Program-made: the position numbers and the translations under genes
Notes under the pieces: model-generated
Databases searched by the model: none
What the model was told of the DNA's origin: nothing
What the model saw: only the letters and a program-made list of their open reading frames with translations
Part shown: positions 1-45,120 of the stretch, piece by piece
How positions within the stretch are numbered: the stretch's first letter is position 1
Layout: each line of letters begins with the position of its first letter
Assembly: GCA_030950085.1 (NCBI GenBank)
Contig: JAUZRW010000221.1
Span: 1-45,120, forward strand
Length of the DNA: 45,120 nucleotides
DNA from: Anaerolineae bacterium
Lineage (GTDB): Bacteria > Chloroflexota > Anaerolineae > Aggregatilineales > Phototrophicaceae
Direction: 5' to 3'

Positions 1-11
1 TATCTATTCAG

Positions 12-129
12 CTATCCGTGAGATTCTTCGGACAGGCAGAAGCCAGTTCCTACAATTTGCCTTTTTTGAACCTTTCTTCGTGTCCTTCGTGTCTTTGTGG
101 TGAATTTTTAGGCATTTTCTCATGGATAG
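12..129. repeat. MITE-like element with 12-bp inverted ends
   Basis: The ends are CTATCCGTGAGA and TCTCATGGATAG, which are inverted copies with one mismatch, about 118 bp apart. The interior holds a short tandem pattern (CTTCGTGTC twice, then CTTTGTGG) like the CTTTGCGTC-type repeats elsewhere in the window. The right end (AGGCATTTTCTCATGGATAG) recurs almost exactly at 9041-9058. There is no coding capacity. The mobile-element reading is inferred from the end structure; no target duplication was verified. Confidence 0.45.
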
Positions 130-160
130 GTGAACAATTACTAAACGATATTCGCGTTAA

Positions 161-949
161 TTATCCCTTCGCTTCAGGGGCAATTTGTCGTCGCGCCCTG
201 ACTCGACTTCTTATGTGCAATATTCCCGCAAAAAGTATCAGACCGATATCAAGCCACTGTTCATCGCGCAAATGATAGAGCAGCCGACTAAAATCGCCGC
301 GCAGAAAGCCGATGCCGAACATACCCATACTGAGTAATAGAACGATGAGCCAAAGCTGTCCCCCTCGCAGCCCATCGCGCCAATGCAATACAAGTGCTAT
401 GCCAAATAAGCCAATTGAGCCAACAATACCTATCAACTGCGTTGCAAAACGGGGTTCAGTAATACCAAAAATGTCCGGTTGCACCCATGTTAGCCCACGC
501 GGATAATCTGCCATGCGTTCAATCGGTAAGCCGTAAGCACAACCTATCGTGGCACACGCCCACCAGCCTAATATTGCCCATATCGGAAGCAGTACAGCAA
601 ATGTATCGAGTAAGGGGTTTAGGTCGATTTTCCGTAGGCGTGCCATCAGCAGCATACTGAACAATGCGCCCAGAAAAACAGCGTGCCAATCAAGCCCACC
701 CTCATCATAAATTTTACGAATTTCAGGCGTGCGGTCTACGAAATACTGCCATTGCAACGCCACATGCACCAAGCGCCCTATCACGACTCCGCCAAATAAT
801 CCGGCTAAGAAAATGTCTAGTGTTGCGGCGCGTTGACGGTGTGGCGCACGGTAAATGAACCAGATGAGTGATAGCATTGTCCCAAACATCATCAGAAGGG
901 TGAAAGTATACCATTGTCGCCCGAATAGTATGGTGAATGGCTTGTACAT
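161..949 (-). CDS. Lgt-like (prolipoprotein diacylglyceryl transferase family) membrane protein
   Basis: 262 aa, polytopic, with about seven hydrophobic segments. The order of motifs follows Lgt: a GRLVHV segment after the second membrane span (Lgt GaRl.y), an EGGLDWHAVFLG segment (Lgt GGmsfhGgllG), a GWWACATIGCAYG segment (Lgt gcflnGcdyG), and a Gx(2)RGDFSR segment near the C-terminus. Lgt moves diacylglycerol from phosphatidylglycerol to the lipobox cysteine of prolipoproteins. This copy is divergent: the His of the HGG motif is displaced (DWHAV) and the segment corresponding to the Lgt signature is only partly recognisable. It may be a paralogue rather than the housekeeping enzyme. A lipoprotein gene at 29103 would be a possible substrate. 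The start ATG has only a weak ribosome site upstream. Confidence 0.7.
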   Translation of the reverse strand: MYKPFTILFGRQWYTFTLLMMFGTMLSLIWFIYRAPHRQRAATLDIFLAGLFGGVVIGRLVHVALQWQYFVDRTPEIRKIYDEGGLDWHAVFLGALFSMLLMARLRKIDLNPLLDTFAVLLPIWAILGWWACATIGCAYGLPIERMADYPRGLTWVQPDIFGITEPRFATQLIGIVGSIGLFGIALVLHWRDGLRGGQLWLIVLLLSMGMFGIGFLRGDFSRLLYHLRDEQWLDIGLILFAGILHIRSRVRARRQIAPEAKG

Positions 950-966
950 AAATGCTCTATATCATT

Positions 967-1064
967 CTAATACTTGACCAATTTAATTCTTGAAGATTGG
1001 ATTTGTGTTTTTCGGGCGCAATGCCTTGCGCCCCTACATAAAAACTTTTTTGGTCGGGTACTAA
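967..1064. repeat. MITE-like element, family C copy 1 (98 bp)
   Basis: Inverted ends CTAATACTTGACCAA and TTGGTCGGGTACTAA flank an interior that is shared with the copy at 34306-34395 (TTTAATTCTTGAAGATTGG near the left end, AAAACTTTTTTGGT at the right). It contains the palindromic core GGGCGCAATGCCTTGCGCCC at 1014-1033. Its right end overlaps the stop codon of the VOC gene (1061-1063). Confidence 0.65.
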
Positions 1065-1666
1065 TCCCAAACGGGCGGTTTTTCGGTATAGGGGTCTTTC
1101 GCTTCACGGTCAGGCGATAAAGTGCGCTGATAACGTTGCACGAGTATTTCTATCGCATCGGCAACGTGTTCATCGCTAATGTGATGTTCATCGCGCCCGA
1201 CACGGATCTTATGTGCTTCTAGCAGCACTTCGGCATACGATGAACCAAAGGGTGGCTCAAATTTGTAACAAGCACATTCAATCAGTTGACCAAGTGGGTC
1301 ACGGAAGTAAATCGAATCCATGAAGCCTCTATCGACTGCCCCTGTATTGGAAATGCCGCGTTCATCAAGCCGCTTGGCAACTTGTGTATAAGTCGCACGC
1401 GAAACAGTGAAGGCGATATGATGCAAATTGCCAATGCCTTCGGGATTGCGTGTCGAGTCGGGTTGACGATTCTCATTGGTAAAAATCGTAATCAAGCGCC
1501 CATCGCCGGGGTCAAAATAGAGATGATTTTCGGCAGGAACATCAAGATTCGGTTGCTCAAAAATGAGAGGCATCCCCATCACACCTTCCCAGAAATCGAC
1601 GCTTGTTTGACGCTCTGCGCCAATCAATGTAATATGATGTACGCCTTGTGTTTGAATTTTTTTCAT
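1061..1666 (-). CDS. VOC-superfamily protein (glyoxalase / ring-cleaving dioxygenase type)
   Basis: 201 aa. The N-terminal half reads as a VOC (vicinal oxygen chelate) fold: GVHHITL at residues 8-14, NLHHIAFTV near residue 81, and GQLIECACY near residue 126. The first His, second His and the Glu of the last motif are the usual divalent-metal ligands of extradiol dioxygenases and glyoxalases. The protein is shorter than two-module dioxygenases (about 300 aa), so only one complete module is evident; a helical tail follows. The substrate cannot be told from sequence. An AGGA ribosome site precedes the ATG. The stop codon lies in the terminal repeat of a MITE-like element, so the last residues may have been altered by the insertion. 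It is a single gene; the next gene upstream is a DUF3179 gene in the same direction but separated by a repeat. Confidence 0.8.
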   Translation of the reverse strand: MKKIQTQGVHHITLIGAERQTSVDFWEGVMGMPLIFEQPNLDVPAENHLYFDPGDGRLITIFTNENRQPDSTRNPEGIGNLHHIAFTVSRATYTQVAKRLDERGISNTGAVDRGFMDSIYFRDPLGQLIECACYKFEPPFGSSYAEVLLEAHKIRVGRDEHHISDEHVADAIEILVQRYQRTLSPDREAKDPYTEKPPVWD

Positions 1667-1679
1667 GGGTTATCCTATC

Positions 1680-1773
1680 TTGTTTAACAAACTATCTGTG
1701 ATAATGCCCTAAAGCCTGTCTCATATTACAATTTTGTATGAGGCGCGGTGAAACCCCGAAAGGGGCTTATTTT
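1680..1773. repeat. Family A intergenic repeat, copy 1
   Basis: Starts TGTTTAACAAACTATCTGTG and ends in the hairpin AAACCCCGAAAGGGGCTT. About 92 bp, aligned with copies at 3033-3123 and 24868-24959. Sits between the VOC gene and the first DUF3179 gene. Confidence 0.7.
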
Positions 1774-1850
1774 CAATTTTGTAGCTGTGTCTATCAAAAA
1801 TAACACAAAGCAAGGATATTTTGCCATTAGAAGAAGGTTATTTATTCGAT

Positions 1851-2984
1851 TCACTCTGTATAGACAAGTGTTTCAGGATAAGTTGATGACCACGCAAACC
1901 AAAAATAGGAGAAACTCTGATAGCGATAGAGATATTCACCTATCAATTCGCCACGAATAGCCTCACCAAAGATGCTCCACTCGCTATCGGTTTGGTTATC
2001 GTAAATACGCCCGTTATCATAGCGGAAAGTCAGTTCACGACCATCGGCTAAGGTGCGATTGAAGAGCGCCGTTTGCCCAATATCGCGTGAATCTTCGATG
2101 CTTGCGGCATCTAAGACACTGACTGCGCCCGGCATCCAAAAAGCCACCAGTGGCGCGTCATTGACGATATCATGAATGACCCCTTCGGCTTGGAGCATCG
2201 TAAAAGGATAGGAAACGGGGACATCATCGACTATCGCTGCTAAAACATGTTGCAACGGTTCAAGACGTGAATCATAGTGAGAACTGCCTAACATCGGTTG
2301 TGGATTGCTGTCATAGCCAATATAAGGATTCATATCATAATTACGGGGGTTATCGGCATCACCCGCTAGAACAAGCCCCTGCGGATAACGTTCTGCATAA
2401 GCCTCAAAGCCAACAACTATCGACGGGATAATCTCAAGTATTGTGCCAGTATAAGCCCCACTAATTGCCTCCCCAGTGAATTGCTTCCAGTAGCTATTGC
2501 TCTCTTCATCCATCATGATAAAACCACTATTATAGACATAGCCACTGACACCGAGTCGTAGGCTAGTCCCATTCACGGTGCGGTCAAAGATGATGGCGCT
2601 GTTACAACCGGGACAAAATGTAATCGCTACATCTCGATTTTGCATGGTATCATTGATAATTTCGTGATGAAGTAAGATATTTAAGGGATAGGCGCGTGCT
2701 TCGTCATAGAGGACGAAAACTAAAACAGGGGCATCAGACATGAGCCAATTACGAGCATTTTCGACAGACTCGAACAAGGGGTTATCAATAGGAATGATAA
2801 AATCACGGGTGCCGATGTTTTCAATATCATCTCTATCCACAAGGGGGGGCGGAACATCATCTGATTCCCATGTATCCGCCCCAATCCGCCATTTGAGCAA
2901 CAAAAAGCCAGCACCCAGCACAAAGGCACAAACCGTACAAGTTAGAAATACGATATCACTGTGGCGTGACAATTTGTTTCGCAC
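1851..2984 (-). CDS. DUF3179 domain protein, membrane-anchored (tandem copy 1 of 3)
   Basis: 377 aa from a GTG preceded by AAGGAA with 9-nt spacing; a TTG 18 nt upstream is the alternative but has no ribosome site. One N-terminal membrane span (about residues 12-32) probably anchors the protein with the rest outside. The DUF3179 core follows: a Trp-Leu/Pro-V segment, an ARAYP motif, a HEIxND motif, then TFCPGCNSAIIFDR with a CxxC pair (near residues 124 and 127), and the family C-terminal FWFAWSSTYPET. DUF3179 has no established function; the paired Cys and His suggest a metal or redox site, which is inference. Compared with copies 2 and 3, the CxxC is CPGC instead of CPLC, and this copy lacks the cleavable-type leader. 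Copy 1 is the most diverged of the three. Confidence 0.85.
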   Translation of the reverse strand: MRNKLSRHSDIVFLTCTVCAFVLGAGFLLLKWRIGADTWESDDVPPPLVDRDDIENIGTRDFIIPIDNPLFESVENARNWLMSDAPVLVFVLYDEARAYPLNILLHHEIINDTMQNRDVAITFCPGCNSAIIFDRTVNGTSLRLGVSGYVYNSGFIMMDEESNSYWKQFTGEAISGAYTGTILEIIPSIVVGFEAYAERYPQGLVLAGDADNPRNYDMNPYIGYDSNPQPMLGSSHYDSRLEPLQHVLAAIVDDVPVSYPFTMLQAEGVIHDIVNDAPLVAFWMPGAVSVLDAASIEDSRDIGQTALFNRTLADGRELTFRYDNGRIYDNQTDSEWSIFGEAIRGELIGEYLYRYQSFSYFWFAWSSTYPETLVYTE

Positions 2985-3032
2985 TGCCCAATTTTCCTTC
3001 AAATCTCATTGACGATTTTGTGTATCACAACC

Positions 3033-3123
3033 TGTTCAATAAACTAGCTGTGATAACACTCTAGCACTGTTTCACCTTGCAATTCTTGCGAGAGGCACGA
3101 TGAAACCCCGAAAGGGGCTTATT
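3033..3123. repeat. Family A intergenic repeat, copy 2
   Basis: Aligned with copies at 1680 and 24868: starts TGTTCAATAAACTAGCTGTG and ends AAACCCCGAAAGGGGCTTATTC. Its end contributes the TAA stop (3119-3121) of DUF3179 copy 2. Confidence 0.7.
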
Positions 3124-4273
3124 CTATGCCATAGATAACGGTATCAGGATTGAATGCCGCCCATGCAAACCAGAAGTGTACCGCAGCAAACATTTGTTGC
3201 AGTTTAGCCCCTTCTAGCTCACCACTAATCGCTTCACCAAAGAGATTCCATTCACTGCCTGTTTCATTATCTGTGATAGTATTGCTTGCCGCATCATATG
3301 AAAAGGTCAACACTCGCCCATCCACTTCGCGGCTATACAAAGAAGCAGTCCCAATATCGCGTGAATTATCAACGACGACATTATCCATCATGGCGGCTGT
3401 CCCCGGTTGCCACATAGCGACAATATCTTCACCACCCACAGTATCATTGATAACAAATTCTTCCGCGAGTGCCGAGAAGGGGTAGGCGATTGCCTCATCA
3501 CCGATTGTTCCGGCTAAGACATGCGAAGTTTCTGGTAAACGTGGGTCAGGCTCTCCACGAAACAAGAAAGCATCATCATAATTGGCATACCCTGCGGAGA
3601 TTGTTCCATAAGTGCTTGCTGCCCCACCTGTGCCACGCGATAAGACTTGCCCATCAGGATAGCGTTCAGCGAATTGACCAAAGCCAATCACACGCGACGG
3701 GATAATACCCAATAATACGCCAGCATGGTCGCCGACAATGCCTTCGCCGGTGAACTGCTGCCACCATGTTTCGGTTTGACGGTCAAACATCACCAAATCG
3801 CTGTTGCGGAGTAAGCCACTGACTGCAAAATCATAAATCTCGTCATTGACAGTGCGTTCATATACAATCGAGCTATTACACAATGGACAATAGGTGATAG
3901 CCACAGGGACTCCGCCGACAACATCATTGGCGATTTCATGAGAGACAAGAATCGCTTGTGGATAAGCACGCGCATCGCCATCAATCTCAATCGCAATTAC
4001 GGGCGATTGGTCAACAAGCCAATTACTTGCCTCTGCAATAGATTCCATAGTGACGACATCGCTATTGAGAGCGGGGATACACTCGCGGAAGCGACAACCC
4101 GGGCTGACTTCGGTAATATCTATGGTGTTATTGCAATAATCATTTAACGGAAATACCTCGTCAATCCATTCGATGCTTTCACATTCGTTTTGGGCATAAG
4201 CGCCCAGTGGAATCATGACGATACTCAAGATAGCGATTAAACTAGACAACATAGAGAATGTTCGGATTTTCAT
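3119..4273 (-). CDS. DUF3179 domain protein, secreted (tandem copy 2 of 3)
   Basis: 384 aa from an ATG with AAAGG seven nt upstream; the longer frame to 4327 would add 18 charged residues in front of the leader and is less likely. Signal peptide of about 27 residues ending in GAYAQ. The mature protein begins with a Cys-containing segment (four Cys before residue 66), then DARAYPQAIL, SHEIANDVV, the TYCPLCNSSIVYER motif (CxxC near residues 129 and 132), a FGQFAERYPDG segment, a TSHVLAG segment, and the terminal HFWFAWAAFNPDT. The extra N-terminal cysteines are shared with copy 3 and absent in copy 1. The stop codon sits in a family A repeat. Function unknown; location is extracytoplasmic. Confidence 0.87.
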   Translation of the reverse strand: MKIRTFSMLSSLIAILSIVMIPLGAYAQNECESIEWIDEVFPLNDYCNNTIDITEVSPGCRFRECIPALNSDVVTMESIAEASNWLVDQSPVIAIEIDGDARAYPQAILVSHEIANDVVGGVPVAITYCPLCNSSIVYERTVNDEIYDFAVSGLLRNSDLVMFDRQTETWWQQFTGEGIVGDHAGVLLGIIPSRVIGFGQFAERYPDGQVLSRGTGGAASTYGTISAGYANYDDAFLFRGEPDPRLPETSHVLAGTIGDEAIAYPFSALAEEFVINDTVGGEDIVAMWQPGTAAMMDNVVVDNSRDIGTASLYSREVDGRVLTFSYDAASNTITDNETGSEWNLFGEAISGELEGAKLQQMFAAVHFWFAWAAFNPDTVIYGIE

Positions 4274-4453
4274 AAAAAGCCTTTCGCTGATTTTTCTCGA
4301 TTCTTTGCGATGCAGAAAATGTTTCATATGTGATGTAGAAGCGTTATGTTTTAGAGTTCCCTCGTAAGGGCATGATGAATCATGCCCCTACAAATGGATT
4401 TTCTTCCCGAATTTCACACAAAAGAGAGACGTACTCTCCCTATATCAATCGGC

Positions 4454-5638
4454 TTATTCGATATCGTAGATTTCAGTTTCAGGATAGAAGGCTGCCCATG
4501 CGAACCAGAAGTGCGCTGTCGCAACGATTTGCTCCAGTTGTGTACCTTCTAGCTCACCCTGAATAGACTCGCCAAACAAGTTCCAGATACTGCCTGTCTC
4601 AGCATCAACAATCACCTGATTGACTTCATCGTAGCGGAATGTCAAAACCCGTCCATCAACATCACGGCTGTAGAGGGCGCTTGTGCCAATATCACGCGAT
4701 GTATCAATATCCGACTCATCGAGCGAACTCGCCACGCCAGATTGCCACATAGCAACCACCGGAACTGTGCCAATTGTATCGTTGATGACCATATCATTGA
4801 CCAATGCTTCAAGCGGATAAGCCATCGGGATATCATCTACAACACCTGCCAGTACCCGTGAGCGACTCGGCAAGCGTTCGTCGTATTCACCTCGAAATAG
4901 GGATGTCACGCCACTACGATTGCTATCAAGACCGGTATAAGGATTGATTCCATAACTGCGACGGGTGCCAGTATCACGCGACATCACCAAGCCATCAGGA
5001 TAACGCTCGGCAAATGCACCAAAACCAACCACCTGTGAGGGGATAATATCAAGCAGGGTCTCATTATAGAAGCCGACAATGCCTTCACCGACGAATTGTT
5101 GCCACCAACTAAAGGTTGTACGGTCATACATAATCATATCGCTATTGCGTAGATTGCCAGAGACACCAAATTCGAGTGTTTCGCCATTGACTCGGCGGTC
5201 AAATACAATCGAGCTATTGCATAGGGGGCAAAAAGTGACAGCTACTGGAACACCTGCAACAACATCATTGGCGATTTCATGCCACATCAATATCGCTTGC
5301 GGATAAGCACGGGCTTCACCATCAATCTCAAAAGCGATGACAGGCGAACGGTCAACGAGCCAATCACGGGCTTCATCGACAGTTTCCATGTCGGGGTTGG
5401 TTACGGCTGGAATGCCATCTCTGCCAACACCACCCGATAAAACCTCATCGAGATTGATAGACGTATTGCAGAAGTCTGTCGAATCCCATCCACGGGCAAT
5501 GCGACCTGCCCCACAAGTATCTTCATCAGATTGGGCATCGGTAAATGGTATCCCAAATACGCCAAATGCTATCACAACAACGACCACAAGCGGCACAAAC
5601 ACATATGCCATTTGTGAAAGGCTAAATTTCTGAGTCAT
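4454..5638 (-). CDS. DUF3179 domain protein, membrane-anchored or secreted (tandem copy 3 of 3)
   Basis: 394 aa from the ATG at 5638, with GGAGA about ten nt upstream; the frame stays open to 5677. A hydrophobic Val-rich segment (about residues 12-30) is either a signal anchor or signal peptide. It then carries the same order of motifs as copy 2: an N-terminal Cys pair, EARAYPQAIL, WHEIANDVV, TFCPLCNSSIVFDR, a FGAFAERYPDG segment, a SRVLAG segment, and HFWFAWAAFYPET at the end. Copies 2 and 3 are clearly closest to one another, so the array grew by successive duplication. All three genes are co-directional with gaps of 134-180 bp that include repeat or palindromic sequence, so they may be transcribed separately. 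Confidence 0.87.
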   Translation of the reverse strand: MTQKFSLSQMAYVFVPLVVVVVIAFGVFGIPFTDAQSDEDTCGAGRIARGWDSTDFCNTSINLDEVLSGGVGRDGIPAVTNPDMETVDEARDWLVDRSPVIAFEIDGEARAYPQAILMWHEIANDVVAGVPVAVTFCPLCNSSIVFDRRVNGETLEFGVSGNLRNSDMIMYDRTTFSWWQQFVGEGIVGFYNETLLDIIPSQVVGFGAFAERYPDGLVMSRDTGTRRSYGINPYTGLDSNRSGVTSLFRGEYDERLPSRSRVLAGVVDDIPMAYPLEALVNDMVINDTIGTVPVVAMWQSGVASSLDESDIDTSRDIGTSALYSRDVDGRVLTFRYDEVNQVIVDAETGSIWNLFGESIQGELEGTQLEQIVATAHFWFAWAAFYPETEIYDIE

Positions 5639-5787
5639 AAAATATGATTCTCCGAGTTTCTGATTAAAGGTATGCACAGCATAGAGAGAGATTATTACGC
5701 ATGAATTACGCTGTCATAACAGGTGCGAGAATACGGAAGTTGAACCGCCAACACACAGAAAATGCCAAGGAAAGTAGTTCAAAAATT

Positions 5788-5831
5788 ACTCTGCACCTCT
5801 GATTCTTTGCGCCTCTGTGTTACGCTTTTTT
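5788..5831. repeat. Left arm of inverted repeat pair around the mocA-like gene
   Basis: The reverse complement of this stretch (AAAAAAGCGTAACACAGAGG...AGAATCAGAGGTGCAGAGT) matches 6548-6591 along about 44 bp with only a few differences. The same motif type (GCGTAACGCAAAG...GGCGCAAAG) occurs at 44942-44980 and, shorter, at 9016-9040. Confidence 0.65.
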
Positions 5832-5861
5832 GGCAGTGAATAAATACTATGAGAAGTATCA

Positions 5862-6494
5862 ATGAATCCAATGAGGCATAACTTGAATTCAAAGCGTGTA
5901 GGTGTGATTATTTTGGCGGCGGGCTTGTCGTCACGCATGAGGCGGTTCAAATTGCTGCTCAATTGGCTCGATGATAAGCCGATTCTCGTCCATATTGCGG
6001 AGAAGGTGCTGGCAGTGTCTCCTAGTACAGTGATTGTTGTTACAGGACATCGCGCCGATGCTGTACGCCAAGCCTTGTCTAATTATGATGTGACTTTTGC
6101 CCATAATGTCAATTATGCCGACGGTGAAATTTTATCCTCAATGAAGGTCGGGTTGCGTGCCATGCCCGATGATGTGCTGGCTGCAATGGTTATCCCCGGC
6201 GATTTGCCGCGCATCCCCGTAACCGTCATGCAAACTGTGATAGCCGCCCACGAAGCCGAAACCATCGTTGCGCCCCGTTATAAGGGTCAACGTGGGCACC
6301 CGGTCTTGCTGGATAGAGTTTTCTGGCAGGCTTTCTTAGATTTACCCGCCGATGGAATGCCACGCGATGTTTTGCAGGCAAACAAAGACCATTTGTGCCT
6401 AATTGATGTCGATAGTGATGGCATCCTTGCTGATGTCGATACCCCACAAGCCTATGAAGCAGAATTGCGTCGCGCCCAAGAAGAAAAATCCTGA
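5862..6494 (+). CDS. MocA/MobA-like nucleotidyltransferase (NTP_transf_3)
   Basis: 210 aa. N-terminal GVIILAAGLSSRM (residues 14-26) is the nucleotide-binding loop of the molybdopterin nucleotidyltransferase family, followed by the FKLLL segment whose Lys normally contacts the nucleotide. A VVTGHRADAV strand, NVNYADGEILSSMKVGL segment, and VIPGDLPRI (the metal-binding GDxP motif) follow, then the RGHPVLL motif and DVDTPQAYE at the C-terminus. The features favour MocA-type CTP:molybdopterin cytidylyltransferase, which serves xanthine dehydrogenase-type enzymes, over GTP-using MobA. No molybdoenzyme or other cofactor gene is in the window. The gene lies alone between inverted repeats. A GAGAAG ribosome site is five nt before the ATG. 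Confidence 0.82.
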   Translation: MNPMRHNLNSKRVGVIILAAGLSSRMRRFKLLLNWLDDKPILVHIAEKVLAVSPSTVIVVTGHRADAVRQALSNYDVTFAHNVNYADGEILSSMKVGLRAMPDDVLAAMVIPGDLPRIPVTVMQTVIAAHEAETIVAPRYKGQRGHPVLLDRVFWQAFLDLPADGMPRDVLQANKDHLCLIDVDSDGILADVDTPQAYEAELRRAQEEKS

Positions 6495-6547
6495 AAATAG
6501 CGATTAGCCCTCAGAATTTTAGCAGTTGGATAAAGTACACTGTATTC

Positions 6548-6591
6548 AAAAAAGCCTAACGCAGAGAAACGGAGAATCAGAGGCGCAGAGT
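6548..6591. repeat. Right arm of inverted repeat pair around the mocA-like gene
   Basis: Inverted counterpart of 5788-5831 (AAAAAAGCCTAACGCAGAG...GAGAATCAGAGGCGCAGAGT). Lies between the stop of the mocA-like gene and the stop of the convergent membrane-protein gene. Confidence 0.65.
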
Positions 6592-6600
6592 GCTGGCAAT

Positions 6601-8388
6601 TCATTCATCTAGTTTTAGCACATAAATCGTTCCAAATTGTGCAATCGTATAATCATCAAGGTTAAAACGTGCTAATCCCAACTCATAGACAACAAAATAA
6701 TTGGCTGTTTCAACATAACCAACAGGGTCAGTATTCGTATTTTGCAGACCATGATGATACAGCAGCAGAAAATCAAAATTCATGCCCATGCGATAGGTGG
6801 AGTCGATGCTGTTCCATGCCGCAACCCACCATAAATTACGCATTTCTGGCATGATATCATAACTCACTGTGACTGTATCAGCGCCTTGCCAATCTGCCGC
6901 AATATAATCAACGGTATCCGACACATGGCGATAAATCGACACATTGAAACGGCTATACTGCGCGTCATCATGCTGATTCAGACGTGCCACTCGCTCTGCC
7001 ATACTGACTCCGCCATAGGTCAAGACCAGCACAGCACCAAAAGTCGGCAGCCAACGCGGTAATCTATCATTGCTGAAAATCGCCGCCGCAATCACGATTT
7101 CTAAGCTGGTCAATCCCATAAAATAGGTCGGTTGGTCAATACTGCGTGTGACAATCAAGCCGCTAATGAGGGTCATCACGAACAGCAAAATCAAGATAAT
7201 GCGTCCCTGTGGCGTGTCAATTAAATATTGCGATAATCGCGGATACCATTTTTCGTTGTGAGTATCGGACGGCATAGATGAAGTCCCTACGTTGTCGTGA
7301 TGGTTTGTAGGGACATGATATATCGTGTCCGCTTTACCAGATATCTGCCACACAAATCCCCAAATTGCCCATGCAACACTCATCACAAATAACACAGGCG
7401 GAATATAGAGTGCTAATCGAAAAACAGAGGGCAAGCCGCGCAGAGTTGTATTAAAACCAAGATTGAGTCCCCGTATCGCTTGGGCTGGAATACTAAGAGC
7501 AAAATCAAGCGCCCGTTGCCAACGCGCTTTGATAGTTGGAGCATTGCTAGGTGGTGGTGTATTGCTTGTTGATTGTGATGATGATATCGCTTGGACTGCG
7601 TTGGGCTGTTCGCGTGGCAATAATCCCGATTCAGGCTTGAGATATTGCACTTGTGCCAAAACATCTGCCGAAATACGCGATTCTTGCCGCAGAAAGGCGC
7701 GTATATCCACAAAATCATGTTCTTTTTCATAAATCACATAGGGCGCAAGCATCAGCAAACAAACTGCACCACCCCCTAAGAACCAACGCCATTGCCATTT
7801 TGCACGGCTTATAAGTGCGAAAACAAGCAGAGTCGGGTAGAGCAAAATCGCTGAAAAATGGGTCATAAAGGCGGCAGTCGCTATGATTCCCGATAATGCC
7901 AAATAGATGCCTTTTTCGTGCTTGCGCCATTGCCACAAAAAAAGAAATGTCAGCGCGTAAAAGCCCGGTAAGAGTAATTGCGCCCATGCCGTATATGCAC
8001 TGCTGATACCCACTTCGCTAACCGTGAACATCAAAGCCGCTACTAAGCCGACGCGCGGATTGAACATCGAATCGCCGATGCAAAAGACCGCAATCGTCGT
8101 GATGATGTTGAATGTCAGCATGGTTAGCAAAATAGCACTATACGCATTGTGAGTCATCGTCAATGCCGGCAGGTGTAGCCATGACAACATCGGCATATTA
8201 TAAGCCGCCACACTCGACAACGTGCCGACAGGTGGCACATCATACTCAACCAAGCGCGATAGCACTACAACAATATCAATATCAAAGGGCATATTTTGGG
8301 CAGCCGCCAACTTAATCGGCAGACTCGCCAGCAAAATCAGCAGCAGTAAAACATAGCTTATTCGATAGGAAGATTGTCCATTCGTCAT
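6601..8388 (-). CDS. Polytopic membrane protein, probable GT39-type glycosyltransferase
   Basis: 595 aa. About nine or ten hydrophobic spans in residues 10-455, with a large soluble loop near residues 240-300 and a soluble C-terminal domain of about 130 residues after the last span. The first external loop has the pattern MPFDIDIVVVLSRL, reminiscent of the acidic loop of dolichyl- or undecaprenyl-phosphate-sugar dependent transferases (PMT/ArnT, GT39/GT83), and a PMLSWLHLPAL segment follows as in that group. The assignment rests on topology and these weak motifs, not on an unambiguous catalytic signature. If correct it would transfer a sugar from a lipid carrier outside the membrane. It is convergent with the mocA-like gene and has no obvious operon partner. 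Confidence 0.55.
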   Translation of the reverse strand: MTNGQSSYRISYVLLLLILLASLPIKLAAAQNMPFDIDIVVVLSRLVEYDVPPVGTLSSVAAYNMPMLSWLHLPALTMTHNAYSAILLTMLTFNIITTIAVFCIGDSMFNPRVGLVAALMFTVSEVGISSAYTAWAQLLLPGFYALTFLFLWQWRKHEKGIYLALSGIIATAAFMTHFSAILLYPTLLVFALISRAKWQWRWFLGGGAVCLLMLAPYVIYEKEHDFVDIRAFLRQESRISADVLAQVQYLKPESGLLPREQPNAVQAISSSQSTSNTPPPSNAPTIKARWQRALDFALSIPAQAIRGLNLGFNTTLRGLPSVFRLALYIPPVLFVMSVAWAIWGFVWQISGKADTIYHVPTNHHDNVGTSSMPSDTHNEKWYPRLSQYLIDTPQGRIILILLFVMTLISGLIVTRSIDQPTYFMGLTSLEIVIAAAIFSNDRLPRWLPTFGAVLVLTYGGVSMAERVARLNQHDDAQYSRFNVSIYRHVSDTVDYIAADWQGADTVTVSYDIMPEMRNLWWVAAWNSIDSTYRMGMNFDFLLLYHHGLQNTNTDPVGYVETANYFVVYELGLARFNLDDYTIAQFGTIYVLKLDE

Positions 8389-8586
8389 AACTGTGCATTA
8401 TAGCAGGTACAAACGATATCAGAATAGCATCGTTCTTTCGCCCTGTTTTTGTAATGTTCTGATAAATTCGTACAGGATTCAAACTAATAACGAACAACAC
8501 TGTAATGGAGAAATCCCAACAGAGTCCTTACAATTAGACTATGCAAGTGGGGATGAACAGAGCATGACTGATGGAACAAACTAAGT

Positions 8587-8943
8587 ATGTCAATTGAAAT
8601 TTTGGTAACACTAACTTACAGTGTCGCAGCACTCTTCATGATGTTCATTTTCTGGGGAATCAGTTTAGTGGCGACTCTGCGTCGGGTACGTTTTAATAAC
8701 GTTGAACCGCTTAATTCTTACCAATCAAAACATCCCAATCAAAATTACCGTGTGGTTCATGGTCCCTTAGATGAATGGCATGAGTGGAACAAAAAACGGC
8801 GTGGTAATACCGCTAGACTCGACTCGACTGTCGTGATGCCATTGCGCTATCAGCAACCTCTACTCTTTGGCAACTCCCTATCTGACACCACAAAGCAAAA
8901 TGCCACTATTGATACAATTGATGCAGAAGTAAAAGCCAGTTGA
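8587..8943 (+). CDS. Small single-span membrane protein of unknown function
   Basis: 118 aa. One hydrophobic segment (about residues 5-29) followed by a basic stop-transfer stretch (LRRVRF) and a soluble, largely polar tail rich in Asn, Gln and Thr. I recognise no family. The ribosome site before the ATG is weak. The upstream 200 bp includes a short open frame (8393-8584) that I do not consider a gene. Confidence 0.55.
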   Translation: MSIEILVTLTYSVAALFMMFIFWGISLVATLRRVRFNNVEPLNSYQSKHPNQNYRVVHGPLDEWHEWNKKRRGNTARLDSTVVMPLRYQQPLLFGNSLSDTTKQNATIDTIDAEVKAS

Positions 8944-9058
8944 TTTTTTCTTAAGACAGGGTATGCAAACAGCATATCTGTCGTGGATGTATTTCAATGT
9001 TTTAGCAAAATGCGATTTTGCACTTTCGCGCCTTTGCGTTAGGCATTTCTCACGGATA

Positions 9059-9295
9059 GAAGATTATGCCGAAGCGACTAAATTACCCTCTGATTTTGTC
9101 GCAGAAGAGGCAAAAGAAACCGCACTCGCACAATCAAAATGGGTGCAGGCACGCGCCGAAGAAGATTTTAGCATTTTCCGCGATTCGCTGGCACGCACTA
9201 TCGAACTGACACTCAAAGAGGCAGATTATCTCGCTTATGATGACCATCCTTATGATGCCCTCTTAGGTAAATATAGCGACATTTACGGCTTGTAA
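9059..9295 (+). pseudogene. Fragment of an M32-family carboxypeptidase
   Basis: The frame from about 9059 reads EDYAEATKLPSDFVAEEAK and continues through ALAQSKWVQARAEEDFSIF to YDDHPYDALLGKYSDIYGL. This matches the N-terminal quarter of M32 (Taq-type) metallocarboxypeptidases, which have a LP.ELV..L..A...AQ.AW..AR...DF..F pattern followed by HPYDALLD.YEPG. The full family length is about 500 aa; only some 78 residues remain, and the catalytic HExxH domain is absent. The open frame extends upstream to 8963, but those codons come from intergenic repeat sequence (GCGCCTTTGCGTTAGGCATTTCTCACGGATAG at 9029-9058), which is the truncation boundary. No downstream continuation is seen. Best read as a dead remnant. 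Confidence 0.7.
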
Positions 9296-9318
9296 AAATC
9301 AATAACTGTGAACCACAA

Positions 9319-9348
9319 ATATGGGGACATTTTTGGGTGTCCCCATAT
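9319..9348. other. Long perfect hairpin between convergent genes
   Basis: ATATGGGGACA (9319-9329) pairs perfectly with TGTCCCCATAT (9338-9348) around an 8-nt loop, and CTGTG/CACAG can extend it after an internal bulge. There is no T-run on either side, so it is not a canonical terminator; it lies just after the stop of the multicopper oxidase gene. Confidence 0.6.
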
Positions 9349-9367
9349 CACAGCAGTTCAAACCAAG

Positions 9368-10882
9368 CTATTCGATACGATAATTCCGCATTAATCCCAA
9401 GTCTTCATGTTCCAGATTATGGCAATGATAGAGATATAGCCCCGTATAGTCTGGGAATTTCACCAATACCTTGACTCGTTCGCCGGGCATCAACAAGACA
9501 CTATCTTTCCAACCAGCACCATCTACATAGCCTTCTCGTACTGTGTCCCATATAGAGGCAAAATCAGGGTCAATTTGGCGGTCAATAACTTGAAATTGCA
9601 CGTTATGAATGTGCATCGGATGTGGCATGACCATACCCATTCCCCTGCCCATCCCGCGACCCATTGATGACGGTGGATTGATAAACTCCCATACTTCCAA
9701 ATCGCCCGCTTGAACGATTTCGTTAGCATCCACGTCTGTCATCTCGAAAGATTGTCCATTGATAGTGGCAGCCATCGCCTGCATAGCGACAGTAAATTGG
9801 CGTGGATTAGCAGCGTTGACTGCATTGGGCGCATCATTAAAGTTCGGTGTCGAAAGTTGTGCTGGAAGTGTGGCAGGTGTACTGGTAGCGTCACTATCAA
9901 CATTGACTGTCAGGATAGTAAATTCTGAAGTTCCCATACCGCCCTCTTCTGCACCGGAGAATGTGAGGCTTTTGAGCGATAAACTTGTCCCAACGGGATA
10001 AGTGCTGAAATCTACCCATAAATCAAGGCGCTCACTAGGCGCAAGCATAATATAATCTTTCTCGATTGGGCTTTGTAACAATCCGCCGTCTGTACCGATG
10101 ACTATCAGAGGCGTGCCGTCATCCCATGCCAGCTTGTAAACCCGTGAATTAGACCCATTTAGTAAACGCAGCCGATAAGCACTCTTTTCGACTGAAAGCG
10201 CGTAATCTGCTTGACCATTGACCATCATCCTATCGCCCAAAAATCCGTGCATCCTATCCATCATACCATTGGGAAGATAAACCATTTGGTTGTCCGCATC
10301 AAAAACACGGTCTTGAAGCATAAGTGGTATTTCATAATCGCCCTCTGGTAATCCAAGTGCGTCTTCTTCCTCATCGCTGACGAATAGGAAGCCTGCTAAA
10401 CCAGCATACACTTGTGGTCCCGTGCGCCCGTGTGGGTGTGGATGATACCAATAGGTACCCGCACGATTGATAACCTGAAAATCATAAGTGTAGGTTTCAC
10501 CTGTTTCGATGGCAAAGCGTGGATGCCCATCCGCCGTTTCAGGAACAGTGAGACCATGCCAATGTGTAATCGTTGATTCTGGGAGTTGATTATTCAGATG
10601 AATGCGAACCTGTTGTCCCTTACGGAAACGCAGAATGGGACCAAAATATGAGTTCGGGGTAGATTGAACGCTATTCGGGTCGCCACGAATGACCTCTGCG
10701 ATGTAACGCCAAGTAGAGGTCGTTTGTCCGGGTAAAATCTGTACCTGCTCTGGAATAGCCGTCAGAACAATTTCAACATCTGCTTCGATATCTTGTGCGG
10801 TTGCAGCGATATTTGGGAACTGCGCTAGAACAAGACCTGCAAAGCCCGTTCCAGAGAGGCGTAAAAAATCACGTCGGTTCAT
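9368..10882 (-). CDS. Tat-exported multicopper oxidase
   Basis: 504 aa from the ATG at 10882 (an upstream ATG at 10900 would add six residues). The N-terminus MNRRDFLRLSGTGFAG is a twin-arginine signal, so the enzyme is exported folded. All four copper-ligand motifs are intact: HWHG (107-110), WYHPHPHG (about 145-152), HPMHIH (about 421-426), and HCHNLEHEDLGLM (about 486-498), whose last Met is the axial ligand of a type 1 site. This is the three-cupredoxin architecture of CueO/CotA/bilirubin oxidase enzymes, which couple oxidation of Cu(I), Fe(II), Mn(II) or phenols to reduction of oxygen. A Met/Gly-rich stretch (GRGMGRGMGMVM) sits immediately before the third motif, comparable in kind to CueO's Met-rich segment, and would fit a cuprous oxidase; that is inference. 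Downstream neighbour is a ferritin-like gene in the same direction. Confidence 0.92.
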   Translation of the reverse strand: MNRRDFLRLSGTGFAGLVLAQFPNIAATAQDIEADVEIVLTAIPEQVQILPGQTTSTWRYIAEVIRGDPNSVQSTPNSYFGPILRFRKGQQVRIHLNNQLPESTITHWHGLTVPETADGHPRFAIETGETYTYDFQVINRAGTYWYHPHPHGRTGPQVYAGLAGFLFVSDEEEDALGLPEGDYEIPLMLQDRVFDADNQMVYLPNGMMDRMHGFLGDRMMVNGQADYALSVEKSAYRLRLLNGSNSRVYKLAWDDGTPLIVIGTDGGLLQSPIEKDYIMLAPSERLDLWVDFSTYPVGTSLSLKSLTFSGAEEGGMGTSEFTILTVNVDSDATSTPATLPAQLSTPNFNDAPNAVNAANPRQFTVAMQAMAATINGQSFEMTDVDANEIVQAGDLEVWEFINPPSSMGRGMGRGMGMVMPHPMHIHNVQFQVIDRQIDPDFASIWDTVREGYVDGAGWKDSVLLMPGERVKVLVKFPDYTGLYLYHCHNLEHEDLGLMRNYRIE

Positions 10883-10954
10883 ACGAAAATCTTTCTGCAT
10901 TTATCATACAACTGTTAAATATGTCTCTAGGGTGATGGCATTAAGCTAAAATGA

Positions 10955-10986
10955 GAGAGCAAATGACCCAATCTGGGTGATTGCTC
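10955..10986 (-). terminator. Hairpin after the ferritin-like gene
   Basis: GAGCAAATGACCCA and TGGGTGATTGCTC form a near-perfect stem with a four-base loop. It lies 28 bp after the stop of the minus-strand ferritin-like gene, followed on that strand by TCATTTTAG, a weak U-rich tract. Confidence 0.5.
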
Positions 10987-11013
10987 CCTTTCTGATTCAG
11001 AAAAATGTTCGCG

Positions 11014-11439
11014 TTACAGAGGCCAGTCACGCAACATACGCTCTGTTTCTTCTGAATGACCGCTTTCGTCGCGTACCATATCTTCAAGTTGTACAACCAA
11101 GCCTTTATCGCCAAATGCTTGGGCTTCTTCTGCACGTTGGGCATAGTCGGCGGTGGCTTGCTGTTCGGCGACCAAGACTGCTTCAAGCATCTCACGATTG
11201 GACTTTGCAACAGGTACAGGGCGTGCTTGGGTGGTCGGTTCACCACCGAGCGCGACAATTTTGTTTGCTAGATACTGCGCGTGAAGTTGCTCGTCGGCTA
11301 CCTCAGTGAGAAAAAACTGAGCCAATTGAGGGCGATAGGGACCTGTCGCCTTTGCCGCATACGTCAAATACTGAATGATTGCCCCAAGTTCACCGGCAAG
11401 GTCTTCATTCAGATGATTAATCATAGTTTGCTTGTCCAT
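11014..11439 (-). CDS. Ferritin-like diiron protein (bacterioferritin/Dps-like four-helix bundle)
   Basis: 141 aa, all helical. Two pairs of diiron ligands are visible: Glu in LAGELGAIIQY (about residue 17), ExxH in VADEQLHAQYL (about 47-50), Glu in LVAEQQATADY (about 92), and ExxH in VRDESGHSEE (about 125-128). This spacing is that of the ferritin-like superfamily and is closest to short bacterioferritin-type proteins; no haem-ligand Met was assigned. It may store iron or act as a ferroxidase. GGAGA lies four nt before the ATG. A candidate Fnr-type box is 116 bp upstream, and the multicopper oxidase gene follows in the same direction. Confidence 0.82.
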   Translation of the reverse strand: MDKQTMINHLNEDLAGELGAIIQYLTYAAKATGPYRPQLAQFFLTEVADEQLHAQYLANKIVALGGEPTTQARPVPVAKSNREMLEAVLVAEQQATADYAQRAEEAQAFGDKGLVVQLEDMVRDESGHSEETERMLRDWPL

Positions 11440-11554
11440 TGTGTCTCCTACGCTAATTAGATGTTTTGTCCATGTTTGCAGGCTTATCCAGTTGCCTTAC
11501 GCTTGGCTGTAACTAGATATATCCCTACTATATCATAGCAGCAACTTACTGTCT

Positions 11555-11568
11555 CCGACTTTTGTCAA
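11555..11568. promoter_or_regulatory. Candidate Crp/Fnr-type box upstream of the ferritin-like gene
   Basis: CCGACTTTTGTCAA matches the TTGAC-N4-GTCAA type of Fnr/Dnr box at GAC-N4-GTCAA. A related box is at 12378-12391. Both flank the Crp/Fnr-family gene. Confidence 0.35.
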
Positions 11569-11580
11569 TTTTGAAGTCAG

Positions 11581-12270
11581 TTATTTACCAAGCTCTGCTT
11601 TGGTTTCTAAACCTGTGTAATCGAGAATTTGTATCTGGTGTCGCTCGACGCGGATAAGGTTCTCTTTTGCTAGATTGCGTAACGCACGATTGAGGACATC
11701 GGGAACAGTGCCAAGTCGATTCGCTATTTCTGCTTGTGTTGCCCAGCGAGGTCGCTGTAACTGTTCGGCTGTTGACTCTTCGATTAAATAACGTGCTAAA
11801 CGCGATTCTATTGTTCGCAAGGAAAGGTCTTCAACCAAATTAACAAGATGTTTAACCCGTTTGGCTAAACGTTGAATAATGATGCGTGCCAATTTCGGGT
11901 GATCATCCAGCAGTTTCAGCATGACAGCTTGTTGGATAACCCATAGCGTTGATGGCTCAAGTGCGATGACTGTAGCGGGATTCGCAACCTCAGCAAAAAC
12001 CCCAATCATGTTAAAGACCGCACCCGCCCCGAAAAAATGTAAGATTTGTTCGCGTCCATCCGGTGACATCTTAATCGCCTTGAGCCAGCCAGAATGGACA
12101 ATATAGAGTGCGACATCTTCTTCCCCTTCTAAGAAAACAAACTGCCCTGTGTCATATTGTCGCTGCTTTGTCTGTTGGACAATCGTTTCGATTAACGCGG
12201 CATCAAGATTGGCGAAGTACGGAATGGTCGCAAGGGTATTTTTCAAACTATTTAGCAAATCATCAGACAT
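11581..12270 (-). CDS. Crp/Fnr-family transcription regulator
   Basis: 229 aa. A cyclic-nucleotide-binding-type beta barrel (about residues 18-120, with GQFVFLEGEEDVALYIVHSG), a dimerisation helix (about 125-160) and a winged helix-turn-helix (TQAEIANRLGTVPDVLNRAL, about 176-195) are visible. There are no cysteines, so it is not an Fe-S oxygen sensor like Fnr; the cAMP-binding Arg/Ser signature is also not obvious, so the ligand is unknown (haem and other small molecules occur in the family). It is transcribed away from the ferredoxin gene. Two GAC-N4-GTC dyads, one in the shared promoter region and one upstream of the ferritin-like gene, are plausible targets. GGAAG lies nine nt before the ATG. 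Confidence 0.87.
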   Translation of the reverse strand: MSDDLLNSLKNTLATIPYFANLDAALIETIVQQTKQRQYDTGQFVFLEGEEDVALYIVHSGWLKAIKMSPDGREQILHFFGAGAVFNMIGVFAEVANPATVIALEPSTLWVIQQAVMLKLLDDHPKLARIIIQRLAKRVKHLVNLVEDLSLRTIESRLARYLIEESTAEQLQRPRWATQAEIANRLGTVPDVLNRALRNLAKENLIRVERHQIQILDYTGLETKAELGK

Positions 12271-12377
12271 GAATTTTTGCTTCCATATTTCATTGATTTA
12301 TTATGCTGCTTAAGAGTCATTTTTCCCGATTATAAGTGTAACAAATCAAGCAGACAAGCAAGTCCCTCAAGTGAAAT

Positions 12378-12391
12378 CCGACAAAAGTCGA
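12378..12391. promoter_or_regulatory. Candidate Crp/Fnr-type box between the regulator and ferredoxin genes
   Basis: CCGACAAAAGTCGA has the GAC-N4-GTC core with an extra G/C pair. It lies in the divergent promoter region, 88 bp before the chosen ferredoxin start. Confidence 0.35.
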
Positions 12392-12465
12392 AGATTTGTC
12401 ATTGTAAATGGTAGATGCTGTAGTGGACACCTAGCATTATTATAGTGACTGATATGGAAGTGAAA

Positions 12466-12723
12466 ATGACAGAGCAGCCTAATATGCCCGTTCCGCAAAT
12501 AGATAACGAACGTTGTACGGGTTGCGAGCTTTGTGTTCGGGTTTGTCCCACTAAGGCATTGACGATGAAAGATGGTCTTGCACTTGTCACAAATCCTAAT
12601 GCCTGTACTTATGTAGGTCACTGTGAACGCATCTGTCCAACACAAGCGATTAGTCGCCCATTTCAGATTATACTGCATCCTGATATTGTGTGTCCAATCC
12701 CATCAGCATCTTCCACAAATTAA
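12466..12723 (+). CDS. Ferredoxin with one 4Fe-4S motif and one motif lacking a Cys
   Basis: 85 aa from the ATG with GGAAG five nt upstream; two earlier in-frame starts (12445, 12454) lack a ribosome site. Motif 1 is the standard CTGCELCVRVCP. Motif 2 is CTYVGHCERICP, where the second Cys of CxxCxxCxxxCP is Val. In dicluster ferredoxins, loss of that Cys leaves three ligands for the second cluster, as in 7Fe ferredoxins with a 3Fe-4S centre; whether that holds here is inference. The last part of the frame (about 18 codons, after ...RPFQIIL) runs antisense across a broken TPR gene, so the C-terminus has been extended or replaced by foreign sequence. It may donate electrons in the neighbouring redox/metal block. 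Confidence 0.82.
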   Translation: MTEQPNMPVPQIDNERCTGCELCVRVCPTKALTMKDGLALVTNPNACTYVGHCERICPTQAISRPFQIILHPDIVCPIPSASSTN

Positions 12724-12882
12724 TCGCTTTTTGCGTATCGCCTAATTTATGTAGCGTAACCGCCAAGCCAGCGATAGGAAAGTTGAAGCCCGGATTGATT
12801 TGCATCGCTTATTGAAAATCTGTCTGTGCATCATCATATTGACCGATTGCGAAATATGCCTCGCCCCGATTGTTGTACGTTA
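12668..12882 (-). pseudogene. Broken TPR protein remnant
   Basis: Read on the minus strand from about 12877: YNNRGEAYFAIGQYDDAQ, then TDFQ, a TAA stop, then AMQINPGFNFPIAGLAVTL and a further segment ending TQYQDAV before a second stop. This is a tetratricopeptide repeat and the conserved C-terminal cap of Chloroflexota-type TPR proteins. The TAA sits where Q/K is normal (FQQA/FQKA), so it is a nonsense mutation or ancient decay. The 5' part is missing. It overlaps the 3' end of the ferredoxin gene in antisense. Confidence 0.72.
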
Positions 12883-12992
12883 TGTTTTTGAGATGTATCT
12901 AATTTTCCAGCAAAATTCATACTGACTCTGCAAAAGTTAGAAAAATGCGTTACACTACCGGGCGCTTTAAGTGTTATAGACTTGAGGGTAGA

Positions 12993-13964
12993 GTGACACA
13001 CATTCGCATATTAATTTTAATTATACTATTATGGTTTACACTTTTCTCGGCGCAGGCACAAAGTATCTTTGATAGACCGTGGGCTGTCGATTATTATAAT
13101 AACCCCTACCTCGCAGGTGAATCTATCTTTGGGCGTTCTGAAAATGCCGTGGGGTTTGATTGGGGTACGGATTCTCCGAACGATGATATTCCCAATGATA
13201 ATTTTAGTGTGCGCTTCGCTAAAAGCGGCTATCTTCCAGCCGGCGTGTATCGCTTCATTATCTCGGCAGATGAAGGTTTTCGTCTCTACATTGACCAGCA
13301 AGTTATTCTCGACGCATGGGATGATAATGTACCCGGACAAACACTCGGACGCGATATTCGTCTCAGCGAAGGCATCCACCATATCCAAATAGATTATCGT
13401 GAATTTAGCGGTGAGGCTTTTATTTATCTCGATTGGGGGGCTGCTCCTCCCGACACCGAAGCTGAAACGCTCATACAGCCAGAACATATCGTCCCCGAAT
13501 CGGCGATTGGAACGGTCACAGTGACGGCGAATGCCTTAAATGTCCGCAGTGAGCCACGGATTGCGAATAATGTCCTGACTCGTGTACAGCGTGGACAGCA
13601 ATTTCCCCTCTTAGACCGCAGCACAGATGGCAATTGGCTACAGATTGCAGTAGATTCTGCAACGACGGGTTGGGTGAGTGCGGCTTATGTCGATGGCAGT
13701 GCGGCATCTCCGATTAGTAATAACAGCGATTTAAGCGGTGTAACTCTACGCTCTGATACGCGCTTGTTTGTGCGCGTGAGACCCTATGCCGATAGTGAAA
13801 TTATCGGTTTATTACGGGCAGGTGAAGTTGTTCCGATTGTCGCTCGCAACGACAATATGACATGGTGGCAAATCCGCGACGGCAACCAGATTGGCTGGGT
13901 CAGCGCCCAATTTATCACCCTCTCTCCAGATGTGAATCCGGCGCGTGTGGCAGTTGTAGAATAA
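12993..13964 (+). CDS. Secreted PA14-like plus double SH3b domain protein
   Basis: 323 aa from a GTG with GAGGG four nt upstream; the frame is open from 12945. Signal peptide (about 25 residues, ending AQAQ). A PA14-like beta-sandwich follows (about 26-150: WAVDYYNNPYLAG at the start, SADEGFRLYIDQQVILDAW, then HHIQIDYREFSGEAFIYLDW). Two bacterial SH3 domains come next (about 165-225 and 235-305), each with the ALNVRSEP/LFVRVRP start and GWVSAAYV/GWVSAQFI end. PA14 domains often bind carbohydrate; SH3b domains bind cell-wall or other ligands. Likely an extracellular adhesin-like or envelope-binding protein; no catalytic domain is seen. It is convergent with an FHA gene across a terminator. Confidence 0.8.
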   Translation: MTHIRILILIILLWFTLFSAQAQSIFDRPWAVDYYNNPYLAGESIFGRSENAVGFDWGTDSPNDDIPNDNFSVRFAKSGYLPAGVYRFIISADEGFRLYIDQQVILDAWDDNVPGQTLGRDIRLSEGIHHIQIDYREFSGEAFIYLDWGAAPPDTEAETLIQPEHIVPESAIGTVTVTANALNVRSEPRIANNVLTRVQRGQQFPLLDRSTDGNWLQIAVDSATTGWVSAAYVDGSAASPISNNSDLSGVTLRSDTRLFVRVRPYADSEIIGLLRAGEVVPIVARNDNMTWWQIRDGNQIGWVSAQFITLSPDVNPARVAVVE

Positions 13965-13983
13965 CCAAACTCTGTATCAAAAA

Positions 13984-14003
13984 AGAGAGGTTTTAGCCTC
14001 TCT
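13984..14003 (-). terminator. Rho-independent terminator of the FHA gene
   Basis: AGAGAGG and CCTCTCT pair around TTTTAG. On the minus strand the stem is followed by TTTTTTG, so it ends transcription from the FHA gene at 14038; it can also act on the convergent PA14-SH3b gene. Confidence 0.75.
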
Positions 14004-14037
14004 CAAGATTTGTTGTGATTGTTTTATGATGCGTCAT

Positions 14038-14469
14038 TTAACCGATAAATTGCACGCGAACAGGTAATCTACCGAGCATAATTTCATCGCCATCGGCTAG
14101 TGGGTATTCACGCATGGTATAAAGTTTCTGCCCATTGATGAATGTCCCATTACGGCTGTTGAAATCTTTGATGACAACACGTCCGTTGACGACTTGTATC
14201 ACAGCATGTTCATGCGAAACGCCATTTTTGGCAGCATCAGCACTTGCAAAATCGACATCAATCGGGTCTTGTGCCACACCGCCATCGGAACGCCCCAACA
14301 TAATATAAATACGGCTGAGGGCATCAATATGACGACCATCCGGCAAGACAAAGCGCAGACAATCCATTTTCTTCGGTTGTGTCAGCATCCCTGTCAAACG
14401 TTTGAAGCTGTTATCAGCGATAGCGGAAACTTCGTTTGTAATACGCATTTTTTGGAATTGTTCTGCCAT
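14038..14469 (-). CDS. FHA domain protein
   Basis: 143 aa. A forkhead-associated domain fills residues 38-140: IMLGRSDGG (the conserved GR), SHEHAVI (the SxxH phosphothreonine-contact motif) and DFNSRNGTFING (the NGT loop) are all in place. FHA domains bind phosphothreonine peptides, usually as readers of Ser/Thr kinases; none is encoded nearby. The N-terminal 37 residues are polar and may hold the threonine used for self-recognition, which is inference. Cytoplasmic, no membrane span. AGAGG lies seven nt before the ATG. Confidence 0.88.
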   Translation of the reverse strand: MAEQFQKMRITNEVSAIADNSFKRLTGMLTQPKKMDCLRFVLPDGRHIDALSRIYIMLGRSDGGVAQDPIDVDFASADAAKNGVSHEHAVIQVVNGRVVIKDFNSRNGTFINGQKLYTMREYPLADGDEIMLGRLPVRVQFIG

Positions 14470-14576
14470 GATTAGACCTCTTTAATCAGCATAATATACC
14501 GTCATTATACACCAAAACAACGCTCAAGTGCGGTAAATGGTATAAAAAATAGTAAAGATTTGTGCATAACCAAAAC

Positions 14577-15344
14577 TTAGCGTCCACGCATGGAATTATA
14601 GGTATCGCTAATTTCCGAATTTAAGGGCTTCCAAGCGCCATAATAAAAAGCCATAGCGAAGAGCAATAGCGCAATAGCTGCCCACGTCAGCGCAATCATC
14701 GAGGCAGGGACAAACGGTGTGACATCTCGTGAGAAATTCGCCGCGTCGTTCTGGTCGATTCCAGCATCAATTACACGCATTAGAATGAAGACATCAAAGA
14801 CCGCATTCAAGGCGGTGATAATCGCCAGCACATTGAGTACCAGTAGCGTCAACATCTGCGGCAATTTTGCCCCAACTGCAATCAAGACCAGCGCAAAACC
14901 CACCCCAATCAGCAGAGCTAAAAATTGCACTGAATTCATCAGCACCAGTGCGAGTGTGAAAAACATGACAGCACCGCCGAGTGCATAGGCGATACCATTG
15001 GCAAAACGTGGGAAGCGATTAACCATGAAGAATAAGAATGAACCGAATAATGCCGCGCCAAGATAGCCTGCCGGAGAAATTAACCAGCGTGTCCCACCAG
15101 AACTGACCACATGACCAGAGCCACCGGCATCGACAACAAACTCATGAATACGTCCCCCAGTAAGCAATGTCGTTATCGCATGACCTGCTTCGTGGACATA
15201 CGTAACAAATAGGCGCAGTGGGTACATCACGATATCCAGTTGCGGAATGTTCCACATAATGTAGGTGACAATCATAGCAAGCATCGCAATAAATAATGCT
15301 CGCCGCCGATGATTGGTTTTCTCTTTTTCAAACAGGGTATCCAT
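14577..15344 (-). CDS. M50-type (S2P-like) membrane metalloprotease homologue
   Basis: 255 aa, about six spans. HEAGHA (residues 51-56) in a hydrophobic helix is the zinc-binding HExxH of M50B-type proteases, followed by GGRIHEF and SPAGYLGAALFG (about 89-100), the usual companion motif near the second metal-binding region. The canonical NPDG third-ligand motif is not seen, as is common in the YugP/M50B-like group, so proteolytic activity is probable but not certain. Genes of this type sit close to FHA and signalling genes in this window. The start is preceded only by a weak ribosome site. Confidence 0.75.
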   Translation of the reverse strand: MDTLFEKEKTNHRRRALFIAMLAMIVTYIMWNIPQLDIVMYPLRLFVTYVHEAGHAITTLLTGGRIHEFVVDAGGSGHVVSSGGTRWLISPAGYLGAALFGSFLFFMVNRFPRFANGIAYALGGAVMFFTLALVLMNSVQFLALLIGVGFALVLIAVGAKLPQMLTLLVLNVLAIITALNAVFDVFILMRVIDAGIDQNDAANFSRDVTPFVPASMIALTWAAIALLLFAMAFYYGAWKPLNSEISDTYNSMRGR

Positions 15345-15407
15345 AAATACAAAATCCTATGATGCCAAATTTTCGGATTGGTTATCTAACACGAACATCG
15401 TTTAAGG

Positions 15408-15524
15408 ATTTCATCGAAAATCAGGAGCATAAAAGGTAATAATACATTGTAGGGGCGCAATGCATTGCGCCCTTACGCCCGAAAATCCATGATTTGCCGA
15501 AAAAACACGTTTTCTGTGCTTCTC
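15408..15524. repeat. Family B repeat, copy 1
   Basis: From TTTCATCGAAAATC to TTTTCTGTGCTTCTCC, aligned over about 117 bp with 37192-37310. Contains the palindromic core GGGCGCAATGCATTGCGCCC (15454-15473). It occupies most of the gap between the M50-type and FHA-SH3b genes (15345-15722); the rest of that gap is AT-rich and shows nothing else I can name. Confidence 0.7.
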
Positions 15525-15722
15525 CACGATTCGCATTATCTATAATTATTATACGTTACTTTTTACAGAAGGTTATGAAAAATTCGTAAACAGAGTGTAA
15601 TTTTCGCATATTTCGTATATTTCGCATGGAATTCTACGTTCCACCGACTATAGCTTGCCCCTACGCCGCATCTCGTTACAATTAAGAGTAGGTTACGCGC
15701 ACTCGATCGGAGCAAAGCTATT

Positions 15723-17777
15723 ATGGCGTATGGGCGACTCGAAGTATATTGGCCGGATGGTCGGCTTGAAACACATTTGCTAAAAACAGATACGGTCTCT
15801 GTTGGACGCGCAGAAGGGAACACGATTGCCCTAGAAACGGAGGCAATCTCGCGTTATCACTTCAGCATTATCAAAGACGGCGATACCCTGACCCTCACTG
15901 ACCTTGATTCTCAAAATGGAACGTATGCTGATGGCGTGCGCTTAGTGAGTAACGAAGCGCATCTACTCCATGATGTGGAAGAGATACAAATCGGGTCACT
16001 ACGCATTATCTTTCGTAGAGTGGATGAATCGCCGACTTTGCCGATGACGGTACAAGATGATGAAACCCAGCGTATTACACGCGATAAAACCGATATCCGC
16101 CTAGAATTAGACAAAACACGGCTCAATGTGTGGCCGGCGGCGAGTGGCTCATCGGAATTATCGGTACTGAATACGGGTAATGAAACACAACGTCTGTCAA
16201 TACGAGTCAGTGGGATGCCGAGCGAATGGTTGCGCCTTACTCGCTCAGAGATTGAACTGGATTCTGGCGAGACGGTTTATGTGCTGTTGAATATCAAGCC
16301 ACCCCGTCGTCCGAATACGGTTCCAAGCACTTACGAAGTCACGATTGAGGTTGCCCCAATTGACCAACCGGAATTGATTGTTCATGCTTTGTTGGAAGTC
16401 AATGTTCGAGCCTATAGTGGCTTTGGTATGGCGATGATGGAGCAAGCTGACCCCGGCGACCCTGTATCAGTTTTCTTGCATAATCAGGGCAGCAGTAGCC
16501 TGAATATGAGCCTAAAAGCGATTGATAAGAATCATATGCTGGATTTTAAGTTGCCAGATTCAGTTTTGATGCTGCAAGCGGGACAGCGTTTGCGAGTGGA
16601 TGTCGATATTACGTCGCGCAAACCACCGCTAATCGGCGCTCCCGAAGAACATCACTTTATCATTCAAGCAAAATCGCACGATAAATCGGGCTTCGTGGCT
16701 GCGGCAAGTGGCAAGGTACGTATCGCACCGCGTTTTCCGGCGTGGGCTGCAATGACGGCGACTGCGATTAGCCTATCCGCGCTCATAATTGCCTTATTAA
16801 TGCTTGTTGGGATGTTTAAGACTCCAGAACCGATTATTCATAGTGTGGATGTCAATATTGACCAATTAGCACAAGGCGATGATTTGATACTTCGCATTAA
16901 CGCAGAGAATGTAGAAACATTTGATATTTTGGTGAATCAAGTCGTAGCCGTATCCGAAATAGATGGCGAAAGTCAAGAAGTCACTCTTGATACTGATGAC
17001 TTGTCGGGCGCATTGAATATTGCTGTTATTGGGCGCAATCGTTCCGAAACTACCGAAGCTACAACCACAGCATTTGTCTATATTCCGATGCGTGTCGAAA
17101 CTTTTTCTGCACAGCCCGATGCCCTTGTGCGCTATGTCGTCGGCACACTGACGATTGAATGGGATATACCGGGCGCGTCGTTTGTTCGCCTGAGTGGATT
17201 GAGTGACTTCACGACGAATTTATTGCAATCCTCAACAGAATATGCTGCCAGCGATACCTTACCCGGTATCAGTGGTATTCCAGAAGAGGCACTAGAAATC
17301 GCCCTCTATGCTGAGGATGCAGTCGGGAATGCACTCCAAGAAACATTGCTTATCCCTCTCATTGACCCACAATGCACCGCAATAGAAGATATTATCTTGT
17401 ATGAGGGACCCAATGAACGCTTTCAACAGGTGGGCGCTATTCCACAAGATACGACTGTGATAGTGATTGCTCAAGATGCCGAGGCGGATTGGCTGCGCGT
17501 ACTGCTACAGGGTGATGTACGCGGCTGGGGTGAACAAGACTCTTTTGCTTGTGCGGATACCTTCAATGTGTCGGATTTGCGAACAGAAGTGAATTTGCCA
17601 GACTTACCAACGGAAACAGTGCTTCCAACACGGACAGATACACCCATCCCGACGTTGACACCGACAGCGCAACCTAGTTTGACGAATACATCCATCCCGA
17701 CACCGACACTTGTGCCGCCGACTCTGCCACCACCACAAGAGAGTCCACCACCGACACAAGAATCCGGTGGTGGATAA
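15723..17777 (+). CDS. FHA plus SH3b membrane protein with Pro/Thr-rich tail
   Basis: 684 aa. An N-terminal FHA domain (residues 1-100; VGRAEGN, SRYHFS and SQNGTYADG motifs) is cytoplasmic. Two Ig-like beta domains follow (about 120-230 and 235-330; the first has the LNVWPAASGSSELSVLNTGN pattern). One membrane span is at about 337-365. The external part has a further beta domain, an SH3b-type domain (about 565-630, LYEGPNERFQQVGAIPQD to RGWGEQDSF) and a Pro/Thr-rich tail (630-684) typical of wall-spanning or glycosylated linkers. Topology suggests a transmembrane link between phosphothreonine signalling inside and a wall or surface ligand outside; this is inference. GGAG lies ten nt before the ATG. 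Confidence 0.82.
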   Translation: MAYGRLEVYWPDGRLETHLLKTDTVSVGRAEGNTIALETEAISRYHFSIIKDGDTLTLTDLDSQNGTYADGVRLVSNEAHLLHDVEEIQIGSLRIIFRRVDESPTLPMTVQDDETQRITRDKTDIRLELDKTRLNVWPAASGSSELSVLNTGNETQRLSIRVSGMPSEWLRLTRSEIELDSGETVYVLLNIKPPRRPNTVPSTYEVTIEVAPIDQPELIVHALLEVNVRAYSGFGMAMMEQADPGDPVSVFLHNQGSSSLNMSLKAIDKNHMLDFKLPDSVLMLQAGQRLRVDVDITSRKPPLIGAPEEHHFIIQAKSHDKSGFVAAASGKVRIAPRFPAWAAMTATAISLSALIIALLMLVGMFKTPEPIIHSVDVNIDQLAQGDDLILRINAENVETFDILVNQVVAVSEIDGESQEVTLDTDDLSGALNIAVIGRNRSETTEATTTAFVYIPMRVETFSAQPDALVRYVVGTLTIEWDIPGASFVRLSGLSDFTTNLLQSSTEYAASDTLPGISGIPEEALEIALYAEDAVGNALQETLLIPLIDPQCTAIEDIILYEGPNERFQQVGAIPQDTTVIVIAQDAEADWLRVLLQGDVRGWGEQDSFACADTFNVSDLRTEVNLPDLPTETVLPTRTDTPIPTLTPTAQPSLTNTSIPTPTLVPPTLPPPQESPPPTQESGGG

Positions 17778-17855
17778 CTCATATTACGCAAAGAGTATCT
17801 CGTGCATAGGGGCGTACCCACGTGTGCGCCCGTTTTAGTCGGTTGTGGCTCAACA

Positions 17856-19916
17856 TCAAGCAGTCGATAGCTGAGTCCGTTTGAGTAGTTGGGCATTTAT
17901 CGCTACGACAACGGTACTCAGTGACATGAAAGCCGCACCCACCGCCGGCGATAAGATAAAACCAATCGGTGCGAGGACACCTGCTGCAAGCGGTAATGCG
18001 AACAAGTTATAGCCTGTCGCCCAGATGAGATTTTCAATCATCTTGCGATACGTTGCCCGACTCAGTTCAAAGATGTTGACAACATCTAGGGGGTTACTCC
18101 GCACGAGAATGATATCGGCTGCTTCAATGGCAACATCTGTACCACTCCCGATAGCAATACCAATATCAGCGCGAGTGAGTGCTGGGGCATCATTGACACC
18201 ATCGCCAACCATGGCAACCTTTTTACCCTGTTGTTGCAATTCTTGAACCTTGCTATCTTTGTGTTCTGGCAAAACTTCTGCGAAGACGGTATCAATCCCT
18301 AACTGACGGGCGACAGCATCCGCAACTGCTTGGCTATCGCCGGTAAGCATTGCTACTTCGACACCTAGTTGATGCAGTTTATCAACCGCCTGTTTGCTCT
18401 CTTCGCGGACAACATCTGCCAGTGCGAAGCCTGCCGCAATCTCGCCATCAACGACCAAATAGATAATGGTTTGGGCGTTATCATTAGCTTGGTTGGCGAA
18501 TTGTTCAATGTCACCCGTTAGCGTCAAGTTGAGCAATTCCAGCAAACGGGGTCCACCGACATGGACAGTTTTTCCATCCCATTGTGCTTTGATACCGCGT
18601 CCCTTAATGGCTTCAAAATTGCTGATAACTGTCGCTGCGATACCGTCATCTTCTGCCTTTTGGCGGATACCGCGTGCAATCGGATGTTCGGAGTCGCCTT
18701 CAACACCGGCTATCAATGCAAGGGTTTGTTGGCTATCCCAATTCGCTGTTGATAGCATATCCACCACACCGAAACGTCCCTCTGTCAGTGTGCCTGTTTT
18801 ATCGAAGATAATCGTATCAATATTGCGTGCTGCTTCTAGTGCCAAGCGATTACGAACGAGAATGCCGTTTTTCGCGCCCATGGAGGTACTAATAGCGACA
18901 ACCAGTGGAATAGCTAAACCGAGTGCATGAGGGCAAGCAATCACTAGAACAGTGACAACTCGTGCCAGCACATTAAGATTGTAGCCATCGGCAATAATCC
19001 AGCCAACAGTCGTCAGTCCAGCAACAACAATAGCGAGATAAAATAACCATCCGGCGGCTTTATCGGCTAAAATTTGGGTTGCCGATTTGCTCTTCTGTGC
19101 CTCTTCGACTAAACGCATAATCCCTGCGAGGGCGGTTTCATCTCCTGTGGCTGTGACTTTGAGACGCAGACTGCCATCGCCATTAATCGTACCTGCGATA
19201 ACTTTATCGCCTGTACTTTTTTTCACAGGCAGACTTTCACCTGTAATCATCGCTTCGTTAATGTCTGATTGACCATCTACAATTTCACCATCAGCAGCAA
19301 TACTCGCACCAGGGCGCACGAGAACAAGGTCGCCGCTTTGTAAGGCACTCACGGATACTTCTTCCGTACTGCCATCGGCTTTAATACGCTCGGCTATATC
19401 TGGCAACAGTTTCGCTAATTCGTTCAATGCGCCTGATGCTTGTCGGATACTCCGCATTTCTATCCAGTGACCGAGTAACATCACATCAATCAATGTGACT
19501 AATTCCCAGAAGAAGTCTTCTCCTACCCCCGTGAAAAGGGCAAAGAGGCTGTAGGCGAATGCCACACTAATCGCCAGCGAGATAAGGGTCATCATACCCG
19601 GCAGACGGTTGCGAATTTCCGGCACAGCCATCTCAAGGAAGGGGATACCCCCATAGATGAATACGATGACACTGAAAAAGGGTCCGATGAATTGACTGCC
19701 TGTGAATTCTGGCATTGAGAAGCCCAACCACCTTTGAACAGCCGCGCTGAATAACAAAACTGGAATACTCAAAATCAGATTGACCCAAAAGCGATTACGG
19801 AACATCATCTCGTGTCCACTATGGTCAGTACCATGTCCGCTATGGTCATCATGCTCCTGAGGGGCTTCATGCTCATGCTGACTATGTTCATGTTGTGAGT
19901 GTGCGTGAGAACTCAT
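17856..19916 (-). CDS. CopB-type heavy-metal P1B ATPase
   Basis: 686 aa. N-terminal His-rich region (residues 4-36, many HxH and HxxH) instead of an HMA domain, then eight predicted spans. Diagnostic P-type motifs: TGES (225-228), CPH (328-330) in the sixth span, DKTGTLT (372-378, phosphorylated Asp), SEHP (409-412), and GDGVNDAP (571-578). CPH together with a His-rich N-terminus marks subgroup P1B-3 (CopB), which exports Cu(II)/Cu(I) or Ag(I) at the cost of ATP. The membrane metal site is completed by motifs in the last spans ([10 protein letters not shown] and [16 protein letters not shown]). Two CsoR-type operators lie 30 and 64 bp upstream. No CsoR gene, copper chaperone or other copper gene is adjacent; the multicopper oxidase at 9368 could be a partner. 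GAAGG lies five nt before the ATG. Confidence 0.93.
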
Positions 19917-19945
19917 TTTTGCCTTCGCTTTCTATAGTTTTCATG

Positions 19946-19961
19946 ATACCCACTGGGGTAT
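19946..19961. promoter_or_regulatory. CsoR-type operator 1 upstream of copB-like gene
   Basis: ATACCCACTGGGGTAT: perfect ATACCC/GGGTAT arms around a 4-bp spacer, the type 1 CsoR/RcnR-family operator pattern. Centre is about 37 bp before the ATG. Confidence 0.65.
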
Positions 19962-19979
19962 AAGCTCAAAAACGAGTAT

Positions 19980-19995
19980 ATACCTATGGGGGTAT
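19980..19995. promoter_or_regulatory. CsoR-type operator 2 upstream of copB-like gene
   Basis: ATACCTATGGGGGTAT: the same arms with one mismatch, 34 bp centre-to-centre from operator 1, so about three helical turns. The rest of the gap up to 20296 holds a 7-bp inverted repeat (ACCTATC/GATAGGT at 20037-20066) and otherwise nothing I recognise. Confidence 0.6.
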
Positions 19996-20295
19996 ATTGG
20001 CAAGTGTGTTTTATTAATGTTTTATTAGAAGAATTTACCTATCATAGCCTTAAATAGACGATAGGTGACATGCTGAGTATTTTTCCCACAAGGAACGTAG
20101 GGTTCATTTCAGAGGAGTGGCACATTCTCAATTGGGCAATGACCATCTTGTCCTACACTCAAAATACTTTGATTATGGTAGGAGTTTAGGGTGTTAAACC
20201 CATTTTGCCAAAATATTTACACCTCGTAGAGTATTCATTGGAACAAAAAAAACATGGAATCGTGTATAAACGCGCCAATGAAGAATTTCCTCTAT

Positions 20296-20376
20296 TTATG
20301 GCTGTTCGCGCAAGAAAGGTAAAATGAGCCGCATAATTTCCTCCAGATTATCAGCGTAGGGCAAATGTGAGTCGCA
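20296..20376 (-). pseudogene. In-frame coding tail after the TGA of the giant TPR gene
   Basis: Twenty-six sense codons follow the TGA in the same frame and read CDSHLPYADNLEEIMRLILP, then FLREQP and TAA. The amphipathic helix (YADNLEEIMRLILPFL) looks like a normal end for this protein, so TGA (from CGA or TGG) has cut the tail off or is read through. Confidence 0.55.
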
Positions 20377-23142
20377 TCAATCCACCTGCGACTCAAACCA
20401 ATCATACACTGCTTTGAAAGTATCTCGCTCAGGAAAGAGACAAGTGAGTTGTAGCAAATACAAGCGCGGACTAAATAATTTTGAGGCACGATTGCTATCG
20501 TCTAATACTTGTTGGTAGGCTGACCGTGCAGCAGCTTCATTGCCATTAAATAAATGTAAGACCCCCTGAATCCGCCAGCGTTGATTATGTTCCTCTACAT
20601 CCAACATAGCAGCATATGCCTTATCCCATTCAGATTGGGCTTGTTCAGATTGATTCATCTTTTTATAGGCAACAGCACGCCAAAAGGCACAATACGCTCT
20701 GGAAATCGCGTCGTCTGCATCCAATGTTTCGCTGTGCTTCATATCGTCAATTGTGCCGTCATATAGGCTCTTATTGAGCCTGACAACACCGCGCCAATAA
20801 TAACACAAGGTATTGTCCGGTTGCAGTTCAACACAATGGTCAAAATCGGCGAGAGCAGAATCGTATTCTTGCAGGCGATGATAAGCAAATCCCCGAATTT
20901 CATAATAATTTTTGTGCTGTGGGCGTTGCACAATCGCCCCTGTATAATCCTCAATGGCAGCGGCGTATTTACCCCATTCAAAATAGGCTTGGGCGCGTAA
21001 ATAAAGGTGTCCTGCATCATCAGGCATCAAGGCGAGTGCGGCGCTAAAGTCTTCAATCGCCGCTTCATACTCTTTTAGATAAGCATAATTGACACCACGC
21101 GATTGAAAATTATACGCATCGGATGGATTCAGTTCGGTAGCTTGTGTGAAATCGTCGATGGCACGGGCATAATCTTCTAAATCTTGATAAACACGTCCAC
21201 GCCAAAAATAATACGTATCGGTACGCGGTTCAAGTTTTATAGCTTGTGACAAGACATCGAGTGCCTCGGCATTGCGTTTCAGTTGACGATAAGCTAAAGC
21301 CGCCCCCAGAAAAATATCAGCATTGCTACAATCAAGACGCATCGCTGCTTGATAATCTGCCAGCGCATCATCATAACGTTCTAAATTGCGGTAAATCACC
21401 CCGCGAGAATTATACGCGCCAGCATCATCAGGTTTCAGTTCGACCACTTTTGATACGGCTTTTAATGCCGCCTGATAATCACCCAGCGCATTATGTACCA
21501 GTGTCAAACCGACATAAGCATCTGCAAATTGCCCATCTAATGTAATCGCTTTCTGATAATCTGCGAGGGCTTCGTTATAACGGTTGAGATAGCGCAAAAT
21601 AATGCCGCGAGTGTTGTAACTGCGTGGGTTATTCGGTTCTAGCTCCAAAGCCTCATCAAAATCACGTAAGGCTACTTCGTAGTCACTAAGGGCATAAGCA
21701 GCCAGACCGCGCCCGATATAAAAATCAGCTTCGTGGGGACGCAAGCGAATAGCGACAGTGTAATCTTCGCGTGCTTGAGCGTAGCGCCGCAAATTCCGCA
21801 AGATGATTCCGCGCAAATTGAAATTAAAGGGGTCTTGTGGTTGTAATTGAATCGCTTTGCTAATATCAGCGAGAGCCTCAGCAAAGTTCCCTAATTCATT
21901 ATGCACCCGTGCGCGACTATAGAAGTAATCGCCGTTGCTATCGTCTAAATCAAGGGCGGTGTTAAATGCCTGCAATGCGGCTTCAAACTGTTGTAAGCCA
22001 GCATACGATAACCCACGCCCCACATGATAATTTGCTTCTTTGGGTGCAAGTTCAATCGCTTGTTTATAATCATCAATGGCTGCGGCATAATCTCTGCGTT
22101 GTCGGAGCAAGATACCGCGCAAGTTGTAGTGCGAAGCATCCTTGGGTTGTAGTTCAATAGCGCGACTAATATCGCTTAATGCCTCATCATAACGCTTGAG
22201 ACTACGAAAGGTTTGCGCTCGTAGATAAAAATTATCACAATCATCTTCGGCGCGTAAAATAGCCTCATCAAAATCTGTCAGGGCTGTTTCATAATCTCCT
22301 AAAGTGCGATAAACCACACCACGCCATGTATGATAAAAAGCATGTTCGGGAGCTAAATCAATCGCCTTACTTAAATCTGCGAGAGCCTGTGCATATTGTC
22401 GGACAGCAAAATATGACCGTCCGCGCCAATGATGATTAGCAGCATCATTAGGTTGTAAGGAAATAGCCGTGCTGAAACTGAGAAGCGCTTCTTCAAAATC
22501 CCTAAGCCCATAATAAGCACGCCCCTTCCAAAAAAAGACATCACCATCATCGTCAATCTCTTGTGCAACATGGTCGAAATCTGCGAGGGCTTTTTGATAA
22601 TCTCCCATAATATTATAAGCTCGTCCGCGCCGTGTATAATTCGTTAAATCACCCGGCACAACATCAATTGCATCAGAAAACGCCTGTATCGAACCCACGA
22701 AATCTTCGTCTACAAAAAACGCTTTGCCACGCGCCTCATAATAATCCGCAAGCCGTAATCGTACATCTGCATAGAGTTCACGACGCTTGAGCCATAATTC
22801 TCGCAAATAAGCGCGGACTTGGCTGTCGTAAACCATGCCAGACCAACCCTGCCTGATAAAGCTAAATTGTCGTAATTGGTCTAGCCACTGATGATTGGTC
22901 ACGGTGTCTTGGCTGTCATCACGCAGAATGCCAATAATCGTGCTATCTAACAACGGCGGAATAGCGCAAAGCAGAATCAAATCGGCTAAAGAGGGTTCTT
23001 TTTCTTGCAGTTGTTTAAGGGTTAAAAGGAAAATTTGGCGTTCAATGTCGTTCTCTTGCGCTCCGCTTCTTATCATGTTGACTATTTTTTGTGATACGTC
23101 GCGGTTGCCCCGGTTATTGTGGGGCGGAATCTCATACAACAT
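20377..23142 (-). CDS. Giant TPR protein with about 20 tetratricopeptide repeats
   Basis: 921 aa. Residues 1-135 are not TPR: a helical segment (LADLILLCAIPPLLDS, then HQWLDQLRQFSFI and SQVRAYLRELW) resembling the winged-helix end of NACHT/NB-ARC-type ATPases, here without any ATPase domain. From about 136 to 830 there are roughly twenty consecutive 34-residue TPRs with the consensus W/Y-RGRAY...Y-ALADF-AI-L-P. The C-terminal cap (ARSAYQQVL...LYLLQLTCLFPERD...DWFESQVD) ends at TGA. In-frame codons after that TGA (20296-20376) still read as protein, so the annotated end is probably a premature stop. TPR solenoids are protein-interaction scaffolds; the partner is unknown. Confidence 0.85.
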   Translation of the reverse strand: MLYEIPPHNNRGNRDVSQKIVNMIRSGAQENDIERQIFLLTLKQLQEKEPSLADLILLCAIPPLLDSTIIGILRDDSQDTVTNHQWLDQLRQFSFIRQGWSGMVYDSQVRAYLRELWLKRRELYADVRLRLADYYEARGKAFFVDEDFVGSIQAFSDAIDVVPGDLTNYTRRGRAYNIMGDYQKALADFDHVAQEIDDDGDVFFWKGRAYYGLRDFEEALLSFSTAISLQPNDAANHHWRGRSYFAVRQYAQALADLSKAIDLAPEHAFYHTWRGVVYRTLGDYETALTDFDEAILRAEDDCDNFYLRAQTFRSLKRYDEALSDISRAIELQPKDASHYNLRGILLRQRRDYAAAIDDYKQAIELAPKEANYHVGRGLSYAGLQQFEAALQAFNTALDLDDSNGDYFYSRARVHNELGNFAEALADISKAIQLQPQDPFNFNLRGIILRNLRRYAQAREDYTVAIRLRPHEADFYIGRGLAAYALSDYEVALRDFDEALELEPNNPRSYNTRGIILRYLNRYNEALADYQKAITLDGQFADAYVGLTLVHNALGDYQAALKAVSKVVELKPDDAGAYNSRGVIYRNLERYDDALADYQAAMRLDCSNADIFLGAALAYRQLKRNAEALDVLSQAIKLEPRTDTYYFWRGRVYQDLEDYARAIDDFTQATELNPSDAYNFQSRGVNYAYLKEYEAAIEDFSAALALMPDDAGHLYLRAQAYFEWGKYAAAIEDYTGAIVQRPQHKNYYEIRGFAYHRLQEYDSALADFDHCVELQPDNTLCYYWRGVVRLNKSLYDGTIDDMKHSETLDADDAISRAYCAFWRAVAYKKMNQSEQAQSEWDKAYAAMLDVEEHNQRWRIQGVLHLFNGNEAAARSAYQQVLDDSNRASKLFSPRLYLLQLTCLFPERDTFKAVYDWFESQVD

Positions 23143-23296
23143 AAGATTATGTTTTCCATCGCTTGCCTACAATGCGAATAACATCAAGTCGTGGGGAGTT
23201 TAGTCACACTCGATGCCACTATCTTACCTATCCCCACTATAACACAAATTCGCATATTGCCCGACAAATTGTGTTGGGATTTCGTAGGCAATAGAG

Positions 23297-23740
23297 CTAA
23301 AAGAGCAAATAACGAACGCCTAACATGCCAATGGCAATTAATATGCCGATAAAAGCGGACTCAAGGATGCGAAGTGTGATTTGCCTAACAGAAATTCTAC
23401 GGTTTTTTAGGGCAGCCGCCGCTTTAGCGTTTTGGTCAGGGGGTTGTGTGTCACCGGCTAATTCATCTAATAATGATTGAGCATGATTATTTTGGGGGTT
23501 AATGGCGAGAATATTACGCAAGCAGACACGACGGTCATCCTCATCTCGTAAGACACGCAGTAAAGCCACCCAAACCTCTTCATTATCAGGTTGCATCATA
23601 GCCGCCTGCTGCCACGAAATATGCGCTTGTTTATAGTCGCCTTCTATATGGGCGATATGCCCTAAACGCATTAATCGTTTGAAAGCGACAGGATTGTCAA
23701 TGTCTCGCCGTAGATGTGTCATTATTTGCCAACATAACAA
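23297..23740 (-). CDS. TPR-like protein with C-terminal membrane anchor
   Basis: 147 aa (a second ATG at 23722 would remove six residues; neither has a clear ribosome site). One and a half TPR-like units (LMRLGHIAHIEGDYKQAHI then VWVALLRVLRDEDD) are followed by a NPQNNHAQSLLDEL helix, a charged linker and a C-terminal membrane span (about 128-147, FIGILIAIGMLGVRYLLF). The tail-anchored shape suggests a membrane-tethered scaffold facing the cytoplasm. It is co-directional with the giant TPR gene, which lies 155 bp downstream of its stop. Confidence 0.65.
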   Translation of the reverse strand: MLCWQIMTHLRRDIDNPVAFKRLMRLGHIAHIEGDYKQAHISWQQAAMMQPDNEEVWVALLRVLRDEDDRRVCLRNILAINPQNNHAQSLLDELAGDTQPPDQNAKAAAALKNRRISVRQITLRILESAFIGILIAIGMLGVRYLLF

Positions 23741-23985
23741 AAGCGTTTGTTCTTTGTATCAGTATAGGGCAAACTGAAAAAATCGCTATCCATTGTGACC
23801 AAATTCATACAGCTTTCTTACCTGACAATGATAGCTGAGATGGGTATAGTAAGCGTTGAAAGATTGTCAACATATCCAGCTAATCGTAAAAAACTTAGAT
23901 AAATTACACCCTTAATCATTCAAACCTCATATTGTCGTGTTAAGATAAACGTAGACAATAACCATAATTTAGAATGTGTTTTAAT

Positions 23986-24720
23986 ATGCCGCAAGCATTG
24001 GTTCGCATCAACAATCTCAAAAAGACGTATCAACAAGGGGGTAAAACACGTACCATCCTCGATAATGTTGATTTGGAGATTAACGAAGGCGAGTTTTTTG
24101 TCCTCTTAGGCAAAAGCGGCAGTGGTAAGAGTACACTCCTCAACCTCATCAGTCATATTGATAGTCCTGATGGTGGGCAAATCATTATCCGTGATACAAA
24201 TGTCACAGCACTCAATGAACGGGAACAAACTTTATTCCGACGCGATAATATTGGTATCGTTTTTCAGTTTTTTAACCTCATCCCAACACTAACGGTAGTC
24301 GAAAATATCACCTTACCGAGCGAACTGGGTGGGATTAATCGCAAAGTAGCCGAAGCGACAGCACACGAATTGTTAGAAAAAGTCGGATTGGGGAATCGGG
24401 CGCAGACCTTCCCCGATAAACTGAGTGGTGGCGAGCAACAACGAGTCGCTATTGCCCGTGCTTTAGCGCATGAGCCGACACTGGTGCTGGCGGATGAGCC
24501 GACAGGCAACCTAGATGAAGAAAGCGGACAGCACGTCTTACAACTCTTGCTAGACTTAACCCGTCATGCGGGTAAGACCTTAGTGATGGCAACCCATAAC
24601 TTAGAAATTATTCCCTTTGCAGACCGTGTTGCCCGTATCCATGATGGAAAACTTGTCATTACACACAGCACGGAAGAGAATGGAGCAAAGAAAGCCATAC
24701 CCATTGTTGAATCTGCCTAA
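23986..24720 (+). CDS. ABC transporter ATP-binding protein, LolD/MacB type
   Basis: 244 aa from the ATG at 23986 (frame open from 23974). Complete nucleotide-binding domain: Walker [10 protein letters not shown] (42-50), Q-loop [15 protein letters not shown] (about 90), signature [15 protein letters not shown] (about 144-158), Walker [17 protein letters not shown] (about 165-180), and the H-loop in [18 protein letters not shown] and DEPTGNLD are typical of the LolD/MacB/FtsE group that works with FtsX-type permeases. No permease gene is next to it, so it is an orphan here; its partner must be elsewhere. The upstream region (23741-23985) is a divergent promoter region with the TPR-TM gene; I see no clear operator. 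Confidence 0.9.
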
Positions 24721-24867
24721 AACAAGTTTCTAACAATTTGGGCGTTATCTCACTTTTGTTTTTCGGCAATTTGAGGGATAATAACAATACAGAAATCGTT
24801 AACCGCCGGATTCACGGAACAATCCATTTTAGAGTAGGCTATGCCAACAAGCATTTACGAAGCTACT

Positions 24868-24959
24868 TGTTTAACAAACTATTTGCGATAACACGCTAAC
24901 GCCTGTCCCACTTTGCAATCTTGTGTGAGGCGCAGCGAAACCCCCGAAAGGGGCTTTTT
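24868..24959. repeat. Family A intergenic repeat, copy 3
   Basis: Starts TGTTTAACAAACTATTTGCG and ends AAACCCCCGAAAGGGGCTTTTTG. In this copy the hairpin plus TTTTTG can serve as a terminator on the plus strand, though it lies over 200 bp after the ABC gene. It is the only named feature in the 333-bp gap 24721-25053. Confidence 0.7.
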
Positions 24960-25053
24960 GAAGGTTTGAACGTAGGTATAGCAAATCTGTAAGTTAACAA
25001 CGGGAAACCGTCGCGTTCAGCGTAACGCATAGCTACAGGCGAAAGGACACATC

Positions 25054-25485
25054 ATGTCTGAACCGAACGCTGGTGTCATACAGGTCATTTTAGCCGAATT
25101 GCGAGATACGAATAAGGAGAAGCGCCGCACAGCCGTCATGAAACTCGGCATGTTGGGCGGCGACGAAGCACTCCGAGCGTTAATCCGAACGCTTGATAAT
25201 GAATACGAAGACCTCATTGTACGGGGACGTGCGGCAATGATGCTCGGCAAAGTGGGTGATGCTCGCGCCGTCCAACCCCTGATACGCGCCTTAGATGCTC
25301 CGGGCTACCAAACACCCCTCTATGCAGTTGAGTCATTGGGCTTGTTAGGCGATAGTCGTGCTGTCGAATCCCTCATATTCGTTGCAGAAAATAGCCGTGA
25401 CCGCTTGCAAGAGGCTGCAAAGCTAGCCTTAGACCGTCTCGGATATACAGAAGAAGACGAGACAGAACTCCAACCGGAATTATAA
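25054..25485 (+). CDS. HEAT-repeat protein (PBS-lyase type)
   Basis: 143 aa. Four HEAT-like helical units: RTAVMKLGMLGGDEALRAL (about 28-46), RGRAAMMLGKVGDARAVQPL (about 64-83), YAVESLGLLGDSRAVESL (about 94-112), and a final AAKLALDRLGY. These match the phycobilisome-lyase HEAT-like pattern found widely in bacteria, used as protein-binding scaffolds. AAAGGA is six nt before the ATG. It is followed at 293 bp by another HEAT-like gene. Confidence 0.85.
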   Translation: MSEPNAGVIQVILAELRDTNKEKRRTAVMKLGMLGGDEALRALIRTLDNEYEDLIVRGRAAMMLGKVGDARAVQPLIRALDAPGYQTPLYAVESLGLLGDSRAVESLIFVAENSRDRLQEAAKLALDRLGYTEEDETELQPEL

Positions 25486-25664
25486 ATGCCTATTAAACGG
25501 GGCGCATGATGTGATAATGCGTCCCATCTGACCTCTACGCTCAAAATATTGACAAAAGAGTCATTCCCTACAATTTATGCACTGATGTGAAATTCCCCTA
25601 CTGTTATTGCCCTAAAGATATTCCCCTTGTTTTCGGTTATAATAATGTTCAATGTAAAGTAACC

Positions 25665-25751
25665 TTCGGTAAGTTTTTAGAATTCCGTCGTACTGGCGCA
25701 GCGCGCTGCGCCCCTACAAAACCGAGATTTTATTTTTAATTATTTACCGAT
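25665..25751. repeat. Short repeat element with GC-rich palindrome core
   Basis: TTCGGTAA (left) and TTACCGA (right) bracket an 87-bp element containing GGCGCAGCGCGCTGCGCCCCTAC at 25695-25717. The core is shared with elements at 1014, 15454, 34338 and 37234. The right end is about 30 bp before the GTG of the next gene. Confidence 0.5.
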
Positions 25752-25778
25752 TCTTACTTAAGAAGAGGGGAATATATT

Positions 25779-26678
25779 GTGAATTACGAAAAATTAATTG
25801 AAAACCTCAACAATCCGAAGGTGCAGAGTCGGATTGCCTCTGTTTATATCTTAGGCATGGTCGATGAAGTACGAGCGATTGATACCCTCCGTAAACGCTA
25901 TGCCCGTGAATCTAATCATCAGATGAAACAAGCGATGCAAACTGTCGGCGGACAACTCGCCAAAGCCAAGCGCGAAGGCTATGATACAATTGAAGCCATC
26001 TGCGAACACTTCCACATCAACAAAGAATTGCAAATGCTGGCGAGTGAAGACGAAGAGGCTAAAATCCGCGAGATTCAGAAAAATACATCTCGTAATAAAA
26101 AAGACGATAATTTCAATGACCAATTATGGAGTGCGGCATCTGAGATGTTACAAGGTGGCGCGATGGCTGCTGGTATAGGCACTCCGGGTATGAATAATGT
26201 GGTCAATGTGGATATGACCTCTAATTTGGGCAATACAACAGATGTTATCAATCTGCACAATAAACGTATTCCGCCTGTGCGTCCACGTAACGATGATATC
26301 AGTCTGTGGATACAACGTCTGATGACTGAGGATGACCCCGATACACGGATTAACATCATTATTCAGATTGCCAATATGCACAATATCGCAGCATTGCCCT
26401 ATCTTGCAAATGTCTATTGGACAGACGAGGATGAGCGAGTCAAAGTCAGTGCGAAGAAATACGGTACATTGTTATATCTGAATGCGATTTATTGGCAAAT
26501 GGCGCAAGATGGCAGTATGCAACAAATCATCGCAGAAAAAGCGGCAAAACTAGGTGTGATATTAAGCGAAGAAAATACGATTCAAGTTCAACCGTCACAT
26601 GCGGCACATAATCAGAGCATTGAAGATATTCTGACAGCAGCAGAAGCAAAACGCAAGAAAAAGAAGAAGCGGCTTTAA
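25779..26678 (+). CDS. HEAT-like protein with coiled, basic C-terminus
   Basis: 299 aa from a GTG with AGAGGGG nine nt upstream. The N-terminus (NPKVQSRIASVYILGMVDEVRAIDTL) is HEAT-like. A second pair of HEAT-like helices is at about 185-235 (DDPDTRINIIIQIANMHNIAAL and DERVKVSAKKYGTLL). The middle (about 75-180) is polar with no recognised fold, and the C-terminus ends in a run of Lys/Arg (AKRKKKKKRL) likely to bind nucleic acid, membrane or acidic protein. Start of the GT9 gene is one base after its stop, so the two are co-translated. No catalytic motif seen. Confidence 0.7.
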   Translation: MNYEKLIENLNNPKVQSRIASVYILGMVDEVRAIDTLRKRYARESNHQMKQAMQTVGGQLAKAKREGYDTIEAICEHFHINKELQMLASEDEEAKIREIQKNTSRNKKDDNFNDQLWSAASEMLQGGAMAAGIGTPGMNNVVNVDMTSNLGNTTDVINLHNKRIPPVRPRNDDISLWIQRLMTEDDPDTRINIIIQIANMHNIAALPYLANVYWTDEDERVKVSAKKYGTLLYLNAIYWQMAQDGSMQQIIAEKAAKLGVILSEENTIQVQPSHAAHNQSIEDILTAAEAKRKKKKKRL

Positions 26679-26679
26679 G

Positions 26680-27732
26680 ATGCGAATTGTGTTAATCCTG
26701 CCCTGTTGTATCGGCGATGTCGTGATGGCGACTCCCACACTAACAGCATTACGCAATGCCTATCCTGATGCCCATATCACATGGGCAGTTGGGGGCTGGT
26801 CACGACGGGCAGTTGAATATCATCCGTCTGTGGATGCTATTCTGGATACCGGACATGCCGCTTTACCTATCAAATCGTTAAGTGGCTTTTTGTCATTTGT
26901 GCAAAAATTACGGTCTGGCAAATTTGACCTTGCTGTCTCATTGGTCAGGTCGCCTTTGATGAGCCTCGCTGTCTGGTTATCGGGTATTCCGCAACGTGCC
27001 GGACTCGATAGCAAAAGACGTGGATTCGGCTATACTATTCGCGCTCCCATTGACCCTAGCGAAGCCCGTCATGAGGTCGAAATTTATCTTGATGTAGCGC
27101 GTGCAATGGGCATTGATACGACAGATATGACTATCAATTTGCCTGTTTTGGCAGAAACTCGCCAGCGTGTGGCATTGCTGCTCACAGAGCGCGGAATCAA
27201 TAAGCCTTATTTTGTGGTCAATCCGACTGGCGGGGGTAATCCCGGTATGATGATGGATAGCAAACGTTATCCGCCTGCGTATCTGGCAACAGTAAGCGAT
27301 GCACTGGCAGCAGAATTGGAAATCACACCAATTTTGATTGGGGGCCCTGCCGATGGGCAAGTGGTGGAAAATTTACGCCATCAAGTAAAAACTGCTGCCC
27401 AAACATTCATCGGTAATTTGACCTTCCCTGAAATGGGCGCATTAGCCGCTGCCGCCCAATTTTACATCGGCAATGATACGGGTATCACGCATCTTGTAGC
27501 GGCATCCGGCGCGAAAACAATCATGATTCTGGGTCCATCAGACCCCAAACGTTATGCTCCATATACGAAAAATAGTTTGGCGCTATGGAAACCCGTTGCA
27601 TTAAAAGATGGCGGTGTCGCTAACAGCGAGAATTCAAAGTGGGATTGGGCGCGAGATGGTATCCAGCCCAATGAGGCTCTAAAGCAGATTAGGCGTTTTC
27701 TGACACTAGAAAATGACTCCGCAAAATCTTAA
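26680..27732 (+). CDS. Glycosyltransferase family 9 (heptosyltransferase-like)
   Basis: 350 aa. N-terminal RIVLILPCCIGDVVMATPTL (residues 2-21) is the GT9 acceptor-domain start (IGD.vmatP), and the C-terminal half carries FVVNPTGGG (about 182), a GG-P-D segment, and YIGNDTGITHLVAASG (about 262-277), the NDTG motif that binds the donor sugar nucleotide. GT9 enzymes move heptose or related sugars from ADP- or NDP-sugars to polysaccharide. Chloroflexota lack classical LPS, so the acceptor may be a surface glycan or glycolipid. It is coupled by one base to the upstream HEAT-like gene, so the basic HEAT protein may be its partner; this is inference. Confidence 0.85.
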   Translation: MRIVLILPCCIGDVVMATPTLTALRNAYPDAHITWAVGGWSRRAVEYHPSVDAILDTGHAALPIKSLSGFLSFVQKLRSGKFDLAVSLVRSPLMSLAVWLSGIPQRAGLDSKRRGFGYTIRAPIDPSEARHEVEIYLDVARAMGIDTTDMTINLPVLAETRQRVALLLTERGINKPYFVVNPTGGGNPGMMMDSKRYPPAYLATVSDALAAELEITPILIGGPADGQVVENLRHQVKTAAQTFIGNLTFPEMGALAAAAQFYIGNDTGITHLVAASGAKTIMILGPSDPKRYAPYTKNSLALWKPVALKDGGVANSENSKWDWARDGIQPNEALKQIRRFLTLENDSAKS

Positions 27733-27982
27733 TCTACGTTACAATAAAATTAAAGTACGTAGTATGTGAAATAACTGTCCAACCTAAAAGTGCTTATTTT
27801 ATTTTTTGAACCGCCAAAACGCCAAGTCGCCAAAAATAAGTGATGAATGAACGAGAGGACACCCTATCATAAGCTGAATTGCTGACCTGCTGAAAGCTAT
27901 TCTTTCGCTTACAACAAGTCAAAATACACATTGAATCGCTTATTCTATTTCACATAAAACCTAAAGTATAAGGATATTTCTA
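27733..27982. other. Gap with a short GCC-AAG type repeat
   Basis: Contains TGAACCGCCAAAACGCCAAGTCGCC (27809-27833), a direct tandem pattern of AACGCCAAG units like that in the 5741-5770 gap. I see no gene or recognisable promoter in the rest. Confidence 0.4.
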
Positions 27983-28630
27983 ATGTCACAAAGACCCTTA
28001 CGACAGTTACAAGAAAGTCGATTTAAGCCGCGCCATAAATCCCATGACCCCTCAATCACTCTCTCTACACCACAAAAAGACCGCCGCATGATGATTCCAT
28101 CTGGAACAATTGTAGAAGAATCGCCGTCTAAGATACGTTTCGGCTATCTTCGCTCATGGATAGTGAGTCTCTTAGCCTTAATTTTGCTGCCAGTGGGTGG
28201 ATTGTTGATTCTTGTTGGAACAACTATTGCTGGCGAACTAGACAGAGATTGGGTAGCGACGACTGCGGAAGTCACCACTGTTGATGATACTGCTATCATG
28301 TATCGGTGGCAGTTGCCAAATGGGACACAGCAAAATGGACGCATTGCCCGTACATGGGATGCTTTTGTCAAGCCGACTGCCGCAGGCGACCTCGCTATTC
28401 GTTTTAGCTTATGTGATATCGCCTCATTAGTGCTTGTCTCACCGGAACAGGGTGCAGATTTCACACTTTATTATGATGCGAATAGTCCCTCCAATGTCCA
28501 GTGTGTACCGATAACAGAAAATTGGGGAATAGGGTACTTCATCGGCGGGTGGGTACTGGTGATTTTCTCAATATTGATGCTGCTTCGTGCTTTCCATCGT
28601 GCGGCTGCACAACAGACAAATAGTGGCTAG
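27983..28630 (+). CDS. Two-span membrane protein, DUF3592-like
   Basis: 215 aa. A polar N-terminus (about 1-55), a first span (about 57-80, WIVSLLALILLPVGGLLILVG), an extracytoplasmic loop of about 100 residues with a TTAEVTTVDDTAIMYRWQLP strand pattern, and a second span near the C-terminus (about 180-203). The arrangement and the YRW/YDANSPSNVQC segment resemble DUF3592 proteins, whose role is not known. Only topology can be claimed. Transcribed in the same direction as the GT9 gene but 250 bp away. Confidence 0.55.
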   Translation: MSQRPLRQLQESRFKPRHKSHDPSITLSTPQKDRRMMIPSGTIVEESPSKIRFGYLRSWIVSLLALILLPVGGLLILVGTTIAGELDRDWVATTAEVTTVDDTAIMYRWQLPNGTQQNGRIARTWDAFVKPTAAGDLAIRFSLCDIASLVLVSPEQGADFTLYYDANSPSNVQCVPITENWGIGYFIGGWVLVIFSILMLLRAFHRAAAQQTNSG

Positions 28631-28745
28631 CTTGTCGCCAACACTGCCCATAAAGTAATGCCGCTTGAGGGGTTGAATTTAGTTTCATAAAATATAGACA
28701 AAAACTGGTAAATATGGTATATTATCTCTGATGGATAGCTCGTGT

Positions 28746-28993
28746 AAATCCCTGCTTGATTTGACTATGCAAGTTACAACGGTAAGCGAGCGGCTGTGAT
28801 TATGATGACAGCTTCTAGCTTATCTGATGATATATCTATGGAAGACAGTGCCGACCTGACTCTGTACAAGCCTGTTTCAACAACTGAACTGATAGCCATT
28901 GTGAAACGCCTCTTGCACAATATCATAGGGAAAACACTCTCTCTAACAGCCCATTCTACGTCAGCGCCCCCACAAGCAAGTTCAAGAATTTGA
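28746..28993 (+). pseudogene. Decayed response-regulator receiver domain
   Basis: Codons 28793-28970 read AAVIMMTASSLSDDISMED and end in LYKPVSTTELIAIVKRLLHN, which is the beta4 to alpha5 part of a two-component receiver domain, including the switch Thr/Ser after MMTA and the conserved Lys of KP. In a different frame just upstream, 28746-28769 reads KSLLDLTM, the phosphoacceptor-Asp segment (ILLDLTMP). The two are out of frame and only about eight codons apart rather than about 25, so the middle is deleted. No intact gene remains. Confidence 0.6.
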
Positions 28994-29102
28994 AAAAGCA
29001 ACCCAGCAAGGTAAAATAATCATCCTCGCAGCTTTGCTTCTATGATAAGATGGTGATACAGCGTTGCACAGTACGCCATGAGTTGTCGAAGGTTTTGTCG
29101 TC

Positions 29103-30209
29103 ATGAAACACTTAATCTGGATTTTCATTATTATCGTCGTTGCTTGTACACCCACCACCTCATCTGAGCCATCTTATACTGCCCCGATACCCTTATCCCT
29201 CGCAGAGAGTGAATTTATAGATTCGGATATTGTAGCATCATGGGAATGGTCAGAATTAGAGCAAAATCAGGTCTTTGCTCTACGTGTTGGCTACGAAGAT
29301 GACCCACCGCAAGACCTATGGTTGGCGGATAAGCAAGTCAATATTCAGTCTATGATTGACAGTTACAGCCAAGCAGTTGGGACATTTTATTGGCAAGTCG
29401 CTGTTGTTAACACATCTACTGAAGGCGGCTTTGACTCGATGGGCAGCGAATGGAGCGAAGTTGTCACGCTGAATCGAGTACGGCGCTTTACACTTGAACC
29501 CCTCCCTAGCGAAATCCAGTCTGATATGGCACGTTACATTAGCGAACAAGGGTTTACATCGCAATTCGAGATAGCCAATTTCACACGAGATTTTGTTTAT
29601 ACCAACACAGATATCAGCCGACAAGGTGACTATGCGGCGGATTTTAGTGATGCCATGCAGTCGGTCTTCAATCATTGGGCAAATGCCACCGATGCACCGC
29701 AACTCTATTGTAATGGCATGTCTACGGGTATGTTGACCGTTTTCCAAGAAGTGGGTATCGAAAGCCGATTGGTTTTCCTCTATGGAGCAGTCAGTGGATG
29801 GTTCACACAGCATACTTTTTTGGAAGTATTCAATAGTGATACCCAACGCTGGGAAGTGCAAGACCCGACGTTTAATCTCTATTATGTCGATACAGAAACC
29901 GGCGAACGGGTCTCTGCCGAGCGTATGGTTTTTGGCGATTTAGATACATTAGCCGGGTGCAATACCGATGGTACATGCAGCCGTGAAGTGATATCAGAAA
30001 CTGTGGAGGAGTATCTTGGGGCATTCCGTAGCGGTCATGCTGCCGACGAAGTATGGATTAACCCGAATCGTCTCAATATTTCGCAGCGCATTACTGGACA
30101 AGAAAATAACAATTTCCCTGAATTTATCTCGCGGATGACGGGCATCGCACAACGGGATATTATTTTCCACTTTGATAGCTGGGAAAGTATCGACACACCA
30201 GACATCTAA
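29103..30209 (+). CDS. Lipoprotein with transglutaminase-like domain
   Basis: 368 aa. A lipobox IVVAC with Cys15 marks a lipoprotein, processed after diacylglyceryl transfer. Residues 30-130 are beta-rich and Ig- or FN3-like (VASWEWSELEQNQVFALRV and FYWQVAVVNTS). Residues 140-290 read as a transglutaminase/papain-like core: Cys203 in LYCNGMSTGM, His237 in FTQHTFLEVF, Asp254 in WEVQDPTFN, the Cys-His-Asp triad. Activity may be amide cleavage or crosslinking of surface proteins; unknown. Start ATG lacks a strong ribosome site. A terminator hairpin is shared with the convergent small membrane protein gene. Confidence 0.78.
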   Translation: MKHLIWIFIIIVVACTPTTSSEPSYTAPIPLSLAESEFIDSDIVASWEWSELEQNQVFALRVGYEDDPPQDLWLADKQVNIQSMIDSYSQAVGTFYWQVAVVNTSTEGGFDSMGSEWSEVVTLNRVRRFTLEPLPSEIQSDMARYISEQGFTSQFEIANFTRDFVYTNTDISRQGDYAADFSDAMQSVFNHWANATDAPQLYCNGMSTGMLTVFQEVGIESRLVFLYGAVSGWFTQHTFLEVFNSDTQRWEVQDPTFNLYYVDTETGERVSAERMVFGDLDTLAGCNTDGTCSREVISETVEEYLGAFRSGHAADEVWINPNRLNISQRITGQENNNFPEFISRMTGIAQRDIIFHFDSWESIDTPDI

Positions 30210-30223
30210 AGTGCATAACAAGT

Positions 30224-30249
30224 GGGCGTAGTCGATATATGCTACGCCC
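30224..30249. terminator. Hairpin between convergent genes
   Basis: GGGCGTAG (30224-30231) and CTACGCCC (30242-30249) form an 8-bp perfect stem with a 10-nt loop, placed between the stop codons of the lipoprotein gene and the minus-strand membrane protein gene. Followed by TATGATAATTATT, weakly U-rich. Confidence 0.55.
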
Positions 30250-30257
30250 TATGATAA

Positions 30258-30623
30258 TTATTCTGCGTCAGAATCACTTTCATGAATCTCTTCAATTTCG
30301 ACATCAACTTTTCTCTCGCCATTTTTACGCTTATTGCTCACGCTGTCTGGCATTTCAAATTCGAGTTGAAGCCCCCCGAAAGACTTGGAAACGATGTTGT
30401 AGAGGAAGGCTGTCATGCCTGCCGAAAATGATGAGAAGAGACCGTTAATCGCCATCATAATTGCCATCTTTAACCAGAATTCTAGTGGTAAGCGTGTCAC
30501 AGGGAAATCATTGATAATCGCCATCACCAAAGCGAACATCAAAAAAGCCATATTAGTCGCCACACTGAACCAGAAACCCACCCGTCCCGCAGAACGAAGC
30601 CCGACACGGCGTAATGTAACCAT
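30258..30623 (-). CDS. Small two-span membrane protein (DUF3566-like)
   Basis: 121 aa. Two spans (about 17-38 and 51-78) with a short loop, then an acidic tail (EIEEIHESDSDAE). The pattern VGFWFSVATNMAFLMF with FSAGMTAFLYNIVSKSFGGL recalls the DUF3566 family, a small membrane protein with no defined role in actinobacteria and Chloroflexota. No catalytic motif; family match is tentative. Confidence 0.5.
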   Translation of the reverse strand: MVTLRRVGLRSAGRVGFWFSVATNMAFLMFALVMAIINDFPVTRLPLEFWLKMAIMMAINGLFSSFSAGMTAFLYNIVSKSFGGLQLEFEMPDSVSNKRKNGERKVDVEIEEIHESDSDAE

Positions 30624-30723
30624 TTTTCCTACTCCTTGATAATATTCTTACAGTCAGTATACGGGAAAATGAGTCAATTTTGGCATTTTTGTTATGCAAT
30701 ATGGGTATAAATTCGCAAACAGT

Positions 30724-31452
30724 TTACAATTTGTACTGTGCCAACGCCTCATATATCGCTTGACACTCATCTACGAGAGCTTGCAGATGTTGTGGCGCAG
30801 GGCTTTCATCATGCTTATAGGGCATAAATTCGGTTGATTGCTCGACAGCCGCATACCAATATTCTGCCCAAATACCATCTGTTTCGCGTTTTCCAGCCGC
30901 CCAACTGAGCATTGCCTCATCAAACGGCACATTAATCGCCTCGCACAACTTCGATAATGTCCTTCGTGGGTCTCGCAAGACATCTTGGGCATCAATCACG
31001 GGTGGGATTGTTCCACTTTGTTGGCGCACCGAGTTGAAAATGTCAAGTTGCTGTGGAAAACCTGTTTGGTCAATTTTGGGATTGCGAATCACCTTTGCAA
31101 ATGATTTGACGACAAGACGTGGTTCGCGCAATAAAAAACAATTCGTGACCTTCTGCATCCATGTTTTGTCCATATGCGGCAACATATGATGAGTCATGTG
31201 TTTTTGATAGTAGATGGCTTTATCGTGTGGCACATCACCTGTGAGTTGTTGTGCCACCTTGCGCCAATCCGTTTCATAACTGTCGATAATCGCCTCTGCG
31301 CCGGGATGGTCATGTTCGGTCTGTGTGAGATAGTGTGCATAAAAAGGTTCATCAACCACCCATGTATCCGCACGATTACCCCATGAACGCAGCATCGCTG
31401 TTGATATGTTGCGGGGTCCCGACCACATGGCAATATAACGCTGTTCTGTCAT
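30724..31452 (-). CDS. Sulfotransferase-like (P-loop) protein
   Basis: 242 aa. The N-terminal AMWSGPRNISTAMLRSW (about 8-24) is a PAPS-loop-like P-loop (SGPRNIST) of the sulfotransferase superfamily, followed by VVDEPFYAHYL. The CFLLREPRLVVKSFAKV segment (about 106-122) is the 3'-phosphate-binding Arg/Ser motif. This subgroup is often annotated as sulfotransferase-like and is found as a stand-alone protein or fused to aminotransferases; its true substrate is unknown. Single gene on the minus strand, next to the plus-strand HindIII system. Confidence 0.7.
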   Translation of the reverse strand: MTEQRYIAMWSGPRNISTAMLRSWGNRADTWVVDEPFYAHYLTQTEHDHPGAEAIIDSYETDWRKVAQQLTGDVPHDKAIYYQKHMTHHMLPHMDKTWMQKVTNCFLLREPRLVVKSFAKVIRNPKIDQTGFPQQLDIFNSVRQQSGTIPPVIDAQDVLRDPRRTLSKLCEAINVPFDEAMLSWAAGKRETDGIWAEYWYAAVEQSTEFMPYKHDESPAPQHLQALVDECQAIYEALAQYKL

Positions 31453-31598
31453 CGTTTTATTTTCCTAAATATCGGTGGCAAGACGCACCTCACCCTAATA
31501 TCAGTATTTTCACAACAACTATAACTACCTTATAGGCAACTGCCAACTCACACCCCAATTTCTATTTAACTCTATGACGCGAATCAAGGATAGGCATG

Positions 31599-31616
31599 AT
31601 ACAATCATGATTGTAT
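31599..31616. promoter_or_regulatory. 18-bp perfect palindrome upstream of the HindIII endonuclease gene
   Basis: ATACAATCATGATTGTAT is its own reverse complement. It lies 25 bp before the TTG start. There is no following T-run, so an operator is more likely than a terminator. No controller (C protein) gene is present, so the binding protein is unknown. Confidence 0.5.
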
Positions 31617-31641
31617 TACTGATGTAGCATAAGGATTTTGT

Positions 31642-32490
31642 TTGCGAAAGAAAATCATTTCATTAATTTACACGATTGTAAAACAAGATAATGCCTTTGA
31701 GTTACTTGAAGATGAACTTATGCAAATGGATGATGACACATTCAGTCAAATATTATTGACTTGTGGAGCAATCCCAGAAGAGTTCAACCATGATTCATCA
31801 GAGGAAAAACTATGGGCGAAATCTTGCGATGTTTTGCTGGCAATGGCATGGAATAAACTGGGGATAAAATCAGAGGTTCTTCGTGTCCGCGGTGATTCGG
31901 CAGATGTTCGTGGGGCATCTGATAAATATACTATTGTTGGTGATGCTAAAGCTTTTCGATTAAGTCGGACTGCGAAAAATCAAAAGGATTTCAAAATTAC
32001 GGCATTAGATGATTGGAGGCGAAGTGATACCTTCGCCTGTTTAGTATCACCCTTGTACCAATTTCCGTCTCGCAGCAGTCAAATATACGAACAAGCTAAA
32101 AGCAAAAATGTCACATTATTATCTTATGCCCACCTCAAGTTTTTCATTCAATATACAGACCCTAAAACAGATTTAACCCCATTATGGACACTGGCTCAAA
32201 AACTAGAACCCACAAAAGATGCTCGTTCATATTGGGAAGCATTAGATGATGTAACCGTTGAACTCACGAATCAAAGTTATCAAATTCTTAAAACGTACTT
32301 GCGTGATAGCGGTACGTATGTCTCACAAATTGCACAAGAGGGAATTAAATATTGGCAAAATGTTATCAGTGAATATCGTACCTTAACGAAAGAAGAGGCT
32401 ATTGAACGCTTAATCAGGGCAGAGCGTTTGGATAGCAAAATTGTGCAAATCAAAGCAACGCTTGCGAGGGCTAAAAATCTTCATGGATAA
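31642..32490 (+). CDS. HindIII-type type II restriction endonuclease
   Basis: 282 aa from a TTG with AAGGA six nt upstream. The segment GDAKAFRLSRTAKNQKDF (about 100-117) is nearly the same as I recall from the Haemophilus influenzae HindIII enzyme, including the catalytic Asp101 and Lys103 of the PD-(D/E)xK-type site. Other family parts: EEKLWAKSCDVLLAMAW (54-70), LRVRGDSADVRGASDKY (80-96), the QFPSRSSQIYEQ segment, and the C-terminal TKEEAIERLIRA. Length is close to HindIII (300 aa). The enzyme would cut A^AGCTT. The codons for Ala-Lys-Ala-Phe in the catalytic motif contain the only AAGCTT (31949-31954) I find in the window. Stop overlaps the methyltransferase start by 8 bp. Confidence 0.93.
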   Translation: MRKKIISLIYTIVKQDNAFELLEDELMQMDDDTFSQILLTCGAIPEEFNHDSSEEKLWAKSCDVLLAMAWNKLGIKSEVLRVRGDSADVRGASDKYTIVGDAKAFRLSRTAKNQKDFKITALDDWRRSDTFACLVSPLYQFPSRSSQIYEQAKSKNVTLLSYAHLKFFIQYTDPKTDLTPLWTLAQKLEPTKDARSYWEALDDVTVELTNQSYQILKTYLRDSGTYVSQIAQEGIKYWQNVISEYRTLTKEEAIERLIRAERLDSKIVQIKATLARAKNLHG

Positions 32491-33421
32491 GTTTATAGAT
32501 AAAATAATGACGGCAGATTGCCTCGATATCTTGCCGCAGTTGACCGATAACAGTGTGCATTGTGTTGTTTCGGATATTCCATATGGTATTAATTTAGATG
32601 AATGGGATGTTATTCACTCAAACACAAATTCAGCATTACTGGGTCAATCACCTGCACAACTTGGCAAAAGTGGCTTTAAGCGACGTGGAAAACCCATCCG
32701 TGGCTGGAATGCCGCAGACCGCAATATCCCAAAAGAATATGAAAGATGGTGTTCGGATTGGGCATCGGCGCTTTATCCAAAACTTAAAGATGGTGCAAGT
32801 GTATTCATTTTCGGCGCACGGAGAACTATTCATCGTGCCATTGTTGCGCTTGAGGATAGTGGTCTTTTACTACGAGACATCCTATCTTGGGAAAAACCCA
32901 ACGCCCATCATCGCGCTCAACGCATAAGCGGAGTTTTGGAAAAACGTGGGCTAAAAACCGAGGCTGAGAAATGGGAAGGGTGGCGCTTAGGTAATTTAGC
33001 ACCGATATGGGAACCCATTGCGTGGTTGTTTAAGCCCTATGACCATACAATCACAGATAATGTTTTGACAAATGAGGTCGGGGCTATACATATAGACGCA
33101 TGTAAAATTAACGGTAAAAGTCCATCAAATACACTCAAATTTTGGTTTGATAAAGATGAAGAAAGGTTTCATGAGGCTCAAAAACCTTTATCTCTATTGA
33201 AATTTCTTATTTTATTAACAACACGAGAAAATCAAATTGTATTAGATCCGTTTGTTGGAAGTGGGTCAACTGCTTTAGCATCGGCTGAACTTAATCGTCG
33301 TTACGTAGGTATCGAAATCAATTCAGAATATACTGATATAGCCATAAGACGGATTGCGACACGACAAGCCTTCGTAGAACCTGCATCCAATATTCTGCCT
33401 AAGCAAAAGCCATTGCTGTGA
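32483..33421 (+). CDS. HindIII-type adenine-N6 DNA methyltransferase
   Basis: 312 aa from the ATG at 32483, within the last codons of the endonuclease gene (8-bp overlap), so the two are translated together. Motif order is catalytic SDIPYG (DPPY-type motif IV, about residues 30-35; D-I-P-Y variant) near the N-terminus, then VFIFGARRTIHRA, a WRLGNLAPIWEPIAWLFKP segment, and DPFVGSGSTALASAELN (SAM-binding motif I, about 262-278) at the C-terminus. This catalytic-first order is the beta group and fits M.HindIII, which methylates the first A of AAGCTT. The frame upstream to 32441 is not needed. It is followed 18 bp later by a HEAT-like gene. Confidence 0.93.
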   Translation: MDKFIDKIMTADCLDILPQLTDNSVHCVVSDIPYGINLDEWDVIHSNTNSALLGQSPAQLGKSGFKRRGKPIRGWNAADRNIPKEYERWCSDWASALYPKLKDGASVFIFGARRTIHRAIVALEDSGLLLRDILSWEKPNAHHRAQRISGVLEKRGLKTEAEKWEGWRLGNLAPIWEPIAWLFKPYDHTITDNVLTNEVGAIHIDACKINGKSPSNTLKFWFDKDEERFHEAQKPLSLLKFLILLTTRENQIVLDPFVGSGSTALASAELNRRYVGIEINSEYTDIAIRRIATRQAFVEPASNILPKQKPLL

Positions 33422-33439
33422 AGTATCAGGTACAAAATA

Positions 33440-34234
33440 ATGTCTCAATTTTCCGATGATATTCAAAGTCACATTGCCGAAATCGACTCGAAACGTCTAG
33501 CACCCATGATGACGGCGGTACAGGCACTCCTCACGATGAACACGCCCGATAGCCAAGCCGCCTTACTGATGGCACTGCATCAATTGTATAGTGCCCCCGA
33601 TTTATACTGGCAAGTTATCGACAATCTAGGTGAACAAGGAGTCATTGAGGCTGTTGAGTATTATGAAAAAGTTCTTGTCCAAGATAACGAGACGTTTAAT
33701 TATCGCTTAAAAGAAGTCGCCTTACATCATATCCACCATTTAGGGGCTAAGACTGCGCGGCGTATTATATCGGAGTCTCTGCTCTATCTGGATGATGAAG
33801 ATTTACTACGCTTGGCATTGTCATTATTGGCTGAACCAGCCGATGACGCGGCGCTCTATCGTCTGCTGTCGATTGTTCGCCAGCATAGCAAGCACTTTGT
33901 CCGACGGGCTGCGGTCAAGCAAATGGCATATCGTTTTGACTCGCAATTACTGATACCCTTTGCATTAGGATTGATTCATAGCGATTTCCCCGACACAGGT
34001 GAACGTGGTAGTGCGGTCTCCCTCTTGTGGCATCTCATCATGCAACATAAATTGGCAGGTTATGAAAATGAAGTTATTCTAGCCCTGAAATATTGTCTCT
34101 ACTGCTTGCCAGAATTAGGCATTATGCCCTATCGCTGCCTGATGTCACTACCCAGCCCACTCGCTAAAACTATCCTCAGCGAATGGGATACTGATTCCAA
34201 GCTAAAGCCCGATACTGTCCAAATTTTCCCATGA
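33440..34234 (+). CDS. HEAT-like helical repeat protein
   Basis: 264 aa, all helical with HEAT-like units (about 80-100 and 120-200: YRLKEVALHHIHHLGAKTAR, DLLRLALSLLAEPADDAAL, VRRAAVKQMAYRFDSQLLI, GSAVSLLWHLIMQHK). Only moderate similarity to the HEAT consensus and no catalytic motif. Starts 18 bp after the HindIII methyltransferase stop, so it may be cotranscribed with the system; base composition returns to the local average here, suggesting it belongs to the host side of the junction. Function unknown. Confidence 0.6.
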   Translation: MSQFSDDIQSHIAEIDSKRLAPMMTAVQALLTMNTPDSQAALLMALHQLYSAPDLYWQVIDNLGEQGVIEAVEYYEKVLVQDNETFNYRLKEVALHHIHHLGAKTARRIISESLLYLDDEDLLRLALSLLAEPADDAALYRLLSIVRQHSKHFVRRAAVKQMAYRFDSQLLIPFALGLIHSDFPDTGERGSAVSLLWHLIMQHKLAGYENEVILALKYCLYCLPELGIMPYRCLMSLPSPLAKTILSEWDTDSKLKPDTVQIFP

Positions 34235-34305
34235 TGGATAGCTATTTTCACCACTGTACTGTCATCATTTTTACTTAAATTGAACCTGATTTTGCTACCC
34301 GCCCT

Positions 34306-34395
34306 CTAGTACTTGACCAATTTAATTCTTGAAGATTGGGCGCAGCACGCTGTCGCCCCTACGAAACCTTGAAAACTTTTTTGGTAATGTACTAG
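34306..34395. repeat. MITE-like element, family C copy 2 (90 bp)
   Basis: Inverted ends CTAGTACTTGACCAA and TTGGTAATGTACTAG surround an interior matching copy 1 (967-1064) in both flanks. It supplies the TTG start and first 22 or so codons of the open frame of the next gene. Confidence 0.65.
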
Positions 34396-34793
34396 CAGTC
34401 GGTTTAGATGCTCTGATGACAGGTGACTTCGATAAGGCATTACGCAGTTTCAATGATAGTTTGGAAACGAAGCCAGAATACGTCGCAACTTACGCTGCCC
34501 GTGCTATGCTCTACATCATGCAAGGTGATTTAGATGCTGCTCTTGCTGATGCCTTACTTGGTTACAACATCGACTCAGAAACGCCAGAAATCAACTTTGT
34601 GTTGGGCGCAATTTACTACGAAATGGGTCAGTTTGGCAACTCGCACCGTCATTATCAAGCATATGTGGTGATGGTAGACGCTGCCGAAAGCGAACCACCC
34701 ATAATGAGGGTCATGTTCGGCGGTAACAGCATTGCACTCGCCGAAGCACAAATTGCGAGTAGTAATGAATATCTCTTAGCAGTAGGTGGCTAA
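34329..34793 (+). CDS. TPR protein whose 5' end lies in a MITE
   Basis: 154 aa as drawn from a TTG at 34329; the first 22 codons come from a MITE-like element, so the true start may be lost, or an internal ATG at residue 30 (34416) may be used. From residue 28 there are two TPR units: LMTGDFDKALRSFNDSLETK (about 29-48) and then YVATYAARAMLYIMQGDLD into EINFVLGAIYYEMGQFGNSHRHYQAYV. This looks like a protein decapitated by insertion, still in frame from the element's own start codon. Whether it is made is unknown. A strong hairpin follows the stop. Confidence 0.6.
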   Translation: MKIGRSTLSPLRNLENFFGNVLAVGLDALMTGDFDKALRSFNDSLETKPEYVATYAARAMLYIMQGDLDAALADALLGYNIDSETPEINFVLGAIYYEMGQFGNSHRHYQAYVVMVDAAESEPPIMRVMFGGNSIALAEAQIASSNEYLLAVGG

Positions 34794-34852
34794 ACGAAAC
34801 TCCCAAAGAACGCCTGAACAACGTTTAAGAACATACCCTCTACTGCTACTCA

Positions 34853-34886
34853 CAAGCAACCGTTTTCTTGGCGAAACGGTTGCTTG
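34853..34886. terminator. Strong 13-bp hairpin between convergent transcripts
   Basis: CAAGCAACCGTTT (34853-34865) pairs perfectly with AAACGGTTGCTTG (34874-34886) around an 8-nt loop, followed on the plus strand by CATTTTAATG. It separates the plus-strand TPR gene from the minus-strand metal operon. Confidence 0.65.
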
Positions 34887-34940
34887 CATTTTAATGTAAC
34901 TCTGTATTTCAACGACTCAATATTAGGACATTCTATAGAT

Positions 34941-35537
34941 TCATCGTTGACCTTCGGACCAGACGAGAATGGGCATGTTAATCACTACGCCGGGTTGTTC
35001 AATGATAAGTTCTTCTGCTTCATGAGCAGCATCTATCTCAGCAAGGTTATTGAGCAGACGGGGTGTGCTGCCTTCTTGCCAAGTGACGAGGTTCAGTGTT
35101 CGTAGTGGGCTATATTCTGGCGAATCAGGGACATTATCAAAAATGTCAGGCTGGAAACCCAAGGGACCAGCGCCAGAAATACCATTGGTAAACACATAGA
35201 CATTAGCCAAAAGTTCTTCTGGTATATCAGCTAACATCGGAACAGTAACGAGCACTGGACCCATCATGTCCGTTAAAATAGTCGATATCGCTTCATCTGA
35301 CGTTTCAGTGTGAATGAAAAATACATCCTCACCGTTAAAAATACCACGTACTAACGGGACGAGTTCATCACTGGAAAAGTCGGTATCCATACTGCCCATG
35401 CCATCACCCATACCAGACATTGCTTGGGTTGGTTCGGGCGTTGCTGTGCCGTCTTGTTGTGCTAGTGGTGTCAGGGAAAAAAGGCTGATGACGATGAGAG
35501 CCAATAAGAGACCCATTAATCCTATTTTACTTCGCAT
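34941..35537 (-). CDS. Secreted protein, DUF7482-like
   Basis: 198 aa. Signal peptide (about 25 residues, ending TPLAQ), then a Met/Gly-rich, acidic linker (MSGMGDGMGSMDTD, about 40-53) that could bind soft metals, and a compact C-terminal domain with FIHTETSDE, VYVFTNGISGAGPLGFQ, FDNVPDSPEYSPLR and PGVVINMPILVW. The Y-V-F-TNGI-G-GPLGFQ pattern is what I associate with DUF7482, a secreted domain of unknown function. Last gene of an operon with a MerR regulator, an HMA chaperone and a CcdA-like protein; 25 bp after the CcdA stop. A role in metal handling is inferred from position and the Met-rich segment. Confidence 0.6.
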   Translation of the reverse strand: MRSKIGLMGLLLALIVISLFSLTPLAQQDGTATPEPTQAMSGMGDGMGSMDTDFSSDELVPLVRGIFNGEDVFFIHTETSDEAISTILTDMMGPVLVTVPMLADIPEELLANVYVFTNGISGAGPLGFQPDIFDNVPDSPEYSPLRTLNLVTWQEGSTPRLLNNLAEIDAAHEAEELIIEQPGVVINMPILVWSEGQR

Positions 35538-35562
35538 GATGCTTATCCTTTTTGACTATGAA

Positions 35563-36459
35563 TTAGGGGAATAGAACTTGTACAAAGGCTGTGACATTAA
35601 TTGATGTCACGATGTTAAATACTCCCACAGCGACCAGTAGCACGCTTGAGACTGTTTTGATGCGTGGCGTGGCGTTTTTTAAGCGATGAATCATTGTTTT
35701 TTGTGATGTGGCAACCAGCAAGGACAGCAAAAGCATCAATGTAGCCATTGTGATGGAAAAAACAAAAAAAGCGGGGAATGCTGAAACCCAACCACCACTG
35801 CTGAGGGCAAAGACCACTAATCCAACAAGGATGGGTCCCGTACAGCCCATACCCGCCGCATTGTATCCAAATCCATATAGGTAGAGGCTACGAGCAGGGT
35901 ATTGTTTAGCATCGGAGCGTGGGCGAGTGCGCCAAGCCAAAGCATCGGCAATGATAGGCTTGAGATTGACTTCGCACAGTTGGGCAATTCCCAATATCAA
36001 GAGAACAACCCCGACTCCACCGCGAAAAAAGCGGATAAACGTTGCATTTTCCCCTGTGATTGATAGACCCTGTGCGACACCAGCTCCCAAAATCCCAATA
36101 ATAGCGCCCAAAATGAGGTTAAAGCTAACGACACCAGCCGCTGCCGCAAGACCGAGTTTGAGAGTCGAAGGTTTACTGCTTAGGGTTTGCTTATTTTGCT
36201 GAACGCCGGAATAGTAGAGCGAAAAATATCCGGGTAATAGCGGAAAGGCACACGGCGAAAAGAAACTGGCAACCCCAGCAATAATAGAAAGTGCCAAGAG
36301 ATTATAGGCAGTCAAATCTGGCATCACACGGGTAGCAAAGAACCGAAAAATGACATAGCCGCCGACAATGATAGCGACAAGTAGTATCAGCACCCCTGCA
36401 TAAAGCAGCCAGTTTTGCGCTTGATTGTTTGTCGATGCGCTTGTCTCAGTCATCTTCAA
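35563..36459 (-). CDS. CcdA/DsbD-type membrane thiol reductant carrier
   Basis: 298 aa. Six to seven spans. FFSPCAFPLLPGYFSLYYSG (about 67-86, Cys70) and GCTGPILVGLVVF (Cys206) are the conserved Cys pair of the CcdA/DsbD-beta family, which moves thiol reducing equivalents across the membrane. A TM leader and tail are extra. In Chloroflexota and Deinococcus this family is often paired with an HMA protein under a MerR regulator, as here; transport of a metal cation rather than thiols is possible. The ATG lies 14 nt inside the HMA gene, so they are translationally coupled. Confidence 0.85.
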   Translation of the reverse strand: MKMTETSASTNNQAQNWLLYAGVLILLVAIIVGGYVIFRFFATRVMPDLTAYNLLALSIIAGVASFFSPCAFPLLPGYFSLYYSGVQQNKQTLSSKPSTLKLGLAAAAGVVSFNLILGAIIGILGAGVAQGLSITGENATFIRFFRGGVGVVLLILGIAQLCEVNLKPIIADALAWRTRPRSDAKQYPARSLYLYGFGYNAAGMGCTGPILVGLVVFALSSGGWVSAFPAFFVFSITMATLMLLLSLLVATSQKTMIHRLKNATPRIKTVSSVLLVAVGVFNIVTSINVTAFVQVLFP

Positions 36460-36676
36460 CTCTCCGCACCTGATATCCTAAGTGTTTGAGTTCAGTGACG
36501 ATTTGCTCGTGAGTGTCGCTAGCGCTGACTTCGACCTCAATTTCTTGCGTGTGATAATCTGCATCAACCTGCTTGACCCCATCAATCTGAGAAAGTGAAA
36601 ATTTGACCGTTTGGACACATCCCGCACAGTGCATTGTGTTTTCACCCTCAATAATCCAAGTTTGTTTGGTAGTCAT
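36446..36676 (-). CDS. HMA-domain metallochaperone (CopZ/MerP-like)
   Basis: 76 aa, a single heavy-metal-associated domain with the MHCAGC motif (residues 15-20; Cys17 and Cys20) and the typical babbab pattern (VKFSLSQIDGVKQVDADY and EIEVEVSASDTHEQIVTEL). No signal peptide, so cytoplasmic (CopZ-like) rather than periplasmic MerP. Metal probably Cu(I), Hg(II) or Zn-group, not distinguishable here. It sits between the MerR gene (18 bp gap) and the CcdA-like gene (overlap), so it likely delivers metal to or from the CcdA-like membrane protein. Confidence 0.9.
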   Translation of the reverse strand: MTTKQTWIIEGENTMHCAGCVQTVKFSLSQIDGVKQVDADYHTQEIEVEVSASDTHEQIVTELKHLGYQVRRVEDD

Positions 36677-36694
36677 GAAGATAACCTCTCTATG

Positions 36695-37102
36695 CTAATT
36701 GTCTTTATCAGTTTCGATGATTTGGCAGATACAGTCCGTAGTCTCGTTGATTTGTAGTTCTTGAGGCAGCTTATTGAGTTCAAGCAGTTCGGAACGCAAC
36801 ATTTCTAGTTCTTGGATGCGTGTCTCTACTTCGGAGATTTTGCTTGTGATGAGTTCTTGAACATACGCGCAGGGTAGCGTACCATCTTCACGGAAAGCCA
36901 GTATCTCCGCGATATTATCAAGCGTAAAATGGAGTTGTCGGGCGCGGTTGATAAAACGAAGTTGCTCAATATCTGATTCGCTATAGATACGGTATCCATT
37001 TTCAGCACGAACGGCTTGCGGCAAGATGCCTATTCGTTCATAGTGACGAATCGTTTCTGGTGAAACGCCGATTTTTTTAGCAAATTCTTGAATGTGCATC
37101 AT
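36695..37102 (-). CDS. MerR-family metal-responsive regulator
   Basis: About 135 aa; ATG at 37102 with GAGGAA four nt upstream (a TTG one codon earlier opens the frame). The N-terminal winged HTH (IQEFAKKIGVSPETIRHYERIGIL, about 3-26) is standard MerR, then a dimerisation helix with Cys at about 78 (GTLPCAYV) and a C-terminal pair CIC at about 124-126. A Cys at this position near the helix start is the mark of divalent-metal sensors (MerR, ZntR, PbrR), while CueR-type Cu(I) sensors have Ser there. The usual third Cys around residue 112-114 is missing. So Hg/Zn/Cd/Pb sensing is more likely than copper; this is inference. Autoregulation through a dyad in its own promoter is likely. Confidence 0.88.
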   Translation of the reverse strand: MMHIQEFAKKIGVSPETIRHYERIGILPQAVRAENGYRIYSESDIEQLRFINRARQLHFTLDNIAEILAFREDGTLPCAYVQELITSKISEVETRIQELEMLRSELLELNKLPQELQINETTDCICQIIETDKDN

Positions 37103-37138
37103 CAAGTTCCTCTACGACTCATTCTGCCTTATATTAGC

Positions 37139-37169
37139 AGTCTAAACCTTGTAATGGTTGTAAGGTCAA
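37139..37169 (-). promoter_or_regulatory. MerR-type promoter with 19-bp spacer and 21-bp dyad
   Basis: Reading the minus strand, TTGACC (-35, 37164-37169) and TAGACT (-10, 37139-37144) are separated by 19 bp. Inside is ACCTTACAACCATTACAAGGT (37146-37166), a 21-bp imperfect dyad with ACCTT/AAGGT ends, the same size and end sequence as the CueR/ZntR type. An overlong spacer that the regulator twists is the hallmark of MerR promoters. It drives the MerR-HMA-CcdA-DUF7482 operon. Confidence 0.75.
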
Positions 37170-37174
37170 GAGGC

Positions 37175-37195
37175 AAAAAAACCCTTTCGGGGTTT
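37175..37195 (-). terminator. Terminator of the ArsR-type gene
   Basis: On the minus strand AAACCCCGAAAGGGTTTTTTT is a stem-loop followed by a T-run, six bases upstream of the MerR -35. It ends transcription of the ArsR-type gene before the MerR operon. The stem sequence is the same as the end of family A repeats. Confidence 0.7.
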
Positions 37196-37310
37196 CATCG
37201 AAAATGCGAGGTCATAAAAGGTTTTAATCCGTTGTAGGGGTGCAACGCGCTGCGCTCTTACGCCCGAAAATCTATAATTTGCCGAAAAAACACATTTTCT
37301 GTGCTTATCC
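37192..37310. repeat. Family B repeat, copy 2
   Basis: Aligns with 15408-15524: TTTCATCGAAAATGCGAGGTC... to CACATTTTCTGTGCTTATCC, with the core GTAGGGGTGCAACGCGCTGC. It fills the gap between the ArsR-type gene and the MerR operon, together with the terminator hairpin. Confidence 0.7.
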
Positions 37311-37333
37311 AAAACTCAGATTAAGCCAGTAGA

Positions 37334-38482
37334 TTACTCTTTTTGCAGGAAGTCTTTTAAGGCGCTAATCGTATCATCAATGCGGTCATGATTGAGCGAA
37401 TAGCACTTAGCAACATCGCGCCGCCGTTCCGATACAAAGCCCGAAGCGGTCAATTGGCGCAGATGGCGACTCGCACTCGATTGGCTTAAGTCTAATTCGG
37501 TGATGAAGTCTTGAGCGCACAACTCGTCATGTTGTGTCAGGAGTTCCAGTATTTTGAGGCGTGTTTCATCGGCTAAGGCATTTAAGCGCACGAGCAGTTC
37601 GCTACGACCTAAAGCTGTCGATTTCATCAAAGCATTTTTGGGTGAACGTGCGCCAAAGAGAAAGACGATATGACGAGGCCAATCTTCTGAAGGCCCCCAA
37701 CCAATATAGGGTCCAAGATGCGCGGATGGCACGAAGGTCAGGATTTCGGCTTGGCGGATATGGGTTTCAAAATCATCTTTGCCACGCATATTGCGTCCCA
37801 TAACGGTTTCAATGGCTTCAAAAGCAGTCATATCACTAAAATCGACTTGCGAAAAAGCATCTACCGCTTCTTGCAAGGTCGGTTTGATACGCTTCCATTC
37901 GGCTTTGAGGTACTTATCCCACATATGGCGCAGGTGTTCGATTGAATCATCTTTTAATTGCTGTGGATTCATAATGTAATCATAGCGCATATCCCATGCC
38001 CCATCATCAAAGTCATGACCTTTTTTCGCGTATTTTTCAGCTAACAAGTCGTGAATGTATTTTATGTAAGATTCACGACTCGCCAGAAGAGCATCGTCGC
38101 CGGGATAGTCTTCGCGTTTTTCACGAATCCCAACTAACATGCCCTCACGAAAATCATTCACAGGAGTTTGTTCGACATCTTTAATCAGTTCCAGAAATGA
38201 CATGCTATCTCTAGCCGCACTTGAATTCATGACATGCGCTACATGGTCAACCACATCTGCCACAATTTGATTCCGCATTTTACGGTCATCATCCATGTCA
38301 TTCGCGGTGGTATATAACCACTCCGCCAAACCAGAATGAATATCAGCCACATTCAGCAAACGCAAAGTATTCATGAGGCTATTTGCTTCGTGCAAAATAA
38401 CGCGCACTTGCACTGTTGCTGGTGCTAAAATGACATCCCAATCTGCCACGACGCGAACTCCTAATTCTAATTTAGCCGGCAT
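37334..38482 (-). CDS. ArsR-type winged-helix regulator with large N-terminal domain
   Basis: 382 aa. The last 90 residues are an ArsR/SmtB winged helix: RLNALADETRLKILELLTQH (about 297-316), LCAQDFITELDLSQSSASRHLRQL (about 320-343, recognition helix) and SGFVSERRRDVAKCYSL. Residues 1-290 form a large helical domain of the DUF5937-like type often fused ahead of ArsR HTH, where the domain may sense a ligand. The Cys pair that binds metal in ArsR or CadC is not evident. Self-repression is typical. It has its own terminator and is not cotranscribed with the MerR operon downstream. Confidence 0.78.
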   Translation of the reverse strand: MPAKLELGVRVVADWDVILAPATVQVRVILHEANSLMNTLRLLNVADIHSGLAEWLYTTANDMDDDRKMRNQIVADVVDHVAHVMNSSAARDSMSFLELIKDVEQTPVNDFREGMLVGIREKREDYPGDDALLASRESYIKYIHDLLAEKYAKKGHDFDDGAWDMRYDYIMNPQQLKDDSIEHLRHMWDKYLKAEWKRIKPTLQEAVDAFSQVDFSDMTAFEAIETVMGRNMRGKDDFETHIRQAEILTFVPSAHLGPYIGWGPSEDWPRHIVFLFGARSPKNALMKSTALGRSELLVRLNALADETRLKILELLTQHDELCAQDFITELDLSQSSASRHLRQLTASGFVSERRRDVAKCYSLNHDRIDDTISALKDFLQKE

Positions 38483-38660
38483 TTACCCATTTAATCGGGT
38501 AATTAGAATAAATTTAACATGCCCATAAACCTCTGTCAAGCAATATGCCACATTCATCATCACTTGTTGTTGATTATGGACAATGAGGCGTAAATCGTTT
38601 TAAGACCCATAATTCCAATCTTGACACTGTAGCAAGTCACCGCTACAATGGTATTCGATT

Positions 38661-38733
38661 GCTGAGATAGCTCAGCTGGTAGAGCATTGCACTGAAAATG
38701 CAAGGGTCCCCAGTTCAAGTCTGGGTCTCAGCA
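38661..38733 (+). tRNA. tRNA-Phe (GAA)
   Basis: 73 nt cloverleaf: acceptor GCTGAGA/TCTCAGC plus A73, D-arm GCTC...GAGC, anticodon arm TTGCA-CTGAAAA-TGCAA with anticodon GAA at 38694-38696, and T-arm with TTCAAGT. CCA is not encoded. A terminator stem-loop follows within ten bases. Confidence 0.97.
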
Positions 38734-38739
38734 TAAAAT

Positions 38740-38766
38740 CCACCTCAATGATGGTGGGTTTTTTGA
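38740..38766 (+). terminator. Rho-independent terminator after tRNA-Phe
   Basis: CCACC (38740-38744) and GGTGG (38753-38757) pair with an 8-nt loop, followed by GTTTTTTTG. Confidence 0.8.
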
Positions 38767-38804
38767 TTCTCATGCTTTCATCAACTGATAGGGGATTAAT
38801 CAGC

Positions 38805-38843
38805 AAAAAAGGGCAAATCTACAGGCTAGAAAAGTTGCCCTTT
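38805..38843 (-). terminator. Terminator of the 38856 gene
   Basis: On the minus strand AAAGGGCAA and TTGCCCTTT are paired and followed by TTTTTTG. It is 13 bp after the stop of the minus-strand gene. Confidence 0.75.
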
Positions 38844-38855
38844 AAGATTGACACA

Positions 38856-39674
38856 TTAACTGTCGCCATCATCTCGTAATTCTGGTGGCAAACGGACAGG
38901 TAATGTTCGGCGTTTGATATCCGTACCTGAACGACGGCTACGGGGAAACAAGGGAATATTCGCTAAGAACAATTCTTCCGAGTCGGTTTCCTTTATCGGA
39001 GGCGTTTCTTCCGGCAGTAACTCTGGTGGCAGAGGTGGTTTTTTATGCCCATCCACTTTCTGATTCAGTGTTTGCGGAATATGAATCATCTGCGCTTGCT
39101 CACGCTGAAACTGCAACATCAAGGGACGGGCAGCACTGGTCACTGCATAGTGCGTCACATCCATCTGCAATAAATAGCGCAAAATCTTGATACCTTCTTG
39201 CCACATATGGTTGAAGATAGCACGCGCCAAATCTTGTGCCTCCAATTCATCTAACATGAATTGCATCAAGCCCCGTAATTCGGCATCCGTGACACGATTA
39301 TCGTTCTGGCGCATTGCCAAAAACGGTGCGACATAGCGTCCTAACTGCTCCATGACGGCGGCAGGTTGACCCTCAACGACCACAATGGGAGGACGATTGT
39401 TATCCGCGTACACAGCACTTAATTTGGCAAGCGACGGAAAAATACCTTTTGCCATCAGCAAGCACAAATCACCATAAGCACCTACCCAACGGCTGACCTG
39501 CACCTCATAATTTTCGGGTGGCACATCGCCCACAATGACCAGTACACCCTCCTTTGCAAGTCCATCTGCTAAGAGACGCAAACGGTCATCAATATCTGTG
39601 GGTAAATTTTGTAGTAGATAAGGGCGATGACGTTGTGCAAGTTTTTTGAGGATGCGTTCCATCCGCGCTTTCAT
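38856..39674 (-). CDS. Protein of unknown function
   Basis: 272 aa. The N-terminal 120 residues alternate helices and hydrophobic beta strands (EGVLVIVGDVPPENYEV, DLCLLMAKGIF, PPIVVVEGQPAAVME), looking like an alpha/beta fold. A helical middle part (about 125-190) and a disordered Pro-rich C-terminal tail (about 200-272) follow. I recognise no family or active site. Transcribed alone on the minus strand, with its own terminator. The 413-bp region upstream (39675-40087) has the IS200/IS605 remnant. Confidence 0.55.
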   Translation of the reverse strand: MKARMERILKKLAQRHRPYLLQNLPTDIDDRLRLLADGLAKEGVLVIVGDVPPENYEVQVSRWVGAYGDLCLLMAKGIFPSLAKLSAVYADNNRPPIVVVEGQPAAVMEQLGRYVAPFLAMRQNDNRVTDAELRGLMQFMLDELEAQDLARAIFNHMWQEGIKILRYLLQMDVTHYAVTSAARPLMLQFQREQAQMIHIPQTLNQKVDGHKKPPLPPELLPEETPPIKETDSEELFLANIPLFPRSRRSGTDIKRRTLPVRLPPELRDDGDS

Positions 39675-39811
39675 AATTCTTACCTTCTGCCCATAAAATC
39701 GGTCTTCTAAGGTTCATTATAGACTAATTGTTACAAAATTGCAACATCACATTTACTGGCTTGTTATATCGCTGTCTGTTTTTGTATCTATACATCAACA
39801 AGATAAAGACG

Positions 39812-39900
39812 GGGTATGACTGTCTCTATCTTGAAACTGAGCGCAGTTGGTCACCGAATCACTGCAAGAAGCCCCCGAATTTATTCGTGGGGTCGCTGAC
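39812..39900 (+). mobile_element. IS200/IS605 right-end remnant with tnpB 3' codons
   Basis: The frame reads TGYDCLYLETERSWSPNHCKK, then PPNLFVGS, which is the pattern of the last residues of TnpB proteins that run into the element's right end. The right end itself is visible as GAAGCCCCCGAATTTATTCGTGGGGTCGCTGAC (given here in two parts: GAAGCCCCCGAATT then TATTCGTGGGGTCGCTGAC), with a stem at 39872-39892. It is the usual GAAGCCCxx...GTCGTTGAC kind of end. No tnpA and no further tnpB is nearby. The other parts of 39675-40087 show nothing I recognise. Confidence 0.6.
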
Positions 39901-40087
39901 TACTCATCTAGCCACGCTTATTGTATCTATGTGAGTGGATACAAATTTTCCGCCAAATTGCTTTTTTGATGCTATGCAATTGCAAGATGTTATGGGAATG
40001 TTGATGATGTGCGATTCATGGAAAGAAATACTCTCATGAATCTATAGATGGCACAATATACCTGTGCTTGTGCTATGTGGAGATATT

Positions 40088-40600
40088 TTAACTATCAGTT
40101 TTGGTAGAGGCAGAGTTATTTTGCTGCGGATTATGAACCTTCCATAATTCTTGTAATTTGCTTTCTTGTAAAGCACTTGCTTCGCTTTCAGCTTCCACTT
40201 TCTTAGACGGATTGAGGAAATCGGACATAGCGAAACCCTGCCAACCGACCAGTTGAACCATGTAAAAAGCAATTGCTTCCACATCATGGGGGTCTGCCAT
40301 GGCTGCCTTCGCCATTTTTTGTGCCAAGAATGATGTCGCTTCCGCAGTGGATAAGCCTAGTGGACCCGTATTTTTACTGGCTTCATGGGCGTGTGTACCG
40401 GCATTTTCGCAAGCGATGGAAAATTCCACAAGGTCAGAGGCACGACTGATATTTGTCGCATGGGTTATCATGCCCGTCTTTGTCAAGATGGCTTCTAAGG
40501 CAGGACGGGCTTGTTCCCACACACACCAATCGACAAATTCTCGCAATAATTTTTCCGGCAGGGTATCCTTACCCAGATGCTTCAGTAATTCCATTGTCAT
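40088..40600 (-). CDS. Helical protein of unknown function
   Basis: 170 aa, all helical: PEKLLREFVDWCVWEQARPAL (about 15-35), a DLVEFSIACENAGTHAHEA segment (about 56-74), and an EAIAFYMVQLVGWQGFAM helix (about 108-125), followed by a disordered polar tail. The N-terminal LREF-DWCVWEQARP pattern and the alanine-rich middle weakly recall the Imm5-like immunity proteins of polymorphic toxin systems, but I cannot confirm this. No signal or membrane span. The gap after it (40601-40835) includes a short, closed minus-strand frame that may be a relic. Confidence 0.5.
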   Translation of the reverse strand: MTMELLKHLGKDTLPEKLLREFVDWCVWEQARPALEAILTKTGMITHATNISRASDLVEFSIACENAGTHAHEASKNTGPLGLSTAEATSFLAQKMAKAAMADPHDVEAIAFYMVQLVGWQGFAMSDFLNPSKKVEAESEASALQESKLQELWKVHNPQQNNSASTKTDS

Positions 40601-40835
40601 TATTAATTACTCAAAATTTCGTGAGATGTTACAACAAGTATAATTGAAATTACCCCTAATGGTCGAGTCCGATATAGCGCCCGTTAGAAAAATCCAACAC
40701 GTATTGCTTCCAGATGTTCATTATCGCTGAGAGCAAATGTGCTAGAGTAGCCATAATATGAACCCGATTCGAAGAGCAGCAAGCGTGAAAATGCGCTAAA
40801 ATACGTCTATCTTATAATATGAAGGGGGAAATTCT

Positions 40836-42248
40836 ATGTCCCAATCAAAAGCCTCAGTACCCACAACCACAACAGCAAAAGCCAACCCAAAAGATGCAGC
40901 CTTGCTTGCAACATGGCGGCGCTTCCTCGATTATGACCATGTATCTAGCGAAAAAAAGCGAGAATACTCACGTTTGCGCGAAATCGTGATTGCACTCGGC
41001 TTGCTGACCAGTGCTGGCGCAGTATTCAGTATTTATTTGCAATCAGTCGCAGATGTGGCGTGGCTGAATTTCGTGCGTCTCGATGACCTCATTGAGGTTT
41101 TAGTCGAAGTACTGCGAGTATTATTGATTATCATGCCAATTGCCACTGTTGCCCTGCTGACCTATGGGGCACAGTTTGTATCAAGCACCTCTTGGATTGA
41201 GTATCGCGTCGGTGCGGAAACCTTGCGCTCAGAAATTTACCTCTATCGGATGCGCGGTGGCGAGTATAAAGACCTTGATGCAGCAGAAGCGCGGCTCAGG
41301 TTGTTAGATGTTATAGATGCAGCTAATTCACGGATTGATGAACAAGGTGCAACAGTTCCTTATATGCGAAATTATGAGGGCATTGAGCAACTCATCGCGC
41401 AAAAAACAGAGTCGCCGGGCGAAGATGATGGCTTTGGCACGTTGGAAGTCGAAAATTACATTGATTGGCGCGTGAAAAAGCAATTACGCTGGTATATCCA
41501 GAAAATCCGACGCGATTACTCTACATCACAAAGAGAAAAACGCCTTGCCCTCACTGTAGGCGCATTTGGCGCGGTGCTTTCTGGTTTAGGTCGCAATCTT
41601 GAAGCGATGGTTGCCGTGACAACTGCGATGGGCATCGCCTTGACCGCCCGTTCCGAAACGCGCATGTACGGGGCTACCTATGGCATTTTCCATTGGACGG
41701 CTGGCAAACTCCAACACGAACTCAATAAGTGGGAAGTTCTCACGGAAGAAGATAAACAAGATACAAATAAGCAACTTGAATTCGTTGAGGCAATCGAAAA
41801 AATCTTTAAGCAAGAGCGCGAAATGTGGCGAGCGCAGGCGATGCAATCACAAAATAATAGTGATAATAGCATCAATCAACAATTGCAACAGCGTATTGAC
41901 CGCAATAACTTGGAAGCACACCAAGAAGCGGGTCTGATTCCGGTTGGTTTGCCGGATGATGATGTCATTGATGATTATGTCAGCTACTCGACAACCCAAT
42001 CCATGCGTGTGCCACCAGAAATTGAAGCCTTGCGAGAAAAAAATGGCACAGTATCAACGACTGCAACAAGTGAGACGACAGATGAAGCGACAGTTGATTT
42101 AGAGGCAAGCGATAACGAGGCTGTCGTGCAAGATACACCTGATGAGGCTGTTGCCAACACAGATAATGGTGTTATAGCGTCCGATGATGCCGCACTTTTG
42201 CAAGCCGAATCCGAGACCGATGATAGCTCAGACGATGCAGCCGGATAA
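40836..42248 (+). CDS. Tandem SLATT/DUF4231-like membrane protein
   Basis: 470 aa, AGGGGG ribosome site. Two modules of two spans each: spans at about 47-67 and 92-112 followed by the helix AETLRSEIYLYRMRGGEYK (about 127-145); then YIDWRVKKQLRWYIQKIRR (about 208-226) and spans at about 240-256 and 258-272, followed by a long helix to 330. An R..aE.l..e...yr...g.Y helix after paired spans is the SLATT (SMODS- and SLOG-associating two-TM) signature, and the two modules match the DUF4231 plus SLATT arrangement. SLATT proteins are predicted membrane-perforating effectors in nucleotide-signal systems. There is no SMODS, SLOG or CD-NTase gene nearby. The C-terminus (about 340-470) is Asp/Glu/Thr-rich and disordered. 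Confidence 0.68.
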   Translation: MSQSKASVPTTTTAKANPKDAALLATWRRFLDYDHVSSEKKREYSRLREIVIALGLLTSAGAVFSIYLQSVADVAWLNFVRLDDLIEVLVEVLRVLLIIMPIATVALLTYGAQFVSSTSWIEYRVGAETLRSEIYLYRMRGGEYKDLDAAEARLRLLDVIDAANSRIDEQGATVPYMRNYEGIEQLIAQKTESPGEDDGFGTLEVENYIDWRVKKQLRWYIQKIRRDYSTSQREKRLALTVGAFGAVLSGLGRNLEAMVAVTTAMGIALTARSETRMYGATYGIFHWTAGKLQHELNKWEVLTEEDKQDTNKQLEFVEAIEKIFKQEREMWRAQAMQSQNNSDNSINQQLQQRIDRNNLEAHQEAGLIPVGLPDDDVIDDYVSYSTTQSMRVPPEIEALREKNGTVSTTATSETTDEATVDLEASDNEAVVQDTPDEAVANTDNGVIASDDAALLQAESETDDSSDDAAG

Positions 42249-42330
42249 TTTAGCCGCTATTTGCTAGGGTTGATGGGATGACCGATGTGTCATCCCGTCG
42301 TCAATAATGCTGTTTCAGGCTAATTCGCAA

Positions 42331-42792
42331 TCAGAAATACCCTTGCATGAGACGAATAAACCACGCCGGTACCAACGAGTCGCTGACTCCATCGTAAACA
42401 GGTGCATAGGGTTTAATATCCAGTACGGGTGTCCCGTCTATGGCATCTAAACCTTTCACACGCACAACTTGGTTTTCAACGGCTAATAAGCGCACGGCTG
42501 TAATGCCTATCTGATTGGGATGATTGCGTGACCGTTGTGCAAAAATACCGAGTTCTGGCATATCATCACGGTTGCGTGGGCGACGAACAAGATGTTTTTC
42601 TTCATCATATTCGGTTTCGTGCATCACAAAAATGACAATCAAATGTGACCAGTCATTCACCCCTTGCAAGCCATCAGTCAGGCTTTGATTGATATGGATT
42701 TCGCTCGTGACTTTGCCCCAATTATTAATTGTACTGGCATCAGTCACAGGTGATTTCACCACCCCAATCGGCTTGAGTTCGATTGATTGCAT
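42331..42792 (-). CDS. trmO: tRNA (N6-threonylcarbamoyladenosine(37)-N6)-methyltransferase TrmO
   Basis: 153 aa, single TrmO/TsaA (YaeB) beta-barrel domain. Motifs in order: IGVVKSPV (8-15), LQGVNDWSHLIVIFVMH (about 42-58), RRPRNRDDMPELGIFAQRSRNHPNQIG (given in pieces: RRPRNRDDMPELGIF, AQRSRNHPNQIG, about 70-96), VRLLAVE, and LDAIDGTPVLDIKPY (about 114-128). TrmO adds a methyl group from SAM to t6A at position 37 of tRNAs decoding ACN/ANN. The gene stands alone; its length is at the short end of the family (about 150-235 aa). Confidence 0.9.
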   Translation of the reverse strand: MQSIELKPIGVVKSPVTDASTINNWGKVTSEIHINQSLTDGLQGVNDWSHLIVIFVMHETEYDEEKHLVRRPRNRDDMPELGIFAQRSRNHPNQIGITAVRLLAVENQVVRVKGLDAIDGTPVLDIKPYAPVYDGVSDSLVPAWFIRLMQGYF

Positions 42793-42852
42793 AACGTATC
42801 CTCATCATGTGCGAATCATAATCATCAATTGTAACGTGTCACCTGCCCATCT

Positions 42853-43020
42853 CACAGAAGCAAAATGTGTTATCAATCACACGGATGAAGTCATTATCCA
42901 TCTGACCATTGATGGCGAACTGATAGAAACCACGCCCGAACACCCCTTCTACACCGACGAGAGCGAATGGGTCAATGCGACAAACCTCAGGCGAACTTAT
43001 CCTCGCGCTAGATGGCGATT
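42853..43020 (+). pseudogene. Decayed Hint-domain fragment 1
   Basis: The frame reads VINHTDEVIIHLTIDGELIE, then TTPEHPFYT and EWVNATNLR, the C-terminal half of an intein-like Hint (pretoxin-Hint) domain, including the TPEHPFY motif. After NLR the reading frame changes: LILALDGDY continues one frame over. This is part of the delivery/processing region of polymorphic toxins (RHS/YD type); the rest of the toxin is missing. Confidence 0.65.
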
Positions 43021-43426
43021 ATAGGAACTTGCGCCAGTTTTCGCGCCGGATGGACAGGGCATCAAAATCATCATCAGCCGTGACAACAATGCCATTCAGT
43101 CGTTTTGCAATTGCAGCAATCAACAAATCCGTGTCCGCAAACTGCCGTCCTGTACGGTGCGTCTGCGCCCAAAGTTGTGCGGCTTGCTGCCAGTCATCGT
43201 TGGTCAGAGCAACCCACTGAAATTGCGGTCTGATGTGCGTTTCATAATCGCGTATCTGTCGCTGTGCCTGTTTGTGTAGCAAACCGCGCCGTACTTCATA
43301 ATCAACTGGTTGACATAGACACAACACATCGGCTTGATGATGACGTATTTGCTGGATAACGTCGGTATCTTTCTTTATCAAGTCGGCAATTACATTGGTA
43401 TCAATGATGTAAATCAGTTGTCCCAT
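43019..43426 (-). CDS. PIN-domain ribonuclease toxin (VapC-like)
   Basis: 135 aa. Acidic residues of the PIN site: Asp9 in IDTNV, Glu44 in DYEVRRGLL, Asp98 and Asp100 in FADTDLLIAAIA, and Asp118-120 in TADDDFD. PIN toxins cleave tRNA or rRNA (Mg-dependent). It starts 13 bp inside the antitoxin gene, the standard arrangement of VapBC modules with antitoxin first. Its stop codon lies in a decayed Hint fragment, so the module's end coincides with a junction. Confidence 0.87.
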   Translation of the reverse strand: MGQLIYIIDTNVIADLIKKDTDVIQQIRHHQADVLCLCQPVDYEVRRGLLHKQAQRQIRDYETHIRPQFQWVALTNDDWQQAAQLWAQTHRTGRQFADTDLLIAAIAKRLNGIVVTADDDFDALSIRRENWRKFL

Positions 43427-43671
43427 AGATTGTCGTCCGCAGGTTTGATGTATTCTTCATTCATCGCAGCAAGCATCTCGTTCAGGTCATCATTAGACAG
43501 CCCACGTCGCATGTCATCAACGGCTGCCAGCAACACATCGACATCCATTGTACCCGCTTTCAAATCTGTGTGGGTGTTGGTTATCTCCATCTGTTCGAGA
43601 TACTGGCGTAATCGCTGGCGTTCATCTTCTGAAAATTGGTCAACCACTCGTAATACTTCTTCAAAGGTCAT
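43414..43671 (-). CDS. Antitoxin of the PIN module
   Basis: 85 aa from the ATG at 43671 preceded by AGGAGG with five-nt spacing; the frame opens seven codons earlier. Helical N-terminus (MTFEEVLRVVDQFSEDERQRLRQYLEQM, in two parts: MTFEEVLRVVDQF and SEDERQRLRQYLEQM), then a linker and an acidic C-terminal helix likely to wrap around the toxin (AADDMRRGLSNDDLNEMLAAM). Not one of the classic AbrB/Phd DNA-binding folds as far as I can tell; this type with a short helix pair often precedes PIN genes in cyanobacteria and Chloroflexota. Confidence 0.75.
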   Translation of the reverse strand: MTFEEVLRVVDQFSEDERQRLRQYLEQMEITNTHTDLKAGTMDVDVLLAAVDDMRRGLSNDDLNEMLAAMNEEYIKPADDNLWDN

Positions 43672-43734
43672 GATAGCCTCCTGTTGGGACAATGCTCATG
43701 TGTCTTTATTCTACCACCAGATTTTGCGCCGATT

Positions 43735-43850
43735 GTATGACAAGTGGGTCAATGCCGCAGACCTCAGAGTGGGTGAAGTCATCTGATCACTAGATGGCGA
43801 TTTCCCCATGACCGAAATCAAAGTCGGCAACACGGTTTTAGCCTCCATAA
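43735..43850 (+). pseudogene. Decayed Hint-domain fragment 2
   Basis: Reads YDKWVNAADLRVGEVI then a TGA, then SLDGDF and EIKVGNTVLAS. WVNAADLRVGEVI-SLDGDF is the last strand-turn part of the pretoxin-Hint domain. Same motif as at 42970-43020, in the same orientation, so the PIN module lies between two copies; a stop codon interrupts it. Confidence 0.6.
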
Positions 43851-43852
43851 AG

Positions 43853-44842
43853 TCAGCTCTTATCTGGCAATTCATCGCGCTTGAAAACATCCCCTATTGA
43901 AATGCCAAGTGAGAACATGCCAACCGCACCCACGACAATGTAGCCTAATACGGCATTACCGTGATAAAGAAAGCCGAGAGCCGTCGCCGATACAGTGTCG
44001 ATACCCACTAATTCGCCAGCAAGGATGACTGCGCCTTCAAACAAGCCAATGGCAGCAACACTAACAGGAATCGCAATACTGAGAGAGGCAAGCGCCACAC
44101 CCAAAAAGGACATCAGCCAATAATTGGTTTCAATATTTAAGGCACGCAACAAGGCAAGCAGTGTAAAGAGAGAAGTAATCCATGAAATCAGTGTCCACAC
44201 AATGGCATGGGCGAAAGTGCGCCAGTGTGTTAGAGGACGTAATCCCTCTAGTGTATGGTCTAGCCAATCTGCCAGTGGTAAACGGCTGAGAAAAGGCAAT
44301 ATTCTGAGGAAGAAATCTAAGATTCGATGGGCAACTTGTGGCATATAAGCGAAAAATAGCAGAATACCGAATCCAGCAACACCGATGATACCAAAAATAA
44401 CTGCGCCCTGTGTGACTTGTTGCGGAGCATCGGGCAAAAAGGGGACAGCTACCGCAATCATCAAAACGACGATTAATATATCCAGAACGCGCTCGATGAC
44501 GATACTGGTCGCGGCTGTCATGAAGGGAACATCGCGCTGTGTGACAAATAATCCGCGTGCGACTTCGCCCACTCTTAAAGGCAACTGATTCAGCATAAAA
44601 GTAATGCCCATCAAATAGAGTGCGTCGCGTAACGAAATGCGATTATTGAGCAAGCCTCGCCAACGGACTGCCCGTGTCCAAATGCTGAATACGACCATGA
44701 CAAAGCCAAACAAGACCCATGAAAAGTTTGCTTGTCGCAATGCCGCCCCAACGTCTGCTAGTGGGACATCACGCAGCACCAATACTAGAAATATGAGACT
44801 CACTAAGATACTGGCAATAATAATCAGCGTTTCACGGCGCAT
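43853..44842 (-). CDS. Flippase-like membrane protein (LPG synthase TM / UPF0104)
   Basis: 329 aa from the ATG at 44842 (AGGAG five to nine nt upstream; the frame extends to 44872). About eight spans. LPLRVGEVARGLFV (about 90-103) and ERVLDILIVVLMI (about 119-131) are the conserved motifs of the lysylphosphatidylglycerol synthase transmembrane region family (AglD-related, UPF0104), thought to flip lipid-linked substrates. There is no soluble synthase domain and no lysyl-tRNA binding part. Likely moves a lipid across the membrane; the actual substrate is unknown. Single gene. Confidence 0.85.
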   Translation of the reverse strand: MRRETLIIIASILVSLIFLVLVLRDVPLADVGAALRQANFSWVLFGFVMVVFSIWTRAVRWRGLLNNRISLRDALYLMGITFMLNQLPLRVGEVARGLFVTQRDVPFMTAATSIVIERVLDILIVVLMIAVAVPFLPDAPQQVTQGAVIFGIIGVAGFGILLFFAYMPQVAHRILDFFLRILPFLSRLPLADWLDHTLEGLRPLTHWRTFAHAIVWTLISWITSLFTLLALLRALNIETNYWLMSFLGVALASLSIAIPVSVAAIGLFEGAVILAGELVGIDTVSATALGFLYHGNAVLGYIVVGAVGMFSLGISIGDVFKRDELPDKS

Positions 44843-44940
44843 TGTTTCTCCTGCTGTTTCGATTCCGCACAAGAGTTTAATGTACTTAGACTATCTGCCA
44901 TAGTGTGCATTATTGTAGAGTCCGAGAAGTGCTTAGAAAA

Positions 44941-44983
44941 TGCGTAACGCAAAGATGCAAAGGATGAAAGGCGCAAAGAAAAT
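44941..44983. repeat. GCGTAACGCAAAG-type intergenic repeat
   Basis: GCGTAACGCAAAGATGCAAAGG...AAAGGCGCAAAG matches the inverted-repeat arms around the mocA-like gene (5788-5831, 6548-6591) along most of its length. Lies between the flippase-like gene and the partial plus-strand gene. Confidence 0.5.
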
Positions 44984-45041
44984 TTGTAACTGCTCAGGGG
45001 TATTGTAACGGAAATTGAGAAAAGATGGTACAATCTGAAAC

Positions 45042-45120
45042 ATGAATGAGATACGCGAGCAATTGAGACAACTGAATAAAGAACAACTGATTGACATCAT
45101 CTTGGAGATGCGTGGGCAGA
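45042..45120 (+). CDS. Partial gene, probably IS66-type transposase N-terminus
   Basis: Only 26 codons to the end of the window: MNEIREQLRQLNKEQLIDII, then LEMRGQ. The start with L..L.KEQLI..IL.M..Q is common at the N-terminus of IS66-family transposases (DUF6444-type leucine zipper), but a general coiled-coil protein is also possible. No ribosome site better than GAAAC is seen. Confidence 0.35.
   Translation, partial: MNEIREQLRQLNKEQLIDIILEMRGQ

Follow-up and report, generated by a model that had tools for sequence, protein, structure and literature searches.

Organization of the operon

Within the window (the whole analysed stretch, 45,120 nt, zero N), a tight operon was located on the minus strand at 34941–37169: a promoter is followed by merR and then by genes for an HMA protein, a CcdA-type membrane protein (P0003) and a secreted DUF7482 protein (Table 1). 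The initial annotation had described exactly this order behind a promoter with a 19-bp spacer, and all four minus-strand open reading frames and the promoter were found. The gaps are 18 nt (merR–HMA) and 25 nt (CcdA–DUF7482); the CcdA-type gene likely starts at ATG 36453 rather than at 36459, and in that case it shares an 8-nt overlap, ATGACTGA, with the HMA gene and its stop codon. A hairpin beyond the last gene may serve to terminate the convergent plus-strand gene or both transcription units.

Promoter elements: −35 TTGACC (37169–37164); spacer 19 bp; −10 TAGACT (37144–37139); spacer dyad ACCTT (37166–37162)/AAGGT (37150–37146). The promoter was not listed by a standard sigma-70 scan with spacers of 16–18 nt, as expected for a MerR-type promoter with a 19-bp spacer. 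The same layout precedes merR orthologues in L087 (TTGACATTGTAACTGTTACAGGGTTTAGACT), L088 (TTGACCTTCCAGTAGCTGGAAGGTATATCAT) and L089, and a chance match is therefore discounted.

Two other genes of the window were recorded. Just upstream of the operon (37334–38482, minus strand) lies a gene whose 382-aa product ends in an ArsR/SmtB metalloregulator domain (NF033788, 70.4 vs 55 bits); the roughly 290 residues before it match no family. At 17856–19916 (minus strand) a P1B-type ATPase with DKTGT is encoded, which shares 35% identity with the GYPC-type ATPase of L068.

Table 1. Coordinates of the operon features in the window and of likely CcdA-type selenocysteine loci in other contigs.
Feature	Position	Strand	Remarks
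MerR-type promoter	37139–37169	−	sequence; layout repeated upstream of merR in L087, L088, L089
merR	36695–37105	−	start TTG (ATG at 37102 or 37099); predicted divalent-type metal sensor, C79 and C-terminal CxC
HMA metal carrier (predicted)	36446–36676	−	MHCAGC; no signal peptide seen
CcdA/DsbD_TM-type membrane protein	35563–36459	−	TM0 and six helices; invariant C70, C206
Secreted short-form DUF7482 protein	34941–35537	−	Cys-free; conserved H76, M91, M188
Hairpin, 14-bp stem, downstream of operon	34853–34886		scan: terminator-like on + strand
CcdA-type Sec loci	L035 (-2047), L036 (1060), L037 (-2026), L038 (878), L097 (1019), L099 (10613)		
Further CcdA-type Sec loci	L102 (10529), L103 (10616), L104 (7362), L105 (5427), L125 (-2068)		

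Proteins of the operon

MerR: Pfam MerR_1, 2.7e-19; three Cys in total (C79, C125 and C127, numbered from TTG). The best solved match was 4ua1 (80.8 bits), which we take to be a Bacillus-type MerR, followed by two MerR-family or CadR entries (75 and 72 bits) and CueR (66 bits). In the alignment with 4ua1, C79 matches its N-terminal sensor Cys, so that the sensor Cys assigned by the initial annotation was right, and by this residue the protein is predicted to be a divalent-type metal sensor. The accompanying statement that the usual third Cys is lacking holds for the equivalent of Bacillus MerR C114 and fails for the count, the protein having a C-terminal CxC (C125, C127) instead; nine relatives all retain C79 and C127. 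The operon MerR fell below the NCBIfam equivalog cut-offs for MerR (TIGR02051, 100.8 vs 150.85 bits), ZntR, CueR and CadR, and the model scores were nearly equal (ZntR 105, MerR 101, CueR 98, CadR-PbrR 98); the metal is therefore not readable from the family name.

HMA protein: Pfam HMA, 1.9e-13; the MHCAGC motif noted earlier is present; the protein is below the cut-offs of NF045683 and NF041115 and is presumed to be cytosolic, as no signal peptide was seen.

CcdA-type protein: DsbD_TM, 5.1e-07, 29.6 bits (cut-off 27.1). Two intramembrane Cys had been noted, and C70 and C206 are indeed invariant in the family, to which a third, variable Cys (C162) has to be added. The structure model (pLDDT 66, 11 sequences) contains TM0 and six helices, broken where the two Cys motifs lie, and its top PDB match was CcdA 5vkv (prob 1.00, E 0.013). 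Counts of Lys and Arg favour an orientation with the N-terminus in the cytosol. A fusion with HMA at the N-terminus of CcdA is encoded in L067, and with the N-in orientation the HMA of this fusion would therefore be cytosolic.

DUF7482 protein: PF24298, 4.8e-25, 89.2 bits (gathering score 27.5), covering only positions 155–256 of the 257 of the profile. The product, described at first as a secreted Met/Gly-rich protein, is secreted and has 8 Met in the mature form; the description is to be corrected in that it has zero Cys. In short forms H76 and M91 are conserved, M188 is found in 9/10, and Cys is confined to the lipobox and an upstream extension in some relatives. A fold search of the model gave no match at E ≤ 0.001 or Z ≥ 2; the model was built from a 10-row alignment and the five models varied (pLDDT 45–74), so that a fold could have been missed. 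No dedicated study was found in a literature search on DUF7482.

Elsewhere the short form follows P1B-ATPases, either of an unusual GYPC type (L018, L021, L022, L062) or of the CPC copper type (L020, L023, L024, in some cases together with CsoR or DsbD_2-cupredoxin). In L021 the short form and the P1B-ATPase share one reading frame through a TM-like linker without Ns, a frameshift of the MAG being possible, and in L019 the short form immediately precedes MerR. These contexts suggest an extracytoplasmic metal-binding accessory and support a metal role in general, not one metal. An apparent DUF7482–DsbD_2-cupredoxin fusion (L025:1232–2557, minus strand) was rejected as an artefact, since two genes are bridged there by the Ns of a scaffold gap. 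A full-length paralogue (269.7 bits, nearly the whole profile) lies in the same genome away from the operon (L027:7932–9062; G000:C204). P1B-ATPases with GYPC for the usual CPC transport motif occur beside MerR, MerA or DUF7482 genes in L018, L021, L022, L062 and L068.

Gene order and mercuric reductase

Conservation of the gene order, named beforehand as the check on which the proposal could fall, was borne out: a second Chloroflexi genome (MAG PMV_1.47; L087) has the same four genes, order and 19-bp promoter, with about 62–66% identity for MerR, CcdA and DUF7482; a frame scan and tblastn revealed its HMA gene. An Ardenticatenia genome (L088) has MerR (7408–7833), MerA (7885–9738; N-terminal GMTCDSC, C-terminal SCCAG), HMA and CcdA in this order, so that HMA and CcdA occupy the place of MerP and MerT in classical mer operons. 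In L089, L062, L063, L093 and L095, too, HMA immediately precedes CcdA; an HMA–CcdA pair lies near MerA in L063 and L068; in L075 (G595) the C-terminus of CcdA is followed on one strand by MerR and MerA; and in an archaeal contig (L098) a more distant CcdA is followed by NifS and MerA (561.7 bits).

Searches of genome contigs gave no match with a single-protein query and gave matches with an alignment query; viral contigs and plasmids contained no relatives. At E < 1e-80 P0003 was matched in 2 genomes besides this one (G517, G595) among 396 of the class, with a close but truncated match in G566 (55% identity), and the module is therefore regarded as a rare accessory one.

MerA (TIGR02053, above the NCBI cut-off) was present in 7 of the 11 genomes with a close CcdA homologue (G659, G660, G661, G595, G566, G745, G747) vs 37 of 298 in the class (Fisher, one-sided, p = 1.6e-4; 6.7e-5 without the archaeal genome; kinship ignored, some genomes incomplete). 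In G659, the genome of L087, MerA belongs to a separate merR–merA unit. By TIGR02053 no MerA above the cut-off was found in G000 (this genome), G517, G744 and G746. This genome is 97% complete; its best MerA-like protein scored 335.8 bits (cut-off 454.45), none of its four MerA-like candidates has a vicinal C-terminal CC, and the operon contains no MerA gene; imported Hg would therefore find no known reductase here. MerT/MerP in cells that lack MerA is known to cause hypersensitivity to Hg. Several MerA-like C-terminal CC pattern matches were chance reading frames, and matches were counted only where the open reading frame was confirmed.

MerA-like genes with an in-frame TGA were also seen: a flavoprotein gene at L062:1231–2604 (plus strand), directly before MerR, has TGA at 1351 in the active-site motif (GGTUVNEGC), and G566, G661 and G447 contain further MerA-like matches, each interrupted by a single TGA.

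Probable selenocysteine forms of the CcdA-type protein

In relatives from Chloroflexota, Thermomicrobiota, Actinomycetota and Armatimonadota an in-frame TGA stands at the position of C206, in the otherwise conserved motif AGFG[U]xGPI. A GGTCT apical loop on a stem with 5 or more pairs, 21 nt after the TGA start, was found in 9/11 Sec genes and 0/11 Cys genes; the loop sequence of the E. coli fdhF SECIS is identical to GGTCT. SelB was above the cut-off in the Chloroflexota genomes tested, save G584. The Sec form is a single clade (support 100/100), members of which adjoin MerR in L103, L127 and L128, and the CcdA-type proteins with TGA and SECIS-like hairpin are likely a selenoprotein family. 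One Sec-form CcdA matched no NCBIfam model at 1e-6. A keyword search of two selenoproteome reviews (PMC13188914, PMC9312934) gave MerT-type selenoproteins and no CcdA-type ones, and the Sec-containing sister clade appears to be undescribed. On the Armatimonadota contig L103 (8645–9472, minus strand) a gene between MerR and other metal genes encodes a protein whose matches to a DF-family (seleno)protein domain and to a MerC-like domain both fall short of the cut-off.

Comparison with known systems

With the classical mer operon (merR–merT–merP–merA) the operon shares a MerR with an N-terminal sensor Cys, the 19-bp-spacer promoter, an HMA-type carrier and a membrane protein with a Cys pair, and MerA occurs in its relatives. 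It differs in that no MerT/MerC/MerF-type protein was seen in it, a DsbD_TM-type protein being the sole membrane carrier, in the lack of MerA in the operon or above the cut-off in the genome, in the HMA protein without signal peptide and in the additional DUF7482 gene. It is thus not a mer operon in the strict sense, since the genome has no MerA above the cut-off and the operon no MerT, and working like one is the best reading that the sequences offer.

The protein resembles CcdA (5vkv), a membrane electron transporter, in the DsbD_TM domain and the six-helix core with two helices broken at Cys motifs, but has an extra N-terminal helix, carries its second Cys in a C[TA]GPI motif and is partnered by an HMA protein, not by a thioredoxin-like protein. 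The MerT/CopZ fusion-like selenoprotein (NF045683) and the UxxU metal-binding (seleno)protein (NF041115) likewise combine a metal carrier with HMA and exchange Cys and Sec, but the membrane part here is CcdA-type and the HMA misses both models. CcdA-domain membrane proteins of actinomycetes carry the annotation 'mercury transporter' (PMC12195606, Table 4); the idea of a CcdA for mercury is for this reason not wholly new. No dedicated study was found in a literature search on CcdA and mercury.

Proposed function and alternatives

The operon is read as a MerR-regulated mer-type module for a soft divalent metal, responsive to Hg(II), with an inward relay from C70/C206 to HMA and with DUF7482 as an accessory outside; we put the probability of this reading at roughly 0.45. 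On binding Hg(II), MerR would distort the 19-bp-spacer promoter and switch on its own operon; Hg(II) would be moved inward by thiol exchange at the intramembrane pair C70/C206 of the CcdA-type protein; the cytosolic HMA protein would accept it by MHCAGC at the inner face, the two together doing the work of MerT and MerP; and DUF7482 would be a His/Met metal-binding accessory on the outer, extracytoplasmic side. The mercury-type route with a CcdA-type carrier in place of MerT, put forward in the initial annotation, is well supported by the order MerR–MerA–HMA–CcdA in L088, the enrichment of MerA and the conserved gene order and promoter. Against a mercury module speak the lack of a MerA above the cut-off in this genome, the MerR, which passes no metal-specific NCBIfam cut-off, and the occurrence of DUF7482 in copper-type clusters.

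Transport in the opposite direction is unlikely: a soft metal would be picked up in the cytosol by HMA, exported by the CcdA-type protein and held outside by DUF7482, no reductase being needed. Such a route would suit a genome without MerA above the cut-off and the position of DUF7482 after P1B exporter ATPases, once in frame with one (L021); it leaves export by a CcdA-type protein without an evident energy source and is at odds with HMA–CcdA of L088, which sits with MerA, an enzyme that needs inward transport.

It is equally improbable that the same architecture serves another metal; the divalent-type MerR would point to Zn, Cd or Pb, the secreted, Met-rich protein to Cu/Ag. The almost equal scores of the ZntR, MerR, CueR and CadR-PbrR models and the short DUF7482 after CopA-type ATPases with CsoR in L020 would fit such a reading, but C79 speaks against a monovalent (Cu/Ag) sensor and the MerA link is specific to Hg; for these two reasons a plain copper reading, drawn from the clusters of DUF7482 with copper ATPases, is ranked below Hg.

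Outward transfer of cytosolic electrons by the CcdA-type protein, as by CcdA and DsbD, for repair of metal-oxidised thiols is very unlikely: the CcdA fold with both intramembrane Cys would allow it and Sec at the second Cys of the sister clade fits redox as well as metal binding, but the operon has no thioredoxin-like partner, its secreted, extracytoplasmic protein carries zero Cys and the CcdA-type protein is conserved together with an HMA metal carrier.

With mercury import preferred for the operon, a wider proposal is made somewhat more tentatively: HMA and CcdA may be a distinct type of Hg(II) transporter that replaces MerP/MerT in mer systems of Chloroflexota, with a Sec sister clade (Chloroflexota, Actinomycetota, Armatimonadota, Thermomicrobiota) and short DUF7482 acting outside the cytoplasm as a metal partner. 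If this is true, mercury systems of little-studied phyla would have adapted the electron-moving CcdA/DsbD membrane fold to carry metal, a selenoprotein membrane carrier would exist with Sec in place of one transport Cys, and DUF7482, a domain of unknown function, would gain a testable context.
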